A DNA stretch of 64,000 nt, from NCBI RefSeq assembly GCF_001691555.1, contig NZ_MAYN01000001.1, positions 124,001 to 188,000 on the forward strand, in the 5' to 3' direction. Of the stretch, positions 1 to 64,000 are shown one piece after another. Each line of letters starts with the position of its first letter. The stretch's first letter is position 1. The position numbers and the translations under genes are program-made. The notes under the pieces were generated by a model. It was given only the letters and a program-made list of their open reading frames with translations, was not told the origin of the DNA and did not search any database. Source of the stretch: Pantoea eucrina (lineage in GTDB: Bacteria > Pseudomonadota > Gammaproteobacteria > Enterobacterales > Enterobacteriaceae).

Positions 1-1145
1 CAGGTCTCCGCACCATCCTGAGCCACTCCTACCGCCAGATCGCGGTAAAGGCCGACCGGCATCTGTTGCGCGCAGCATACGGCCCAGCACGCCGCGAACT
101 GAGAGGCAGCCAGCCACTGCAGCCAGAGGTAAAAACGCACCTCGTCGCTGTGTTCAATGCGAAATGCCAGCACGGCAGCGCTGTCAGGGTGCTGATACGC
201 TTCCGGCCAGCTTTTCCAGCCGAAGAGGGCGGGGTTTTTAGCGCGCTGATGCGCCTGCAAGGCATCGAACAGCGCCTGACTCAGCAGGCTCTGCCCGCCC
301 GCTTTCACAAACGCATCAAATTCCTGCATGACCGGCTCATCCGGCGCACGTCGCCTGAACTGCCGCCAGGCGAGACGTAAACCCTCCAGCTTTAACGCGG
401 TAACAGCCGGATAATCCACCCACTCGCTGTCACGCGCGGCCGCAAGCCGCTGCTGCGTATCAGGCTGCTGCCACCACGCCTGCGCCGCATCACTGAGCCT
501 GAAATCCTCCACGCTATTGATATCGATATAGAGCACGTTCAGCCAGCGGCGTGAAGAGGGGCTGTAAGGGCTGGCACCGTCAGGATTGGCCGGAAAGAGA
601 GCGTGCAGCGGATTGAGTCCGATAAACGCACCGCCGCGCTGTGCGATTTCTGCTGCCATCCGGCGCAGATCGCCAAAATCGCCGATGCCCCAGTTATGCT
701 GCGATCGCACCGTATAGAGCTGCACACAGCAGCCCCAGAGTTTGTCGCCGGCCAGCAGTGCAGGAGGCTCGTAGCAGCGCGACGGCGCAATAATCAGGCT
801 GCAGCGCGACAGCAGCACCGGCTGCGTCAGGGTCAGCTGGTGATAGCCTTCCGGCAGCGCCGGCAACGTCAGCGTTTCATCAGGCTGACACTCACCTGAC
901 CAGCGCTCACCCGCTTCACTGGTCAGCTCCCATGTTGCCGCTGTGCTCAGCACCGGCTGTAATACGGCGGCTTCTCCGTGACGAAAAATCGCGACCGGGG
1001 GCAGCGCTGACGGCGTGGCGACTGGCGGCTGTATAACTGAGTGCAGCCATTGTGCGGTAGCTGCGGGAATACGCCGCGGTTTGCCGTGAGCGTCAATATA
1101 TTCCGGCGCAATCAGCGTATCCGGGTTAAGGGTTGTCATTGTCAT
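1..1145 (-). CDS. malQ: 4-alpha-glucanotransferase MalQ, 5' part only
   Basis: Amylomaltase transfers maltodextrinyl units between malto-oligosaccharides in the cytoplasm, making chains long enough for MalP. Only the first 381 codons are present; the frame is still open at the left edge. The last visible stretch contains GLYRDLAVGVA, the conserved GH77 block. The catalytic aspartate region lies beyond the edge. The N-terminus carries the MalQ motif YIDAHGKPRR. Two ATGs six bases apart (1145 and 1139) are possible starts; the first begins 2 bp after the malP stop codon, so the genes are a malPQ operon with tight coupling. Identification rests on motif recall and on the malP/malT context. Confidence 0.93.
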   Translation of the reverse strand, partial: MTMTTLNPDTLIAPEYIDAHGKPRRIPAATAQWLHSVIQPPVATPSALPPVAIFRHGEAAVLQPVLSTAATWELTSEAGERWSGECQPDETLTLPALPEGYHQLTLTQPVLLSRCSLIIAPSRCYEPPALLAGDKLWGCCVQLYTVRSQHNWGIGDFGDLRRMAAEIAQRGGAFIGLNPLHALFPANPDGASPYSPSSRRWLNVLYIDINSVEDFRLSDAAQAWWQQPDTQQRLAAARDSEWVDYPAVTALKLEGLRLAWRQFRRRAPDEPVMQEFDAFVKAGGQSLLSQALFDALQAHQRAKNPALFGWKSWPEAYQHPDSAAVLAFRIEHSDEVRFYLWLQWLAASQFAACWAVCCAQQMPVGLYRDLAVGVAQDGAET

Positions 1146-1147
1146 GT

Positions 1148-3550
1148 TTAGCGCGCCGCCTGCCAGATACGTTGCTGATAATCACGGATAGCGCGATCGG
1201 CGCTGAACATACCGCAGCGTGCGGTGTTCAGGATCGCCGCGCGGGTCCAGGCTTCGCTGTCAGCCCAGCGTTTTTCTGCATCCTGCTGTGCATTAAGATA
1301 GTGACGGAAATCGGCCAGTACCAGATAGGGATCGCCACCCTCCGCCCCGAGACTTTTTACCAGCGCGTCAAACGCAGTGCGATCGCCGTTGCTAAAGGTG
1401 CCATCTTCCAGCGCGGTCAGCACCTGATGCAGCTGTTTATCTTTCCTGCGCCACACCGCCGGGGCGTAGCCCGCTTTTTTCAGCGCGCTGACCTGTTCCA
1501 CGGTATGGCCAAATATAAAGATATTTTCCTCACCCACCTCGCGGGCAATCTCCACATTAGCGCCATCCAGCGTACCAATGGTCAGGGCACCGTTCAGCGC
1601 CAGCTTCATATTGCCGGTGCCTGACGCTTCTTTACCGGCCGTAGAGATCTGCTCAGAGAGATCGGCCGCCGGGATCAGCCTCTCTGCTACAGAGACGTTA
1701 TAGTCCGGGATGAATACCACTTTGAGCCGGTCGCCAACACGCGGATCGGCATTTACCGTCATGGCGACTTTATTGATGGCATAGATAATATTTTTTGCCA
1801 GCGCATAACCAGGGGCGGCTTTTGCACCAAACAGCATCACGCGTGGCGTGACATTGGCCTGCGGATCGCTCACCAGCGTTTGCCACAGCGCAATGATATG
1901 CAGCAGCATCAGATGCTGACGCTTGTACTCATGCAGTCGTTTTATCTGTACATCAAACAGCGCGTCCGGATTGATCACAATGCCGGTTTTATGCAGTACC
2001 CACTGCGCCAGATCGCGCTTGTTCTGCTGTTTGATGGCGCGATATTCCGCACGAAATGCCGCGTCTTCTGCCAGTGGCTCCAGCGCGCGCAGGGCGTCAA
2101 GGTCGGTCAGCCAGGGTGTATCCAGCCTGCGGTTGATAAGCGCAGCCAGTGCCGGATTGCACTGATTGATCCAGCGCCGCGGCGTGACGCCGTTGGTCAC
2201 ATTGTGGAATTTTGCCGGCCAGAGTGCGTGGTATTCCGGGAAGAGATCTTCTGTTACCAGTTTCGAGTGCAGGGCAGCCACGCCGTTAACGGCAAAGCAG
2301 GTCACCACACAGAGATTGGCCATACGCACCTGATGATTATGCACCACCGCCAGTCTGGCCCAGAGGGCGGCATTGCCGGGCCACTGCGCCTCAACCTGCT
2401 GCTTCAGCGCCGCATTGATCGTATTGATGATCATCATGTGGCGCGGCAGCAGGGTACGGAACAGCGTCAGGTCCCAGCACTCCAGCGCCTCCGGCATCAG
2501 CGTGTGGTTGGTATAGGCGAAGGTGCGCTGCGTCAGCTGCCAGGCGCGATCCCAGCTAAAGTCGTATTCATCCAGCAGCAGGCGCATCAGTTCCGGAATC
2601 GCCAGCGTGGGGTGGGTATCATTGAGCTGAATGACTTCGTGCCCGGCCAGCGTTTCAATAGGGTGACCCGCCTGCTGATGGCGGCGCAGGATATCCGCCA
2701 GCGAACAGGCGCACTGGAAATATTGCTGCATCAGGCGCAGTTTTTTACCCGCCTGATGGTTATCGTTGGGGTAGAGCACTTTAGTCAGTTTCTCTGCATC
2801 GATGCCCTGCTTCTCTGCCCGTAAAAAATCGCCGTTATTGAAACGCTGCAGATCAAACGGCTGCGCATGGCTCGCCTGCCACAGGCGCAGCGGCTGCACG
2901 ACACCGTTCTGATAACCCACAACCGGCAAATCCCAGGCTTCGCCCTGCAGCTGAAACGCCGGGATCCAGCGGTTTTTTTCCTGCCCGGTTTCCACCTTAC
3001 CGCCCAGACTCACCGTTACCGTCAGCGCTGCATTATGACGGAACCAGGGGTAACGATTTCGCCCCCAGTCATCCGGCTGTTCCTGCTGCGCGCCGTCGGT
3101 AAAATGCTGACGAAACAGCCCGTATTGATAGTTAAGGCCGTAACCGATAGCGGGCTGGCCGGTGGTTGCCATCGCATCCAGGAAACAGGCAGCCAGACGC
3201 CCCAGCCCTCCGTTTCCCAGTGCCGGATCGGTCTCCTGTTCCAGCACATCGCTCAGCGACTGCCCCTGCTGCTGCAGCAGGTCATTCAGCGCCGGATACC
3301 AGCCGAGATTAAGCAGGTTATTTCCGGTCAGCCGGCCGGTGAGAAACTCCATCGAAATATAGTTAATGTGGCGCTGCGGTCCCGTCGCCGGCTGTGCCGG
3401 CAATTCGGCCAGCAGTTCGGCCAGCGCACCGCTCAGCGCGTGCCACCACTGTTGCCGGCTCATGGCCTGCGCGTTCTGCAGGCCAAAGCGCTGCCACTGT
3501 CGCGTGAGTGCAGCAGAAAAACGGTCGGAATCAAAAGGTAACTGGGTCAT
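1148..3550 (-). CDS. malP: maltodextrin phosphorylase MalP
   Basis: GT35 alpha-glucan phosphorylase that releases glucose-1-phosphate from the non-reducing ends of maltodextrins, using pyridoxal phosphate. The product has 800 residues, the usual length for enterobacterial MalP. The PLP-lysine motif GTGNMK is complete, with the lysine at residue 649, and the phosphorylase block [19 protein letters not shown] is intact. It begins 275 bp from the divergent malT start and runs directly into malQ. A perfect match to the MalT box consensus lies about 65 bp upstream, so MalT control is likely, as in E. coli. No damage to the gene is visible. Confidence 0.97.
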
Positions 3551-3612
3551 GGCTTAAGCATCCGTCAAGGGAAGAGGTCAGTATGTAGTTTGCCTGCGCC
3601 GGTTGCGCCTCT

Positions 3613-3622
3613 CCTCCTCCCC
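3613..3622 (-). promoter_or_regulatory. MalT box of the malPQ promoter
   Basis: Read on the minus strand the site is GGGGAGGAGG, an exact match to the known MalT box consensus GGGGA(T/G)GAGG, correctly oriented towards malP. A weaker plus-strand purine run (8 of 10 matches) lies at 3646-3655. A poor CRP-like half site TGTGA is seen near 3690. MalT control is inferred from the match and position. Confidence 0.7.
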
Positions 3623-3825
3623 GGCACGATTCCGGCAGGAGGAGTGGGAGGGAGGAGAGGGTAAGGAAACTCCGAAAGCGTGACAGGAGTGTGATACTCC
3701 TCGCTTTTGTTAAGCCGCGCTGCTGAGTTCGCTTGCATTAGATGCGCGTATGGATAACGTGTATGTCGAATAATTACGAAGCGTAAAATAATACTGCGCA
3801 GACGTTAACGGAGGAGCGTGCGTCG

Positions 3826-6528
3826 ATGTTGATCCCGTCAAAACTGAGTCGTCCTGTGCGCCATGACACTATGGTGATCCGTAGCCGTCTGCTGCAGAAA
3901 CTGAACGCCGCTGCCGTTTACCGGTTGGTGTTAATTACCAGTCCGGCAGGGTACGGTAAAACCACGCTGATTTCGCAGTGGGCGGCAGAAAAGCGCGATC
4001 TCGGCTGGTATTCGCTGGATGAGGGGGATAACCAGCCAGAACGGTTTGCTGACTACCTGATTGCAGCGCTGCAGCAGGCCACTCAGGGCAGCTGCAGTCG
4101 CAGTGAATCACTGGCGCAGAAGCGACACTACGTGAATCTGAACGCGCTGTTCTCACAGCTGTTTATTGAGCTGGCCGACTATCAGCGCCCGGGCTGGCTG
4201 GTGATTGACGATTATCATCATATTACGAATCCGGTTATTCATGAGGCGATGCGCTTTTTTCTGAAGCATCAGCCAGAAAATCTGACGCTGGTTGTGCTGT
4301 CACGCGGTCTGCCACAGCTGGGCATCGCCAACCTGCGCGTACGTGAACAGCTGCTGGAGCTGAGCAGTCAGCAGCTGGCCTTTACGCATGATGAGGCGAA
4401 ACAATTTTTTGATACCCGCCTGCAGGCTCCTCTGGCCAGTGAAGAGAGCGGCCAGCTGTGCGACGATGTGGCAGGCTGGGCAACCGCACTGCAGCTTATT
4501 GCTATTTCAGCCCGGCAGGGGGCAGGCTCTGCTCAGGACTCTGCACGCCGTTTATCAGGTATTAACGCCAGCCATCTTACCGATTATCTGGTAGAAGAGG
4601 TTCTGGATACTGTCGATGCTGATACCCGCCAGTTCCTGCTGAAGAGTGCGCTTCTGCGATCGATGAATGATGCCCTGGTGACCTGTGTCACGGGTGAAGA
4701 TAATGGCCGCATGCGGCTGGAGGAGATTGAGCGGCAGGGGCTGTTTTTGCAACGCATGGATAATGCGGGTGAGTGGTTCAGCTACCATCCGCTGTTCGGC
4801 AGTTTTCTGCGCCAGCGCTGTCAGTGGGAACTCAGCGCCGAGCTGCCGGCCCTGCACCGTGCTGCGGCGCGCGGCTGGATGATACAGGGCTTTCCGGGTG
4901 AGGCTATCCACCATGCCCTGGCGTCGGGTGATACTGAGATGCTGCGCGACGTACTGCTGGAGCACGCCTGGACGCTGTTCAATCAAAGTGAACTGGCGCT
5001 GCTGGAGTCTTCACTGCGGGTGCTGCCGTGGCCGCTACTGCTGGAAAATCCAGAGCTGGTGCTGCTACAGGCGTGGCTGATGCAGAGCCAGCATCGCTTT
5101 TCTGAAGTCAACAGTTTGCTGGCGCAGTTTGAACAGCAGCGCTGCAGCGAGATGGATGCGTCCCTGCAGGGCGAGCTGCATGCGATACGTGCTCAGGTAG
5201 CGATTAACGATGGCAATGCGGAGGAGGCCGCGCAGCTGGCCCGCCTCGCTCTGCAGCTGCTGCCGGCCTCGAAAAGCTATAGCCGCATTGTCGCGACCTC
5301 TGTCCACGGTGAGGTCATGCATTGCAAAGGTGAGCTGGCTGATTCGCTGGCGCTGATGCGTCAGACAGAGCAGATGGCGCGGCATGAAGAGACCTGGCAC
5401 TACGTGTTATGGAGCCTGATCCAGCAGAGTGAAATTTTATTTGCTCAGGGATTTTTGCAATCGGCCTGGGAAATACAGGAGAAAGCGTTTCGTCTGGTCC
5501 AGGAACAGCATCTCGCCCAGTTCCCGCTGCATGAATTTCTGTTGCGTATCCGGGCGCAGTTATTCTGGGCCTGGGGCCGTCTTGATGACGCTGAACAGGC
5601 GGCGCGTGAGGGAATGCAGGTACTGCGCGGCTTTCCGCCGCAGCAGCAGATCCAGTGTCTGGGGCTACTGATCCAGTGCTCACTGGCGCGGGGCAATCTG
5701 GATAATGCCCGGACACACATCACCCGGCTGGAGAACCTGCTCAATAACGGTATATTGCATATCGACTGGAGCGCCAACGCGGACAAAGCGCGTATCCTTT
5801 ACTGGCAGCTGACCAGTGATACTGCCAGCGCCAGCCAGTGGCTGCGCATCACCTCGCGGCCAGCCAGCGCCAACAATCACTTTCTGCAGGAGCAGTGGCG
5901 CAATGTGGCACGGGCGCAGCTGCTGGCGGGTGATCTGATTCAGGCGGAAGTTATTCTGGATGAACTCAATGAGAATGCGCAGGCGCTTCAGCTCACCAGC
6001 GATTTTAACAGTAACCTGCTGCTGCTTAATCAGCTTTACTGGCAGACTCACCGCAAACCTGATGCCCAGCGGGTGCTGATTGCCGCCCTGAAGCTGGCGC
6101 GCAGTACAGGCTTTATCAGCCAGTTTGTTATTGAGGGCGAAATAATGGCGCAGCAGCTGCGGCAGCTGTTACAGCTTTCGGTGCTGGAAGAGATAGATGA
6201 ACATCGCGCCCGCCGTATTCTGCACGAAATTAACAAATATCACCGTCATAAGTTTGCCCATTTTGATGAAGGCTTTGTCAGCCGTTTACTCAATCATCCT
6301 GATGTCCCGGAGCTGGTACGCACCAGTCCACTGACGCAGCGTGAATGGCAGGTGCTGGGCCTGATCTATTCCGGCTACAGTAATGAGCAGATTGCCGGCG
6401 AACTTGATGTAGCAGCCACCACCATTAAAACCCATATCCGTAACCTCTATCAGAAACTGGGTGTTACGCATCGCAATGAAGCGATGCACGAGGCGCGATC
6501 GATGCTCAGGCTGATGGGATATGTGTAA
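3826..6528 (+). CDS. malT: MalT, ATP- and maltotriose-dependent activator of the maltose regulon
   Basis: STAND-class activator of the maltose regulon. The 900-residue product matches the family length (901 in E. coli). Walker A is AGYGKTT at residues 41-47, followed by the NTPase/arm region, a long helical repeat (superhelical TPR-like) sensor region, and a C-terminal LuxR-type helix-turn-helix starting at [20 protein letters not shown]. The ATG start has a GGAGG ribosome site 11 bases upstream. It is divergent from malPQ, the classical arrangement. Nothing in the sequence suggests loss of function. Confidence 0.97.
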
Positions 6529-6607
6529 AAACGATTAAGCATTACGCAATCTCACATTACACGCTATACCTTATCAGTACGCTTTTTTACCAATACTGAG
6601 GTGAAGC

Positions 6608-7135
6608 ATGAGTTCAGTTGCATCCGCTACAGAGCAGGCTGGCGATCTCTCCGCGTTTATCGGAACCCATTTTGTTTATACCTATGACAACGGCTGGAAA
6701 TATGAGTGGTATGCCCGCAACGCAACAACCTGCGACTATCGCATTCATCAGGGACTGGTAGGGGGACGCTGGGTTACTCATCAAAAAATGCATGCGGTGC
6801 AATTTGCACCCGGCATTTATAAAGTTGACTGGCATGAACCCACCGGCACCTGCGTAAGCCTGCTCTTTGACCTTGATCGTCAACTTATTCACGGTACGAT
6901 TTTTTTCCCGCAGTGGATCGCCGGAGAAGGGCAGCACCCGGAAAAAACCATCTGTTATCAGAATGAATTTATTGAAGATATGCAGCGTTTTCGCGATGAA
7001 GGTCCCGCTTATCCTTATATCATTATCCCGGAATTTGCGCAGGTCACTTACATGAAAAATGAGGGGCCGGATAATGATGCCGTCATTAACATGGCACCCG
7101 GGCAAATGCCGGCAGATTACTTTGATAACAAATAA
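6608..7135 (+). CDS. padC: phenolic acid (hydroxycinnamate) decarboxylase
   Basis: Cofactor-free decarboxylase that converts p-coumaric, ferulic and caffeic acids to vinylphenols, detoxifying plant cell-wall acids. The 175-residue product contains the family block YTYDNGWKYEWY and YRIHQGLVGGRWV. The residues known to be catalytic in Bacillus PadC (two Tyr, Arg, Glu) correspond to Y24, Y26, R54 and E77 here, so the active site is complete. The ribosome site GAGGTG precedes the ATG. It sits alone 79 bp after malT; no padR-like repressor gene is adjacent. Family assignment is strong; the substrate range is inferred. Confidence 0.93.
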   Translation: MSSVASATEQAGDLSAFIGTHFVYTYDNGWKYEWYARNATTCDYRIHQGLVGGRWVTHQKMHAVQFAPGIYKVDWHEPTGTCVSLLFDLDRQLIHGTIFFPQWIAGEGQHPEKTICYQNEFIEDMQRFRDEGPAYPYIIIPEFAQVTYMKNEGPDNDAVINMAPGQMPADYFDNK

Positions 7136-7335
7136 CGCCAGGCACCGACATTACCGCTCTTAAGTGACAACGTCACATACGGCGGACAATGTCGGTTTTC
7201 TATATAAATTTTCATTTTCTGACATTATTAACTATTAAAAGCAGTTGGTTACAGGCATCCTGGCCAGACTTCGCTATTCTGAATAGTGCGCTACGCTAAC
7301 ATTGTGTTGCATTTACGCTGCGAGGAAAGAGAAGG

Positions 7336-8067
7336 ATGCTGCTGAGAAAAAAGAAGATACGTTCGCACAGCGAAGATCGCCTGCTGGCGCTTACGCTGGC
7401 GACTACTGCAGGTATACTTAACGCCATGGCATTCGGTGCTTTTGGCTTTTTCCCTTCCCATATGACCGGTAATACCTCCCAAATCTCTGCTGAAGTTTCA
7501 GGTTCCGATCTGCAGGATCTGCTGTTTCTGGCCGGGTTAATCCTGGCATTTGTCACCGGCTCAATGATCGCCCGCCTGACGGTTGCCTGGGGGCTCAGGC
7601 GCAATATCAGGACCATTTTTTGTCAGGTACTGTTCACTGAAGGTCTGCTTCTGCTGCTGACATCAGTCGTGGAGATCCTGTGGTACTCAGAACGGAACAA
7701 CGGTGAAATTCTGGTGACGCTTGGCCTGCTGATGGGGATCCATAATTCCACGTCAACCCAGCTCTCTTCCGGTCGTGTACGCTCAACGCATGTAACCGGT
7801 ACGCTGACCGATGCCGGTATTGCGCTGGGCTCTTTTCTGCGGGCAACGTTCAGCAGCAGTGAAGCGGGCGAGCGTCATCTGCATCGCAAACTTCTTTATA
7901 CCCACCTTGTCACGATTTTCTCTTTTCTGACCGGGTGCGTGGCGGGCTATCTGCTGTTCCGGCGCTTTGGCTTTGACGCGATGGCGATGCTGGGCATCGC
8001 GCTGTCACTGATTGCAGCAGGCGGTATCGCCCGCACGCTGCACCTTACCGGCGTGCGCTTTTGGTAA
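7336..8067 (+). CDS. DUF1275 (YoaK-type) membrane protein
   Basis: A 243-residue protein with about six hydrophobic segments and the DUF1275 hallmark near the N-terminus: ATTAGILNAMAFGAFGFFPSHMTGN without a cleavable signal. The family is widespread in plant-associated proteobacteria but has no established substrate. It starts at an ATG with a strong GAGAAGG ribosome site. It is a single gene, followed by a long hairpin at 8110-8189 that may end its transcript. No neighbour points to a function. Confidence 0.8.
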   Translation: MLLRKKKIRSHSEDRLLALTLATTAGILNAMAFGAFGFFPSHMTGNTSQISAEVSGSDLQDLLFLAGLILAFVTGSMIARLTVAWGLRRNIRTIFCQVLFTEGLLLLLTSVVEILWYSERNNGEILVTLGLLMGIHNSTSTQLSSGRVRSTHVTGTLTDAGIALGSFLRATFSSSEAGERHLHRKLLYTHLVTIFSFLTGCVAGYLLFRRFGFDAMAMLGIALSLIAAGGIARTLHLTGVRFW

Positions 8068-8109
8068 CAGAGCAGATTATGCAGCGCTCCGGCGCTGCTG
8101 TTTGCTGAT

Positions 8110-8189
8110 AAAACCGGCAACGCTGGGTGAATTCTGCAGGGACACAGTACTGCCAGCACACGCAGAATTCACGTAGCGTTGCCGGTTTT
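8110..8189. terminator. 80-nt imperfect hairpin with a U-tract
   Basis: A 15-bp perfect arm (AAAACCGGCAACGCT, 8110-8124, pairing with 8175-8189), then a 3x3 internal loop, then a second 10-bp perfect arm (TGAATTCTGC at 8128-8137 with 8162-8171), with a loop of about 24 nt. A run of T follows at 8186-8191. It could be a strong terminator for the DUF1275 gene, a small structured RNA, or the remnant of a miniature mobile element; no target-site duplication is obvious. Confidence 0.6.
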
Positions 8190-8239
8190 TTAGACATCAC
8201 CATTCACGCTGTCTGCAATCATTCCGGCACCAGGTTTTT

Positions 8240-8273
8240 ATAGCTTCATATAAGTCCCATTATATGAAGTTAT
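8240..8273. other. loxP-like recombination site
   Basis: Two 13-bp inverted arms, ATAGCTTCATATA (8240-8252) and TATATGAAGTTAT (8261-8273), flank an asymmetric 8-bp spacer AGTCCCAT. This is the exact architecture of P1 loxP. The arms match loxP at 11/13 and 12/13 positions, and one difference is shared symmetrically by both arms. Resemblance is seen directly; use by a Cre-like recombinase is inference. It could instead be an operator for an unknown regulator. The rest of the 480-bp non-coding interval (8068-8547) shows no gene. Confidence 0.5.
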
Positions 8274-8547
8274 AGTGGCATAAGATGATTGTGCAATAAC
8301 AGGCGCTGTTCTCGCTAAACACTACGCGGAAGAGTATTCAAACGTGATCGGTAAGGTATCGGGACACACACGCCGCGCGCGAATGATTTTCCCTGCAGCG
8401 TTCATCCGCAGGCAGGTTGCAACTGAAGAAAGATATCGTGTTCCACATATATCGTTCTGCTTAAGCTCTTGCCTTCAGTGAAACGGCGCGCGTGATAACG
8501 GAGTGTAATGAGCAATTAACACCAGCTGCTCACGTTGCCCACAGGCT

Positions 8548-8853
8548 TCAGTTGACACCCTGCAGCGGGTCAGGCCTGAAGCTGGTATTCAGAACCGAGA
8601 GGTCAACAGTTTTGGCTGCCCGCTCTAAATCATAAGCGGCCTGAATGCGCAGCCACATCGCAGGCGTACTGCCAATTACGGCCGATAATTTGATCGCCAT
8701 CTCTGGCGTTACCGCTGTTGCTCCCGATACTATTCTTGAAGCGGTGGAGGGAGCTACCGCTAAAGCACGCGCCAGCTCTCTGATACCGATCTCAAGATCT
8801 TCCATAATATCGGCAATGATTTCACTCGCGTGGGGGGGATTGTGCATAGTCAT
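8548..8853 (-). CDS. higA: HigA/VapI-type antitoxin-like DNA-binding protein, without a HigB partner
   Basis: A 101-residue XRE-family helix-turn-helix protein. The N-terminus HNPPHASEIIADIMEDLEI and the later block EMAIKLSAVIGSTPAMWLRIQAAYDLERA are hallmarks of HigA addiction-module antitoxins. Normally higB lies directly upstream; here only 133 bp separate the start from the fdhA stop codon and no toxin-size frame fits, nor is there one downstream. The gene is therefore an orphan antitoxin or has become a stand-alone regulator. A perfect 16-bp palindrome about 40 bp upstream is a likely autoregulatory operator. A second ATG two codons in is also possible. Confidence 0.82.
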   Translation of the reverse strand: MTMHNPPHASEIIADIMEDLEIGIRELARALAVAPSTASRIVSGATAVTPEMAIKLSAVIGSTPAMWLRIQAAYDLERAAKTVDLSVLNTSFRPDPLQGVN

Positions 8854-8892
8854 TAATGATAATCCTCATAATTCAGAAGGCGCCTTATTTAA

Positions 8893-8908
8893 CATAATCA
8901 TGATTATG
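8893..8908. promoter_or_regulatory. 16-bp perfect palindrome, candidate HigA operator
   Basis: CATAATCA followed immediately by its reverse complement TGATTATG. It lies 40 bp upstream of the higA-like start, in promoter position. A smaller palindrome CATTAATG sits at the start codon (8850-8857). HigA-type antitoxins bind such palindromes to repress their own gene; binding here is inferred. Confidence 0.5.
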
Positions 8909-8921
8909 CGCACTTAAACGC

Positions 8922-8958
8922 GTGTAAGGCACAGCGCATATTTGCGCGTGCCTTACAC
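8922..8958. terminator. inverted repeat between fdhA and higA
   Basis: GTGTAAGGCAC pairs perfectly with GTGCCTTACAC; five further inner pairs follow after one bulged A, leaving a TATT loop. It lies 29 bp past the fdhA stop codon, so it may end the fdhA transcript, but it has only a short T-run on the minus strand. An operator role is an alternative. Confidence 0.4.
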
Positions 8959-8986
8959 CTTGCCGGATAAGTTTATCTGCACCAGA

Positions 8987-10180
8987 CTATTTTGCCGTCA
9001 GCATGCCATGCGGATCCAGCACATACTTCGCGGCTACGCCTGCGTCAAACTGAGCGTATCCCTGCGCCGCTTCTTCAAGCGGGATCACTTTGGCATTAAC
9101 GATTTTCGCAATCGGCAGACGATCGTGCAGGATGGCGTTCATCAGCTGCCGGTTGTAACGCACCACCGGCGTCTGGCCGGTATGGAACGACTGCGCTTTA
9201 GACCAGCCGAGGCCGAACTTCAGGCTCAGCGAGCCTTCCTGTGCTGATTTATCGTGCGCACCCGGATCTTCCGTCACATACAGGCCCGGAATACCGATAT
9301 TACCGGCAACGCGGGTGATCTCCATCATCTGATTCAGCACCACCGCCGGCTGCTCTTTACCGGAATGGCCGCGCGCTTCAAACCCAACGGCGTCAATAGC
9401 CGAATCCACTTCCGGCGTGCCGGTGATCTGGGCAACCATCTCTCCCAGCCGGTCATGCTGGCTCAGGTCGATCGGCACAAAGCCCATTTTCCTGGCGTGT
9501 TCCAGACGCTCTTTGTTGAAGTCGCCTACCATCACTACCGCCGCACCGAGGATCTGTGCTGATGCCGCTGCGGCCAGGCCGACCGGACCGGCGCCTGCGA
9601 CATAGGTGGTTGAGCCGACGCCCACACCCGCGTTGATCGCACCGTGAAAGCCGGTCGGTAAAATGTCTGACAGCATGGTCAGATCCAGAATTTTCGCCAG
9701 CGCCTGATCGCGATCGGGGAATTTCAGCAGATTGAAGTCCGCATACGGCACCATGACATATTTCGCCTGACCGCCTACCCAGCCGCCCATATCAACATAG
9801 CCGAACGCGCCGCCCGCCCGTGCCGGATTCACTGTCAGGCAGACACCGGTATCGAGTTCACGACAGCACCGGCAGCGTCCGCAGGCAACGTTAAACGGCA
9901 CTGAGACAATGTCACCGACGTTAAGCATCTCAACGTCAGCGCCTTTTTCGATAATTTCACCGGTAATTTCATGGCCGAGCACCATACCCGCAGGCGCGGT
10001 AGTGCGTCCGCGCACCATATGCTGATCTGAGCCGCAGATATTGGTGGAGAGCACTTTCAGGATCACGGCATGGCCAATCTTTTTTCCGGCCGGATTAGCA
10101 AAGACCGGATCGGCAATATCCTGTACCTCGACTTTACCTGGTCCCTGATACACCACACCGCGGTTGGAATTTGCGCCCAT
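8987..10180 (-). CDS. fdhA: glutathione-independent formaldehyde dehydrogenase
   Basis: Zinc- and NAD-dependent medium-chain dehydrogenase that oxidises formaldehyde to formate without glutathione. The 397-residue product closely follows the Pseudomonas putida enzyme (about 399 residues): catalytic-zinc ligands C49 and H70 in STNICGSDQHMV...GHEITGE, structural-zinc cysteines C100, C103, C106 and C114, and the NAD-binding GAGPVGLAAAA fold. It is a single gene with tandem dyads in its 370-bp leader (10224-10286). Formaldehyde on leaves may come from methanol oxidation or aromatic demethylation; that link is inference. Confidence 0.93.
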   Translation of the reverse strand: MGANSNRGVVYQGPGKVEVQDIADPVFANPAGKKIGHAVILKVLSTNICGSDQHMVRGRTTAPAGMVLGHEITGEIIEKGADVEMLNVGDIVSVPFNVACGRCRCCRELDTGVCLTVNPARAGGAFGYVDMGGWVGGQAKYVMVPYADFNLLKFPDRDQALAKILDLTMLSDILPTGFHGAINAGVGVGSTTYVAGAGPVGLAAAASAQILGAAVVMVGDFNKERLEHARKMGFVPIDLSQHDRLGEMVAQITGTPEVDSAIDAVGFEARGHSGKEQPAVVLNQMMEITRVAGNIGIPGLYVTEDPGAHDKSAQEGSLSLKFGLGWSKAQSFHTGQTPVVRYNRQLMNAILHDRLPIAKIVNAKVIPLEEAAQGYAQFDAGVAAKYVLDPHGMLTAK

Positions 10181-10202
10181 AAAATCTCCATTATATGTTG
10201 AT

Positions 10203-10286
10203 ATACGTATTAACTGCCGGACACTTACGAAACCGTAAGATAATAAAGAGTGATGACGCGTTAAATCTAATACGCAATACTGCGTA
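10203..10286. promoter_or_regulatory. cluster of three short dyads in the fdhA leader
   Basis: ATACGTAT at 10203-10210; CTTACG-N4-CGTAAG at 10224-10239; TACGCA-N4-TGCGTA at 10271-10286. All contain TACG/CGTA half sites and fall within 110 bp upstream of the fdhA start. They look like repeated operator half sites for one regulator, which is not identified. The rest of the 10181-10551 interval is AT-rich and without a gene. Confidence 0.35.
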
Positions 10287-10551
10287 ATTAAACAGGGAAT
10301 GGATTATGTGTGCCAGAGTTGTGACTGGCTTCATGAATGCAACAAGCAGTCATACATAAAAAATCAATAATTACATAAAGATACGGATATTAAATTTAAT
10401 ATACACGCGTTATGTCGCAAAATGGCAATACAATGTCGCACGGTGATACGCTATTAACTGAAACAGTTATTCTGGCAGGGAATTATCGTTATCTCTCCTG
10501 CCACTTTCTTTCTTATATTTGAATACAGGATAGCGTAATGAATGGCACGCA

Positions 10552-11364
10552 TTATTTACTGCGCGGCGGTTTCTCAAACCACGGCGTGATCAGTAAATGC
10601 GGGATAGCGAGCGCGGCCAGCGCGGCAAACAGTGAACGCACGCCGGCGGTATCGGCGGGATGCATCATAAACATGATCAGTACCGCCAGCAAAATAGCCG
10701 CCGTCAGCACCGGCCAGACGGCGCGCAGGTAGTCAGCGTAATGTCTTAACCCCAGCAAATCGCGCCGTTCGCGGGTCTGCGGTAGCGCATGCAGGATCAA
10801 AAAGCCCACGGAAAAGCCAACAAAAGGCGGCAGAAGCAGCAATGCCAGCGTTCCGGCCAGCAGACGCCTGTCGCGCCGTACTATGCCTGTCAGCAACAGC
10901 GCTGCGGCGGTAAAGCCGCCCGCTATAGCCAGACCCGCAGTCACGCTATCCGGCATGGCAGATGCCAGCCCGGCCTGATGTAAAATCGTTCTGTACGCTG
11001 TCAGATGCAGCGCGGCAGGCGTTGCAATCAGACTGATGCCGCGCGCCAGCCGTTCAGCCAGAGAGCCGTGCGGCGCATCTTCCAGCGCAAAATGGATGGC
11101 AGAGGCCAGCAGAAAGCCCGGCAGCGCGATTGCCGGATGCCAGTGCCACCAGAACAGGCACAGCACAATCACTACGCCGTAACCTGCCAGAAAAGCGCAC
11201 TGCTGTTCGCGCCTGACAACCTCAAGATCGCTTGCACCGTGCGCCATGCCGATAATGCCAATGGCCACGACGGCAAACAGCAGCTGAACCGGCAGCGGGC
11301 TGAAAGAGGCAGCCAGAGCTGCCCCCCAGAGTGTCAGCCAGCCGGTATGCTGCCGCAGGATCAT
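10552..11364 (-). CDS. blh: Brp/Blh-family beta-carotene 15,15'-dioxygenase (retinal-forming)
   Basis: Integral membrane oxygenase that cleaves beta-carotene into two retinal molecules. The 270-residue product is very hydrophobic and retains the conserved histidines of the family: GMAHGASD (H42), AIHFALED (H91), LHALPQTRERR (H192) and IPHLLI (H256). Its ATG overlaps the stop codon of the rhodopsin gene by 4 bp, so the two are translationally coupled. The pairing shows that the rhodopsin is meant to receive endogenous retinal. Beta-carotene synthesis genes are not in this window; Pantoea commonly carries crt genes elsewhere. Confidence 0.9.
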   Translation of the reverse strand: MILRQHTGWLTLWGAALAASFSPLPVQLLFAVVAIGIIGMAHGASDLEVVRREQQCAFLAGYGVVIVLCLFWWHWHPAIALPGFLLASAIHFALEDAPHGSLAERLARGISLIATPAALHLTAYRTILHQAGLASAMPDSVTAGLAIAGGFTAAALLLTGIVRRDRRLLAGTLALLLLPPFVGFSVGFLILHALPQTRERRDLLGLRHYADYLRAVWPVLTAAILLAVLIMFMMHPADTAGVRSLFAALAALAIPHLLITPWFEKPPRSK

Positions 11365-12074
11365 ACCCGCACGGCACCATCGCGTTTTGCATAGCGCAAC
11401 GCTTTTTCCAGATTCGCCGCCGCGTAGAAGGCGTAGAAAACTTTGGCGATAATATCGAGGATCAGAAATGCCCAGATTGAAGCAGGATCAGAAATGATCT
11501 TCAGCCCTTCCGGCCCGATCAGAAATACCACCGGATAGATAAACCAGACCACCGTCAGCAGCGCCACGTTTTTGTTGTAGGCGCCTGCCAGTGCGCTGCC
11601 CCGCTCCGCCGCCATCGTACGCAGCGGTCCCCACAGCAGATAGATCACGCCGAGGAATGCAGCGCAGGACCAGAGATACCAGACCCATTTTCCTGCTGCG
11701 GTTTCCGCCAGCGAGGAGACAAGACCGGTCACAATCATCATCACATCCAGCACGATAATAGCGGTCAGAAAGCCGCCCATCTCGCCTGGCTTGCCATGCT
11801 CATGAAAGGCCAGCATAACCAGCCCCGCCAGCAGAATCGGCGTGGTCACAGACCAGTCAGCATAACGCGCCATATAGACCGTCGTGCCGCTGTCCAGGGT
11901 GAGGTTGCCATAGCCAAACGCCATTGCCAGATACGCCGTAGCGGCAATAAAAGGCACTGATGCATGCATCAGGGTGTGGTGACGGGAGGGAAATGTTTTA
12001 CTGCCGGTGGCATAAATCGCCAGTGATGCAAGCGCCATCACTGAAAATCCAATGAGAAATGCAGTCTGATCCAT
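11361..12074 (-). CDS. microbial rhodopsin, probable light-driven proton pump with D-T-G triad
   Basis: Seven-helix retinal protein of 237 residues. Helix C reads RYADW-SVTTP: R70, D73 (equivalent of bacteriorhodopsin D85, proton acceptor) and T77 are kept, but the D96 proton-donor position is G84. Helix F has W177, Y180 and P181; helix G has D207 and the Schiff-base lysine K211 in LDIIAK. Of the two release-group glutamates, one is kept (E189) and the other is S199. L81 at the colour-tuning site suggests green absorption. Y133 at the bacteriorhodopsin W138 position leaves no room for a carotenoid antenna. The start has a good AGGAG ribosome site. Outward proton transport is inferred from the retained acceptor. 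Confidence 0.93.
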   Translation of the reverse strand: MDQTAFLIGFSVMALASLAIYATGSKTFPSRHHTLMHASVPFIAATAYLAMAFGYGNLTLDSGTTVYMARYADWSVTTPILLAGLVMLAFHEHGKPGEMGGFLTAIIVLDVMMIVTGLVSSLAETAAGKWVWYLWSCAAFLGVIYLLWGPLRTMAAERGSALAGAYNKNVALLTVVWFIYPVVFLIGPEGLKIISDPASIWAFLILDIIAKVFYAFYAAANLEKALRYAKRDGAVRV

Positions 12075-12496
12075 GTTGATTGCTCCTGTACAGCGGCGTC
12101 ATTATCACGCCCGCTGCGCTGCCATAGAAAATTAAAAGGTAATGTTATATTCCGGGAGAGAATACGCTTAAAGTATATGGCGCTATTTGTATTGTGCCAT
12201 TATTCAAAACCATAATGGTCTTCAGGAGAAAGAACTGGCAAAAAGTATCGTCCTCAGCGGGACATTATTTGTTTTTAATCAGGCATAAAATGTAATTTTT
12301 TATGTAAAGAAGAGTATGTAAAATAGCCATTCCCGGTTTAATGAAACAGAAAGTTAATTAATTAACCTTAAAATCAATAAGATAAATAGCGGAGACTGCA
12401 CCAGCCTGATGTAGTGCACAAAAGGGATTGATGCAGGAAATTTATTTACCTGCATCTCTGATTTTCATTTTCTGCTATCAAAGCAATAACGCTGCT
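12075..12496. promoter_or_regulatory. AT-rich leader of the rhodopsin operon with a dyad
   Basis: Non-coding interval between the DCC-family gene and the rhodopsin gene. A 7-bp dyad, CCATTAT and ATAATGG separated by 8 bases (12197-12218), lies about 125 bp upstream of the rhodopsin start and could bind a dimeric regulator. Two copies of TATGTAAA are seen near 12301 and 12315. No promoter could be assigned with confidence and no gene is visible. Confidence 0.35.
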
Positions 12497-12919
12497 TTAG
12501 CGCGCAATAAACCTTTCGGGGAAGTCGGGAGAGAGGTGCTTAACGTCGTCGTAACGGCCAAAGAGACGATAGCGGTTTCGGGCAATAAGATTATATATCG
12601 CGTTACTTACCGGGTCAGGAAAATAACGCAGCAGTGCAAAGATACGCCAGCGACTGTGAAGGCTTTTCATCACGCGACAGATTGCCTGAGCACGCAGCCA
12701 GTGTCCGCTTTCACCGATCAGTACGATCGTCCGGATATCGTCAACCGGCATCCTGACATGGCGCAGTAAGGTTTTACCCTCCTCACTTTGCACGGTGGCA
12801 AAGCGTACCCGCCGGTCCAGTTGATGCCGCAGCAGGAATGCCACCCAGCCGTTACAGAGTTTACACATGCCGTCGTAAAGTACTGCCTGTTCACCAGGCC
12901 TGAGATAAGGGATTGTCAT
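12497..12919 (-). CDS. DCC-family (DUF393) thiol-disulfide oxidoreductase-like protein
   Basis: The product has the family signature near its N-terminus: LYDGMCKLCNGWVAFLL, with the paired cysteines C-x-x-C that name the DCC family. The biochemical role of the family is not settled; a redox role is assumed from the cysteines. The start chosen is the internal ATG at 12919, giving 140 residues, because the longer frame (from 12973) would begin inside the paoC-like stop codon and read through a perfect hairpin at 12942-12964. It follows the molybdoenzyme genes on the same strand and may be co-transcribed. Confidence 0.75.
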   Translation of the reverse strand: MTIPYLRPGEQAVLYDGMCKLCNGWVAFLLRHQLDRRVRFATVQSEEGKTLLRHVRMPVDDIRTIVLIGESGHWLRAQAICRVMKSLHSRWRIFALLRYFPDPVSNAIYNLIARNRYRLFGRYDDVKHLSPDFPERFIAR

Positions 12920-12941
12920 GATCACGCTCAGAGAGTGAAGC

Positions 12942-12964
12942 GGCGGCGTCTTCCTGACGCCGCC
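12942..12964. terminator. GC-rich hairpin after the paoC-like gene
   Basis: GGCGGCGTC and GACGCCGCC form a perfect 9-bp stem with a 5-nt loop, just past the stop codon of the molybdopterin subunit gene. No U-tract follows, so it may only attenuate transcription or stabilise the mRNA end. Confidence 0.4.
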
Positions 12965-12972
12965 AGCCTGCA

Positions 12973-15234
12973 TTAATCGAGCAACTTCTCCAGGGAAAGC
13001 GGCAGATCGCGAATGCGCTTGCCGGTTGCGTGATAAACAGCATTACTGATAGCCGCAGCCATACCCACAATACCCAGCTCGCCCACGGCTTTTCCGCCCA
13101 TCAGCGTGGCGTGATGATCCGGCTCACCCACGTCGATAGTGATAATTTCCGGTACGTCAGCGTTAACCGCAATCAGATAATCGGCGAGATTATTGTTCAC
13201 GATGCGGGCGTTACGCGGATCAACCGCCCCGCCCTCCAGCAGCGCCTGACCGAGCCCCATCACCATTCCGCCAATCCACTGGCTGCGCGCCAGTTTCGGA
13301 TTATAAAGCCGTCCGCTGTCAAAGGCGGACACCATACGCCTGACGCGCACCGTACCGAAATCTTCATCCACGCGCACTTCAACAAACTGCGCACCCCAGC
13401 TGTGTGAAGAAAACTCTTCCGGTGTGGTCATCCGCGACATCGAGTGCACCGCTTTATCCCGCTCTTCTGCGCTTTCACCCGGCTTAAAGGTGCCGTCCGT
13501 TACCGCCAGCGTCTCTTCACCGCTCAGCCGCACCAGATCGCCCAGCGACACCGCACGCTCCGGCTGACCTTTCAGGCACACGCCTCCCGCGCAGAGCGTC
13601 AGCTGTTCAGCGTCGGTCTGCGGGAACGGCGCATCTGAAGAAGCGCCTGCCAGCGCGTAGAGCCGGTCACGCAGCGCCACCGCCGTCTTATGCACGGCAC
13701 CGGTCAGGTTGCCGGCCAGCTGCGAACCGCCCGCCACGCCGGCACGCGGCAGCCGGGTATCACCCAGTTCAACTTTAATGCGGGTAGAGTCAAGACAGAG
13801 CACTTCTGCCGCAGTCTGCGCCAGAATGGTGTAGGTTCCGGTGCCGATATCAGCACCTGCACTCTGCACCACCAGCTCACCCTGACTGTTGAGGATCAGG
13901 CGCGCCTCAGCCGGGGCTTTGTTTACCGGATAGGTTGCCGTTGCCATGCCCCAGCCAATCAGCTCGCGGCCTTCGCGCATTGAGCGCGGTGCCATAGTGC
14001 GATCTTTCCAGCCGAACGCTTCAGCCGCTGCGCTGTAAGCCTCTTTCAGACGACGCGTACTCCACGGCAGATTTTCCTGCGGATCCTGTTCTGCATAGTT
14101 GCGCAGGCGCAGCTCCAGCGGATCGATACCCAGCGCGTAAGCCATCTCATCCATCGCCACCTCCAGCCCGAACGCGCTCGGGTTCTCACCGGGTGCACGC
14201 ATCCAGCCCGGCGTGACGGTATTGATAGCGGCAACGTAATGACGCGAATAGACATTCGGCACATCATAGATACGCCCGGTGACTTTGTTGGTGCCTTCGG
14301 CGAACGTGTCTATGAGTGAGGTATCGCTTAAACCTTCATGCAGGATGGCCAGTAGTTTCCCGTCCTGTGCAGCGCCCATCTCTATAGTCTGCTGCGTAGC
14401 CGGACGACCGCCAAGTCCGGTAAAGGTCTGCGGACGCGACAGCGCCACTTTCACCGGACGCGTCAGCGCGCGCGAGGCAACGCAGGCCAGCGCTACATGG
14501 GTGTAGGGCACGGGTTTAGATCCAAAGCCGCCGCCAACATAGGGTGAAATTACCCTAACCTGCTGCTGTTCGATACCCAGCCACTCGGCTATTTCAGTCT
14601 GTGCTCCCATGACCCACTGGCTTGGCTCCCATACCGTGAGCGCATTATCCTGCCATGATGCGATGCAGGCATGCGGTTCCATCGGCATGTTGTATTCACG
14701 CGGTGTGGCGTAGCAGCTTTTAATTTTCACTTCTGCCTGCGCCATCGCCTGCTGCGCATTGCCCATTTCAACAGTGGCGCTCTCCTGGCGCTCCGCTGCC
14801 GGATCATCCATCCAGACCAACGGCTTCTCTTCCTCATAGCGCACTTTTACCAGGCTGGCAGCCCAGGTCGCCTGTTCAAACGTTTCTGCCACCACCAGCC
14901 CGATGTTCTGGCCGTTATGAATGATTTTGTCATCCTGCAGCGGTGTATAGGTGGACTGCGCCGCGCCGCCGTCAGCAATGGCGGTAGGCTTGTTGATCTT
15001 CAGCGGATTCAGATGGGTATAAATCGCGACAACGCCAGGCTGCCGTTCCGCTTCTGCGGTGTCAATATCTGTCATCCGGCCGCTGGCAATAGTGGACTGC
15101 ACCACCACGCCATACAGCATATTCTCAGGCTGATATTCCGCTGCATAGCGGGCGGCGCCGGTGACTTTCACCACGCCATCGCCCCGATCGCGTCCGGCAC
15201 CGAGTGCCTGATAGTTCTGTTCCTGCTTATCCAT
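12973..15234 (-). CDS. paoC: molybdopterin-binding large subunit of a PaoABC-like aldehyde oxidoreductase
   Basis: Xanthine-oxidase-family large subunit, 753 residues from the ATG at 15234, which has a GGGGAC ribosome site; a longer frame to 15285 overlaps the upstream gene and is not preferred. Recognisable blocks are GAGRDRGDGVVKVTGAARYAAE (start of the domain), SPYVGGGFGSK, the substrate-pocket arginine in GWMRAPGENP and the catalytic glutamate E719 in VGELGIVG. E. coli PaoC (732 residues) oxidises aromatic aldehydes with a molybdopterin cytosine dinucleotide cofactor. Order and size match paoABC. The substrate here is inferred, not shown. Confidence 0.88.
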   Translation of the reverse strand: MDKQEQNYQALGAGRDRGDGVVKVTGAARYAAEYQPENMLYGVVVQSTIASGRMTDIDTAEAERQPGVVAIYTHLNPLKINKPTAIADGGAAQSTYTPLQDDKIIHNGQNIGLVVAETFEQATWAASLVKVRYEEEKPLVWMDDPAAERQESATVEMGNAQQAMAQAEVKIKSCYATPREYNMPMEPHACIASWQDNALTVWEPSQWVMGAQTEIAEWLGIEQQQVRVISPYVGGGFGSKPVPYTHVALACVASRALTRPVKVALSRPQTFTGLGGRPATQQTIEMGAAQDGKLLAILHEGLSDTSLIDTFAEGTNKVTGRIYDVPNVYSRHYVAAINTVTPGWMRAPGENPSAFGLEVAMDEMAYALGIDPLELRLRNYAEQDPQENLPWSTRRLKEAYSAAAEAFGWKDRTMAPRSMREGRELIGWGMATATYPVNKAPAEARLILNSQGELVVQSAGADIGTGTYTILAQTAAEVLCLDSTRIKVELGDTRLPRAGVAGGSQLAGNLTGAVHKTAVALRDRLYALAGASSDAPFPQTDAEQLTLCAGGVCLKGQPERAVSLGDLVRLSGEETLAVTDGTFKPGESAEERDKAVHSMSRMTTPEEFSSHSWGAQFVEVRVDEDFGTVRVRRMVSAFDSGRLYNPKLARSQWIGGMVMGLGQALLEGGAVDPRNARIVNNNLADYLIAVNADVPEIITIDVGEPDHHATLMGGKAVGELGIVGMAAAISNAVYHATGKRIRDLPLSLEKLLD

Positions 15235-15247
15235 AAAATGTCCCCGG

Positions 15248-16240
15248 TTACGCCTTGCCGCCAGCCTGAAGTAGTGCACGTGCAATCACGCGCGGTGTCA
15301 GCACTTTTTTATGCTGATTCTGCGGCAGGGTTTTCGCATCCTGCACAATACGCTCTGCGGCACGCCGCAGCGTTTGTTCATCAAACGGCTGTCCGCGCAG
15401 CGCCCCTTCCACCTGCTGTGCCCGCCAGGGCTTCGTCGCCACGCCGCCCACGGCAATGCGCACGTCGCGGATCCGGTCACCCTCCAGCTCAATGCCGACG
15501 GCGGCGCTGGCAGCCGCAAATTCATACGAGCTGCGATCGCGCACCTTCAGGTAATGCGAATGTTTCAGCGCGGCGGTAAGCGGCAGTTCCACCGCGATGA
15601 TCATTTCATCGCTGGCGAGATCGTGCTCCAGATGGGGCGTATCGCCGGGCAGGAGATAGAACTGGTCAATCGGAATGCGACGCTCGCGCTGCGCAGCATT
15701 GCGCACGATGACCACGGCATCAAAAGCGGTCAGTGCAACAGCCAGGTCGCCCGGATAAACCGCAATACAGCTGTCACTGGTACCCAGAATAGCGTGGTTG
15801 CCGTTGATGCCCTCGAGCGCGGCACAGCCCGATCCCGGATTGCGCTTGTTACAGGCGCTGAACGTATGCGGATCGCGGAAATAAACGCAGCGGGTACGCT
15901 GCAGCAGATTGCCGCCAATCGTAGCCATGTTCCGCAGCTGCGGCGACGCCGCCTGCCACAGACTGTGATAAATCGCCGGCGCATCACGCTGACACTCTGC
16001 ATGATGCTCCAGTTCGCTCATGCGCGTCAGCGCGCCGATACGCAGGCTGTCATGGCTGAACGCAATTTCACGCATCTCCTGCAGGCCGCTGATATCCACC
16101 AGCGCAGCCGGCTGCTCAACGTCGCATTTCATTAAATCTATCTGCGTGGTGCCACCCGCCAGAAACCGGCTGCTGGCATCCTTCTTCTGCTGCAGCGCCT
16201 GTTCCGGGCTGCTCGCCGCAAGGTAGTCAAACGGATTCAT
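15248..16240 (-). CDS. paoB: FAD- and [4Fe-4S]-binding middle subunit, PaoB-like
   Basis: The 330-residue product belongs to the FAD-binding CO-dehydrogenase medium-subunit family. It has FLAGGTTQIDLMK and RNMATIGGNLLQRTRC flavin-binding blocks. Cysteines C118, C130, C139 and C158 lie in an insertion with PGSGCAALEG, as in E. coli PaoB, where the extra cluster is [4Fe-4S]; this supports the PaoB type rather than plain xanthine dehydrogenase. The ATG overlaps the paoA-like stop (ATGA), with GGAGG close upstream. It passes electrons from the iron-sulfur subunit chain to FAD. Confidence 0.88.
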   Translation of the reverse strand: MNPFDYLAASSPEQALQQKKDASSRFLAGGTTQIDLMKCDVEQPAALVDISGLQEMREIAFSHDSLRIGALTRMSELEHHAECQRDAPAIYHSLWQAASPQLRNMATIGGNLLQRTRCVYFRDPHTFSACNKRNPGSGCAALEGINGNHAILGTSDSCIAVYPGDLAVALTAFDAVVIVRNAAQRERRIPIDQFYLLPGDTPHLEHDLASDEMIIAVELPLTAALKHSHYLKVRDRSSYEFAAASAAVGIELEGDRIRDVRIAVGGVATKPWRAQQVEGALRGQPFDEQTLRRAAERIVQDAKTLPQNQHKKVLTPRVIARALLQAGGKA

Positions 16241-16725
16241 CGCGCCTCCGAACTGAGATCGGCGGCGGCCTGCTGAATGGCGTCGACGATATTAGGGTAA
16301 GCTCCGCAGCGACAAAGATTACCGCTCATATATTCACGGATCTCATCGGCAGAACCGGCATGCCCCTCCGCAATGCAGGCGGCGGCAGACATGATCTGTC
16401 CCGGCGTGCAGTAGCCGCACTGGAAAGCATCATGTTCCAGAAAACGCGCCTGAACCGGATGAAGCGTGCCATCAGGACGCGCCAGCCCCTCAATAGTAGT
16501 GACCTGCTGTCCGTTAGCCTGAACGGCCAGCGTCAGGCAGCTCAGAACCCGCTTGCCATTAATATGAACGGTGCAGGCGCCACACTGGCCCTGGTCACAG
16601 CCCTTTTTTGTACCGGTCAGCGTCAGGTGTTCACGCAGCGCGTCCAGCAGCGTCACGCGCGGGTCTACGCTGAGGTCAATGGGCTGCCCATTGACCTCGA
16701 GATGCAGTTGTATGTTTTCTGACAT
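16237..16725 (-). CDS. paoA: [2Fe-2S] small subunit, PaoA-like, no export signal
   Basis: The 162-residue electron-transfer subunit carries both [2Fe-2S] clusters: plant-type ferredoxin cysteines C43, C48, C51 and C63, and the second set C103, C106, C138 and C140. E. coli PaoA is longer (229 residues) because of a Tat signal; here the protein starts directly at the ferredoxin domain (MSENIQLHLEVNG), so the complex should be cytoplasmic. First gene of the three-gene operon, preceded by GGAAATGAG. Confidence 0.9.
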   Translation of the reverse strand: MSENIQLHLEVNGQPIDLSVDPRVTLLDALREHLTLTGTKKGCDQGQCGACTVHINGKRVLSCLTLAVQANGQQVTTIEGLARPDGTLHPVQARFLEHDAFQCGYCTPGQIMSAAACIAEGHAGSADEIREYMSGNLCRCGAYPNIVDAIQQAAADLSSEAR

Positions 16726-16867
16726 AGCTCATTTCCAATAGTGAAAGAATCGATCGGGATGCGCGTTTAAGATGTCGTAGTAGAGTGCGCACCCGCTAAG
16801 TCTAGACGCTGAGGGCATTTCGGAAGGCGTTGTCAAAAAAAAGAACAAACTTTGTGGGGGATTACCG

Positions 16868-16900
16868 TAAAAAAGCCATAGCGCAACGGGCCATGGCTTC
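16868..16900 (-). terminator. rho-independent terminator after xdhC-like gene
   Basis: On the minus strand AAGCCAT and ATGGCTT form a 7-bp stem followed by a T-run. It lies 11 bp past the xdhC-like stop codon and separates that transcript from paoA. Confidence 0.75.
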
Positions 16901-16910
16901 CGGAACGGGA

Positions 16911-17885
16911 TTAACGGCGCGCTGCGAGACCGTTTTTGTGGCGCACAATGTCCGCCATAATTGATAGCGCGATTTCAGCCGGTGTTTTGCTGCCAATATC
17001 CAGCCCGACCGGCGCGTGAATGCGTGCCAGCTGCTCAGACGTCAGCCCGGCAATCTCCGCCAGACGCGATAGCCGCCGGCTGCTGTTGCGCTTCGATCCC
17101 ATCGCGCCGAGATAAAATGCCGGCAGCAGCACGGCCTCCATCATCGTCAGGTCATCAATGCGCGGATCGTGGGTCAGGGACAGGATTGCCGTTGCATTGT
17201 GGCACCCTTCCCGTTCCAGATAGCGGGCCGGAAAACAGCGTATGATCCGCACGCCTGTCTGTAAGTCCGCGCCCATATTTTCCAGCACCTCATCGCGATG
17301 CTCGCAGACCAGCGTCTCAAACCCCAGCGCCTGCGCAAAGTTGGCGCAGTAAACGCCTACGCTGGAGAGACCGGCGATAATCAGACGCGGCGGCGCAGAG
17401 AGCGTCAGCGTAACCCGGTCGCCTGCGATCTGCGCGGCAGTCTGCTGCGTATAGGGCAGCGTCTCCACGCCGGCGCAGGCGTGCGGCAGCTGCAGCGTTT
17501 TACTGATGGCTTCGGCCCGTACCAGCGCATCGTGCATCTGACGCAGATAGTGAATGGATGCCGCGCCCTGCGGCAGCTTTTCTACCAGAATATCCAGCAC
17601 GCCGCCGCACGGCAGTGCCCGATCGGGCGTCAGCCCGCCGTCACCGTAGCGCACCACGGCACTCGCCTCTCTGAAGGCGTTTTCCGCAATTCGCTGGCGG
17701 AAATCCTCCTCCACACAGCCGCCGGAGAGCGAACCGCAAAAATGCCCGTCGGCGCGGATCGCCATCATGGCGCCCGGCGGCCGCGGTGAAGAACCAAAAG
17801 TGCTCAGTACGGTACAAAGCCATACCGGATGTGCTTCTGCCCAGTGCTGCGCGGTTTCGAGAACCTGCACATCAAGGTGATACAT
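16911..17885 (-). CDS. XdhC/CoxI-family molybdenum cofactor maturation protein (PaoD-like)
   Basis: The 324-residue product has the XdhC N-terminal block (VLSTFGSSPRPPGAMMAI and GSLSGGCVEEDF) and the C-terminal Rossmann-like domain (ILSLTHDPRIDDLTMMEAVL, YLGAMGSKRN, HAPVGLDIGSKTPAEIALSIMADI). Family members receive molybdopterin, help its sulfuration and insert it into one partner enzyme; E. coli PaoD serves PaoABC. The gene is upstream of paoABC on the same strand, whereas E. coli has paoD last; a terminator lies between. The partner assignment is from neighbourhood. Confidence 0.88.
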   Translation of the reverse strand: MYHLDVQVLETAQHWAEAHPVWLCTVLSTFGSSPRPPGAMMAIRADGHFCGSLSGGCVEEDFRQRIAENAFREASAVVRYGDGGLTPDRALPCGGVLDILVEKLPQGAASIHYLRQMHDALVRAEAISKTLQLPHACAGVETLPYTQQTAAQIAGDRVTLTLSAPPRLIIAGLSSVGVYCANFAQALGFETLVCEHRDEVLENMGADLQTGVRIIRCFPARYLEREGCHNATAILSLTHDPRIDDLTMMEAVLLPAFYLGAMGSKRNSSRRLSRLAEIAGLTSEQLARIHAPVGLDIGSKTPAEIALSIMADIVRHKNGLAARR

Positions 17886-18063
17886 GAATTGCTCCGTTGT
17901 AATGTCCCTTTTTTACTGGCAGGGATCTGAATCTCCCTATGAGTAAATGTCACATTTGGCGTTTCGTCTAATCGGCCCGGAATTTTCCCGCCCGTAACAT
18001 TTACCGTCCCGGTTCGCTGCGTCACAATAGCGGGATCGTAAACGCAACCCTCACAGGAGTGAT

Positions 18064-18396
18064 ATGAAACCTCTGTTTGTCTACGGCACGCTGCAGCCCG
18101 GGCACGATAATGCTCATATTCTGGAGCAGATAGGTGGCGAGTGGCTGGCCGGCAGCGTTAATGGCACCTATTATGCGCGCGGCTGGGGCGCCGCCGCTGA
18201 CTTTCCTGGCGTGGTGCTGTGCCAGGATGGCGCGCGCGTGCCGGGCTATCTGTTTTTCTCGCCCCATCTCGACGTGCACTGGTCAATGCTCGATGCATTT
18301 GAAGAGGGCTATGATCGCGTGCCGGTCGCTGTGACCACCGATCGGGGTGAGCAGATCACCGCCTGGGTTTATCAGCTGCAGCCTGCAACAGAGTAG
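18064..18396 (+). CDS. gamma-glutamylcyclotransferase-like (AIG2/YtfP-type) protein
   Basis: The 110-residue protein has the fold's N-terminal FVYGTLQPGHDNA loop and the acidic catalytic position in LDAFEEGYDR. The family includes gamma-glutamyl and gamma-glutamylamine cyclotransferases and proteins of unknown substrate such as YtfP. The ATG follows a CAGGAG ribosome site. It is divergent from the xdhC-like gene and 34 bp ahead of the metallo-beta-lactamase-fold gene, likely one transcript. Confidence 0.82.
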   Translation: MKPLFVYGTLQPGHDNAHILEQIGGEWLAGSVNGTYYARGWGAAADFPGVVLCQDGARVPGYLFFSPHLDVHWSMLDAFEEGYDRVPVAVTTDRGEQITAWVYQLQPATE

Positions 18397-18430
18397 CTAT
18401 CCTTATCCCGTCAGCTGATGAGGAGAAACC

Positions 18431-19216
18431 ATGATTACGCTCTGTACTGCCTGCGGCACCTCTTATGCCGCGCCGGCCCCCCGGCACTGCCCCATCTGCG
18501 AAGATGAACGCCAGTTTATTCCGCCAGGCGGACAGCGGTGGATAACGCAGACTGATTTGCGCGCCGCGCACACCAACCGGTGGCAGCAGCATCTGCCCGG
18601 CCTGCTTTCACTGCAGAGTCTGCCGGCATTTGGCATCAATCAGCGCGCCTTTCTGCTTTGCACTCCGCACGGCAATATTCTCTGGGACTGCATCGCCCAT
18701 CTGGATGAAGCCACGGAAACGCTGATCCGCGCGCTGGGAGGATTGCAGGCGATAGCCATCTCTCATCCCCACTACTACACCACTATGCAGGACTGGGCCG
18801 CCGCATTCAGCGCACCGATCTGGCTGCATGCCAGCGACAAAGCGTGGATTATGCGCGACAGTCCGTGGATCCGTTTATGGCAGGAGGAGGAGCATGCCCT
18901 GCTGCCAGGCATCACGCTGCTGCGTCTTGGCGGCCATTTTGCCGGTGGCACGGTGCTGCACTGGCAGCGTGATTCGGGGGTAATGCTGAGTGGCGATATT
19001 TTGCAGGTAACGCCAGGCGCGGATGCCGTCTCGTTTATGTGGAGCTATCCCAACATGCTGCCGCTCTCCGCACAGGCGGTGCGCAACATGATGCAGCCGT
19101 TACGGGATCGCAGTTTCACGCAGCTCTACGGCGCTTTTGACGGACGCGAAATTCTGCAGGATGCCGATGCGATTGTGACGCGCTCTGCGCAGCGCTATCT
19201 CAGCTGCCTGAAGTAG
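18431..19216 (+). CDS. metallo-beta-lactamase-fold protein with N-terminal zinc ribbon
   Basis: The 261-residue product begins with a four-cysteine zinc-ribbon-like segment (CTACGTSYAAPAPRHCPIC). The rest looks like an MBL fold: ISHPHYYT at the first metal motif, LGGHFAGGT, and LSGDIL. The canonical HxHxDH motif is altered: the two first histidines remain, but the Asp-His pair is replaced by Tyr-Thr, so the metal site must differ or hold one metal. The function is unknown. GAGGAGAAACC precedes the ATG. Probably co-transcribed with the upstream cyclotransferase-like gene. Confidence 0.75.
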   Translation: MITLCTACGTSYAAPAPRHCPICEDERQFIPPGGQRWITQTDLRAAHTNRWQQHLPGLLSLQSLPAFGINQRAFLLCTPHGNILWDCIAHLDEATETLIRALGGLQAIAISHPHYYTTMQDWAAAFSAPIWLHASDKAWIMRDSPWIRLWQEEEHALLPGITLLRLGGHFAGGTVLHWQRDSGVMLSGDILQVTPGADAVSFMWSYPNMLPLSAQAVRNMMQPLRDRSFTQLYGAFDGREILQDADAIVTRSAQRYLSCLK

Positions 19217-19259
19217 AGCATAAGTTATGCTGTAAAAGCATAAGCGCCCTGCCCAATAT

Positions 19260-19283
19260 GGATGTACAGACGTCTGGACGTAT
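19260..19283 (+). promoter_or_regulatory. tandem MetJ boxes upstream of nlpA
   Basis: Three adjacent 8-mers: GGATGTAC (4/8), AGACGTCT (perfect metbox) and GGACGTAT (6/8). MetJ binds tandem AGACGTCT repeats cooperatively. The site is 41 bp before the nlpA start and overlaps a plausible -10 element (TATTAT near 19283). Repression by methionine via MetJ is inferred. Confidence 0.72.
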
Positions 19284-19323
19284 ATTATAGTCCGGGGCTG
19301 ACAAGAATAAGGATGCTGCAAAC

Positions 19324-20124
19324 ATGAAAAAACGTTTACTGACCGCGCTGCTGGCCGCTTCTGTGACGCTGCTGAGCGCCTGCGATAACAATAACGACGA
19401 AAAAATCAAAGTTGCGATTAACAGTGGGCCGGACGAACAGCTCTGGCAGACAGTGAAGCAGGTCGCGCATGACAAATATAAGCTGGACGTTGAGGTGATT
19501 GCGTTTAACGATTACGTGCAGCCCAACGAAGCTCTTTACAATAAAGATGTGGATGCAAATGCCTTCCAGAGCCTGCCATACCTTGAGATGCAGTCAAAAG
19601 AGCGCGGGTATAAATTTGCCGTCATCACCAATACCTTTGTGTTTCCGATTGCCGGCTATTCCCGCAAAATCAAAAGCTTGAATGAACTGCCGGATGGCGC
19701 GACGATCACCCTGTCAAATGAAGCCACCACGCTGGGTCGCAGCCTGCTGCTGCTGCAGGCGCAGGGCCTGATTAAAGTGAAACCTGAAGCGGGTCTGCTG
19801 CCCACCACGCTGGATATCACCGCCAATCCTAAAAAGCTGAAGTTTGTTGAGGTGGATACGCCGCAGCTGGCACGCACGCTGGACGATCCGCAGGTTTATC
19901 TTTCCATCATCAATAACAACTTTGCGGCGCTGGTGAACCTCTCCGCCTCACGCGACGGCATGTTTATGGAAGGTAAAGCATCACCCTACGTGAATGCCAT
20001 CGTGGCGCGTGAAGATAATAAAGAGAGTGCGAACGTGCAAAAGCTGAAAGAGGCATTCCGCTCGCAGCCGGTGCTGGACAAAGCCAACGAGATCTACAAA
20101 GGCGATATTATCAAAGGCTGGTAA
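19324..20124 (+). CDS. nlpA: NlpA/MetQ-family substrate-binding lipoprotein
   Basis: The 266-residue product has a lipoprotein signal ending LLSAC, lipidated at C20, with Asp at +2, the residue that retains lipoproteins in the inner membrane. The mature part follows E. coli NlpA closely (TFVFPIAGYSRKIKS, LGRSLLLLQAQGL, LLPTTLDITANPKKL, SPYVNAIVAREDNK). NlpA is a paralogue of MetQ and can support methionine uptake through MetNI. No metN or metI is adjacent. Tandem MetJ boxes directly upstream support a methionine-related role. AAGGATG serves as ribosome site. Confidence 0.9.
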   Translation: MKKRLLTALLAASVTLLSACDNNNDEKIKVAINSGPDEQLWQTVKQVAHDKYKLDVEVIAFNDYVQPNEALYNKDVDANAFQSLPYLEMQSKERGYKFAVITNTFVFPIAGYSRKIKSLNELPDGATITLSNEATTLGRSLLLLQAQGLIKVKPEAGLLPTTLDITANPKKLKFVEVDTPQLARTLDDPQVYLSIINNNFAALVNLSASRDGMFMEGKASPYVNAIVAREDNKESANVQKLKEAFRSQPVLDKANEIYKGDIIKGW

Positions 20125-20131
20125 GCGTCCT

Positions 20132-20157
20132 GCACGCTCCGGACCTCTCCGGACAGT
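20132..20157. repeat. dispersed intergenic motif, copy 1
   Basis: GCACGCTCCGG (20132-20142) followed by CCGGACAGT (20149-20157). The same two motifs recur in opposite order at 26766-26797, on the other side of the autotransporter gene. The segment can also pair with GTGCCGGAGGTGCA just downstream. Confidence 0.4.
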
Positions 20158-20214
20158 GACCGGGTGTGCCGGAGGTGCAGAGGCATGCGCAATTACCCGG
20201 TCCATCCGTTATGT

Positions 20215-20248
20215 CTGCAGCGGCAACCTGTTCGGGTTACCGCTGCAG
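20215..20248. terminator. hairpin downstream of nlpA
   Basis: CTGCAGCGG and CCGCTGCAG pair, then AACC with GGTT after one mismatch, around a 6-nt loop; ATTTTCC follows. Probably ends the nlpA transcript. The remaining DNA to 20682 is AT-rich leader of the autotransporter gene; I see no gene in it. Confidence 0.5.
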
Positions 20249-20682
20249 ATTTTCCGGATTTAAGCATAAAAATGTATTACCGGCGTTGTGCATCATTTCA
20301 CATTTATCCGCAATCATCTCTGCCGCATAAAATGATACCAATGACTTACAACCGTTCCAGGCTTTAATTGAGTGCAGAAATTAAACTGCAGCTGAAACAG
20401 CGTGCTGGCCGGTTAACAACATAAACAGCAGGGTTATCGCGCTTAATCATCAACCTCTCTGTTTTTTTATTTGGCTAAATATCTACGATTGTAACTTTCG
20501 TTATCCGATTCACAATTGCTGTAAAACCCGCTAAGTTTGACTTAAGTGTGGCCATTCCTGACTTCTCTTGTCACAACCACGCACCCTTATTTTATATTTA
20601 AAAAAATCCCAGACTGTGAGTTCTCATCCACTTAACACGGTGATCGCGTTGTGTCGCCGGGTACACTTTTACCGGAGGATGT

Positions 20683-23600
20683 ATGCGATTCACCCTGAAT
20701 CCCATTGCGTTGGGGATCGTGGCTGTACAGACCGCGCTCTCTGTTCCACTTGCCAGCCAGGCCGTTACGCTCACTCCTTACAATCCCCGCAACAACGATC
20801 AACAAACCGGCGCGCTGATTGTTAACAGCGGCAGTCAGACCCTGACCGGTAATCAGGCGTTTGAAGCAGGCACTGATGGCGCAACAAATACCACGCTCGG
20901 GCAGGTAAACATTGTCTCCGGTGCAGCGTTTATCGATCGGGCGAGACTGGATACCGGCCCGCAAAACGTTGCCATTACCGTGCCGGATCTCACCACCGGC
21001 GGCAATACGACCTTTCAGGTGTTTGATTCAGCCAGCCTTGTAGCACAGACGCCCGTTAGCAGCAGTACCGTGGTGCCGGATCTGCAAAACGTGAATAACA
21101 ATCAATATATCAACGCGCGCGTAGCGGATGTGACCGGCAGCGGCAGCGTGCTGGATGTCAGCATCGGGCAACTCACTGCCAGCAGCAGTGCCAGTACCAA
21201 TGCCTGGACCATGGCGGCAAAAAGCACCACGCTGTTTCAGGCGAGTAATGGCGGGGTCATTAACTGGAACAGCAACAACCGTGTCGCATTCACCGGTTCA
21301 GCGGCAGAGGTCGGCGGTGGTGGCGCAACTGACAGTCTGAGCGTGCAAAACCTCGCCACTTACACTGGCAGCTTCAGCGTACAAACGCTGGATGGCAAAA
21401 CCACCTCTTTTAGCGTAACCAATGCCAGCCAGCTGCAGCGCTACAACACCTGGCTGGTGAGTCAGCTGCAGAGTGGCAACCTCGCCACCGCCCGTTACCT
21501 TAGCGAATTTAACAAAGCCGTTACCCTCACCGATGAGGAAATAGTTTACAGCGTCAGCGCCACGCCGCCGGATGAGGTCACGCAACCCCTGGGTAACCGT
21601 GTCGTGATCAACGCTGAGGGTATTGGCTCACAGATTACGATTGCCGCAGACAAAACGCTGGAGGCGACCGGCGCGAACGGCGGTGCCGTGCGGGTTGCGT
21701 CCGGTGCCAGCGCCACCGTGGATGGCAAACTGGCCAGCCGGGGTACGGCGCTCGCGCTGGACGATGCCAGCGCGACTAACAGCAGCAGCGGAGTCATCAA
21801 CGGCGGCTTTCTTAACCGGATCGACGGCACCGGCGTGGGCGCGGCCAGCAGCAATGCGACGGCGGTCACGGTGCAAAACAACGGCAACTTTATCAATAAT
21901 GGCGTGCTGAACCTCGGCACCACCGGCAGCAATCTGACCAGTGGCGTGGCAGGTATCCGGCTGGATGCCAGCGCGCAGGCGAGTAACAGCGGGAATATTA
22001 ACGTTGGCGTTAATGGTTCCGCCGCACGCGGCACCACCTCTGGCGTTCTGCTCACAGCCGACAGCAGCCGCTTTACCAACACCAGTGCGGGCACCCTTTA
22101 CATCGGACGCGGCCCGCAAAACAGCCTGAGCGATAACGTAGCGGAAACCGCGATGAATCAGAGCGGTCTGACCAGCGGTATTGCCCTGCTGGCGAACGGC
22201 AGCGCGATCAGTGAAGGCCGCATCGTGCTCGGTTCCCGCGTGCAGAATGCGGCCGGCATGTCAGTCAGCGGCGCGAACAACGCCACGCTCATCAACAGCG
22301 GCACCATTGATATTAACGGCAGCGCGGCGCGCGTGCCGCGCGAAAACACCGGCATGCTGGTCAGCAACAGCAGCGGCACGCTGGAGAATCGTGGCACCAT
22401 CAATCTCAACGGGGTTAACGGCACCGGCCTTAAAGTACTGGCTGGCAATGGCAGTACGGCGGCGGCAAGCTCTGCCGGCACAATCAATGTGGCGGGCGGA
22501 GCCGATCCCGCCAGCGGCACACGCAATTTTGGCGTATGGGCAGAGGGACAGGGTAGCGGCACAGCACTGGCCAGCGTGGATGGTCGCATCAATCTGACAG
22601 GCAACGGGGCGATAGGCGTACACGCACGCGGTAATGCCACCATTAATGTTACGCAGGATGCGATCCCGGTATTCAGCACCGGCAGCCAGCAAATCGGCTT
22701 CTTTGCCTATGGTCCGAATGCGCTGATCAACGTAGCGGATAATAATGCTTTTGACGTCACCACCCGTAATTCCACCCTGTTTCGTATCGAACAGGGCGCC
22801 GGTTTTGATGGTTCAGATACCACGCTCACTGCTTCCGGCGCGGGAAGCGTGGCGATCAACGGCACCGGTGCTGATGGCACCACGGTTAACACCCGCAATG
22901 CCACGCTGAACGTCAGCGGTAGCGGTGCGGCTGGCGTAAACATCGAAGGCGGTGCACTGGGCAATATCGATGCCGCCACCACCATCAATCTCACCGGCAG
23001 CAATGCTATCGGGGCGATTGCCGACGGACAAAAACATACGCTGACCGGTGCCAGCAGCCGCGCTCCGGTTGCCGGCACCCGGCTGATTTCAGCGGCAGAG
23101 CTGGATTCAGCGCAGGACACTATTACAGGCTATCTGGCGCGTAATCGCGCCCGGCTCACCAACAGTGGCAATATCACGTTCAGCGGCGCCAGCACCACCG
23201 GGATACGCGTGGAGAGCGGTGCCAGCGGCAGCAACAGTGGCAATATCAGTATCAGCGAAGGCGGCAGCGGCATTGTGGTCAACAGCGTGGGCAGCCCCTT
23301 TGCCACCACCGTCAGCAACAGCGGTAACATTGAGGTAAATGGCGGCAGCATCCGTAACCGTACGCGCGGCGTAACGGCCGGTGGCGCACAGGCTGTCGCA
23401 AATCTTGACGCCGGCACGCTTACTCTTAATGGTATTGGTGCAATGGGTGCCGAAGCGCTCAGCGGTGCGCAGGTTAATATCGCTGCGGGATCAACGCCGG
23501 TTTTCAATAACAGCAATCAGATCGCTTACCGCGCAGCGGGCAGCGGCTCCCGTATCAGTTCGGCAAGTCGTACGCTGAACATCACGACTGCGGGCTCCAC

Positions 23601-26600
23601 CGGCTACCGCATTGACGACGGTGCTGCGCTCGGTTTCAGCGCCGCCAGTGCGCTCACCGCCAGTGCGGCAAACGCCACCGGCGTCATTGTTTCCGGTAAT
23701 GGCAGCAGCCTGAACAGCACTAACGCCAGTTTTACCGCCAGCGGCACGGGCAGCACGGCGGTTCGCGTTGAAGGGGGTGCTGCAGCCACGCTGGACAGCA
23801 GCAGCACGCTTAATCTGAGCGGTAATAATGCCGTCGGCATCCTGGTGAACACGCTGCGCAGCGACCTCAGTAATGCGCTGGATGGCAGCGCTGCCGCGAC
23901 CCGGGTAACCAGCAACGCCAGCATCCGTGGGGCCGGCAGCGGCGCTACCGGCGTCGACATTACCAACGGCGCGACCCTGATCAACAACGGTGCGCTTAGT
24001 CTGACCGGAAATAACAGCATCGGCATCCGCTCCCGTGCCGGCAGTACGTTAACCAATAACGGTGTGGTAACAGTGACCAGCGGCACCGGTCTGGATGTTT
24101 CCGGCCGCGGCAGCACGCTGGCGCAGGGCGGCGTCATCAATGTTGAAAACGGCGTGGCTGGCGTACGTATCAGCGAGGGCGCCCGGCTGGCGCTGAACGG
24201 TCGCACTACAGCGATTACCGCGCGCGGAACCGCACACGGGATTTTACTTGACCAGGGCGCCGCGGCACTCAGTGCCGCAGATGCCAGCATCAGCGTTTCC
24301 GGCAGCGGCAACGGCATTGAGAACCGTGCAGAACTCAGCAATGTCAGCCTCAGCAACCTGACGCTTAACGTCGGCAACGGCAGCGGCATTCGCACCGGTG
24401 TGGCATTCGATCCCGCTTCCACCGTGACGGCAAACGTCAGGGGTAGCGGCAACGGCCTTAACATTGCTAACGCCGACGGCAGCACTACGCGCGGCGATCT
24501 GACGCTGGGTCCAGGCTACGTGTTTAACGTCAGCGGCGCAGGCGGTAGCGGTATTCGTGCCAATACCACGGGTGATATTTTCACCGCTGCCAGCGTAAAC
24601 ATTGATGATCCCGCTGGCGGATCGGCGCTGATCTCCGGTACGGCCGGTACCATTGTGAATACCGGGACGCTCCGCTCTGCCAGCCTGCGCGCGCCGGTAG
24701 TGGATCTCCGCGGGGGGAAAACGGTGTTTGAAAACGTCGGCACCATTATTACCGCCACGCCACAAACTCAGGCAGTTGCCGGCAGTAATGCCGACGACGT
24801 CATCTTGCTGACAGAAGGCGACGTGCGCGGCGATATCAATCCCGGCGGCGGGTCCGACACGTTTCGCTGGAGCGGCGGCAGGCTTAACGGCAGTCTGACG
24901 ATGGGTAATGGTAACAACAACCTGGCGGACATCAGCGGCGTCAGTCTCAGCACCACTTATCATCTCACCAGCGGCAGCGGAAGCGGTAACAGCCTGACAT
25001 TCAGCCAGATTGACGGGCGTGGCGGCAGCTTTAGCGCCGACGATCGCCGCAAAGGGGTAAACCTTGGCACGGGCTGGAGCACGATCAACTTTGCAGATAC
25101 GCGCTGGACGCTGACCGATAATCTGCAGCTGGCGCGCAGCACAATTAATATTGATAAGGCGTCCATCTTATATGCGGGTAACAATGTACACCCGCTGCTG
25201 GCAGGCGGTACGGCAGGGTCGCTGGTGGTTAATAACAGCGGCACGCTGGATCTCACTAACGGCGCTGGTTCACCGGGTAATACGCTGGCGATCAACGGAT
25301 CGCTGGCGTCTGCGGGAGGTCAGGCGAACCTGATCACCCGACTGAACCGGGGTGGTACGCTGAGTAACCAGTTTACCGATCGCATCAGCGTAACCGGCAA
25401 TGCCAGCGGCACCACGCTGCTGAATGTACAGCCGGATGCTGCCAGCAGCGGTACGCTGACCGATCTTAATCGCAACGGTAGCGTTGAGGGCAATGAAGGT
25501 ATTTCGCTGGCGCAGATAGGGGGTAACGCGGCTGCCGGCAGTTTTGCACTGGCGGATGGCTATCTCGGGGCCGGGCCGTGGCAGTATCGGTTGTATACTT
25601 TCGCGCCGGGCAGCAGCGATCCGGCGCAACGCCTGGTCAGCGGCAGCGGAAATAACTACTGGGATTATCGACTGGCAAACTATCTTGTGTGCGAGAACAG
25701 CAGCAGCTGCCAGCCTGCGCTGATTACCGATGCTTTTGGCAGCGAGCAAGCTTATAACGCACGTCCGGCCGTGGTACCACAGGTGCCTGCTTATGTATCG
25801 GCGCCCACCGGCCTCGCCTATTACACCACCGGCATTATCGATGACCTGCATAAACGTCTGGGTGAGCTGCGCCACGGACAGCAGCGCGCTGACGGCAATG
25901 GCGGCGAGATGTTTCTGCGCTATATCGGCTCAAACCTGAAATACCAGAGCGATCGCAGCTTCCGTGATTATGGTTATGATTTTGATCTCAATTACAGTGC
26001 GGTGCAGCTGGGTGGCAATGTGCTGCGGCTTGATGGCGCAAGCGACTCCCTGCGCGGCGGCGTGGCATATACGCGTGGCAATACGCGTCTGCGCCCCAAA
26101 GCGGCAGATGGCTATAGCAGCACCACTTTTGACAGTGATAGCCTGGCGCTCTACAGCACCTGGCAGCGTGATAACGGCTTCTATCTGGATGGCGTGCTGT
26201 CATTTGACTGGCACCGCGGTGAAACCGATATCGCGCGGCAAAAACAGGTGGCGAAGCTGAAAGGACGCGGCTGGACTGCCTCACTGGAGAGCGGCTATCC
26301 GTTTACGCTGGGTGACGGCTATCAGCTGGAACCGCAGGCGCAGCTGCTGTATATGCAGCTTAACATGAATGACTTCACCGATAAGGATGGCAGCAAGGTT
26401 CGCTACGGTGATTATGACCAGACGATTGGCCGGCTGGGTGCGCGTCTCAATCGCACCTGGAGTGATGACTATCATCGCCAGTATACGCCTTATCTGCGCG
26501 CAAATTATTACAGAGGCTGGGGCGGCGCAGCCACTACCTCGGTCGCTGCTGCAGATAATCCGGCGCTGGGGGCCACGTTTACCAGCGGGCATGTTGGCCA

Positions 26601-26742
26601 GATGTGGGAAGCGGGTGCAGGCGGCACGGTAACGCTGCACAACGACGTTTCGCTCTATGCTGAAGCCGATTACCGTAAAGCGATCGAGGGTAACGGCGCC
26701 AAAGGATGGCGCTACAACGCTGGCGTGCGCTGGGAGTTCTGA
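20683..26742 (+). CDS. large type Va autotransporter, beta-helix passenger
   Basis: The 2019-residue protein has a signal peptide (cleavage probably after ASQA, residues 25-28), a very long passenger rich in Gly, Asn, Ser and Thr with short repeated turns such as LTGNNSIG and NSGNI, typical of a parallel beta-helix, then a linker, and a C-terminal 12-strand autotransporter barrel (about residues 1730-2019) ending in the outer-membrane signal VRWEF. The passenger appears cysteine-free until a close pair CENSSSC near residue 1668, just before the barrel linker. A long internal duplication covers about residues 654-800 and 930-1075. Likely an adhesin; no protease motif was seen. Confidence 0.9.
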   Translation: MRFTLNPIALGIVAVQTALSVPLASQAVTLTPYNPRNNDQQTGALIVNSGSQTLTGNQAFEAGTDGATNTTLGQVNIVSGAAFIDRARLDTGPQNVAITVPDLTTGGNTTFQVFDSASLVAQTPVSSSTVVPDLQNVNNNQYINARVADVTGSGSVLDVSIGQLTASSSASTNAWTMAAKSTTLFQASNGGVINWNSNNRVAFTGSAAEVGGGGATDSLSVQNLATYTGSFSVQTLDGKTTSFSVTNASQLQRYNTWLVSQLQSGNLATARYLSEFNKAVTLTDEEIVYSVSATPPDEVTQPLGNRVVINAEGIGSQITIAADKTLEATGANGGAVRVASGASATVDGKLASRGTALALDDASATNSSSGVINGGFLNRIDGTGVGAASSNATAVTVQNNGNFINNGVLNLGTTGSNLTSGVAGIRLDASAQASNSGNINVGVNGSAARGTTSGVLLTADSSRFTNTSAGTLYIGRGPQNSLSDNVAETAMNQSGLTSGIALLANGSAISEGRIVLGSRVQNAAGMSVSGANNATLINSGTIDINGSAARVPRENTGMLVSNSSGTLENRGTINLNGVNGTGLKVLAGNGSTAAASSAGTINVAGGADPASGTRNFGVWAEGQGSGTALASVDGRINLTGNGAIGVHARGNATINVTQDAIPVFSTGSQQIGFFAYGPNALINVADNNAFDVTTRNSTLFRIEQGAGFDGSDTTLTASGAGSVAINGTGADGTTVNTRNATLNVSGSGAAGVNIEGGALGNIDAATTINLTGSNAIGAIADGQKHTLTGASSRAPVAGTRLISAAELDSAQDTITGYLARNRARLTNSGNITFSGASTTGIRVESGASGSNSGNISISEGGSGIVVNSVGSPFATTVSNSGNIEVNGGSIRNRTRGVTAGGAQAVANLDAGTLTLNGIGAMGAEALSGAQVNIAAGSTPVFNNSNQIAYRAAGSGSRISSASRTLNITTAGSTGYRIDDGAALGFSAASALTASAANATGVIVSGNGSSLNSTNASFTASGTGSTAVRVEGGAAATLDSSSTLNLSGNNAVGILVNTLRSDLSNALDGSAAATRVTSNASIRGAGSGATGVDITNGATLINNGALSLTGNNSIGIRSRAGSTLTNNGVVTVTSGTGLDVSGRGSTLAQGGVINVENGVAGVRISEGARLALNGRTTAITARGTAHGILLDQGAAALSAADASISVSGSGNGIENRAELSNVSLSNLTLNVGNGSGIRTGVAFDPASTVTANVRGSGNGLNIANADGSTTRGDLTLGPGYVFNVSGAGGSGIRANTTGDIFTAASVNIDDPAGGSALISGTAGTIVNTGTLRSASLRAPVVDLRGGKTVFENVGTIITATPQTQAVAGSNADDVILLTEGDVRGDINPGGGSDTFRWSGGRLNGSLTMGNGNNNLADISGVSLSTTYHLTSGSGSGNSLTFSQIDGRGGSFSADDRRKGVNLGTGWSTINFADTRWTLTDNLQLARSTINIDKASILYAGNNVHPLLAGGTAGSLVVNNSGTLDLTNGAGSPGNTLAINGSLASAGGQANLITRLNRGGTLSNQFTDRISVTGNASGTTLLNVQPDAASSGTLTDLNRNGSVEGNEGISLAQIGGNAAAGSFALADGYLGAGPWQYRLYTFAPGSSDPAQRLVSGSGNNYWDYRLANYLVCENSSSCQPALITDAFGSEQAYNARPAVVPQVPAYVSAPTGLAYYTTGIIDDLHKRLGELRHGQQRADGNGGEMFLRYIGSNLKYQSDRSFRDYGYDFDLNYSAVQLGGNVLRLDGASDSLRGGVAYTRGNTRLRPKAADGYSSTTFDSDSLALYSTWQRDNGFYLDGVLSFDWHRGETDIARQKQVAKLKGRGWTASLESGYPFTLGDGYQLEPQAQLLYMQLNMNDFTDKDGSKVRYGDYDQTIGRLGARLNRTWSDDYHRQYTPYLRANYYRGWGGAATTSVAAADNPALGATFTSGHVGQMWEAGAGGTVTLHNDVSLYAEADYRKAIEGNGAKGWRYNAGVRWEF
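22640..23900 (+). repeat. internal duplication in the autotransporter passenger
   Basis: Two diverged modules of roughly 430-440 bp start near 22640 and 23467. They align along their length: PVFSTGSQQIGFFA with PVFNNSNQIAYRA, TLFRIEQGAGF with TGYRIDDGAALGF, AAGVNIEGGA with TAVRVEGGA, NLTGSNAIGAI with NLSGNNAVGIL. The period is about 277 residues. Boundaries are approximate. Confidence 0.6.
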
Positions 26743-27048
26743 ACCAGCCCGATACACGGGACGAGCCGGACAGTCCGTCCCGTGTAAGCACGCTCCGGCA
26801 CCTGTAGTGATAAAAGAGGTGACGTGCTCCGCCAGCGCTTCAGGCTGACGCAGTCTGAAGCCTGTTTTTCTGGCTGATAAACGCGCAGCGGTATAAAAAT
26901 CGCGTAAAAATTTGCGCTCACGGCGTAAAAATGGTGTGTGAATAGTCGCCACCCTCTCCCTGCCTGTGCAGAAAACCGCTATCTTCGCCGGTATTACTCC
27001 GGCGCTGAAGAGATATAGCGCCCTTCTGTTAACCTGAGCAGGAACCCC
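26743..27048. other. interval between the autotransporter and kup, with hairpin and repeat motifs
   Basis: ACACGGGACG (26754-26763) pairs perfectly with CGTCCCGTGT (26776-26785); no U-tract follows. Within and after it lie CCGGACAGT (26766-26774) and GCACGCTCCGG (26788-26798), the same motifs found at 20132-20157. The rest is the kup leader without a recognisable regulatory site. Confidence 0.45.
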
Positions 27049-28917
27049 ATGAAACACCCGCACAAAGCCTCGCTGCCTGCTGGCATGCTGGCCGCTGCCG
27101 GTATCGTCTTTGGTGATATCGGCACCAGCCCGCTTTATACCCTGAAAGAGTGTCTGTCGATTCTGCCCGACGGCAGTGTCTCACCGGCTGCCGTCATGGG
27201 CTTTTTATCGCTGATCTTCTGGGCGCTGACGTTGATCGTTACGCTGAAGTATGTCTGTTTCGTTATGCGCGCGGATGATGACGGAGAGGGGGGCATCCTG
27301 ACGCTGATGGCGCTGGCCCGACGCGGCGTCAGCAGCAAAGCGGGACACGTTGTCATGCTGGCGGGCCTGATTGGCGGCGCGTTCTTTTATGGCGACGGCG
27401 TGATCACCCCGGCGATTTCGGTGCTTTCCGCCATTGAGGGCATAGAGGTCATCTCACCGGCGCTGAAACCGTTTATTGTACCGCTGGCGCTGGTTATTCT
27501 GACGCTGCTGTTTGTCATTCAGCGTCAGGGCACCGACAAGGTCAGCCGCATATTCGGGCCGGTGATGTTTATCTGGTTTGCCGCCATTGCGCTGCTTGGG
27601 GTGCGCGGCATTTTGCTTCATCCGCAGGTGCTCCAGGCGCTGAGCCCGCACTATGCGCTCGGTTTTCTGCTCAGCCACCCTGCGCTGGCGCTGGCGGCGC
27701 TTGGCATGGTAGTGCTGGCCGTCACCGGTGCCGAGGCGCTCTATGCTGACATGGGGCATCTGGGTAAAACCCCTATCCGCCTCGCCTGGCTGGTTGTCGC
27801 CATGCCTGCGCTGGTACTCAACTATTTTGGTCAGGGCGCACTGGTCATTGCGGATAGCACCGCGCTCAGTAATCCCTTTTATCTGCTGGCACCGGCGTGG
27901 GGGCAAATCCCGCTGATCGTGCTCTCTACGCTGGCAACGGTTATCGCCGCGCAGGCAGTTATCTCGGGTGTCTATACGCTGACGCATCAGGCGATACGGC
28001 AGGGTTTTCTGCCGCCGATGCGCATTATCTTCACGTCGCATACCGAGTCAGGTCAGATCTATATTCCGGTAGTGAACTGGCTGCTGTTTACCGCAGTGAT
28101 GCTGATAGTAATAACCTTCCGTGAGTCGTCGGCGCTCTCCTCTGCTTACGGCATTGTCGTAACCGGAACGATGGTGATCACCGCCGGACTGGCAGGTGTA
28201 GTGGCGCGGCGCAACTGGCACTGGCCGCTGCCGCTGGCCGGGCTGTTCTTACTCATCATGCTGAGTATCGATGTGCCGCTGTTTATCGCCAACCTGATGA
28301 AGCTGCTCTCCGGCGGCTGGATCCCGGCGCTGCTGGCGCTGACCATGATGGCGCTGATGCTGACCTGGAGCAGCGAACGCAACCGGCTGATCCGGCGGCT
28401 CGACAGCAGTCAGGCCAGCCTGCTGGCGCTGGTCAGCTCGCTGGAAAAAAGCCCGCCCAGCCGCGTGGAGGGTACCGCCGTGTTTCTGGCGCGTAAAGAG
28501 TTTGAGATCCCGCAGGCGCTGCTGCATAACCTTAAGCATAACCGCGTGCTGCACCGGCGCGTTGTGCTGCTGCATATCCGCACTATCGATACGCCGCGCG
28601 TGCATAATCAGCAGCGTATTACGCTGACGCCGCTCTCTGCTTCCTTCTGGCAGGTGACTGCGGCCTATGGCTGGCGTGAAACGCCGTCGATGACAGAGAT
28701 CCTGCATCTGTGCGGACTGGAGGGTTTTGGCTGCTCGGTTAATGAAGCGTCGTTTTTCACCTCCCACGATACGCTGGTGATGAAGCAGCGTCATGGTCTG
28801 GCGCGCCTGCGCGGCGGTATCTTTCACTTTTGCCAGCGTAACGCGCTGCGGGCGCATGAACAGTTTCATATCCCGCCAAACCGCGTCATTGAGCTGGGTG
28901 GTCAGCGCGAGTTTTAA
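27049..28917 (+). CDS. kup: low-affinity potassium uptake protein Kup
   Basis: K+/H+ symporter of the KUP/HAK family in the inner membrane. The 622-residue product has the same length as E. coli Kup and starts with the family block GIVFGDIGTSPLYTLKE. About twelve hydrophobic segments are followed by a hydrophilic C-terminal cytoplasmic domain (from about residue 440). GYGDGVITPAISVLSA-like motif is present as YGDGVITPAISVLSA. It has an AGGA ribosome site and is a single gene. Confidence 0.97.
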   Translation: MKHPHKASLPAGMLAAAGIVFGDIGTSPLYTLKECLSILPDGSVSPAAVMGFLSLIFWALTLIVTLKYVCFVMRADDDGEGGILTLMALARRGVSSKAGHVVMLAGLIGGAFFYGDGVITPAISVLSAIEGIEVISPALKPFIVPLALVILTLLFVIQRQGTDKVSRIFGPVMFIWFAAIALLGVRGILLHPQVLQALSPHYALGFLLSHPALALAALGMVVLAVTGAEALYADMGHLGKTPIRLAWLVVAMPALVLNYFGQGALVIADSTALSNPFYLLAPAWGQIPLIVLSTLATVIAAQAVISGVYTLTHQAIRQGFLPPMRIIFTSHTESGQIYIPVVNWLLFTAVMLIVITFRESSALSSAYGIVVTGTMVITAGLAGVVARRNWHWPLPLAGLFLLIMLSIDVPLFIANLMKLLSGGWIPALLALTMMALMLTWSSERNRLIRRLDSSQASLLALVSSLEKSPPSRVEGTAVFLARKEFEIPQALLHNLKHNRVLHRRVVLLHIRTIDTPRVHNQQRITLTPLSASFWQVTAAYGWRETPSMTEILHLCGLEGFGCSVNEASFFTSHDTLVMKQRHGLARLRGGIFHFCQRNALRAHEQFHIPPNRVIELGGQREF

Positions 28918-29143
28918 CCCGTGAACGCATTAGCATACGGCGTAAACCTGTAAGCAGATGCAACCAGGTTACTGCTGAAGTGACAAAGTTGTGGCAGAAC
29001 TTTTCTTAACAAGATATTAGCAATTAAAGCTAAACCAGACGGCGCGGCAGGGTGTTTAGTCACCTTGTCGCCCGCGCTTTTTTAAACCGGGCAGAAAAAT
29101 GCATAACGGACCCCCATCGTGCAATTATCTCAGGAGCAGGCTT

Positions 29144-29452
29144 ATGAAAGCGTTAATCAATGATGTTATCTCAATCTTCACTCCGCAGGATGTCCAGCCG
29201 GTACTGGTTCGTGCCGATCTGACACCCCAGCAGATCGCTTCACTGCGCCCTACCAGCGTGACCAGCGTAAGCTGGGCAACCTCAATGGATGAGTTAACCG
29301 ATGCGGTGGTCAAAAAGACGCTGGCAGCAGGCGCAGCGGGATATCACATCAGCGATGTGGAATCGCATGAACCGGCACATGACGGGCATCCGGTACTGGC
29401 AGCGAAAGCAACGCTCTATCATATCGGTGATGACATTGCGCTGAATGGCTAA
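29144..29452 (+). CDS. small DUF1471-like protein lacking a signal peptide
   Basis: The 102-residue product starts at the ATG with AGGAGC upstream; a longer frame from 29099 lacks such a site. The second half (DELTDAVVKKTLAAGAAGYHISDVES, then AAKATLYHI) follows the pattern of the YdgH/BhsA/McbA domain (DUF1471), a small alpha/beta fold of stress and biofilm proteins. Those are normally exported; this one has no signal peptide and would be cytoplasmic. Assignment is tentative. It is a single gene between kup and mqo. Confidence 0.6.
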   Translation: MKALINDVISIFTPQDVQPVLVRADLTPQQIASLRPTSVTSVSWATSMDELTDAVVKKTLAAGAAGYHISDVESHEPAHDGHPVLAAKATLYHIGDDIALNG

Positions 29453-29762
29453 CGCTGACGTCTCTGCGCCTGCTGAATAACTGGCGGGCGCCTGACGCAA
29501 ATTACCCGCAGTTTTATTTGCTTTACGTTCAGCCTGTGGTTATAAAGAATAACCGCGCAACAGAAGCGGTTATCCTGCTGATATTTACCCTACTCTTCCC
29601 GCCTTATTTGCTGCTTATTTAGCCTGAATATTGTTATGTAACTTAATTAACCGGTGTAAATACTTAAATAACTAAAAACAGGTTAATCTTTCCGTAACAA
29701 TATTTTAATTTGCCATCCGAATTTTTAACGTTCATCTGCACTGAATATAGAACAGGACTGGC
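29453..29762. other. AT-rich leader of mqo
   Basis: No gene is visible. The half nearest mqo is strongly AT-rich with TTAATTAACC and repeated TTAA motifs (29642-29712), in keeping with a promoter region, but no regulator site could be named. Confidence 0.3.
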
Positions 29763-31409
29763 ATGAATCAGACCAAAAAAATTGTGTCCGCGCTTTCGCT
29801 GACCGCACTGCTTGTTTCTTCAGCGGTTCACGCTGAAAATGCACCAGAAAAAACCGACGTGCTGCTGATTGGCGGCGGGATCATGAGTGCCTCTCTGGGC
29901 ACCTGGCTGCAGGAGCTGCAACCGGGCTGGAAACAGCTGATGGTTGAGCGTCTTGACGGCGTGGCGATGGAATCGTCCAATGGCTGGAACAATGCCGGTA
30001 CCGGTCACTCTGCTAACATGGAGCTGAACTACACGCCAGAGCGTGCAGACGGTTCAATCGACGTTAGCAAAGCGCTGGAAATCAATGAGTCATTCATGAT
30101 CACCCGCCAGTTCCTGACCAGCCAGGTTGAGCGCGGTGTGCTGCACGACCCGCGTTCCTTCATCAACTCTACGCCACATATGAGCTTCGTCTGGGGTGAT
30201 AAAAACGTTGAGTATCTGACTAAACGCTATGCGGCGCTGCAGAAAACTACCCTGTTCCAGGGCATGAAATTCTCAACCGATCACAAGCAGATTGAGCAGT
30301 GGGCACCGCTGGTGATGGAAGGCCGCGATCCGGCGCAGAAAGTTGCTGCGACCTGGACGCCGGTCGGTACTGACGTCAACTACGGTGAAATTACCCGTCA
30401 GCTGATCGGCAGCCTGAAAAAAGATCAGAACTTCACGCTGGAGACCTCGTCTGAAGTCACCGACTTCAAACGTAACGGTGATAACTCCTGGCACGTCACG
30501 ATTAAAGATGTGAAGAGCGGTAAAGATCGCAGCGTTGATGCGAAATATGTCTTTATCGGTGCCGGCGGCGCGGCCATCAAGCTGCTGCAGAAAACCGGCA
30601 TTCCGGAAGCGGACAACTACGGCGGCTTCCCGGTAGGCGGCTCATTCCTGATGACCGAAAACCCGGCGATCACCAGCCGTCACCTGCAGAAAGTGTATGG
30701 TCAGGCTTCCGTGGGCGCACCGCCGATGTCGGTTCCGCATATCGATGCGCGTAACCTCGACGGTAAAAAAGTGGTGCTGTTCGGGCCGTTCGCGACCTTC
30801 TCAACCAAGTACCTGAAAAATGGCTCGCTGTTTGATCTGCTGAGCGCAACCACCACCAGCAACGTTATGCCGATGACGCACGTGGGTATCGATAACTTTG
30901 ACCTGGTGAAATATCTGATTGGTCAGGTCATGCTGACGGATGATGATCGCTTTGCCGCGCTGAAAGAGTACTATCCAAACGCGCGCAAAGAGGACTGGAA
31001 ACTGATTCAGGCGGGTCAGCGCGTACAGATCATCAAGAAAGATGCGGATAAAGGCGGCGTGCTGAAACTCGGTACGGAAATTGTTACCGATCAGCAGAAA
31101 ACCGTTGCGGCCCTGCTGGGTGCGTCACCAGGTGCGTCAACCGCTGCGCCTATCACCCTGAACGTGATGAAATCGCTGTTCCCGCAGCAGTTTGCTTCAC
31201 CGGAGTGGCAGGAAAAAATCCGTTCTATCGTTCCGAGCTTTGGCCAGAAGCTGAATGGTAATACCGCGCTGACGCAGCAGATATGGGATAACACCGCTTC
31301 TGTACTGCAGCTGACCAAACCACCGGTCATTACTATGAGCGAGCCGCAGGCCGCGCCGATGCAGGCGAAGCCGCGTGAAGAATCTGCTAAACAGGATATG
31401 GCGCTGTAA
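29763..31409 (+). CDS. mqo: malate:quinone oxidoreductase
   Basis: FAD-dependent peripheral membrane enzyme that oxidises malate to oxaloacetate and reduces quinone, a TCA-cycle entry to the respiratory chain. The 548-residue product matches E. coli Mqo (548): FAD motif [10 protein letters not shown] (residues 34-43), [46 protein letters not shown], and [14 protein letters not shown]. As in E. coli the N-terminus resembles a signal peptide (SAVHA at residues 20-24). The 3' end has a Pro/Ala-rich tail. A strong terminator follows. Confidence 0.97.
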
Positions 31410-31431
31410 TCGCGGCCAGCCCTGAACCTGC

Positions 31432-31457
31432 AAGCCGGACACTGTCCGGCTTTTTTT
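31432..31457 (+). terminator. mqo terminator
   Basis: GCCGGAC and GTCCGGC form a tight stem followed by seven T. It overlaps the end of the convergent LysR gene, whose stop codon lies in the T-run. Confidence 0.85.
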
Positions 31458-32382
31458 ATGCCGGTAACCCGTCAGCAGAGCGCGCAAAATAGCTGTTCAG
31501 CAGCCGCCAGAGATAGTGTGCAGCAGGCGTCATGCGGTGATCGGCGCTGTGCAGCAGCTGACACTGGCTGTCGCGCGCGATGCGATGATCAAGCGGCACT
31601 GCAACCAGCCGATCGTGATCGAGAATACTTTTCAGCGTCTGCGGCGTCATAAACGCCACGCCCTGCCCGGCCAGCGCCAGTGAAATTGCGCTGGTAAACA
31701 GGTTACAGCTGCAGGCAGGCGTAAAAATCAGTCCTTCACTCCTGAACATGGCATTGAGGTAGCGCTGCAATCCAAACTGTTCATCCATACCAATAAGACG
31801 ATGCGCGGCCAGCTGTGACAATGTCACCTTTTCCAGCGTGGCCAGGGGATGCGAGGGCGGGACTACCGCACAGATAGGGCCGCGCCTGAAGCTGTTACAG
31901 CGCAGTCCGGGCGGACCTGAGGGGCCAAAACTGACCGCCATATCCACCTCCCCTTTGGCCAGCAGCGTCAGCGTGGTTTGCATATCTCCCGACTGAATAT
32001 TGACGAACACCGCCGGATAAGCCTGCGAAAACTCGGCTATAACATGGCGGATCACTTCATCCGCCATTCCCTGGCCCACGCGCAGCGTGACGCTGCCACC
32101 GCGCATATGACGCATATCCTGCAGCTGCCGCTCCAGCTGCCGGCGGCGCTGGCTGGTCAGCGCATAATCCTCTGCCAGCAGTTTACCGGCGTCGGTCAGA
32201 ACGACATTTCTGCCACGTCGTTCCAGCAGCGGCAGCTGCAGTGCGCGCTCAAGCTGCGCCAGCTGGCGGCTAATCGCAGAAGCGTTTACCCCCAGTGCGT
32301 CTGCAGCGCGGCGAATACCGCCATGCATCCCGACCTCATATAAGTAACTTATCGATTTTTCCGGATAGCTGGATAACGTCAT
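31456..32382 (-). CDS. LysR-family transcriptional regulator
   Basis: The 308-residue product has an N-terminal winged helix-turn-helix (residues 8-65; GGIRRAADALGVNASAISRQLAQLERALQLPLLERRGR) and a C-terminal LysR substrate domain. It is divergent from the M20 peptidase/permease pair with 118 bp between starts, the usual place for a LysR regulator of the adjacent operon. The effector is unknown; a peptide or acyl-amino acid is plausible from the neighbours. Confidence 0.9.
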   Translation of the reverse strand: MTLSSYPEKSISYLYEVGMHGGIRRAADALGVNASAISRQLAQLERALQLPLLERRGRNVVLTDAGKLLAEDYALTSQRRRQLERQLQDMRHMRGGSVTLRVGQGMADEVIRHVIAEFSQAYPAVFVNIQSGDMQTTLTLLAKGEVDMAVSFGPSGPPGLRCNSFRRGPICAVVPPSHPLATLEKVTLSQLAAHRLIGMDEQFGLQRYLNAMFRSEGLIFTPACSCNLFTSAISLALAGQGVAFMTPQTLKSILDHDRLVAVPLDHRIARDSQCQLLHSADHRMTPAAHYLWRLLNSYFARSADGLPA

Positions 32383-32500
32383 ACTTTGCGCTTATCTGTT
32401 GACCTGAGAGCAACAATAATAACCAGCGCGGCTTATTTTTCTACCGTGTTTTTTCTGCGCATACTGCCAGTGCAAACCCGACAGACAGGAAAAATATAAA

Positions 32501-33631
32501 ATGAAAGCGATCGCCCTTTATCTGGAACAGCACGCCGCAGACATTCTGGCGGATATTAAAAAACTGGTAGCGGCTGAATCTCCCTCTGACGATAAGCCTG
32601 CCGTCGACGCCTGCGGTGAGGTGCTGCAGCAGCTGTTTCAGCAGCGTCTTAACGTACGGGCTGAAATAACACCGCAGCAGCACTACGGCAATCACCTGAA
32701 ATTTTCGCTGGGCGGACAAACGCCGCAGAGCACCATTATTGGTCATTTCGATACCGTCTGGGATAGAGGTGAACTTACGCTGCGTGAAGAAGCGGGACGC
32801 TTATACGGTCCCGGCATTCTTGATATGAAAGCGGGACTGGTACAGGCGATCTGGGCAGTACGCGCGCTGCAGCAGCTTAACCTGCCCGGCTGGCAGCAGG
32901 TGGTGTTTCTCTGCAACAGTGATGAAGAGCTGGGCAGCCCCAGCTCACAGCAGTGGATTGAAACGCATGCGCAGGGCTCCACACAGGTCTTTGTTGTGGA
33001 GCCCGCAGTGGCGGGCAGCGGCGCGCTGAAGGTCGCCCGCAAAGGCACCGGCCGCTATGACCTTACGCTGACCGGCCTGGCCGCGCACGCCGGCAACAAT
33101 CCGGAAGAAGGCGCCAGTGCGGTTCAGGAGATGGCGCAGCAGATCCTGGCGCTGCACGCGCTCAACGCGCCTGACCGTGGCACTACGGTCAACGTCGGCG
33201 TTGCCAGCGGCGGCAGCCGGGCGAACGTTGTGGCGGATCGCGCCCGTCTTGAAGTGGATACGCGCGTCACCTCAGAAGAGGAAGCGGCGCGCCTGCATGC
33301 GGCGATCATGCAGCTGCAGTCGCACGATCCGCGTGTGACCCTGCACATCAGCGGTGAACAAAGCCGTCCGCCTATGCGCCAGAGCGCGGCATCACGCGCC
33401 TTGTTTACCCGCGCGGTGCACATTGGTCATCAGCTGGGACTGACGCTGGAGGGGGCCTCCGTTGGCGGCGGCAGCGACGGCAACTTTACCGCGGCGCTCG
33501 GGCTGCCCACGCTGGATGGGCTGGGGGCAACCGGTGCCGGGATCCATGCACGTCATGAGCATATTATTGTCGCGGAGGTGGTGCAGCGTACCGCGCTGCT
33601 GGCTGGCCTGCTGAGCGGAGAGACGCCATGA
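32501..33631 (+). CDS. M20-family metallopeptidase (carboxypeptidase G2-like)
   Basis: The 376-residue product has the M20 two-zinc motifs: GHFDTVWD (His and catalytic Asp), GPGILDMK (bridging Asp), NSDEELGSPSS (Glu general base and ligand), VVEPA, and HARHEHI near the C-terminus. There is no signal peptide, so it acts in the cytoplasm. Carboxypeptidase G2 relatives remove C-terminal glutamate from folates and N-acyl amino acids; the substrate here is not known. It overlaps the downstream permease by 4 bp (ATGA), implying that the permease supplies the substrate. Confidence 0.87.
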   Translation: MKAIALYLEQHAADILADIKKLVAAESPSDDKPAVDACGEVLQQLFQQRLNVRAEITPQQHYGNHLKFSLGGQTPQSTIIGHFDTVWDRGELTLREEAGRLYGPGILDMKAGLVQAIWAVRALQQLNLPGWQQVVFLCNSDEELGSPSSQQWIETHAQGSTQVFVVEPAVAGSGALKVARKGTGRYDLTLTGLAAHAGNNPEEGASAVQEMAQQILALHALNAPDRGTTVNVGVASGGSRANVVADRARLEVDTRVTSEEEAARLHAAIMQLQSHDPRVTLHISGEQSRPPMRQSAASRALFTRAVHIGHQLGLTLEGASVGGGSDGNFTAALGLPTLDGLGATGAGIHARHEHIIVAEVVQRTALLAGLLSGETP

Positions 33632-35022
33632 CACAGATACCGCTGGAAAAACCGGACACCGCTGTGCGCCAGCGGGAGGGCCTCAGCCCCTACCTGCTGC
33701 TGTTTATTATCCTGGTGCTGGCCGCTGTGTCGACCTGGCTTATCCCGGCAGGCGTCTACGATTATGAAACGCGTGACGGCATTAAGTTTGCCGTAAAAGA
33801 GAGTCTGCATGCGGTGCCGCAGAGTGGCGTGCTGCCGCTGGAGATCTTTATGGCGATTGCCGCAGGCATGGTCAAACAGGCACCGATTATCTTTCTGATC
33901 CTGTTTACCGGCGGCGTACTGGCGGTGATTGAGAAAACCGGTGCGATAGCCACCGCTCTGCAGGCGCTGTCGCGCAGCAGCACGCTGAGCGATACGCGCA
34001 TCATCATTATTTTCGCCGCGATTTTCTCCCTGCTGGGCACCACCGGCGTGGTTGTTAATGCGGTGGTCGCCTTTGTGCCAATCGGACTGCTGGTGGGGCG
34101 TTCACTCGGACTCTCCCCTATGCTTGGGGCCTCACTGGTCTACCTGACCTGCGCCGCCGGCTACAATGTTGCCATTTTAAATCCGGCCACTACCGGGCTG
34201 ACACAGCATCTGGCGCAGCTGCCGCTGTTCTCCGGCATGCTGCTGCGCGCCCTGACCTGCCTGCTGTTTGTGGTCAGCGCCGCGCTTTACCTGATCCACG
34301 CGGTGCGCCGGGCGCGTAAAAACGGTGAGTACCGGCCAGCGATGCGTGCCGAAGCAGAGAGTAGTGCACCGGTGACCGGGCGCCATAAGCTGATTCTGGC
34401 GACAACAGCGCTGGCGCTGCTGCTCTTTATTGCCGGTACGGTGCGCTATCACTGGGGCACCCGTGAGATGTCAGCGATGTTTATTCTGCTGACCATAGTG
34501 ATCGGGCTGCTGGGCCGCCTGTCCGGATCGGACATTGCCAACACCTTTCTGGCAGGCTGCGCCACGCTGGTTAAAGGGGCGTTTATCGTGGGTATGGCAG
34601 CCGCTATTTCGCTGGTGCTGCAGCAGGGTAATGTACTCGACCCCATTGTCGGGTTTCTTTCCGGCCTGCTGGAGCCGGTGCCCGCCTGGCTGGCCACCAT
34701 TGGCATGTTTATCAGCGCAGCGCTGATCCACTTTGGTATCTCATCCGGTTCAGGGGAGTCTGCGCTTTTGATCCCGATTTTCTCACCGCTGGGCGATAAC
34801 CTTGGCCTGACGCGTCAGGTAATGGTGCAGTCGGTGCTGCTGGGTGAAGGGATCGTTAACTGTATGAGCCCGACCTCCGGCGTGCTGATGGCGGTTCTGG
34901 CTACAGCTGGCGTCTCTTTCGGTCAGTGGCTGCGCTTTGTTGCCCCGGTCATCGCCATCTGGTTTGTGATCTGTGTAGTGATGCTGCTGATTGGTGTGGC
35001 TATCGACTGGGGTCCCTTCTGA
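33628..35022 (+). CDS. YfcC/DcuC-superfamily permease
   Basis: The 464-residue membrane protein has about twelve hydrophobic segments and the family blocks LIPAGVYDYE near the N-terminus, GTTGVVVNAVVAFVPIGLLV, and LIHFGISSGSGESALLIPIFSPLGD near the C-terminus. YfcC relatives lie next to peptidases or arginine-catabolism genes in many genomes, but substrates are mostly unproven. Translational coupling with the M20 peptidase suggests import of its substrate. Confidence 0.83.
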   Translation: MTQIPLEKPDTAVRQREGLSPYLLLFIILVLAAVSTWLIPAGVYDYETRDGIKFAVKESLHAVPQSGVLPLEIFMAIAAGMVKQAPIIFLILFTGGVLAVIEKTGAIATALQALSRSSTLSDTRIIIIFAAIFSLLGTTGVVVNAVVAFVPIGLLVGRSLGLSPMLGASLVYLTCAAGYNVAILNPATTGLTQHLAQLPLFSGMLLRALTCLLFVVSAALYLIHAVRRARKNGEYRPAMRAEAESSAPVTGRHKLILATTALALLLFIAGTVRYHWGTREMSAMFILLTIVIGLLGRLSGSDIANTFLAGCATLVKGAFIVGMAAAISLVLQQGNVLDPIVGFLSGLLEPVPAWLATIGMFISAALIHFGISSGSGESALLIPIFSPLGDNLGLTRQVMVQSVLLGEGIVNCMSPTSGVLMAVLATAGVSFGQWLRFVAPVIAIWFVICVVMLLIGVAIDWGPF

Positions 35023-35339
35023 CCGTGCCCTGCTCAGGCAGCGCCCGCTTTATTCAGGGGCTGCCTCTTTCTTTCCCGGAGATGATCTGTTTATCGACTG
35101 CAGTACTATTTTTAACGGGTTCGTATTGTTCTGGATCAATATTTTTATTCTTATAAAACGTTGAATGTAAAAAAATTATAATCACTTCATAAAATACTAC
35201 TCCGCTAACTAAATAATTACAGCAACGCTAAAAATAGCTATCAAGCTTCCGTTAGCCGTGACGATAGTAAATTGACGGCAGAGCATGAAGTCCGCACGGC
35301 TCTGGCCAGCATTTCAATATCTCACTAAAGGTGAATGTT
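35023..35339. other. AT-rich leader of the chemoreceptor gene
   Basis: No gene is visible. I looked for a flagellar sigma-28 promoter (TAAA-N15-GCCGATAA) and found only partial matches with wrong spacing. Confidence 0.3.
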
Positions 35340-37265
35340 ATGGGCCTTGCTCACTCCCTCTCAAATATTAAAATCGGAAAGAAACTGGGAGCCGGTTTTA
35401 TTATTGTGATTGCCGCCTCACTGGCAATAACTGTTATAGCATTTGATTGTTTTCGCAGTATTAAAGATAACTCAGCCCGGCGTACAGTCACGGTTGAGAT
35501 GGTGAATACGCTCAGCAAAGCGCGGCTGAATCGCACCCTGTATCAGTACACAAAAGATGAGCAGTTTGCCGTGCGGAACGTTGAAGCGCTGAAAGAACTC
35601 GCTTCACTTTACCAGCGTCTGGGTACGTTCAGCTGGGACGCAGAGGGTCTGCAGAAAGTGAATCAGCTGGGCGAACTAATGCGCAGCTATCGGGACCAGC
35701 GCGAAAAATTTGTCGCTGCCGCCAAAGAGACCACCGGCACCTTCAGTGCAATTACGCCCGCCACGCTGATTAAGCTGGCGCATCAGCTGGAATCGCTGAA
35801 CCGCGGCCTGACGCCAGAGACCGCGCCGCCGGTTATGCAGCTCACCGCCACGCTCTACGATACCGCGAATATTGAAGAGAACTTCCTGAAAAATCCGGGT
35901 GAAACCAGCAGAGATGCCATCACGGATAAATTTATTACCATCACCACCCTTACCGAGCTGCTCGGGAGTTTTAATCAGGGAGATATCACGACCGCAACCC
36001 AGGCTGTGCTGGCCACCATTAATCAGCAGCGCCCCGCCCTGATACCGTATATGAACGCCTTCAGCACCGAAAAAAGCGAATCCACGAGCCTGACAGCAGC
36101 GGCGGAACGACTGAACGCAGGCGTGGCTGAGATGTTCAGTTATCAGTCGCAGCTTTCTGCCTCGTTTATTAAAGGCGCCGAGTGGCGTATCGCTATTGCC
36201 GCCATGATCTGTGTGGTGCTGAGCCTGCTGATTGCCTGGCGCATTACGCGCAACATTACCCACCCGCTGCGTGAAACGCTCAGCGCGGCACAGCGTATTG
36301 CCGCCGGCGATCTGACCATCTCCCTGAATACCACCCGGGGTGACGAACTGGGCCAGCTGATGCAGGCGGTCGACACCATGAACCATAGCCTGCAGACCAT
36401 TATTGCTAACGTGCGCAGTGGCGTCAGCAGCGTGGCGCGCGCCTCCGCAGAGATTGCTGCCGGAAATACCGATCTCTCGTCCCGTACCGAACAGCAGAGT
36501 GCCGCCGTGGTGCAGACCGCCGCGAGTATGGAACAGCTGACCTCAACCGTGAAGCAGAATGCTGAAAACGCCCATCACGCCAGCCAGCTGGCGACCGACG
36601 CTTCCGGCAATGCGGGCCGCGGCGGCGAGATTATCCGTGACGTGATCACCACCATGAGCGGCATCAGCCAGAGCTCCGGTAAAATCGGTGAAATCATCAA
36701 TGTCATTAACAGCATCTCGTTCCAGACCAATATCCTGGCGCTGAACGCGGCGGTTGAGGCGGCGCGGGCCGGAGAACAGGGACGCGGCTTTGCGGTGGTG
36801 GCGGGCGAGGTCAGGAATCTGGCGCAGCGCAGCTCCGTGGCGGCAAAAGAGATTGAGACGCTGATCCGTGAATCACTGGATCGCGTTAACGACGGCTCCG
36901 CGCTGGTGGATCGCGCCGGCACCACAATGAACGATATTGTGCAGTCGGTGACGCAGGTCCGCGACATTATGGGGGAGATTGCGGCCGCGTCTGACGAACA
37001 AAACCGGGGCATTTCGCAGATTGCGCAGGCGATGTCGGAGATGGATACCACCACTCAGCAGAATGCTGCTCTGGTTGAAGAGTCCTCGGCCGCTGCGAGT
37101 TCGCTGGAATCTCAGGCGATTGAACTGGAGAAAACCGTGGCTATCTTCCGTTTGTCAGCAGAACAGGAAAATGCGGCGCGGGTTGCACCGAAGCCTGCCC
37201 TCGCACCATCAATGGTTAAACCCAAACCTGTCGCCACCGCCGACGCCAGCTGGGAAAGCTTTTAA
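35340..37265 (+). CDS. methyl-accepting chemotaxis protein
   Basis: Membrane chemoreceptor of 641 residues. TM1 is near residues 16-38, a periplasmic helical-bundle sensor spans about 40-285, TM2 about 286-306, then HAMP, then the signalling domain with the conserved tip [36 protein letters not shown]. The C-terminus is SWESF, resembling the NWETF pentapeptide that docks CheR and CheB. The ATG at 35340 has AAAGG 8 bases upstream; a GTG three codons earlier is less well placed. The ligand is unknown. Confidence 0.92.
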   Translation: MGLAHSLSNIKIGKKLGAGFIIVIAASLAITVIAFDCFRSIKDNSARRTVTVEMVNTLSKARLNRTLYQYTKDEQFAVRNVEALKELASLYQRLGTFSWDAEGLQKVNQLGELMRSYRDQREKFVAAAKETTGTFSAITPATLIKLAHQLESLNRGLTPETAPPVMQLTATLYDTANIEENFLKNPGETSRDAITDKFITITTLTELLGSFNQGDITTATQAVLATINQQRPALIPYMNAFSTEKSESTSLTAAAERLNAGVAEMFSYQSQLSASFIKGAEWRIAIAAMICVVLSLLIAWRITRNITHPLRETLSAAQRIAAGDLTISLNTTRGDELGQLMQAVDTMNHSLQTIIANVRSGVSSVARASAEIAAGNTDLSSRTEQQSAAVVQTAASMEQLTSTVKQNAENAHHASQLATDASGNAGRGGEIIRDVITTMSGISQSSGKIGEIINVINSISFQTNILALNAAVEAARAGEQGRGFAVVAGEVRNLAQRSSVAAKEIETLIRESLDRVNDGSALVDRAGTTMNDIVQSVTQVRDIMGEIAAASDEQNRGISQIAQAMSEMDTTTQQNAALVEESSAAASSLESQAIELEKTVAIFRLSAEQENAARVAPKPALAPSMVKPKPVATADASWESF

Positions 37266-37282
37266 TCGGCTCTGCGCAGACA

Positions 37283-37323
37283 AAAGCCCGTAAGCGGATG
37301 AAAAGCTTACGGGCTTTATTTTT
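37283..37323. terminator. bidirectional terminator between the chemoreceptor and foxA
   Basis: AAAGCCCGTAAGC pairs with GCTTACGGGCTTT around a short loop. T-runs follow on both strands, so it can serve both convergent genes. Confidence 0.85.
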
Positions 37324-37362
37324 GGCCTGCGTCAGCCGGAACGCCGGCAGAATGTGATCAGA

Positions 37363-39480
37363 TCAGAAATCGTAACCCACGGTCGCCACAATTGAGCGCT
37401 CGGCGCCCCAGTAGCAGTAGCCTGTACCGTAACACGCGGAGACATATTCGCGATCGGTAAGGTTATTGGCATTGACCTGGACATAAGCGCCTTTCAGCTG
37501 ACTGTTCCAGGCACCGAGATCGGCGCGTACCGAGGCGTCAAACAGGGTAACCGAAGGCAGCCGGCGGGTGTTTTCATTGTCAGCCCACTGCTTGCCGATA
37601 TAGCGCACGCCGGCACCCACGCTCAGGCCGTAGTCAAACTGATATTTACTCCAGAGCGAAGCCATAGCGTTGGGGGTAACATACGGCGTATGGCCATCAT
37701 TACCATCCACTGAATCTTTATACCGCACGTGGCTGAGCGTGTAGTTGGCGATGGTGCTGAGGCGCGGCGTCAGCTGAGTGTGCGCTTCCAGCTCCAGCCC
37801 CTGCGAATGCACCTTACCGGCAGGAACAAAGTAAGATCCCTGCACGATACGGTTGCCGACATCTTTCTGCGTAAGATCGTATACCGCAGCGGTGTAGAGA
37901 TCGGATGTACCCGGCGGCTGGTATTTCACGCCCGCTTCATACTGCTCAGCGGTAGTGGGTTTCAGCAGGTTGCCGTTCTGGCCCGAGAGCGACTGCGGCG
38001 TAATAGCCTGGCTGTAACTCACATAAGGTGAGATGCCGTTATCGAAGGCATAAAGCAGTGCTGCACGCCCGCCCACGTGGTCATCCTGACGCCGGTTTTT
38101 GGTTGCCTGATCGTAGTTCTCGGTCTGCGACACAATGCGATCGTAGCGACCCGACAGATCAAGATGCCACTTATCCCAGAGCATCTCATCCTGCAGATAA
38201 ACGCCGGTCTGATAGTAGTAGCGCTGCGAGCGCTCGAAGGTGTACACGTCGTTGGCGCCCACGGAGGTGCCGGTCCGCGCATTCAGCTGGCTGGCGTTAC
38301 CGCTTGCATCATGCAGATCGTTTTTATACTGGTGATACTCCGCGCCCAGCACCACTTTATGCTCTACCGCGCCGGTGGCGAAATCCGCCTCCAGCTGATT
38401 ATCAATGGCGTACGCTTTCAGCGATGAACGCGAACCGGAGTAGTAGCGGTTCAGCAGATCCGAATTATTCCCTGTCCAGCCGATTTGATACACCTGATCG
38501 AGATCGACGTTTGAGTGAGAGTAGCTGGCATTAGAGCGGAACGCCCAGGTGTCATTAAAGCGGTGCGCAAATTCGGCGCTGTAGATCTGCTCGCGGCGCT
38601 TGAACTGGTCGAGTGAACTCTGCCCGTCGTAGAAACCGTTGCTTAGCTTATAACCGTTATGTTCGGTGATGCTGCCCTCACCCGGCACCGCACTGTGGTA
38701 GCCGCCTGAGGGATCTTTCTGCAGATACGCGCGCAGCAGCAGCGAAGTATCTTCCGACGGCTGCCAGAGCAGCGAGGGTGAAATCGCATATTTCTCTTCC
38801 CGCGTGTGATCGTACTGCGTATCGCTGTTGCGGGTAATACCGGTAAGGCGGAACGCCAGCTGATCGTTCAGCGCATCGGTGTAGTCAAACGCGGCTGAGC
38901 TGGTATTGTTGTTACCCGCCGAGAGACGGAAATGCCCTTCCTGCCGGAACTGCGGACGTTTTGACGTCTCCATCACCAGCCCGCCCGGCACCGTCTGACC
39001 ATACAGGGCAGAAGAAGGGCCTTTAATCACATCAATGCGCTCAAGGAACCAGGGATCAACCTGCAGCACGTTATAGCTGCCAGGATCGCTCATCAGCCGC
39101 AGGCCATCCAGAAAAACATTATCAACATCGCCACCGTGGAAGCCGCGCAGCGAAACGGTGTCGTAACGCGACGCCGCACCGGCGAAGTTTGTAAAGGCAC
39201 CCGCGGTGTAATTCAGCGCCTGATTAACGTTCATCGCGCCCTGATCTTCCATCTGCTGACGCGTAACCACTGATACTGCCTGCCCGGTGGTAACCAGCGG
39301 GCGATCGGTTTTAGTCGCACCCTGGCTGGTTTTTGCCGTATAGCCTGAGGTGGGAGTGGTGGCCGTTTCAGCCGGCTGAGCGGTGACAACCAGGGTTTCA
39401 GCCGCATAAAGCAGCGGTGATGCAGTTAACGCGACGGAGCAAAGCAGTACAGAACGCTTCAGAGTAAAAGGCACTCGCAT
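37363..39480 (-). CDS. foxA: TonB-dependent ferrioxamine receptor, FoxA-like
   Basis: Outer-membrane siderophore receptor of 705 residues: signal peptide (cleavage after LLYA, about residue 26), TonB box ETLVVTA at the mature N-terminus, plug domain with RGFHGGDVDNVFLDGLR and IDVIKGPSSALYGQTVPGG, and a 22-strand barrel ending VGYDF. It resembles Yersinia FoxA/FhuA-type receptors, and the dfo genes next to it support ferrioxamine as ligand. The ATG at 39480 is preferred over a GTG seven codons upstream. A Fur box precedes it. Confidence 0.88.
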   Translation of the reverse strand: MRVPFTLKRSVLLCSVALTASPLLYAAETLVVTAQPAETATTPTSGYTAKTSQGATKTDRPLVTTGQAVSVVTRQQMEDQGAMNVNQALNYTAGAFTNFAGAASRYDTVSLRGFHGGDVDNVFLDGLRLMSDPGSYNVLQVDPWFLERIDVIKGPSSALYGQTVPGGLVMETSKRPQFRQEGHFRLSAGNNNTSSAAFDYTDALNDQLAFRLTGITRNSDTQYDHTREEKYAISPSLLWQPSEDTSLLLRAYLQKDPSGGYHSAVPGEGSITEHNGYKLSNGFYDGQSSLDQFKRREQIYSAEFAHRFNDTWAFRSNASYSHSNVDLDQVYQIGWTGNNSDLLNRYYSGSRSSLKAYAIDNQLEADFATGAVEHKVVLGAEYHQYKNDLHDASGNASQLNARTGTSVGANDVYTFERSQRYYYQTGVYLQDEMLWDKWHLDLSGRYDRIVSQTENYDQATKNRRQDDHVGGRAALLYAFDNGISPYVSYSQAITPQSLSGQNGNLLKPTTAEQYEAGVKYQPPGTSDLYTAAVYDLTQKDVGNRIVQGSYFVPAGKVHSQGLELEAHTQLTPRLSTIANYTLSHVRYKDSVDGNDGHTPYVTPNAMASLWSKYQFDYGLSVGAGVRYIGKQWADNENTRRLPSVTLFDASVRADLGAWNSQLKGAYVQVNANNLTDREYVSACYGTGYCYWGAERSIVATVGYDF

Positions 39481-39561
39481 GGTTAATTCCCTTAAAAACA
39501 CGCAGTTCTCTCCGGTACAGCCGGAGAGCCGATGGACGCCAGAGGCAATGGTAATGCTAAT

Positions 39562-39580
39562 ATTAATGAGAATTATTATC
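39562..39580 (-). promoter_or_regulatory. Fur box upstream of foxA
   Basis: On the minus strand GATAATAATTCTCATTAAT matches the 19-bp Fur consensus at 14 positions. It lies 82 bp before the foxA start. Iron-dependent repression is inferred. Confidence 0.75.
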
Positions 39581-39691
39581 TTTTTGGCGGGAACATTTCA
39601 AGATGTGTATGCGGTAAAATTTCTGCCTGAAACCAGCTGAAAAGTGAGGAATGGCTGAAAAGCGAGCCGCAGCTCGCGTCAGAGGTGAGGC

Positions 39692-40927
39692 TCAGGCCTG
39701 CTGCAGAGTCAGCTGCCGCCGCCGGTTTTCACGCAGGAATGCGCGGATCAGCCCCAGCCAGAGCAATCCGCAGATCAGATTAATCAGGCTAAAACCGGTA
39801 CTGTAAAAACTGAAATAGGCGTATTTTGCGGCTTCAATGCCGAGTGCGAAAATCAGAATGGTCACCATGCCCACCATCGCTGCCACGCTGCCCTTACCCG
39901 CCTGACTGGAAAACAGCGTCATACGATAAAGTCCGGCGTTAACCAGTCCGGTGCCAAAGCCATACAGGCTCAGGCCAGCGGTCAGCCATAAATAGCTGTG
40001 CCGATCGGCCATGGTCGCTACGGCCGCCAGCGCCAGACCGGCGACCACCGGCCAGGCTCCCAGCTGCAGCGGTCGCTGGATCGGCAGCCGGCTGCTGAGG
40101 CGACCCAGCGTAACATTCCCCGCGATCATCGCCAGAAACACCGGCAGCTGCAGCAGCGCATAATCCATACGGCTGAGACCGGCATCATGCATCAGAATAA
40201 CCGGCGACAGCGCTACCCAGGCAAGACAGGGAATAGTCACCAGGCCGATTGCCAGTGAACCGCGCATAACCTGGCGATCGCGCAGCAGCTGATAGTAGCC
40301 TCTGCCCAGCGCGCTGAGTGAAACCGAGCGGGTACGATCGCCTGCGGTTTCCGGCATGGTGCGCCACAAACCCAGCAGGGCCAGCGCCGTCACCCCGCCG
40401 AACAGCCAGAACAGGGTACGCCAGTCGCTGACGGTCAGAAAAGCAGCGCCGGCCAGCGGTCCCGCCAGGGGGGCCAGCAGAGCGACGTTTGCCATCAGCG
40501 CCATGATCTTTATGCTCAGCGCTTCACTGAACGCTTCCTGAATAGCGGCATAGCCTACCGAGCCGATGAAACAGAGACTGACCCCCTGCAGAAAACGCAG
40601 CAGCACAAACTGCTCAATGCTTTGAACCCAGTGGGTGGCAATGCAGGTCAGCATAAAAAAGGCTACGCCGCTGAGCAGTACCGGACGTCGTCCGATGCGA
40701 TCGGAAAGCGGCCCCAGCAGCCACTGCAGCATCATGCCGCCGATAAGGTAGGCGGTCAGTGAGGCGGAGACCCATTCAGGCCCGGCTCCAAACTCTTCTG
40801 TGACCAGCAGCATACCGGGCTGGATCATGTCATGCGCGATATAGGTAGCGAATTCAAACAGTACCAGTGAGAGCGGAAAAATTATGCGGCGGCGCGTAAG
40901 CTGCGACACCGGTTCATACAGGGCCAT
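39692..40927 (-). CDS. MdfA-like major facilitator efflux transporter
   Basis: The 411-residue, 12-helix transporter closely follows E. coli MdfA: the first helix FEFATYIAHDMIQPGM keeps both acidic residues important in MdfA, motif A is GPLSDRIGRRPVLL, and motif C is ALMANVALLAPLAGPLAGA. Placed between foxA and dfoC on the same strand, it may export desferrioxamine (a role proposed for MFS genes beside dfo clusters), or be a general drug exporter. A terminator separates it from dfoC. AAGGATCGGTA precedes the ATG. Confidence 0.83.
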   Translation of the reverse strand: MALYEPVSQLTRRRIIFPLSLVLFEFATYIAHDMIQPGMLLVTEEFGAGPEWVSASLTAYLIGGMMLQWLLGPLSDRIGRRPVLLSGVAFFMLTCIATHWVQSIEQFVLLRFLQGVSLCFIGSVGYAAIQEAFSEALSIKIMALMANVALLAPLAGPLAGAAFLTVSDWRTLFWLFGGVTALALLGLWRTMPETAGDRTRSVSLSALGRGYYQLLRDRQVMRGSLAIGLVTIPCLAWVALSPVILMHDAGLSRMDYALLQLPVFLAMIAGNVTLGRLSSRLPIQRPLQLGAWPVVAGLALAAVATMADRHSYLWLTAGLSLYGFGTGLVNAGLYRMTLFSSQAGKGSVAAMVGMVTILIFALGIEAAKYAYFSFYSTGFSLINLICGLLWLGLIRAFLRENRRRQLTLQQA

Positions 40928-40955
40928 TACCGATCCTTATCCGTTTCAAAATACT

Positions 40956-40984
40956 AAAAAACGCGGTCGCCGGCGCGACCGCGT
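40956..40984 (-). terminator. terminator of the dfoJAC operon
   Basis: On the minus strand ACGCGGTCG and CGACCGCGT form a GC-rich stem followed by six T, 28 bp past the dfoC stop codon. Confidence 0.8.
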
Positions 40985-41011
40985 CACTTATGTCAGTCAG
41001 TGAGCGCTCTG

Positions 41012-43366
41012 TCAGCGCCAGCGGGCAATCGGATTATCCAGCGTACCGGCAAACTTCAGATTCTCAGCCGGGTCGGTGAGGTTGATCATCTGCTGATTAT
41101 TCGCCAGCTGCAGCCGGTTAAGGCAGGAGCGGGTAAATGCCGGGGTAAACATATCAAAACGTGCAAATTTAGCCGCCAGCTGCGGATGCGCCTGCTGATA
41201 CTCTTTCACGCACTGCGCCACCGCCTGCCAGAACTGATCCTGCGACAGCGTGCCGGAATCGTGCAGAATGGCGCTGATAAAACGGAAAATGCAGTCAAAT
41301 ACGTCAGTAAAAATCGACAGCAACTTGAGATCGTCCGGCACATCCACCGCCAGCCGGGTGACCTTTTCCGGCAGCTGCGCGTCCGGGTTCATGACGGCGA
41401 TCTCTTCGCCAATGTCTTTCATATAGGCGCTGACCGGCACATTGTTTTCCAGCAGCATGATCAGGTTTTCGCCGTGTGGCATAAAGGCTAAATCGTACTG
41501 GTAGAAGCAGTGCAGCAGCGGACTGAGATAGCAGTCCAGGTACCGTGCCACCCACTCTTTTGCCGGCAGACCGGAGTCTGCAATCAGCGCCGGCAGCAGC
41601 GCCTGCTGGTGGTGATCGACGTGCAGAAAAGCGGCCATGGTCATCAGGCGCTGCCCCGGCTGCAGGCTGGCCGCCGGATTATCACGCCACAGGGCAGCAA
41701 ACATCTTCTTATAAGCAGAATCACCGCTGATGGCCTGCTCGTAGTAGCGATTATGGTAGCCCACTGCCGCAACCTCCCGCAGAATGCGGAAATCGCAGCG
41801 CTGCAGCCACGCGTCGCCGCTGACCAGCTGTTCCAGCCATTCATTAATGGCGGGCGTGGTAGCCATATAATAGGGCGACAGGCCGCGCATAAAGCCCATG
41901 TTAAGTACCGACAGCGCGGTTTTAACGTAGCGCTTTGCGGGCTGACTGCGGTTAAAGAAGGTGCGGATCGATTGCTGCGCCTGATAGCGATCGTCGCCCT
42001 CGCCGAGCCAGACAATATCCTGATGAGCAATATCGGCCGCGAACACCGTCAGCAGTTTGTTTTGCCACTGCCACGGATGCACCGGCATCAGGATATACTC
42101 ATCCGCATTCAGCCCGCGCGCGCTGAGCTGCTCTGTAAACCGGGTCAGGGTCTCTGCACCCAGCTCATCACGCATCAGCTGCTCGTAACTCAGCGTGCTC
42201 AGACTGGAAAAATGGGCGTTGCGCTGGTGCACCGCCACCCAGATAAGCTGTACCGGGGCGGCAGCCTCTGGCGCAAAAGCGAGATAATCGCGGGCGTCGA
42301 AACCGATACGGCCATTATTGGCGACAAAACAGGGATGCCCCTCGGTCATTGCCGCTTCTGTGGTCTGAAAATCAGCGTGCACCAGGGCCTGCACATCCGG
42401 GTTCTGCTTCTGCAGCTTATAGACGCTGCTGCTGAGCGTGCTGCTGATCTCTTCCATATAGGTCGCCAGCAGCGCCTGCGGAATGCCTATTTGCTGATTA
42501 AATTCCACGATAAACTGCAGCGCATCCAGCGTCAGCGGACGACCATTTTCCTGCTTCTGCAGCGATGTGGCGTCAATATTCCAGTGGTCCAGCGCCAGAC
42601 GTTCTGCGCGGAACTGATAAGTTGCTTCGCCGCCCGGTACGGCCAGCGTATAGCAGCCGTCGCCGTTTTCAGCGGGCGTAACCAGCTTTTCGTGGGCAAA
42701 CTCGCTGATCGCTTTGCGGATCAGCATCCGGTTTGCCTGTGCCCAGTTATCACCGGTAAGGTGGGATCCTGTCAGCAGCGCAGAGGGTGTGTTCATGGTC
42801 AAAATATCCTGCTCAAGAGCCTGTTGATAATCTTCGCGCTGGCAAAAGGCCAGCCAGGCGGTTTTATGTCCGAGATCGAGTGTGTGCTGATAGTGAAAGC
42901 CGGCCCGTTTGTTCAGCCGGTGAATTTTCTCATTGCGTACGTCAGGCTCCACCACCACGCGTCCGACCTGCGGCAGACTAAACAGGTAATCCATCGCGAC
43001 GGTGAAGACCTGCCAGCTGAACTGCCGGATCGGCGTGCTGGCGGGCGCAATCAGAATATGCATCCCGTAATCATCGGGCGCGGCCGGATAAAACCGTCCG
43101 ATTTCATCCTCGCTGGCGCGATAACACTCCATCAGAAACACCGGCGTTCCTTCGCAGCAGCCAATCAGGGCGGCATGCGGGTGAGTTGCGATCAACCCGT
43201 TATAAAAATCAGCAACCTGTTCCGGCGTGTCATTCTGCATGCCCCAGAAGCGGGCGTAATCGCGCGTTACCCAGCTGTGGATCAGGGCGGCATCGGCGGC
43301 CTGCATCGGGCGCAGGCTGAAGGTACCCGCCGGTCGCTGAACGCTGTAAATTATTTCTGTGCTCAT
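41012..43366 (-). CDS. dfoC: DfoC, acyltransferase-NIS synthetase fusion for desferrioxamine
   Basis: The 784-residue protein joins two enzymes. Residues 1-190 are a GNAT/IucB-type acyltransferase that would acylate N-hydroxycadaverine; residues about 200-784 are an IucA/IucC-type NRPS-independent siderophore synthetase (GHPCFVANNGRIGFD and MPVHPWQWQ motifs), which oligomerises and cyclises the units. The same fusion is known as DfoC of Erwinia amylovora. It begins 1 bp after the dfoA stop codon. The expected products are desferrioxamines such as E; which one is not visible from sequence. Confidence 0.92.
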   Translation of the reverse strand: MSTEIIYSVQRPAGTFSLRPMQAADAALIHSWVTRDYARFWGMQNDTPEQVADFYNGLIATHPHAALIGCCEGTPVFLMECYRASEDEIGRFYPAAPDDYGMHILIAPASTPIRQFSWQVFTVAMDYLFSLPQVGRVVVEPDVRNEKIHRLNKRAGFHYQHTLDLGHKTAWLAFCQREDYQQALEQDILTMNTPSALLTGSHLTGDNWAQANRMLIRKAISEFAHEKLVTPAENGDGCYTLAVPGGEATYQFRAERLALDHWNIDATSLQKQENGRPLTLDALQFIVEFNQQIGIPQALLATYMEEISSTLSSSVYKLQKQNPDVQALVHADFQTTEAAMTEGHPCFVANNGRIGFDARDYLAFAPEAAAPVQLIWVAVHQRNAHFSSLSTLSYEQLMRDELGAETLTRFTEQLSARGLNADEYILMPVHPWQWQNKLLTVFAADIAHQDIVWLGEGDDRYQAQQSIRTFFNRSQPAKRYVKTALSVLNMGFMRGLSPYYMATTPAINEWLEQLVSGDAWLQRCDFRILREVAAVGYHNRYYEQAISGDSAYKKMFAALWRDNPAASLQPGQRLMTMAAFLHVDHHQQALLPALIADSGLPAKEWVARYLDCYLSPLLHCFYQYDLAFMPHGENLIMLLENNVPVSAYMKDIGEEIAVMNPDAQLPEKVTRLAVDVPDDLKLLSIFTDVFDCIFRFISAILHDSGTLSQDQFWQAVAQCVKEYQQAHPQLAAKFARFDMFTPAFTRSCLNRLQLANNQQMINLTDPAENLKFAGTLDNPIARWR

Positions 43367-43367
43367 G

Positions 43368-44660
43368 TCAGCGCTCCGTCTGTGCCGGGAAAGTCTGAAA
43401 CGCGATCTGCTGCTCTACCGGATAGACTTCGCGTCCGGTAATTTCGCGCAAAATAACCGAGTTGCGGTAGCAGGCCATGCCGAGGTCCGGTGTCACAAAC
43501 CCGTGCGTATGCAGCTCTGCGTTTTGTACAAAAATCTGGTTGTGATGATCGATGCTGTAATTACGCTGCACATCGTAACGACCCTGCTCGTCCCAGCGTA
43601 GCCGCTGACTGATGCCTTCAATAAACATCGGCGGCCGGTAGTGATAGCCGGTCGCCATCACCAGCCCTTCAGTACGGCGGGTGAAGGCGCACTCCTGCTC
43701 CTGCTGCCAGAGCGAAAGTTCAAACTCTCCTGCCGGCAGCCAGCGCAGATCGGTCAGCGCTGAGTGAGTAAAGAGATTGACGTTAAGCGGGCCATCGAGC
43801 TGTTTGACGTACATCAGATCATAGATATCGTTAATCAGGCTGCTGTTGATGCCTTTATAGAGATTTTTATGATTTGCATTGAGCCGGTCGCGCTTTGCCG
43901 GCGGCAGCGCATGGAAATAGTCGACCCACTCCGGCGACGTCATCTCCAGCGTCAGCTTGGTGTACTCCAGCGGATAGAAGCGCGGCGCCCGGGTGATCCA
44001 GTTCAGCTGATAATTAAACCGATCGATATCGCTGAGCAGGTCATAGTAAATTTCAGCCGCGCTTTGACCGCTGCCCAGCACGGTGATGGAGCGTTTCTGC
44101 TGCAGCTCTGCTTTATTTTTCAGGTAGTCGCTGGAGTGCGTAATACGCTGACGATGCGGCTGAGTGCACTCCGGCAGCCAGGCCACCGGGCCGGTGCCGA
44201 GGATCAGATGACGCGTCAGCCACTCTTCGGTTGCGCCGCTCTGACGATTCACCGCCTGTACGCGGTAAACCGCCTGCTCAGCATCGTAACTCACATACTC
44301 AACGTGACGATTCCAGCGCAGGTTACTGAGACGTTCACAGGCCCACTGGCAATACTGGTTATACTCTTTACGCATCAGGAAAAAGTCTTCCCGGATGTAA
44401 AATGAGTAGAGCTTTCCTCTCTCTTTCATATAGTTCAGCAAACTATAAGGGCTGGTAGGATCCGCCAGCGTCACCAGATCGGCCATAAACGGCGTCTGCA
44501 GGTGGGCGCTCTCCAGCATCATGCCGGTATGCCAGTCAAAGCCCGCATTCTGATCGAGAAATACGCCGTTGAGTCCCTCTACCGGTTCGCTGAGACAAGC
44601 CAGACCGAGGTTGAACGGGCCAATTCCGATGCCTATAAAATCGTAAACGGTGTTATTCAT
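43368..44660 (-). CDS. dfoA: DfoA, cadaverine N-monooxygenase
   Basis: The 430-residue flavin- and NADPH-dependent N-hydroxylase of the IucD family has FAD motif GIGIGPFNLGLA (residues 10-21) and NADPH motif VLGSGQSAAEIYYD. It hydroxylates cadaverine to N-hydroxycadaverine. The ATG at 44660 follows GAGAG and lies 10 bp after the dfoJ stop; the longer frame to 44729 would overlap dfoJ. Second gene of dfoJ-dfoA-dfoC. Confidence 0.93.
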   Translation of the reverse strand: MNNTVYDFIGIGIGPFNLGLACLSEPVEGLNGVFLDQNAGFDWHTGMMLESAHLQTPFMADLVTLADPTSPYSLLNYMKERGKLYSFYIREDFFLMRKEYNQYCQWACERLSNLRWNRHVEYVSYDAEQAVYRVQAVNRQSGATEEWLTRHLILGTGPVAWLPECTQPHRQRITHSSDYLKNKAELQQKRSITVLGSGQSAAEIYYDLLSDIDRFNYQLNWITRAPRFYPLEYTKLTLEMTSPEWVDYFHALPPAKRDRLNANHKNLYKGINSSLINDIYDLMYVKQLDGPLNVNLFTHSALTDLRWLPAGEFELSLWQQEQECAFTRRTEGLVMATGYHYRPPMFIEGISQRLRWDEQGRYDVQRNYSIDHHNQIFVQNAELHTHGFVTPDLGMACYRNSVILREITGREVYPVEQQIAFQTFPAQTER

Positions 44661-44670
44661 AACAAAGCTC

Positions 44671-46224
44671 TCACTGATTAACCGCATGGAGCGCGGTCGT
44701 GCGCAGCTGCTCGCGCCCGTAATGCGCAATCAGGTTAATAACCTCTTCCAGATCTGCAGCGGTGGTCGCAGGATTTAATAAGGTGAACTTCAGATACTGA
44801 CGGCCATCGACTTTGGTGCCTGCCACAATGGCGTTGCCGGAACGGAACAGCGCTTTGCGGATCGCGGCGTTGATATCGTCGAGCTGCGGGCCGCTGAGCG
44901 ACTGGCGCGGCACAAAGCGAAATATTTGCGTGGTGAGTTCAGGCGCGTGCAGCACTTCTATTGCCGGATGTTCGCGCAGCAGCTGATGCGCGCGCTGTGC
45001 AAGGTCAATCAGCGTATCAAAGGCTTCACCCAGCGCGGCCGGGCCCATGACGCGCAGCGTCAGCCACATCTTCAGCGCATCAAAGCGACGCGTGGTCTGA
45101 ATACTTTTATTGACCAGGTTTGGCGTCCCTTCCTGCTGCGCGCTCAGCGGATTGAGATAGTCAGCATGGTGCGTAACATGCTTCAGATGATCTTTATTAC
45201 GCACAAAGAATGCCCCACAGCTCACCGTCTGGAAGAACGATTTGTGGTAGTCAACGGTGACTGAATCTGCCTGTTCAATACCGCGCAGACGCTGGCGATG
45301 CTGTTCTGAAACCAGCAGACCGCAGCCATAAGCGGCATCAACGTGCATCCACAGTCCATTGCGCTGACACAGCGCGGCGATATCTTTTAGCGGATCGATG
45401 CTGCCAAAATCGGTCGTACCGCTGGTCGCCACCACTGCAATCGGGATCAGCCCCTCTTCACGGCAGCGCTGAATTTCCTGTTCCAGCAGATCGGCATCCA
45501 TACGATAATCTGCGTCATGGTCAACCGGCACAACGGCATCGTAGCCCAGACCGAGGATCGCCATCGATTTCTGAATACTGAAATGGCTTAATTTAGAGGT
45601 AAATACGCGCCACTTTCCGGCGGTCTCAGGCAGGCCACGATATTTAATCAGATGCCCCGGATGATGCGTTTCGCACCAGCTGTCGCGGGCCAGCAGCATC
45701 GCCATCAAATTAGACTGTGTCCCGCCACTGGTAAAAATACCGTCAGCGGTAGCGGGCAGGCCAATACGTCCCAGCGTCCAGTCGATAACTTTTTGCTCAA
45801 TCAGCGTGCCGCCAGCGCTCTGATCCCAGGTATCAACCGAGCTGTTCACTGCGGCCATTACCTGCTCTGCCATCAGTGACGGCAGGACAACCGGGCAATT
45901 CAGGTGCGCAACATATTTAGGATGATGAAACCAGACTGCATCGCGCAGATAAAGCTGAGCCAGCTCGGCCAGTGCAGCTTCGTTATTGCCCAGCGGCGAA
46001 TCAAGATCCACACTGCGGAACTCGTTTGCCAGCTCGTGTGGCAGAATACCGCTGAACGGCTTTTCAACGCCCTGCACCGTATGAGTCAGGAGCTTAAGCA
46101 CCTCCTGCGTCTGTCCGGCCCATGCATCAAGCTGACGATCGTTAAAAAGCCAGCTCTCCGGCGCGCCAGACTGCGGCTCAGAGGTAATGTTTGGTAATGA
46201 TTGCGCAGATGAATGTGTAAACAT
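44671..46224 (-). CDS. dfoJ: DfoJ, PLP-dependent lysine decarboxylase
   Basis: The 517-residue group II PLP decarboxylase converts lysine to cadaverine, the building block of desferrioxamine. HVDAAYG (D296) and the PLP lysine K328 in VDYHKSFFQ are intact. It is the first gene of the operon with AAAGGATT as ribosome site. Homologues are also annotated as diaminobutyrate or glutamate decarboxylases; the lysine specificity is inferred from the dfoA/dfoC neighbours. A Fur box and a CRP site lie upstream. Confidence 0.92.
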   Translation of the reverse strand: MFTHSSAQSLPNITSEPQSGAPESWLFNDRQLDAWAGQTQEVLKLLTHTVQGVEKPFSGILPHELANEFRSVDLDSPLGNNEAALAELAQLYLRDAVWFHHPKYVAHLNCPVVLPSLMAEQVMAAVNSSVDTWDQSAGGTLIEQKVIDWTLGRIGLPATADGIFTSGGTQSNLMAMLLARDSWCETHHPGHLIKYRGLPETAGKWRVFTSKLSHFSIQKSMAILGLGYDAVVPVDHDADYRMDADLLEQEIQRCREEGLIPIAVVATSGTTDFGSIDPLKDIAALCQRNGLWMHVDAAYGCGLLVSEQHRQRLRGIEQADSVTVDYHKSFFQTVSCGAFFVRNKDHLKHVTHHADYLNPLSAQQEGTPNLVNKSIQTTRRFDALKMWLTLRVMGPAALGEAFDTLIDLAQRAHQLLREHPAIEVLHAPELTTQIFRFVPRQSLSGPQLDDINAAIRKALFRSGNAIVAGTKVDGRQYLKFTLLNPATTAADLEEVINLIAHYGREQLRTTALHAVNQ

Positions 46225-46405
46225 AATCCTTTCCCGTTACTAAAATTCTTGAGTGCCTGCTGATCAGTCAGTCAACAGGTGTCATAGGCTCTGCTGCTCC
46301 AGCGAAAATATAAAAAATATAAAGCATTAAAATCAGTCGCATATGTCTTGCATCGACCTGTAACGACAGACTTCTATTCCTCTGCCTTAAAATTTGAATG
46401 AGATT

Positions 46406-46424
46406 ATAAATAATAATTATTATC
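46406..46424 (-). promoter_or_regulatory. Fur box upstream of dfoJ
   Basis: On the minus strand GATAATAATTATTATTTAT matches the Fur consensus at 13 of 19 positions within an AT-rich promoter region, 182 bp before the dfoJ start. Confidence 0.65.
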
Positions 46425-46476
46425 ATTCAATAGTCTATTTTCAGTTAGTTTTACATCAGCGTTGCTGAAGATTGCA

Positions 46477-46496
46477 TTTGTGATCTTCATCACAAA
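46477..46496. promoter_or_regulatory. near-ideal CRP site between dfoJ and cspA
   Basis: TTTGTGA-N6-TCACAAA, a perfect 7-6-7 dyad that contains TGTGA-N6-TCACA, the CRP consensus with correct spacing. It is 53 bp upstream of the dfoJ Fur box and about 345 bp upstream of cspA, so dfoJ is the likelier target. The remainder of 46225-46841 contains no gene. Confidence 0.65.
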
Positions 46497-46689
46497 TCAA
46501 GATGGCACGTTAAGAGAAGAGCGAATGAAGCGTGGGTTTTAACCCCTTCCGGCTATGTCCGGACAGTGAAAACCAGTGCGGGCAGTGCTGAACGAGGTGT
46601 TAAACGAGGTATTAAAGGCAATGTAATATAAGTGTTGCTAAACCGGATCAGGTGTGGCTTAATAGCGTCATCGGTTTGGAATACAGACC

Positions 46690-46841
46690 TTATGAAGCAG
46701 TTTTAGTAAAGCAGTCCTCAGTTCAAGTGTTATCCACAGATACCCCTTCTTCATGAGCCTCCTCCTAAGTGCCCAATAAGTAACGCTCTGATACAGGCCA
46801 CCATCGCCATAGTTTATGGCTCATCAATTAAGGAAGTATCT
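46690..46841 (+). promoter_or_regulatory. probable long 5' leader of cspA
   Basis: cspA-class mRNAs have leaders of about 160 nt that act as cold sensors. The DNA before this gene is non-coding over that distance and ends with the ribosome site TAAGGAAG. I could not identify a convincing cold box. Extent is approximate. Confidence 0.35.
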
Positions 46842-47054
46842 ATGTCTAACAAAATGACTGGTTTAGTAAAATGGTTCAACGCAGATAAAGGTTTCGGCTT
46901 TATCACTCCTGAAGATGGCAGCAAAGATGTATTCGTACACTTCTCTGCAATCCAGAGCGATAACTTCAAAACCCTGGACGAAGGCCAGAAGGTCTCTTTC
47001 ACCATCGAGAATGGTGCTAAAGGTCCAGCTGCTGCTAACGTTACCGCACTGTAA
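46842..47054 (+). CDS. cspA: cold-shock protein of the CspA/B/G group
   Basis: A 70-residue single cold-shock domain that binds single-stranded RNA/DNA and melts RNA structure. RNP1 is KGFGFI and RNP2 is VFVHF. The start [20 protein letters not shown] is that of the cold-inducible CspA/B/G group rather than CspC/CspE. Assignment of the exact paralogue is uncertain. Followed by a strong terminator. Confidence 0.93.
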
Positions 47055-47125
47055 GTTGCGCTGACGATCGGCAGCGCTTACGATAGCGATGAAGACAGTA
47101 GTCTGAGCAGTTAAATGCTGCTGAT

Positions 47126-47154
47126 AAAAAAACCCGCCGCGTGCGGGTTTTTTT
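47126..47154 (+). terminator. cspA terminator
   Basis: AAACCCGC and GCGGGTTT flank a short loop and are followed by seven T; an A-run on the left gives activity on the other strand as well. Confidence 0.88.
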
Positions 47155-47319
47155 GTACCCGTAACCGGGTGAAAAAAGAGCCCGACACCCGGCTGGGCGT
47201 ATCGGGTTGGCATAAGCGCCAGTGAAATTCGCGACTTAGAAAAGTACGCGGATCCAGTATAACACAGCTTACCTGCCGCCTCGTTTTACTTACCTGTAAC
47301 TGTATATGGCAGCCCGCTG

Positions 47320-47667
47320 CTACTTTTTCTTACTGATAAGCGATTTCAGATCGGCGAACGGATTATAGGTCGCTGCACCTACCTCATCCTGCGCATCTTC
47401 TCCGGCCACTACCCGCGTACCGTACTGATCGGCTTCGGTATATTTTGAGTGTTCATGGTCGTGACAGTAAAGGCAAAGCAGCTCCCAGTTACTGCCATCT
47501 TCCGGATTATTGGTGTGATCGTGATCGATATGGTGAACCGTCAACTCGCGCAAATTTGAGTAGACGAACTCCCGGGCGCAGCGCCCGCATACCCACGGAT
47601 AGATTTTAAGCGCTTTTTCACGGTAGCCGCTCTCCAGCCGTGAGTAATTTTTCGGAATAACTGCCAT
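47320..47667 (-). CDS. yajD: HNH nuclease-like protein YajD
   Basis: The 115-residue product equals E. coli YajD in length. It has an HNH fold with two zinc-binding cysteine pairs (CGRC and CLYC) and the catalytic HHIDHDHTNNPEDGSNWELL segment. Its biological role is unknown. Single gene. Confidence 0.92.
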   Translation of the reverse strand: MAVIPKNYSRLESGYREKALKIYPWVCGRCAREFVYSNLRELTVHHIDHDHTNNPEDGSNWELLCLYCHDHEHSKYTEADQYGTRVVAGEDAQDEVGAATYNPFADLKSLISKKK

Positions 47668-47759
47668 TAGCGTGTGCCTGTACGTAACGTGATTATTTCA
47701 ACGATCAGCAGGCTAGCCCGATTGTCATTTGATAGCAAGCAGCAGGTTATCCGGTTGGG

Positions 47760-48356
47760 TCAGCTTAAATCATGCAGCGCTTTATCAACGGGCGGCCCCA
47801 GCCAGAAATCACTGAACGTCACCTCAAGCCCTCCCCGCTCCGGGGTACAGGCCATGATCCCTGCAAAACGCGAGGGTGCCGCAGGCCAGTGGCATAGACG
47901 CAGCAGCGGCCAGACATTGCCATCTGCTGAGTATTGAATGCGCAGCGCCTCATTGCGCAGCGTGACGCGCAGCCAGAAATTACGGGCATCGCCCGGAAAG
48001 AGACCGGTTGACCAGTCGGAAAATTGCCGTGTTACGACACAGCCGATAGCGGGACGCTCGTCATTAAACTCAATGCCCGCTTTCACCCACTGCTGCTCAT
48101 TTTCGCCTATAAAGATGCCTGCCTGATCGTAAAGCGTTGTGAAATCTGCCTCCACCCTCACCTGCAGCGTGAAATCCTCTGTGACGTCAAACCCAAAGGC
48201 GTGACCGCTATGGCGCTCAAAACCATACCAGGTGCGCTGCCAGAAATCGGTGCGGGCGGCAGTCGTCAGCTGTAATCTGTTTTGACTGAATAAACACGCC
48301 TGCGGTGGATTAAGCCAGCGTCCGTTTGCCGCTTCCTGTAACGTCATCGCGTTCAT
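47760..48356 (-). CDS. DUF1349 concanavalin-like protein
   Basis: The 198-residue protein matches the DUF1349 family (fold like the yeast Ree1 protein): TDFWQRTWYGFERHSGHAF, FTLQVRVEADFTTLYDQAGIFIGENEQQWVKAGIEFNDE (residues 60-100). No signal peptide. Family members are small soluble proteins of unknown function, sometimes beside sugar-metabolism genes. An internal ATG at codon 4 is an alternative start. It ends head-to-tail with the nitronate monooxygenase on the same strand, 17 bp apart, so the two are likely co-transcribed. Confidence 0.78.
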   Translation of the reverse strand: MNAMTLQEAANGRWLNPPQACLFSQNRLQLTTAARTDFWQRTWYGFERHSGHAFGFDVTEDFTLQVRVEADFTTLYDQAGIFIGENEQQWVKAGIEFNDERPAIGCVVTRQFSDWSTGLFPGDARNFWLRVTLRNEALRIQYSADGNVWPLLRLCHWPAAPSRFAGIMACTPERGGLEVTFSDFWLGPPVDKALHDLS

Positions 48357-48373
48357 TATCGATACCTGCCACG

Positions 48374-49477
48374 TTATAAAGAGAATGGTTGTATAGCATC
48401 AGTCAGGCTGCCCTGGCCAGACGCCGCATGCCACTCTGTGACCAGCTCCCGGATCACATCTGCCGCCGGTAGTTCACGTGCCAGAGGCGCTCCTTCCCCC
48501 GCCCAGTAGGCACCAAATCCGGTCTCACCCTGCGCAAGCGCAGCCTTAGCCAGCGCTTTACCCAGTGAATAGGCCAGCGGATAAGCAGGGATCTCTGTCC
48601 GGGGAATAGCGTGTGCGATCTTGCAGAATGTGTTGCGCAGACAGCGCGCCTCACGACCGGAAATCGCCGCAGTCATGGTGGTGCCCGTCACAGCCGCATC
48701 CCGGAGCGCCTGACGCCAGGCTGGCGTGGTAGCGGATTCAGGGCAGAGAAGAAAAGCGGTGCCGGATTGCACGCCGCTGGCCCCCAGGGCCAGCATCGCG
48801 CTGATTGCCGCACCGTTCATGATCCCGCCTGCTGCAATCACCGGCAACGCAACCCGCGCGCCTATTGCCTGTATCAGCGTCAGCGTAGAGAGCTGATGAT
48901 CGTCTCCCTCTGCGGCAAAACTGCCGCGATGACCCCCGGCTTCATAACCCTGCGCCACAATCATATCGATCCCCTGCTGCGCTATCTCTTCCGCTTCCGC
49001 CACGCTGGTAGCCGTTGCCAGCGTAACAATCCGGCATGCTTTCAGCCGGCGCAGGGTATCCGCGGGTGGTAAACCAAAGTGAAAACTCACTACGGCCGGA
49101 CGCGTTTCTTCAATCACCTGCAGCATCGCTTCGTGGCCGCAGAAAGTGGGATAGATCTCCTCCAGGTGTACAGGCGCCTGCGCGCCCAGGGCAGCAAAAC
49201 GATCGGCGAAACGTGCTATCCATGCCTGTTCGACCGCTTCATGGCGTATAGCGGGCGAATGGCAGAACAGATTGACGTTAAAAGGCTGGCGGGTAAGCGC
49301 CTGGGTCTGACGTATCAGACGCGCGGCCTCTTCCGGAGAGGAGGCGCCCAGACCCAGCGAACCAAGCGCACCGGCATTGCTGACTGCTGCCGCCAGTTCC
49401 GGTGTCGAAACGCCTGCCATAGGAGCCTGAATAATCGGATAGCGCAGAGGGAGTTTTTTACACAGGGGTGTCGTCAT
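48374..49477 (-). CDS. nitronate monooxygenase (2-nitropropane dioxygenase family)
   Basis: FMN-dependent TIM-barrel enzyme that oxidises alkyl nitronates such as propionate-3-nitronate, a plant toxin. 367 residues from the ATG at 49477, which has GGAG 9 bases upstream; the frame extends to 49531 without a good site. Motifs: YPIIQAPMAGVSTPELAAAVSNAG at the N-terminus, AQGYEAGGHRG with the catalytic histidine, and ALGASGVQSGTAFLLCPES for phosphate/FMN binding. Single-gene start of a two-gene unit with the DUF1349 gene. Confidence 0.88.
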   Translation of the reverse strand: MTTPLCKKLPLRYPIIQAPMAGVSTPELAAAVSNAGALGSLGLGASSPEEAARLIRQTQALTRQPFNVNLFCHSPAIRHEAVEQAWIARFADRFAALGAQAPVHLEEIYPTFCGHEAMLQVIEETRPAVVSFHFGLPPADTLRRLKACRIVTLATATSVAEAEEIAQQGIDMIVAQGYEAGGHRGSFAAEGDDHQLSTLTLIQAIGARVALPVIAAGGIMNGAAISAMLALGASGVQSGTAFLLCPESATTPAWRQALRDAAVTGTTMTAAISGREARCLRNTFCKIAHAIPRTEIPAYPLAYSLGKALAKAALAQGETGFGAYWAGEGAPLARELPAADVIRELVTEWHAASGQGSLTDAIQPFSL

Positions 49478-49930
49478 CACAAAGTTCTCCGTTGGTGGCA
49501 GCCAGTCTGGCTTATCCATTTTGTACAGCACAGGTAACCTATATTTAAATTACCCTTTTAACAAGAAGCCTGGCGTTTTTTGCGGCAGCGCTGGAGCACC
49601 TGACAGAGCGGCACCCTCACTCTCCTCAGGCGTCTGACGGTAAAATTACCTCAATGCATTTTAATTAGAATTTTTACTCATTTTTTGTTTTTTGCCGTCG
49701 ATAACATAGATTCAGCATCACCTTAATTGCCAGCACCAGGAACCTGAACTGATTAAAAATGCCCCCTGACTGATGCCCGTTTTCGCTTAACGGCTGCCAG
49801 TGCTCAGGACAACATGGAAAGTGAGGGGAAAACATACAGCGCGACACACGCTCTTTGCTGGATGAAATTACGCGACACTTTTTGAAGCAGTCGCGCTACT
49901 TAACTGCACACTATCTGACAGAGGTCATCT
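49478..49930. other. non-coding interval before the BdlA-like gene
   Basis: Contains no gene I can support. The centre (49640-49720) is AT-rich; no named operator or hairpin was recognised. Confidence 0.3.
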
Positions 49931-51217
49931 ATGTTTGGGGTGAACACTTCACGCCTGACGCTGCCGTTCAGTCACAGCGCTGGCGTTCATCGTGATATCA
50001 ATGCTATCAGACAGCATGTTGCCTGGATTGAATTTACGCCGGACGGTGAAATTGTTGATGCTAACGCGTTATTTCTGACACTGACGGGTTATCAGCTGCA
50101 GGAGATCCAGGGCCAGCATCATCGTCTCTTCTGTTCGCCGTTTTACAGCCAGACAGCAAGCTATCGCCGTTTCTGGCAGACGCTGGCGCAGGGAGAGTCG
50201 ATCACCGGCATTTTTGAGCGCTTCAATCGTCAGCAGCAGCGCTTTTATCTGAGCGCCACCTACTTTCCGGTCAGCGATGATAAAGGCCGGGTGTATAAAG
50301 TGATCAAAGTCGCCAGTGATATCACCGCGCGCCATCAGGAACTGGAACACAAAGAGGCGATCATCACTGCACTTGATCGCTCCATGGCGGTGATTGAGTT
50401 TACGCCTGAAGGTGAAATTCTCAGCGCCAACGCCAATTTTCTGCAGCATATGGGGTATGGCAGCGAAGAGATTATCGGCCAGCATCACCGCCTCTTCTGC
50501 TATGACGATTTTTATCATCTTCATCCCGATTTCTGGCAAAAAATTGCCCGCGGGCAACATTTTGTCGGCCGTTTTGAGCGTAAAACCGCCAGCGGTGAGC
50601 GCATCTGGCTGGAGGCGAGTTATAACCCGGTTGTGGATGCGGATGGCCGGGTCTACAAAGTGATCAAAATCGCTTCTGACATCACTGCGCGCGTGGAAGC
50701 GGCTAAGCGGGTGGCGGATATCGCTCTGACCACATCAGGCGAAACTTCACAGATCACCGACAATGCCAACGACGTGCTGGATGAAACGGTGCGCAATTCA
50801 GGTCTGGTGGCTCAGCGGGTTAATGCAGCAACCGAAATTGGCATGCAGCTTAATGCGTCTGCCAGGAACATTGGCGAGGTGGTTAACAGCATTAATCTTA
50901 TCGCATCGCAAACGAATATTCTGGCGCTGAATGCCGCTATTGAGTCAGCGCGTGCAGGTGAAGCAGGCCGCGGCTTCAGCGTCGTTGCTGCTGAAGTGCG
51001 GCGGCTGGCCGCTTCCACTGCCAGCGCTACCCGGCAAATCACCGACGTTGTGCAACAGAACAGCTTGCTGATAAAAGAGATGTATCAGCAGCTGGACGAA
51101 GTGCGGGAATTTGTGATGGCGGAACAGGAGAAAATTGGCATGCTGTCACGCAGTCTGCGCGAGATTAACAGCGGCGTTCACGAATTTGTTAACGTTATTC
51201 ACCGCCTTGATGTCTGA
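49931..51217 (+). CDS. cytoplasmic double-PAS chemoreceptor, BdlA-like
   Basis: The 428-residue protein has two PAS domains of the same type (about residues 20-135 and 145-257, each with GQHHRLFC and a YKVIK-ASDIT end) and a short MCP signalling domain with [41 protein letters not shown]. It has no transmembrane segment. This is the architecture and length of Pseudomonas BdlA (417 residues), which links redox or nutrient sensing through haem-binding PAS domains to biofilm dispersal. Haem or FAD binding here is inferred. A c-di-GMP enzyme gene lies 1.5 kb away. Confidence 0.82.
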
Positions 51218-51250
51218 AACGGGCGGGAGGCTGTCGCTTCCCGCTCACTG

Positions 51251-52321
51251 TCAAACGTCGCTGCCCGTGGCCGGTGTGGCCGGCAGCCGTTTTTTCTGCA
51301 GCGCGCGGCGCAGCGCCGGCTCTGCGTACCGGGTGATCAGGTAAGCTACACCCGACAGCACAATAACCATAACCGGCGGCAATATCATCATGACAGTGTC
51401 ACTTTTAATAATGTGATTCACCTTAATCAGCATCGCTATCATCAAATTTTCATGGATCAGATAGAGGGCATAACTGATGAAACCTGTAGCGGTAAACAGT
51501 CGCAGTGACAGGAAATGCTGGATCCGCGTCATTCTGAAGCTGGCAATAAAAAACAGCAGCACCGCTACCAGCGGTATCAGCGCAACTGCCCCGCTGTTCT
51601 TAACGTAGTAGCTAAAATTAATCAGCAGCGCGAGCGCAACCAGCAGATAGTGGTAGCGTCTGTCGCGTCCGTGCAAGCGTTCATAGACCAGGCAACCCAC
51701 CATAAACCAGGCGTAATGAATAAATCCCAGTTTGGAGATAATGTCCACCAGCAGCGGATAACCGAGTGACTTAACCACTGAAGCAGCAGAGAGTAACAGC
51801 ATCGGCAGAATCAGCGCCGGCAGACAAAATTTACGTCCCGCAGTGAAATAGACAGCGCCGATAATCAGATAAAACAGCGCTTCAACGTAGAGCGACCAGA
51901 ATGAGCCCGCCATAGAGTGAAACGAAATGCCGGTTAACTGCGTCAGCGTCTCAGGATTAATAAACAGTAGCCCCGGCAGCAGGTTTTTCGCATAGGGAGT
52001 CATAAGCGACCATTCCGGAAAAAATCCTCCGGCTATATAGAGCAGCAGGCTGGCAATTAACATCGCCGGAAATAGCCGCAGCCAGCGCTTTTGCAGAAAG
52101 CTAATATAGCTCTCTGATTTATCAAGCGTCATAAAAATAACAAAGCCCGAGATCATAAAAAAGAGCTGCACACCAGCCCAGCCAAAAGAAAATAGCGGCA
52201 GATGCTGAGTAGCGGCGACATAAGGCAGCAGTTCTGGCCAGCGCGCCCAGGCGTGATAGGCGATAACCATCAGAATAGCTAAACCGCGCATCCCGTCGAG
52301 GTGAGTAATACGAGCCTGCAT
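51251..52321 (-). CDS. membrane acyltransferase, OafA/YrhL type
   Basis: The 356-residue product has ten or so hydrophobic segments and the acyltransferase 3 start RITHLDGMRGLAILMVIAYHAWARWP, with the conserved histidine and an Arg in the DGxRG motif; FFMISGFVIFMTL follows. The family O-acylates polysaccharides, lipopolysaccharide or other exported sugars. The target is unknown; no polysaccharide gene is adjacent. Convergent with the BdlA-like gene. Confidence 0.87.
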   Translation of the reverse strand: MQARITHLDGMRGLAILMVIAYHAWARWPELLPYVAATQHLPLFSFGWAGVQLFFMISGFVIFMTLDKSESYISFLQKRWLRLFPAMLIASLLLYIAGGFFPEWSLMTPYAKNLLPGLLFINPETLTQLTGISFHSMAGSFWSLYVEALFYLIIGAVYFTAGRKFCLPALILPMLLLSAASVVKSLGYPLLVDIISKLGFIHYAWFMVGCLVYERLHGRDRRYHYLLVALALLINFSYYVKNSGAVALIPLVAVLLFFIASFRMTRIQHFLSLRLFTATGFISYALYLIHENLMIAMLIKVNHIIKSDTVMMILPPVMVIVLSGVAYLITRYAEPALRRALQKKRLPATPATGSDV

Positions 52322-52719
52322 GATGTTCTCAGTAAAAGTAAGAGGTAGACATAAGTCAAATTATCACTGACACAGATTTACAATCAATCAGGCTTATTCC
52401 TATTAAGATTAAAATTATCTTAATTAAAAAGAAAAGCGTTATAAAAATTTATGGCCACACATTTCAGTCATTTTGCGCCCCCATCATGCCTGCGGAGCTG
52501 ACTATACTTGTGCTGAAGAACCGGAGCGCACGTTTATTCAGGGCCGGTTATTAACTATGCCCCGTCAGATTCAGTTTTACAGGCTGCATATTTTTTCGCA
52601 CTGGCTCTCAGGCAGGGTTGTCGCGGCGTAAAATCGCGCTTATGCATCAGGTTTTACTGACCTATGCCGATAACCTGAACATACTTTTGTAATGTCATTT
52701 TACTCAGCGTATTAAGCCT
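52322..52719. other. AT-rich interval between acyltransferase and GGDEF-EAL genes
   Basis: Divergent promoters are expected here. A 7-bp dyad TTAAGAT-N7-ATCTTAA is at 52403-52423, about 80 bp upstream of the acyltransferase start. No gene was seen. Confidence 0.35.
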
Positions 52720-55335
52720 ATGATAGCGAAGACCTCTTTTGTCGACTCCCCCTCACGTGGGCAAATGCGTGGACTGATCCGTCAGCCAATGATGATGATG
52801 GTATTACTGATCCTGCTGGCCTTTACCGGTGCGTTTATCAGCCTGATGTTTATCGCCAGCGATTTAAATCAGCAATCGGATCGCCAGCAATCTTTGCTGC
52901 TGGATAAGGCGCTTCAGACGAGACAAGCGGTGATGCAGTTTCACCTCTCTGATAATGCCGGATGGGGTGAGGCATACCAGAACCTGCACCGCACGCTGAA
53001 CCGCCGCTGGGCATGGGATAATCAGAATCTTGGCGCGTCGCTGTTTGATACCTTCGCCTATGAGGGAGTATTTGTGATCTCGCCGCAGGATGAAACGCGC
53101 TACAGTGTGATCCGTGGCCGGCCGGAAGCGCGCTCACTTGCCCTCTGGCTGGGCACCGATCCGCTGCGCCGCATTAAAGCACAGCTGCAGGCGAGCGCGG
53201 GCAATGCGATCAGTGACTACGTACTGGCGGACGCGCAGCTTACGCTGTATAGCGCGGCATGGATTACGCCAGGTGGCGACCGCAGCGTAACGACGCTGCC
53301 TGGCCCGCCCTCGCTAATGGTTTTCACAGATCGCCTGACGCCACAGAAGTTGCTTAAGCTGGGTCAGGAGTATGGCATTCACAATCTTCATCTGGACGCA
53401 TCACCTGCTGCCCGGCCTGCCTCTCCGCACCTGCTGATCGCTGTGGGTGATAAGCAGGTTGCGCTGATCTGGCGCAGCGCGAATCCCGGCGGTGCGCTGC
53501 TGACAGGATTACTGCCTCTGCTGGTGCTGATTATGCTGCTCTCGCTGTTTACCGCACTGATGCTGATGCGCAGCGCGCTGCGAAAAGCGCAGCTTAATGA
53601 TGAAAGCACCTGGTTACTGGGACAGAGCCAGCTCGCCCTGAGCGCCAGCGAACGGCGCTTTCGCGACATCGCAGAAACCACTACGGACTGGATCTGGGAA
53701 ATGGACAGCCAGCTGCGTCTGGTCTGGATTTCAGGACGTTTTCCGGTAGTAACCGGCTTCAGCAGCCAGGAGTGGATACAGCGGACGCTGGCGGATTTTC
53801 TGCTTGATTACGAGAAATATCGCAGCCGCCTGATGCTGTTTCAGCAGTCCGGCGGCCAGCTAACCCTGACCGGTTGCCGCTATCGCTCTGCGCAGGGACA
53901 CATGCGCTACTGCAACCTGACGCTGAAAGAGGTGATGCTGACTCAGGGCGTCAGCGGTTTTCGCGGCAGCGCTACGGACATCACGCTGGAGTATGAGGCG
54001 CAGGCGCGGGCGCACTACCTCTCCCATTTTGATGAGCTGACCGGGCTGGCTAATCGGGTGCAGATGCAAGAATTCCTGACGGGAAAACTCAGTCTGCCAT
54101 CCGATCCGCAACATCGCCTGGCGATTATCATGATCGATCTGGATAAGTTTAAACCGGTCAATGATATCTATGGTCACACTGCAGGCGACAAGGTTCTGCA
54201 TGAAGTATCGGGCCGTATTCGCGCCTGTCTCGGCAGTCACGGACTGGTAGCGCGCCTGGGGGGCGATGAGTTTGTGGCAATCCTGCCTGAAATGAACAGC
54301 CGCGATCGTATTGTCGCGCTGTGTCAGCAGCTGATAGCGCGTATCAATGACGCGTTTGAGGTCTGTGACAACACGCTGCACATCGGGGCCAGTCTGGGCA
54401 TTGCACTGGCGCCACAGGATGCCGATAACGCCAGCGATCTGCTGCGTTATGCCGATATTGCTTTGTATAAGGCGAAAAATAGCGGACGCAATCAGTGGGT
54501 CTTTTTTGATCGCGATATGGAAGAAAAAATTGTGCAGCGCCGCGAGCTGGAGCATGAACTGCGCGATGCGATAAACAGTGAACAGCTGGCTCTGGTTTAC
54601 CAGGCACGCTATGCGCTGGCAGCCGGAGAGGTCACAGCAGTAGAAGCGCTGGTACGCTGGCAGCATCCGCGACTGGGTCTGCTGATGCCCGATCAGTTCA
54701 TCCCGCTGGCGGAAGAGACCGGCCTGATCAGCGCGCTAAGCGATTGGGTGCTGCTGCGCGCCTGCAGCGATATTGTTCAGTTTGAGCCAGCGCTATCCGT
54801 ATCAGTCAATATCTCAGCGACGGAACTCCAGAATGATGCGCTGCCGTCACGTATTGCGCAGGTGCTTCAGCTCAGCGGCCTGCCCAATCACCGGCTGGAG
54901 ATAGAAGTCACAGAGAACGCACTGCTGAGCGATCCTGAAAAAACGCTGGCGACCATGCAGGCAGTTAAAGCCCTCGGCGTAAAATTTCTGATTGACGATT
55001 TTGGCACCGGTTACGCTTCGCTCTGTTATCTGCGCGCGTTTCCGTTTGATGGCCTTAAGATCGACAAATCGTTTATTTTCCCCCTGGGTGAATCACCACA
55101 GGCGCGTCAGGTCGTGGAGAATATGATTGGGCTGGGCAGAGCCTATTCGCTGTCAGTTACGGCTGAAGGGGTGGAAACCCCCGGACATATGGCGCAGCTG
55201 CAGGCGCTTGCCTGCGACGCGGTACAGGGTTACTACATTGGACGTCCGGGTCCGCTGGCACAAATTGTGATGACGGTGCCGGACGATAATCCGATGCGGA
55301 AAAATGCGGCGGTCCCTCGCCAGCGACATTCATAG
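52720..55335 (+). CDS. CHASE4-PAS-GGDEF-EAL cyclic di-GMP enzyme
   Basis: The 871-residue membrane protein has TM1 near residues 24-48, a periplasmic CHASE4-like sensor (NAGWGEAYQNL...LFDTFAYEGVFVI), TM2 near 262-285, a PAS domain (about 310-430), GGDEF (RLGGDEF near 515) and EAL (about 610-855). Both catalytic motifs look intact: GGDEF, and in the EAL domain EALVRW, NISATEL, EVTENAL, IDDFGTGYASL and TAEGVE. The inhibitory RxxD site before GGDEF is absent (SHGL there), so product inhibition at that site is not expected. Net activity is unknown. The ribosome site is weak. Its end overlaps the convergent transporter gene by 6 bp. Confidence 0.9.
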   Translation: MIAKTSFVDSPSRGQMRGLIRQPMMMMVLLILLAFTGAFISLMFIASDLNQQSDRQQSLLLDKALQTRQAVMQFHLSDNAGWGEAYQNLHRTLNRRWAWDNQNLGASLFDTFAYEGVFVISPQDETRYSVIRGRPEARSLALWLGTDPLRRIKAQLQASAGNAISDYVLADAQLTLYSAAWITPGGDRSVTTLPGPPSLMVFTDRLTPQKLLKLGQEYGIHNLHLDASPAARPASPHLLIAVGDKQVALIWRSANPGGALLTGLLPLLVLIMLLSLFTALMLMRSALRKAQLNDESTWLLGQSQLALSASERRFRDIAETTTDWIWEMDSQLRLVWISGRFPVVTGFSSQEWIQRTLADFLLDYEKYRSRLMLFQQSGGQLTLTGCRYRSAQGHMRYCNLTLKEVMLTQGVSGFRGSATDITLEYEAQARAHYLSHFDELTGLANRVQMQEFLTGKLSLPSDPQHRLAIIMIDLDKFKPVNDIYGHTAGDKVLHEVSGRIRACLGSHGLVARLGGDEFVAILPEMNSRDRIVALCQQLIARINDAFEVCDNTLHIGASLGIALAPQDADNASDLLRYADIALYKAKNSGRNQWVFFDRDMEEKIVQRRELEHELRDAINSEQLALVYQARYALAAGEVTAVEALVRWQHPRLGLLMPDQFIPLAEETGLISALSDWVLLRACSDIVQFEPALSVSVNISATELQNDALPSRIAQVLQLSGLPNHRLEIEVTENALLSDPEKTLATMQAVKALGVKFLIDDFGTGYASLCYLRAFPFDGLKIDKSFIFPLGESPQARQVVENMIGLGRAYSLSVTAEGVETPGHMAQLQALACDAVQGYYIGRPGPLAQIVMTVPDDNPMRKNAAVPRQRHS

Positions 55336-56661
55336 TGGCTTGTGCGCAGTCTCTTTCGCTTTCCACAGGGCAAGCAGCGTGATCAGCAGCGCCAGGGACA
55401 CATAAAGAGATACCCACAGAGTGCTACCCGACTCACGGTATAGCGAAGTGATAATCAGCGGCGCAAAGCCGCCGCCGATGATACCGGCCAGCGTGTAGGC
55501 GAGTGAGGAGCCGGCATAGCGCACATGACCGGGAAACTGCTCGGTCACAAAAGCTGCCTGCGGACCGTACATAATCGCATGGATCAGTAGCCCGACTATC
55601 ACCGCCAGTACAATCAGCACCGGCTGAGAGCTGTCGAGCAGGACAAAAAAGACAAAGCTCCAGATCACGCCCAGCATTGCACCGCCAATATAGACCGGAC
55701 GGCGGCCCAGACGATCGGATAAGGCGCCGAACATCGGTACCGTAATCGCATTGCCGATGGCACCAAGCATGGTGGCCAGCAGCGCTAACGGACGCGGCAG
55801 CTGCAGCACCGTGGTCACGTAGGTCAGCGTAAAGACCACCACCAGCGCATAGAGCACATCAGAGCCGATACGTGAACCACCGGCAATCAGCAGCGCACGT
55901 CGATGATGGGTAAACACCTCTTTAAGCGGGGCCTGAGTGGTTTTATCAGCCTGTTTCATTGCCCTGAAAGTCGGTGTCTCATCAACACCCCGGCGCAGCC
56001 ACAGCCCAAACATAACCAGCAGCAGGCTCAGCAAAAACGGTATGCGCCAGCCCCATTCCTGAAAAGCCTCGCCGCTCAGTGACAGGGTCACAAGCGTAAT
56101 AAACCCGGTGCCAATCAGCGTGCCGCACGACGGCCCTACCTGCGCAAATGAGGCGTTACGCCCGCGCTTGGTGGCTTCACCGTGTTCCATCGAGAGCAGT
56201 ACTGCGCCAGCCCATTCGCCGCCCAGCGCAATGCCCTGAATAAACCGCAGCGCGACCAGCAGCACCGGACTCCAGATCCCCCAGCTGGCGTAGCCGGGCA
56301 GCATCCCCATCAGAGCCGTCGTGACGCCCATAATCACCAGCGTCGTAACCAGCACCGCTTTGCGCCCGGCCACGTCGCCAAGATGCCCAAAGATAAAGCC
56401 GCCTACCGGACGGGACACATAGCCAACGGCATACGTTGAGAACGCCAGAATGGTGCCGACCAGCGGATCGAAGCTGGGGAAAAAGACATGGTTAAACACC
56501 AGCGCCGCCATGATGTTGTAAACGGTAAAGTCGTACCATTCCAGCGCCGTACCGATGGAACTGGCAGCAGCCAGCCGGCGGGTTTTACTTGCGCCCGTAG
56601 CGGCAGAGTGCGTGACGTCAGGCTGTGATACCTGTGGCAGAGTGGAGTCGTTATTACTCAT
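55330..56661 (-). CDS. MHS-family (ProP/ShiA-like) major facilitator transporter
   Basis: The 443-residue 12-helix symporter has the metabolite:H+ symporter signatures: GTALEWYDFTVYNIMAALVF in the first helix, RPVGGFIFGHLGDVAGRKAVLV, and ALRFIQGIALGGEWAGAVLLSMEH. Last gene of the DUF2848-amidase operon; its ATG overlaps the preceding stop codon by 8 bp (ATGAGTAA). The ribosome site lies in the 12-bp palindrome AGGAGATCTCCT directly before the ATG. It probably imports the amide handled by the operon. Confidence 0.87.
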   Translation of the reverse strand: MSNNDSTLPQVSQPDVTHSAATGASKTRRLAAASSIGTALEWYDFTVYNIMAALVFNHVFFPSFDPLVGTILAFSTYAVGYVSRPVGGFIFGHLGDVAGRKAVLVTTLVIMGVTTALMGMLPGYASWGIWSPVLLVALRFIQGIALGGEWAGAVLLSMEHGEATKRGRNASFAQVGPSCGTLIGTGFITLVTLSLSGEAFQEWGWRIPFLLSLLLVMFGLWLRRGVDETPTFRAMKQADKTTQAPLKEVFTHHRRALLIAGGSRIGSDVLYALVVVFTLTYVTTVLQLPRPLALLATMLGAIGNAITVPMFGALSDRLGRRPVYIGGAMLGVIWSFVFFVLLDSSQPVLIVLAVIVGLLIHAIMYGPQAAFVTEQFPGHVRYAGSSLAYTLAGIIGGGFAPLIITSLYRESGSTLWVSLYVSLALLITLLALWKAKETAHKPL

Positions 56662-57289
56662 AGGAGATCTCCTGTCGGGTAAGCTGCCAGCTCAGCGCGT
56701 AGCGCTCGGCATCAGCATGAAATGCCTGGGCGGCCCGATCGGCCAGCGCGATGCAGGCGGTTTCATCAGCACAGTGCAGCAGCAGCATGGACTGCATCGG
56801 ACGATGGGCATGGGTTTCGCGCGGCAACGGCGTGCTGAGCGACACATCCGGCGTCAGCAGGCAGGAGGAGATATAGCCCGGTACCTGCTGCAGATGCTGC
56901 TGCCACGCCTGCAGCGCCGCGCCGTCAGGACCTGCGGGCAGGGTCAACATGGCAAGGTGCGCGCCCTGACCCCGGCCATGCCGGTGCGTCACGGCGCAAA
57001 CCCGCCGCATCGGATCAATCATCCGGTTAAGATTCGCGACTGACCATTCCGTCTGGCGCGTAAAGGCGGCGTGATAAGCGGCGCTGGTAAAAGTCTCCAG
57101 GGAGGCGGTTTCATAAAGGCCCAGATAGCGGCGCGCAGCGGCTACGGCACGATAGCGCGTGCCGCTGAGAAAGCCTTCGATGGCGACGCGCTCTTCAACG
57201 TGTTCATGGTCATACCATTGGTTAAAATCAGCCTCATCTTCGGGTGCTACATTGGTGGCGACAAACAGCATACCGTGGGGATTACTCAT
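56654..57289 (-). CDS. conserved dimeric alpha/beta-barrel-like protein (DUF4286/EthD-like)
   Basis: The 211-residue product (ATG at 57289) begins MLFVATNVAPEDEADFNQWYDHEHVEERVAIEGFLSG-like; the NQWYDHEHV block is typical of EthD/stress-responsive dimeric barrels, and two such halves may be present. No catalytic assignment is possible. The start overlaps the amidase stop codon by 8 bp (ATGAGTAA), so it is translated as part of the operon. Family name is tentative. Confidence 0.65.
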   Translation of the reverse strand: MSNPHGMLFVATNVAPEDEADFNQWYDHEHVEERVAIEGFLSGTRYRAVAAARRYLGLYETASLETFTSAAYHAAFTRQTEWSVANLNRMIDPMRRVCAVTHRHGRGQGAHLAMLTLPAGPDGAALQAWQQHLQQVPGYISSCLLTPDVSLSTPLPRETHAHRPMQSMLLLHCADETACIALADRAAQAFHADAERYALSWQLTRQEISYE

Positions 57290-58631
57290 GGGATAAACTC
57301 CGTTGCAGGGCAGATTCGGCAGCAGCGGCCCAGCTAAGCAGCGCTGCATCCTGGTTATGAACTGAGGCGATCGTCAGGCCGACAGGCGCATCGCCGGGCG
57401 TATGACAGGGCAGTGAAATGGCGCAGCCATCCAGCATGTTGATCACGCTGGTATTGCGCAGCATCAGCAGGTTGACTTCGCGGTAGCGCTCTTCATCCTC
57501 CAGTTCGGTAATGGTGGGGGCGATCAGCGGCACGGTGGGCATCAGCAGCGCGTCAAAAGGCAACAGGGCCGCGCTGACCTGCTGCTGCCACGCCCGGCGC
57601 TGCTGATAGAGCTGCGCGGCGTCCTGCTGTGTCAGCGCGCTGCCGCGCCGGATCCGTAGCAGCACCTGCGGATCGTACGCTGCCGGATAGCTCTCCACCC
57701 ACGCCTGGTGCCATTGCCAGGCTTCATACGCGGTGATACCGCCGCGCGCGTTGAGGGTATCCAGCTCGTCCAGCAGAGGCATCGGCTGCTCTGTCAGCGT
57801 CGCACCCGCTTCGCGCAGTATTTTGAGCGCGCGCTGCCAGGCTACGCTGACGCTCTCATCCAGGCCGTCGAGCACGCGGGTTTGGGGGATCAGGAACCGG
57901 GCGTCAGCCAGACTGCGCGGCTCAGGCGTCAGCGGCGCGTCGGCAATAACGCTATCCAGCAGCCAGCAGCTCCGGACGTCATGAGCAATCGTGCCGATAC
58001 TGTCGAGCGACGGTGCCAGCGGCAGCGTGCCCTGCTGATCGATACGGCTGGCGCTGGGCTTAAAGCCGGTCAGACCACAGAGTGCGGCCGGAATACGTAC
58101 CGAGCCGCCGGTATCCGTGCCTGCGGAGCCGGCTGACATACCATCAGTAACGGCCACTGCCGCACCGGACGATGAGCCACCCGGAATGCGTTTTTCCTGC
58201 CGCCGCCACGGGTTGGCAGGCGTGCCGTAATGCGGATTAATACCCAGACCGGAAAACGCAAATTCCGTCATAGTGGTTTTCCCTACGATCACGGCGCCCG
58301 CCTGCAGCAGACGCTGCACAACAGTGGCGTCTGCCGCCGCCGGAGAAAAACCGGGCAGCCGTGATCCGGCCAGCGTGGGCATACCTGCGACGTCAAACAG
58401 ATCTTTAATACTGACCGGCACACCATCGAGCGGTGAGCGTGCTGCACCGCGCGCCCGGCGCGCATCGGCAGCGATCGCCTGCTGCTGCGCCTGTTCTGCC
58501 CACACCTGTGTAAACGCGCGCGTACCCTCGCCCTGTTCCGCCTGAATTGCCGCCAGCGCCTGTGCTGTCAGCGCCACCGATGTGGTTTCGCCGGCCTGCA
58601 GCTGCTGGCTTGCCTGCCATAAGGTTGTCAT
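57282..58631 (-). CDS. amidase-signature-family hydrolase
   Basis: The 449-residue enzyme has the full Ser-cisSer-Lys signature: lysine in VSIKDLFDVAGMPTLAGS, PGGSSSGAAVAV, and GTDTGGSVRIPAALCGLTGFKPS with the nucleophilic serine. It hydrolyses an amide; relatives include AtzF-type allophanate hydrolases and aryl amidases, and the substrate is not evident. The ATG at 58631 has GGAG 8-9 bases upstream; an ATG at 58646 overlaps the DUF2848 stop (TGATG) and is the alternative. Confidence 0.88.
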   Translation of the reverse strand: MTTLWQASQQLQAGETTSVALTAQALAAIQAEQGEGTRAFTQVWAEQAQQQAIAADARRARGAARSPLDGVPVSIKDLFDVAGMPTLAGSRLPGFSPAAADATVVQRLLQAGAVIVGKTTMTEFAFSGLGINPHYGTPANPWRRQEKRIPGGSSSGAAVAVTDGMSAGSAGTDTGGSVRIPAALCGLTGFKPSASRIDQQGTLPLAPSLDSIGTIAHDVRSCWLLDSVIADAPLTPEPRSLADARFLIPQTRVLDGLDESVSVAWQRALKILREAGATLTEQPMPLLDELDTLNARGGITAYEAWQWHQAWVESYPAAYDPQVLLRIRRGSALTQQDAAQLYQQRRAWQQQVSAALLPFDALLMPTVPLIAPTITELEDEERYREVNLLMLRNTSVINMLDGCAISLPCHTPGDAPVGLTIASVHNQDAALLSWAAAAESALQRSLSHE

Positions 58632-58645
58632 AAGGCGCGTCTCCA

Positions 58646-59326
58646 TCAGGCAATAACCGGCAGAGTGGACAGCGAATAGCTGTGTTCCAGCGTGCGATTC
58701 AGCACCGGGTCATGCAGCGCCATGCGAAACGCTGCAGCGGGACGGATCCCCCCGATTGCCGACAGCGTGCCACAGGAGAGCGCAAATCCCTCTTCTTCAC
58801 TCGCCTTACCGGAGAATCGCGTCATCAGCTCCTGCGGAGAGAGCAGTGCATCAAGCGTGCCGCACTGGTAAGTAACCCAGTCGCCGTTTTCCTTTATCCA
58901 GGCACGCAGCTCCAGCTGGTCCCAGTGTGCGGCAACCTCTGCCATGCGCCATGCCTGCTGCGCAACCGGTTTAACGCATACCTGTTTTGAAAGCGCCACG
59001 CTGAAGGTTTCCAGATGGCGATCGGTGTGGTCAGAGATAAGCGAAACCCAGCACTCCCCCTTGTGAAAAAAGACAAACGGCTCAGCTTCCCCTGACGTCT
59101 GCTCTCCCACCACATCCACGTTCGCCTGCTGGCTCAGCAGCGTCGGCGTAGCGCGATAGAACAGCGGCACTGCACCAGGAGCGGGCACACCCAGCGCCTC
59201 CAGTTCACGGATATGGTGCAATACGGCCTCACGATCGCGGCCGGCCCAGCCCGCGATAACCAGTCGGTTGATGGTAACGTCCAGCGCCAGAGGCGGGTTA
59301 TCCTGCGTGGTGAAACGTAGCTGCAT
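58646..59326 (-). CDS. DUF2848 protein
   Basis: The 226-residue protein matches the DUF2848 family, whose fold is related to fumarylacetoacetate hydrolases; VTINRLVIAGWAGRDREAVLHHIRELEALG near the start and SCGTLSAIGGIRPAAAFRMALHDPVLNR near the end are conserved blocks. It is the first gene of the operon and diverges from the GntR regulator. It might hydrolyse a C-C or C-N bond in the same pathway as the amidase; this is inference. Confidence 0.82.
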   Translation of the reverse strand: MQLRFTTQDNPPLALDVTINRLVIAGWAGRDREAVLHHIRELEALGVPAPGAVPLFYRATPTLLSQQANVDVVGEQTSGEAEPFVFFHKGECWVSLISDHTDRHLETFSVALSKQVCVKPVAQQAWRMAEVAAHWDQLELRAWIKENGDWVTYQCGTLDALLSPQELMTRFSGKASEEEGFALSCGTLSAIGGIRPAAAFRMALHDPVLNRTLEHSYSLSTLPVIA

Positions 59327-59341
59327 GGTTTTTCTCCCGGC

Positions 59342-59375
59342 TTGAAATGCCTGTGAAATTTCACTGTGATTTCAA
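59342..59375. promoter_or_regulatory. 34-bp compound palindrome, candidate GntR operator
   Basis: GTGAAATTTCAC (59353-59364) is a perfect 12-bp palindrome, and TTGAAAT (59342-59348) and ATTTCAA (59369-59375) form an outer dyad with exactly the same centre. It lies between the divergent DUF2848 and gntR-like starts, 16 bp before the former. Binding by the GntR regulator is inferred. Confidence 0.6.
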
Positions 59376-59439
59376 AGTAGCCAATTTCATGCCAGGTTTT
59401 TGTGTAATATGTCTCAGTACCCAAAAAAGGATGTGCGTA

Positions 59440-60114
59440 ATGAGTGACGTAATGGCTGAAAATGTGAACCCGCAGGCGGAGGGAAAAACGCTTTCACTGA
59501 ATGAGCGAGCCTATCTGGCATTTAAACATCGCCTGATCACGCTGCGTTATAAACCCGGCGACTATCTGAATACGGCCCAGGTGATGGAAGATCTGCAGAT
59601 GGGGCGCACGCCGGTCAACCAGGCGGTGCACCGGCTGGCTACAGAGGGTTTGCTGCAGATCATTCCCCGTAAAGGCGTCATGGTTTCGCCGCTCTCTATT
59701 GATGATGCACTTGAACTGATTGAAGTCAGGCTGGTAAATGAAGCGTTATGCGTCAGGCTGGCTGTGGCACGTATCAGTGACGCGCAGATTGCCACCCTGC
59801 GACAGCTTAATCAGCAAATCGCACATGCCGGTGCGGCGCATGAAAGAGAGACGATGATGCTGCTGGATCGGGAATTTCATCAGGCGCTGGCGGAGATCGC
59901 CGGAAACCGGCGTCTCACCGATATTCTGAGCATTATTCATGCCCAGGCACAGCGCTTCTGGGCCACCACGCTCTCCAGCGTCCGGCACATGGAAGAGGTG
60001 ATCGCCGAGCATGAAGCGATTATTGCTGCGCTGGAACAGGGTGATGTGCAACAGGCGGAAGCGGCTACGCGGGTGCATATTCTCTCCTTCCGGCAGGCGC
60101 TGCTTAATCACTGA
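59440..60114 (+). CDS. GntR-family regulator, FCD type
   Basis: The 224-residue product has an N-terminal winged helix (YKPGDYLNTAQVMEDLQMGRTPVNQAVHRLATEGLLQIIPRKGVMV) and an all-helical FCD effector domain with REFHQALAEIAGNRRL. The ATG at 59440 has AAGG 9 bases upstream; in-frame codons further upstream are not preferred. It faces the amidase operon and is its likely repressor. Its 3' end overlaps the convergent ascG by 7 bp. Confidence 0.88.
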   Translation: MSDVMAENVNPQAEGKTLSLNERAYLAFKHRLITLRYKPGDYLNTAQVMEDLQMGRTPVNQAVHRLATEGLLQIIPRKGVMVSPLSIDDALELIEVRLVNEALCVRLAVARISDAQIATLRQLNQQIAHAGAAHERETMMLLDREFHQALAEIAGNRRLTDILSIIHAQAQRFWATTLSSVRHMEEVIAEHEAIIAALEQGDVQQAEAATRVHILSFRQALLNH

Positions 60115-61136
60115 TCATCGCGGGAAAACCAGGGGCCTGCAGCCAGGGATTCGCGCCGGATAAGCGTGCCGGTGTACGGCGCACCGGGCCTCAGATCGCC
60201 GCCGTCAAGCATGGCAACCAGACGGGCAATGGTTTCATGGATCATCTCTGTCACCGGCATTTTTACGCTCGACAACGACGGAATGGTATACGGCGCGAGT
60301 GGAATATCATCAAACCCCACCACCGCCACTTGCTGCGGCACGGCAATTCCCTGAGCGGCCAGCGCCCTGAGCGCGCCGATTGCCATTTCATCATTGCCTG
60401 CCACCACTGCGCTGAAGCGGATCTGTTGCGCTACCAGCTGCTCAATAGCCCTGACGCCCTGTTCCGCCTGCCAGCGCCCTTCCACCACCCGTGCGGGATC
60501 AAACGCAATGCCATGCTTCGCCAGCGCCGCCTGATAGCCCGCCAGGCGCTCGCGTCCGGTTGGCGAATCCAGCGATCCGGTAATAAACGCGATCTCGCGA
60601 TGCCCCAGCAGGATAAGTTGCTCAACCGCTGCCGCGCTGGTGGCGTGCTGATCGGCAAAGATGCAGTAGCTGGTGTGCTGACGCAGGCGACGGTTGATCA
60701 CCAGAATCGGATGGCGGTGCTGAGCGATGATGCTGTCCATCTCTTCAATGGAAAGAAAGCGCGGATAAATAATGACGCCATCGCAGCGCAGATCGAGCAG
60801 AAATTCAATGGCGGCCCGCTCTTCTGCCGCACTGTGTTTGCCGTCAACCAGCAACAGCTGGCGTCCCTGCTGCTCGAGCATGCGTGCTGAATGCTGCATC
60901 ATCTCGGTAAAATAGCTGCCGCTGTAGAGGGTATTGGTAATGACCAGACCAATTGTCTGGCTGGAGCGCGTCGCCAGATTGCGCGCCAGCAGATTAGGCC
61001 GGAAGCCGGTTTCGGCAATGGCCGCATACACTTTTTCCCGCGTATCCTGGCTGACGTAGCCGTTGCCTGACAAGACGCGTGACACTGTCGCTTTTGATAC
61101 ACCCGCGCGTTTTGCTACTTCAGTAATGGTGGTCAT
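60108..61136 (-). CDS. ascG: AscG, LacI-family repressor of the asc beta-glucoside operon
   Basis: The 342-residue regulator has the LacI N-terminus ITEVAKRAGVSKATVSRVLSGNGYVSQ, hinge SSQTIGLVITNTLY and periplasmic-binding-protein domain. It follows E. coli AscG (336 residues) closely (LLLVDGKHSAAEE, DGVIIYPRFLS, ITGSLDSPT, VGFDDIPLAPYTIPSLSSVKMPVTEM). Divergent from ascFB with the operator between them. Confidence 0.95.
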   Translation of the reverse strand: MTTITEVAKRAGVSKATVSRVLSGNGYVSQDTREKVYAAIAETGFRPNLLARNLATRSSQTIGLVITNTLYSGSYFTEMMQHSARMLEQQGRQLLLVDGKHSAAEERAAIEFLLDLRCDGVIIYPRFLSIEEMDSIIAQHRHPILVINRRLRQHTSYCIFADQHATSAAAVEQLILLGHREIAFITGSLDSPTGRERLAGYQAALAKHGIAFDPARVVEGRWQAEQGVRAIEQLVAQQIRFSAVVAGNDEMAIGALRALAAQGIAVPQQVAVVGFDDIPLAPYTIPSLSSVKMPVTEMIHETIARLVAMLDGGDLRPGAPYTGTLIRRESLAAGPWFSRDDQ

Positions 61137-61298
61137 AATCTGCCTGTTTAGGGTCTCCTGCTCTGAGTTTACCTAAGTATCAGGAAACGCATAGAAATTA
61201 TGTTTTGCCCCGCCCGAAGTCATCTGATCTGCGTCACAATTGAGAACATTTAATTTTAAATACCTTGCCCGAACACATTACACGCCTCATGATTTTGT

Positions 61299-61310
61299 GA
61301 AACCGGTTTC
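61299..61310. promoter_or_regulatory. AscG operator
   Basis: GAAACCGGTTTC, a perfect palindrome with the central CCGG typical of LacI-family sites and matching the E. coli AscG operator TGAAACCGGTTTCA. It lies 65 bp upstream of ascF and 162 bp upstream of ascG. Confidence 0.82.
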
Positions 61311-61374
61311 TCATGAATAAAAAACAGGCAGCCTGCTGCCGGACACTCTTACCCTGAAAACTGAGACAGACATC

Positions 61375-64000
<2,626 letters not shown>

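Follow-up and report, generated by a model that had tools for sequence, protein, structure and literature searches.

A mirror proteorhodopsin operon of Pantoea eucrina and a histidine-to-glutamine change in its Blh-family enzyme

We analysed a two-gene operon of Pantoea eucrina that encodes a rhodopsin and a Brp/Blh-family enzyme (Blh). The new point is a change from histidine to glutamine at the position of the fourth catalytic histidine in the partner enzyme of the mirror proteorhodopsins; the rhodopsin is of a known kind, and the pairing of the two genes has been reported before. Among 93 distinct Blh proteins, glutamine was found at this position in all 47 that are encoded beside a mirror-type rhodopsin, i.e. 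a rhodopsin of the group defined by H37, and in 0/46 elsewhere. We consider it likely that the two genes form a phototrophy operon on a large Pantoea plasmid, in which a mirror proteorhodopsin is combined with a Blh that makes retinal from beta-carotene supplied by crt genes.

The operon and the fourth histidine of Blh

The window, that is, the whole stretch of 64,000 nucleotides analysed here, spans positions 124001-188000 of contig C1 and carries both genes in intact form (Table 1). Both open reading frames and their overlap of 4 bp were recovered at the coordinates given in the first-pass annotation. Its assignment of the host to the enterobacteria is borne out as well (Erwiniaceae), with Pantoea eucrina as the nearest named species; identities to strain LMG 5346 are 99.6% for the rhodopsin and 97.0% for Blh. 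The ATGA overlap suggests that the translation of rhodopsin and blh may be coupled, and the same junction is present in 18 of the 47 distinct mirror-type operons. A promoter scan returned three sigma-70-like sites where 2.8 were expected, and we claim no promoter. Terminator-like sites numbered 7 compared to 2.8 expected; a single one of these, a weak site at 10286-10271 on the reverse strand, is located downstream of blh.

Table 1. Features of the operon and of the block that contains it, in window coordinates.
Feature	Position	Strand	Basis or remark
Rhodopsin, mirror-proteorhodopsin clade, DTG type, 237 aa, intact	11361..12074	(-)	PF01036, solved-chain matches, residues, tree
Rhodopsin codon H37	11966-11964	(-)	
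Rhodopsin codon D73	11858-11856	(-)	
Rhodopsin codon G84	11825-11823	(-)	
Rhodopsin codon K211	11444-11442	(-)	
Brp/Blh-family enzyme, 270 aa, intact	10552..11364	(-)	PF15461, alignments
Blh active-site residues H42, H91, H192, Q196, H256	Q196 codon 10779-10777	(-)	
ATGA overlap, rhodopsin stop/blh start	11361..11364	(-)	read from sequence
Shine-Dalgarno-like AGGAG, 8 bases 5' of rhodopsin ATG	12083..12087	(-)	read from sequence
Block missing in three plasmid records of the P. eucrina type	10052..12412		IS1-bearing stretch in its place

The rhodopsin and Blh genes are adjacent in Pantoea, Rosenbergiella, Sphingomonas and a gammaproteobacterial family (f12). Both genes are under purifying selection: in six comparisons per gene, Nei-Gojobori dN/dS ratios against the window genes range from 0.14 to 0.22 for Blh and from 0.03 to 0.11 for the rhodopsin. 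These values are rough, as dS exceeds 1 in most of the distant comparisons. Because the pair recurs across these groups and both genes are under purifying selection, the pairing is not due to chance. Pairs of a DTG/DTS rhodopsin and a carotene dioxygenase already appear in the genome announcement of Sphingomonas aerolata (PMC9584328), where the gene pairing is as in the window operon and the species differs.

The window Blh matches PF15461 (BCD) with an E-value of 8.4e-22 and a score of 78.5 bits, compared to a curated cut-off of 28, and its match to TIGR03753 (NCBIfam) lies just under the cut-off (92.3 vs 95.25 bits). It shares the residues H42, D46, H91, H192 and H256, as well as the setting in a rhodopsin operon, with the PF15461/TIGR03753 family that includes the marine Blh 66A03. 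According to a review (PMC9227343, citing Kim 2009), changing His21, His78, His188 or His192 of 66A03 to Ala leaves less than 5% activity. The first three of these catalytic histidines are kept in the window Blh, whereas Gln196 stands at the place of the fourth, His192 of 66A03; in the alignment, the window protein has HALPQ where its relatives have HSxxH. This correspondence is based on the H-xxx-H spacing in the relatives. The neighbours of the glutamine differ too, with mostly Ala193, Pro195 and Thr197 in the window-type proteins and Ser, Arg/Lys and a hydrophobic residue such as Leu in the HSxxH relatives. An additional difference at residue 95 vanished in a larger alignment and was dropped.

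The sample of Blh proteins was drawn from the genus Pantoea, the phylum, the genus Sphingomonas (to which locus L011 belongs), family f12 and the class of L011, all within the Pseudomonadota; identical proteins were counted once, and the named and unnamed sources overlap. Eight of the 47 glutamine cases come from stretches that were added after the pattern had been stated, and all of them fitted. In the earlier set of 82 sequences, glutamine was present in 39/39 Blh proteins beside mirror-type rhodopsins, with His in 42 others and Ala in one. Of the 46 proteins in the remainder of the final sample, 43 carry His, two Ala and one Val. The His proteins comprise 21 beside a DTE rhodopsin (one of which, L127, is only a fragment, its gene being interrupted by an internal stop), 2 beside a DTS rhodopsin that lacks H37 and 20 without a rhodopsin in a short locus. 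Five loci were left out of the tally, namely L129 and L131 (no Blh match), L130 (broken pieces) and L039 and L040 (partial matches below the threshold).

Three Blh proteins have neither His nor Gln. Ala is found in L117, beside a rhodopsin with a Thr acceptor (TTG), and in L059, where Blh lies behind an NDQ-type rhodopsin on the same strand and a DTA rhodopsin is present on the opposite strand; this locus was classed as DTA by score, although the NDQ-type rhodopsin precedes its Blh. Val is found in L128, behind an NTQ-type rhodopsin. Thus, the fourth histidine is not constant outside the mirror clade and has been lost there in other forms. All three loci come from the sample of the genus Sphingomonas. 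The other active-site residues do not vary: H192 and H256 are invariant in 93/93 Blh proteins, and H42, D46 and H91 are invariant in the 92/92 that cover them. In a quick tree of the earlier 82 sequences, which has long branches among the His rows, the Gln-type proteins form one side of a branch (SH-aLRT 100), and a single origin of the glutamine form therefore suffices. Scanning viral contigs with a canonical Blh yielded no relative, and searching plasmids with the Ala-type Blh of L059 yielded no match.

Two sequence queries detected no relative of Blh among solved chains. An AlphaFold2 model of Blh, built from 12 sequences, has a mean pLDDT of 82.5. Foldseek returned no PDB match for this model at an E-value of 0.001 or better. 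In a second structural comparison, the best Z was 5.2 over 77 residues with an rmsd of 4.1, and no row stands out. Neither comparison is a sign of a new fold. Among the open-licence articles of PubMed Central, we found no paper on the histidine-to-glutamine change in the Blh of the mirror clade, and no pertinent paper on Blh active sites or on Blh together with the rhodopsins of Pantoea or Methylobacterium.

Carotenoid supply and retinal formation

The genes crtE, crtX, crtY, crtI and crtB, with crtZ on the other strand, are located at C1:259237-265480, on the contig that carries the operon (C1, 424,083 bases; assembly 3.94 Mb) and some 123 kb away from it. Hence the four genes crtE, crtB, crtI and crtY, which the first-pass annotation had named for a check, are all present, and the lack of a beta-carotene pathway that would have counted against its reading does not apply; crtB and crtY were also detected in the genome search. 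The cluster is 91.7% identical to the plasmid of P. eucrina XL123 over 6,244 bases, the gene names agree with the annotation there, and the gene content is that of the crtE-X-Y-I-B/crtZ clusters of large Pantoea plasmids. No idi or fni was found among the open reading frames of the cluster, as in several of the Pantoea plasmids listed.

A rhodopsin of the mirror type occurs in 13 of 61 Pantoea genomes, and a match to PF00494 (phytoene synthase) in 54 of 61. The latter is found in 12/13 rhodopsin carriers compared to 42/48 non-carriers; the rhodopsin is thus not specially tied to carotenoid genes in Pantoea. The carrier that has no PF00494 match (G042) is a 99% complete genome with the rhodopsin-Blh operon present.

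In the proposed mechanism, Blh would split beta-carotene from the crt cluster to yield retinal. Because the fourth catalytic histidine is a glutamine, metal binding would have to use Gln196 or H256 beside H42, H91 and H192, and on the simplest reading one of these two, the glutamine or the invariant histidine, would be the fourth ligand. We conclude that the window Blh probably still makes retinal, since selection on the gene is purifying and the genome contains no other match to PF15461. For the Blh proteins of mirror operons in general, we tentatively propose a distinct class of working oxygenases, retinal-forming or cleaving differently, whose metal centre does without the fourth histidine. 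The glutamine form would have arisen once and travelled with the clade, with Gln or H256 serving as ligand or with a changed substrate or product.

We regard it as unlikely that this Blh no longer makes retinal and instead serves in binding or delivery, or converts a different carotenoid, e.g. a hydroxylated one, with the pump relying on retinal made by other organisms or by another enzyme. The glutamine itself speaks for such a loss, as a residue that is needed in the marine homologue (PMC9227343) is replaced throughout the mirror-type operons. Furthermore, hydroxylated and glycosylated carotenoids are expected because the crt cluster includes crtZ and crtX, and G042 carries the rhodopsin without a PF00494 match. 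That the window genome has no second BCD match would argue for retinal formation by Blh; however, one bacterium lacking blh reportedly produces retinal by an unknown route (PMC7734400), so that a single Blh in the genome proves little. A loss of function is also opposed by the invariance of the other active-site residues across the sample and by the gene order, as blh adjoins the rhodopsin in all 47 operons while being kept under purifying selection.

The rhodopsin as a member of the mirror clade

The rhodopsin matches PF01036 (Pfam) above the curated cut-off (E 8.1e-46). Its nearest solved chains are SpaR (8ANQ, E 1.4e-111) and PspR (7W74, E 8.2e-72), to which it can be aligned at residues 1-228 and 2-223, respectively. 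The alignment confirms all key residues listed in the first-pass annotation, D73, T77, G84, Y133, S199, D207 and K211, to which we add H32, H33, H37, R70, E92, S121, E189 and D196. D73, T77 and G84 occupy the positions of D85, T89 and D96 in BR and constitute the DTG motif. The published mirror proteorhodopsin clade contains 103 DTG, DTS or DTT rhodopsins and is described as marked by H32, H33, S121 and S199 (PMC10154332). The window rhodopsin has all the mirror marks of the cytoplasmic side (H32, H33 and H37) and both of the extracellular side (S121 and S199); E189, too, agrees with the description of the clade. In a quick tree search of 70 rows, with MpR not among them, a branch with an SH-aLRT of 99 sets apart 41 rows, namely the window protein, SpaR, PspR and a further 38 distinct rhodopsins of the mirror type.

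Judged by residues and tree, the window rhodopsin is a DTG member of this clade and not a new kind of rhodopsin. The proposals that it is of the pump type and that it belongs to a studied D-T-G clade both stand, as the tree places it with measured pumps, and the clade corresponds to the mirror proteorhodopsins. Serine at position 199, which had been noted in place of a release glutamate, is indeed present, yet it is a mark of the clade; given that the protein carries every clade mark and clusters with SpaR and PspR, neither S199 nor G84 is unusual for a mirror proteorhodopsin. The motif class (DTG/DTS/DTT) as well as H33 and H37 are common to the window protein, SpaR, PspR and PaR of Pantoea ananatis. 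SpaR also has S199 and Y133, whereas it carries S84 in place of G84; the remaining differences are sequence drift only. The homologues of P. putida and P. ananatis were reported to pump (Harris 2015, cited in PMC10154332), and the window rhodopsin shares 83% identity with the P. ananatis rhodopsin of our sample. The clade and a Pantoea member are already in print, and the rhodopsin adds one more species to the clade.

Two further positions were inspected. Despite its description as highly conserved, H32 is replaced by N, P or G in 14 of the 47 distinct operons grouped by H37; these loci (L015, L016, L028, L029, L037 and L087-L095) are from Rosenbergiella, two Pantoea genomes and family f12. 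Y133 lies at the antenna position, where most of the DTE rhodopsins sampled have Gly. Gly at the position of BR W138 leaves room for a carotenoid antenna. A xanthorhodopsin-type carotenoid antenna was rejected, with Tyr in place of Gly at this position, in agreement with the earlier argument from Y133.

For the pump, we propose that light would isomerise the retinal on K211, that the Schiff-base proton would move to D73 and that a proton would be released outwards. The Schiff base would then be reprotonated from the cytoplasm, via H37 below about pH 6 and, at higher pH, by way of a cytoplasmic cavity that is open. The pump is therefore expected to be mainly acid-active and slow. In the published account of the clade, H37, at the position of BR T46, is proposed to donate the proton under acid conditions, and above about pH 6 the proton would come from the bulk; SpaR is reported there to pump outwards at acid pH and to be blocked by millimolar zinc (PMC10154332). 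In the window rhodopsin, H37 has probably taken over the role of the carboxylate donor, and we infer pumping, its direction and its pH range from SpaR, PspR and PaR. The loss of the donor had been read as predicting a slow photocycle with external reprotonation. The part that stands is that G84 provides no carboxylate donor; a simple loss does not, as H37 is present as the proposed donor at acid pH.

Slow photocycles are common in sensors. Together with the dispensability of the operon described below, this would suit a light sensor without net pumping, which we nevertheless consider very improbable: no transducer was found among the neighbouring proteins scanned, the clade contains measured pumps, and the acceptor and the counter-ion are retained, so that the sensor was set aside on residues, neighbours and tree. 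The least probable alternative is that light drives the transport of Na+/Li+, as reported for MpR of Methylobacterium populi, another DTG rhodopsin. MpR-like proteins mostly have acids at the SpaR-equivalent positions 30, 31 and 33 and lack S121 and S199 (PMC10154332), whereas the window protein has S30, R31, H33, S121 and S199 and clusters with SpaR and PspR (in the tree without an MpR sequence). The Na+/Li+ pump was set aside on these residues and the tree.

Plasmid setting and biological meaning

Next to the operon, 24.5 kb of window sequence align with 90.9% identity over 97% to plasmids of P. eucrina XL123 and Pantoea sp. PSNIH1. Due to this alignment, contig C1 is most likely a large Pantoea plasmid, of the kind named LPP-1. 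These two plasmids and the record CP060162.1, labelled Acinetobacter venetianus (together loci L114, L115 and L116, the last being CP060162.1), lack window positions 10052-12412, a block that comprises the operon in full and the initial codons of a dehydrogenase reading frame at 8987-10180. The junction is an identical 880 bases in all three; the transposase annotated in XL123 is of the IS1 type, and PSNIH1 likewise has a transposase annotation. No remnants of the rhodopsin or Blh were detected by tblastn in the corresponding stretches of the three records, and the plasmid matches obtained with the operon include none of the three. P. eucrina LMG 5346 carries the operon, which adjoins the same flank there.

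A single deletion in the common ancestor of the three records would explain the absence of the block. Since these P. eucrina-type records share an IS1-marked deletion of the operon, it is dispensable under at least some conditions. CP060162.1 is P. eucrina-like both here and in the crt cluster, and its label may be wrong or the assembly mixed. In the surroundings of the operon, the window encodes a helix-turn-helix protein (8548-8853), whose counterpart on a related plasmid is named as a HigA-type antitoxin beside a RelE/ParE toxin. Upstream of the operon (12973-16725), it contains reading frames whose counterparts on P. eucrina plasmids are annotated as subunits of the xanthine-dehydrogenase type.

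The linked change in Blh matters more than the rhodopsin itself. The picture of four catalytic histidines in Blh appears to rest on Ala changes in one marine enzyme, as reviewed in PMC9227343. In the mirror operons sampled here, the fourth histidine is replaced throughout while the gene is kept under selection, which bears on the need for that histidine. The main text of PMC10154332, which describes the clade, has no mention of Blh, carotenoid, carotene, oxygenase or operon. The P. eucrina-type strains with and without the operon constitute a natural comparison. A further question touched by the change is whether these bacteria, which are associated with plants and the clinic, produce their own retinal. 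If the glutamine form is a working class of enzymes, either the four-histidine picture of the Blh active site would be overturned, or the supply of the chromophore to this clade of pumps would be a modified one.
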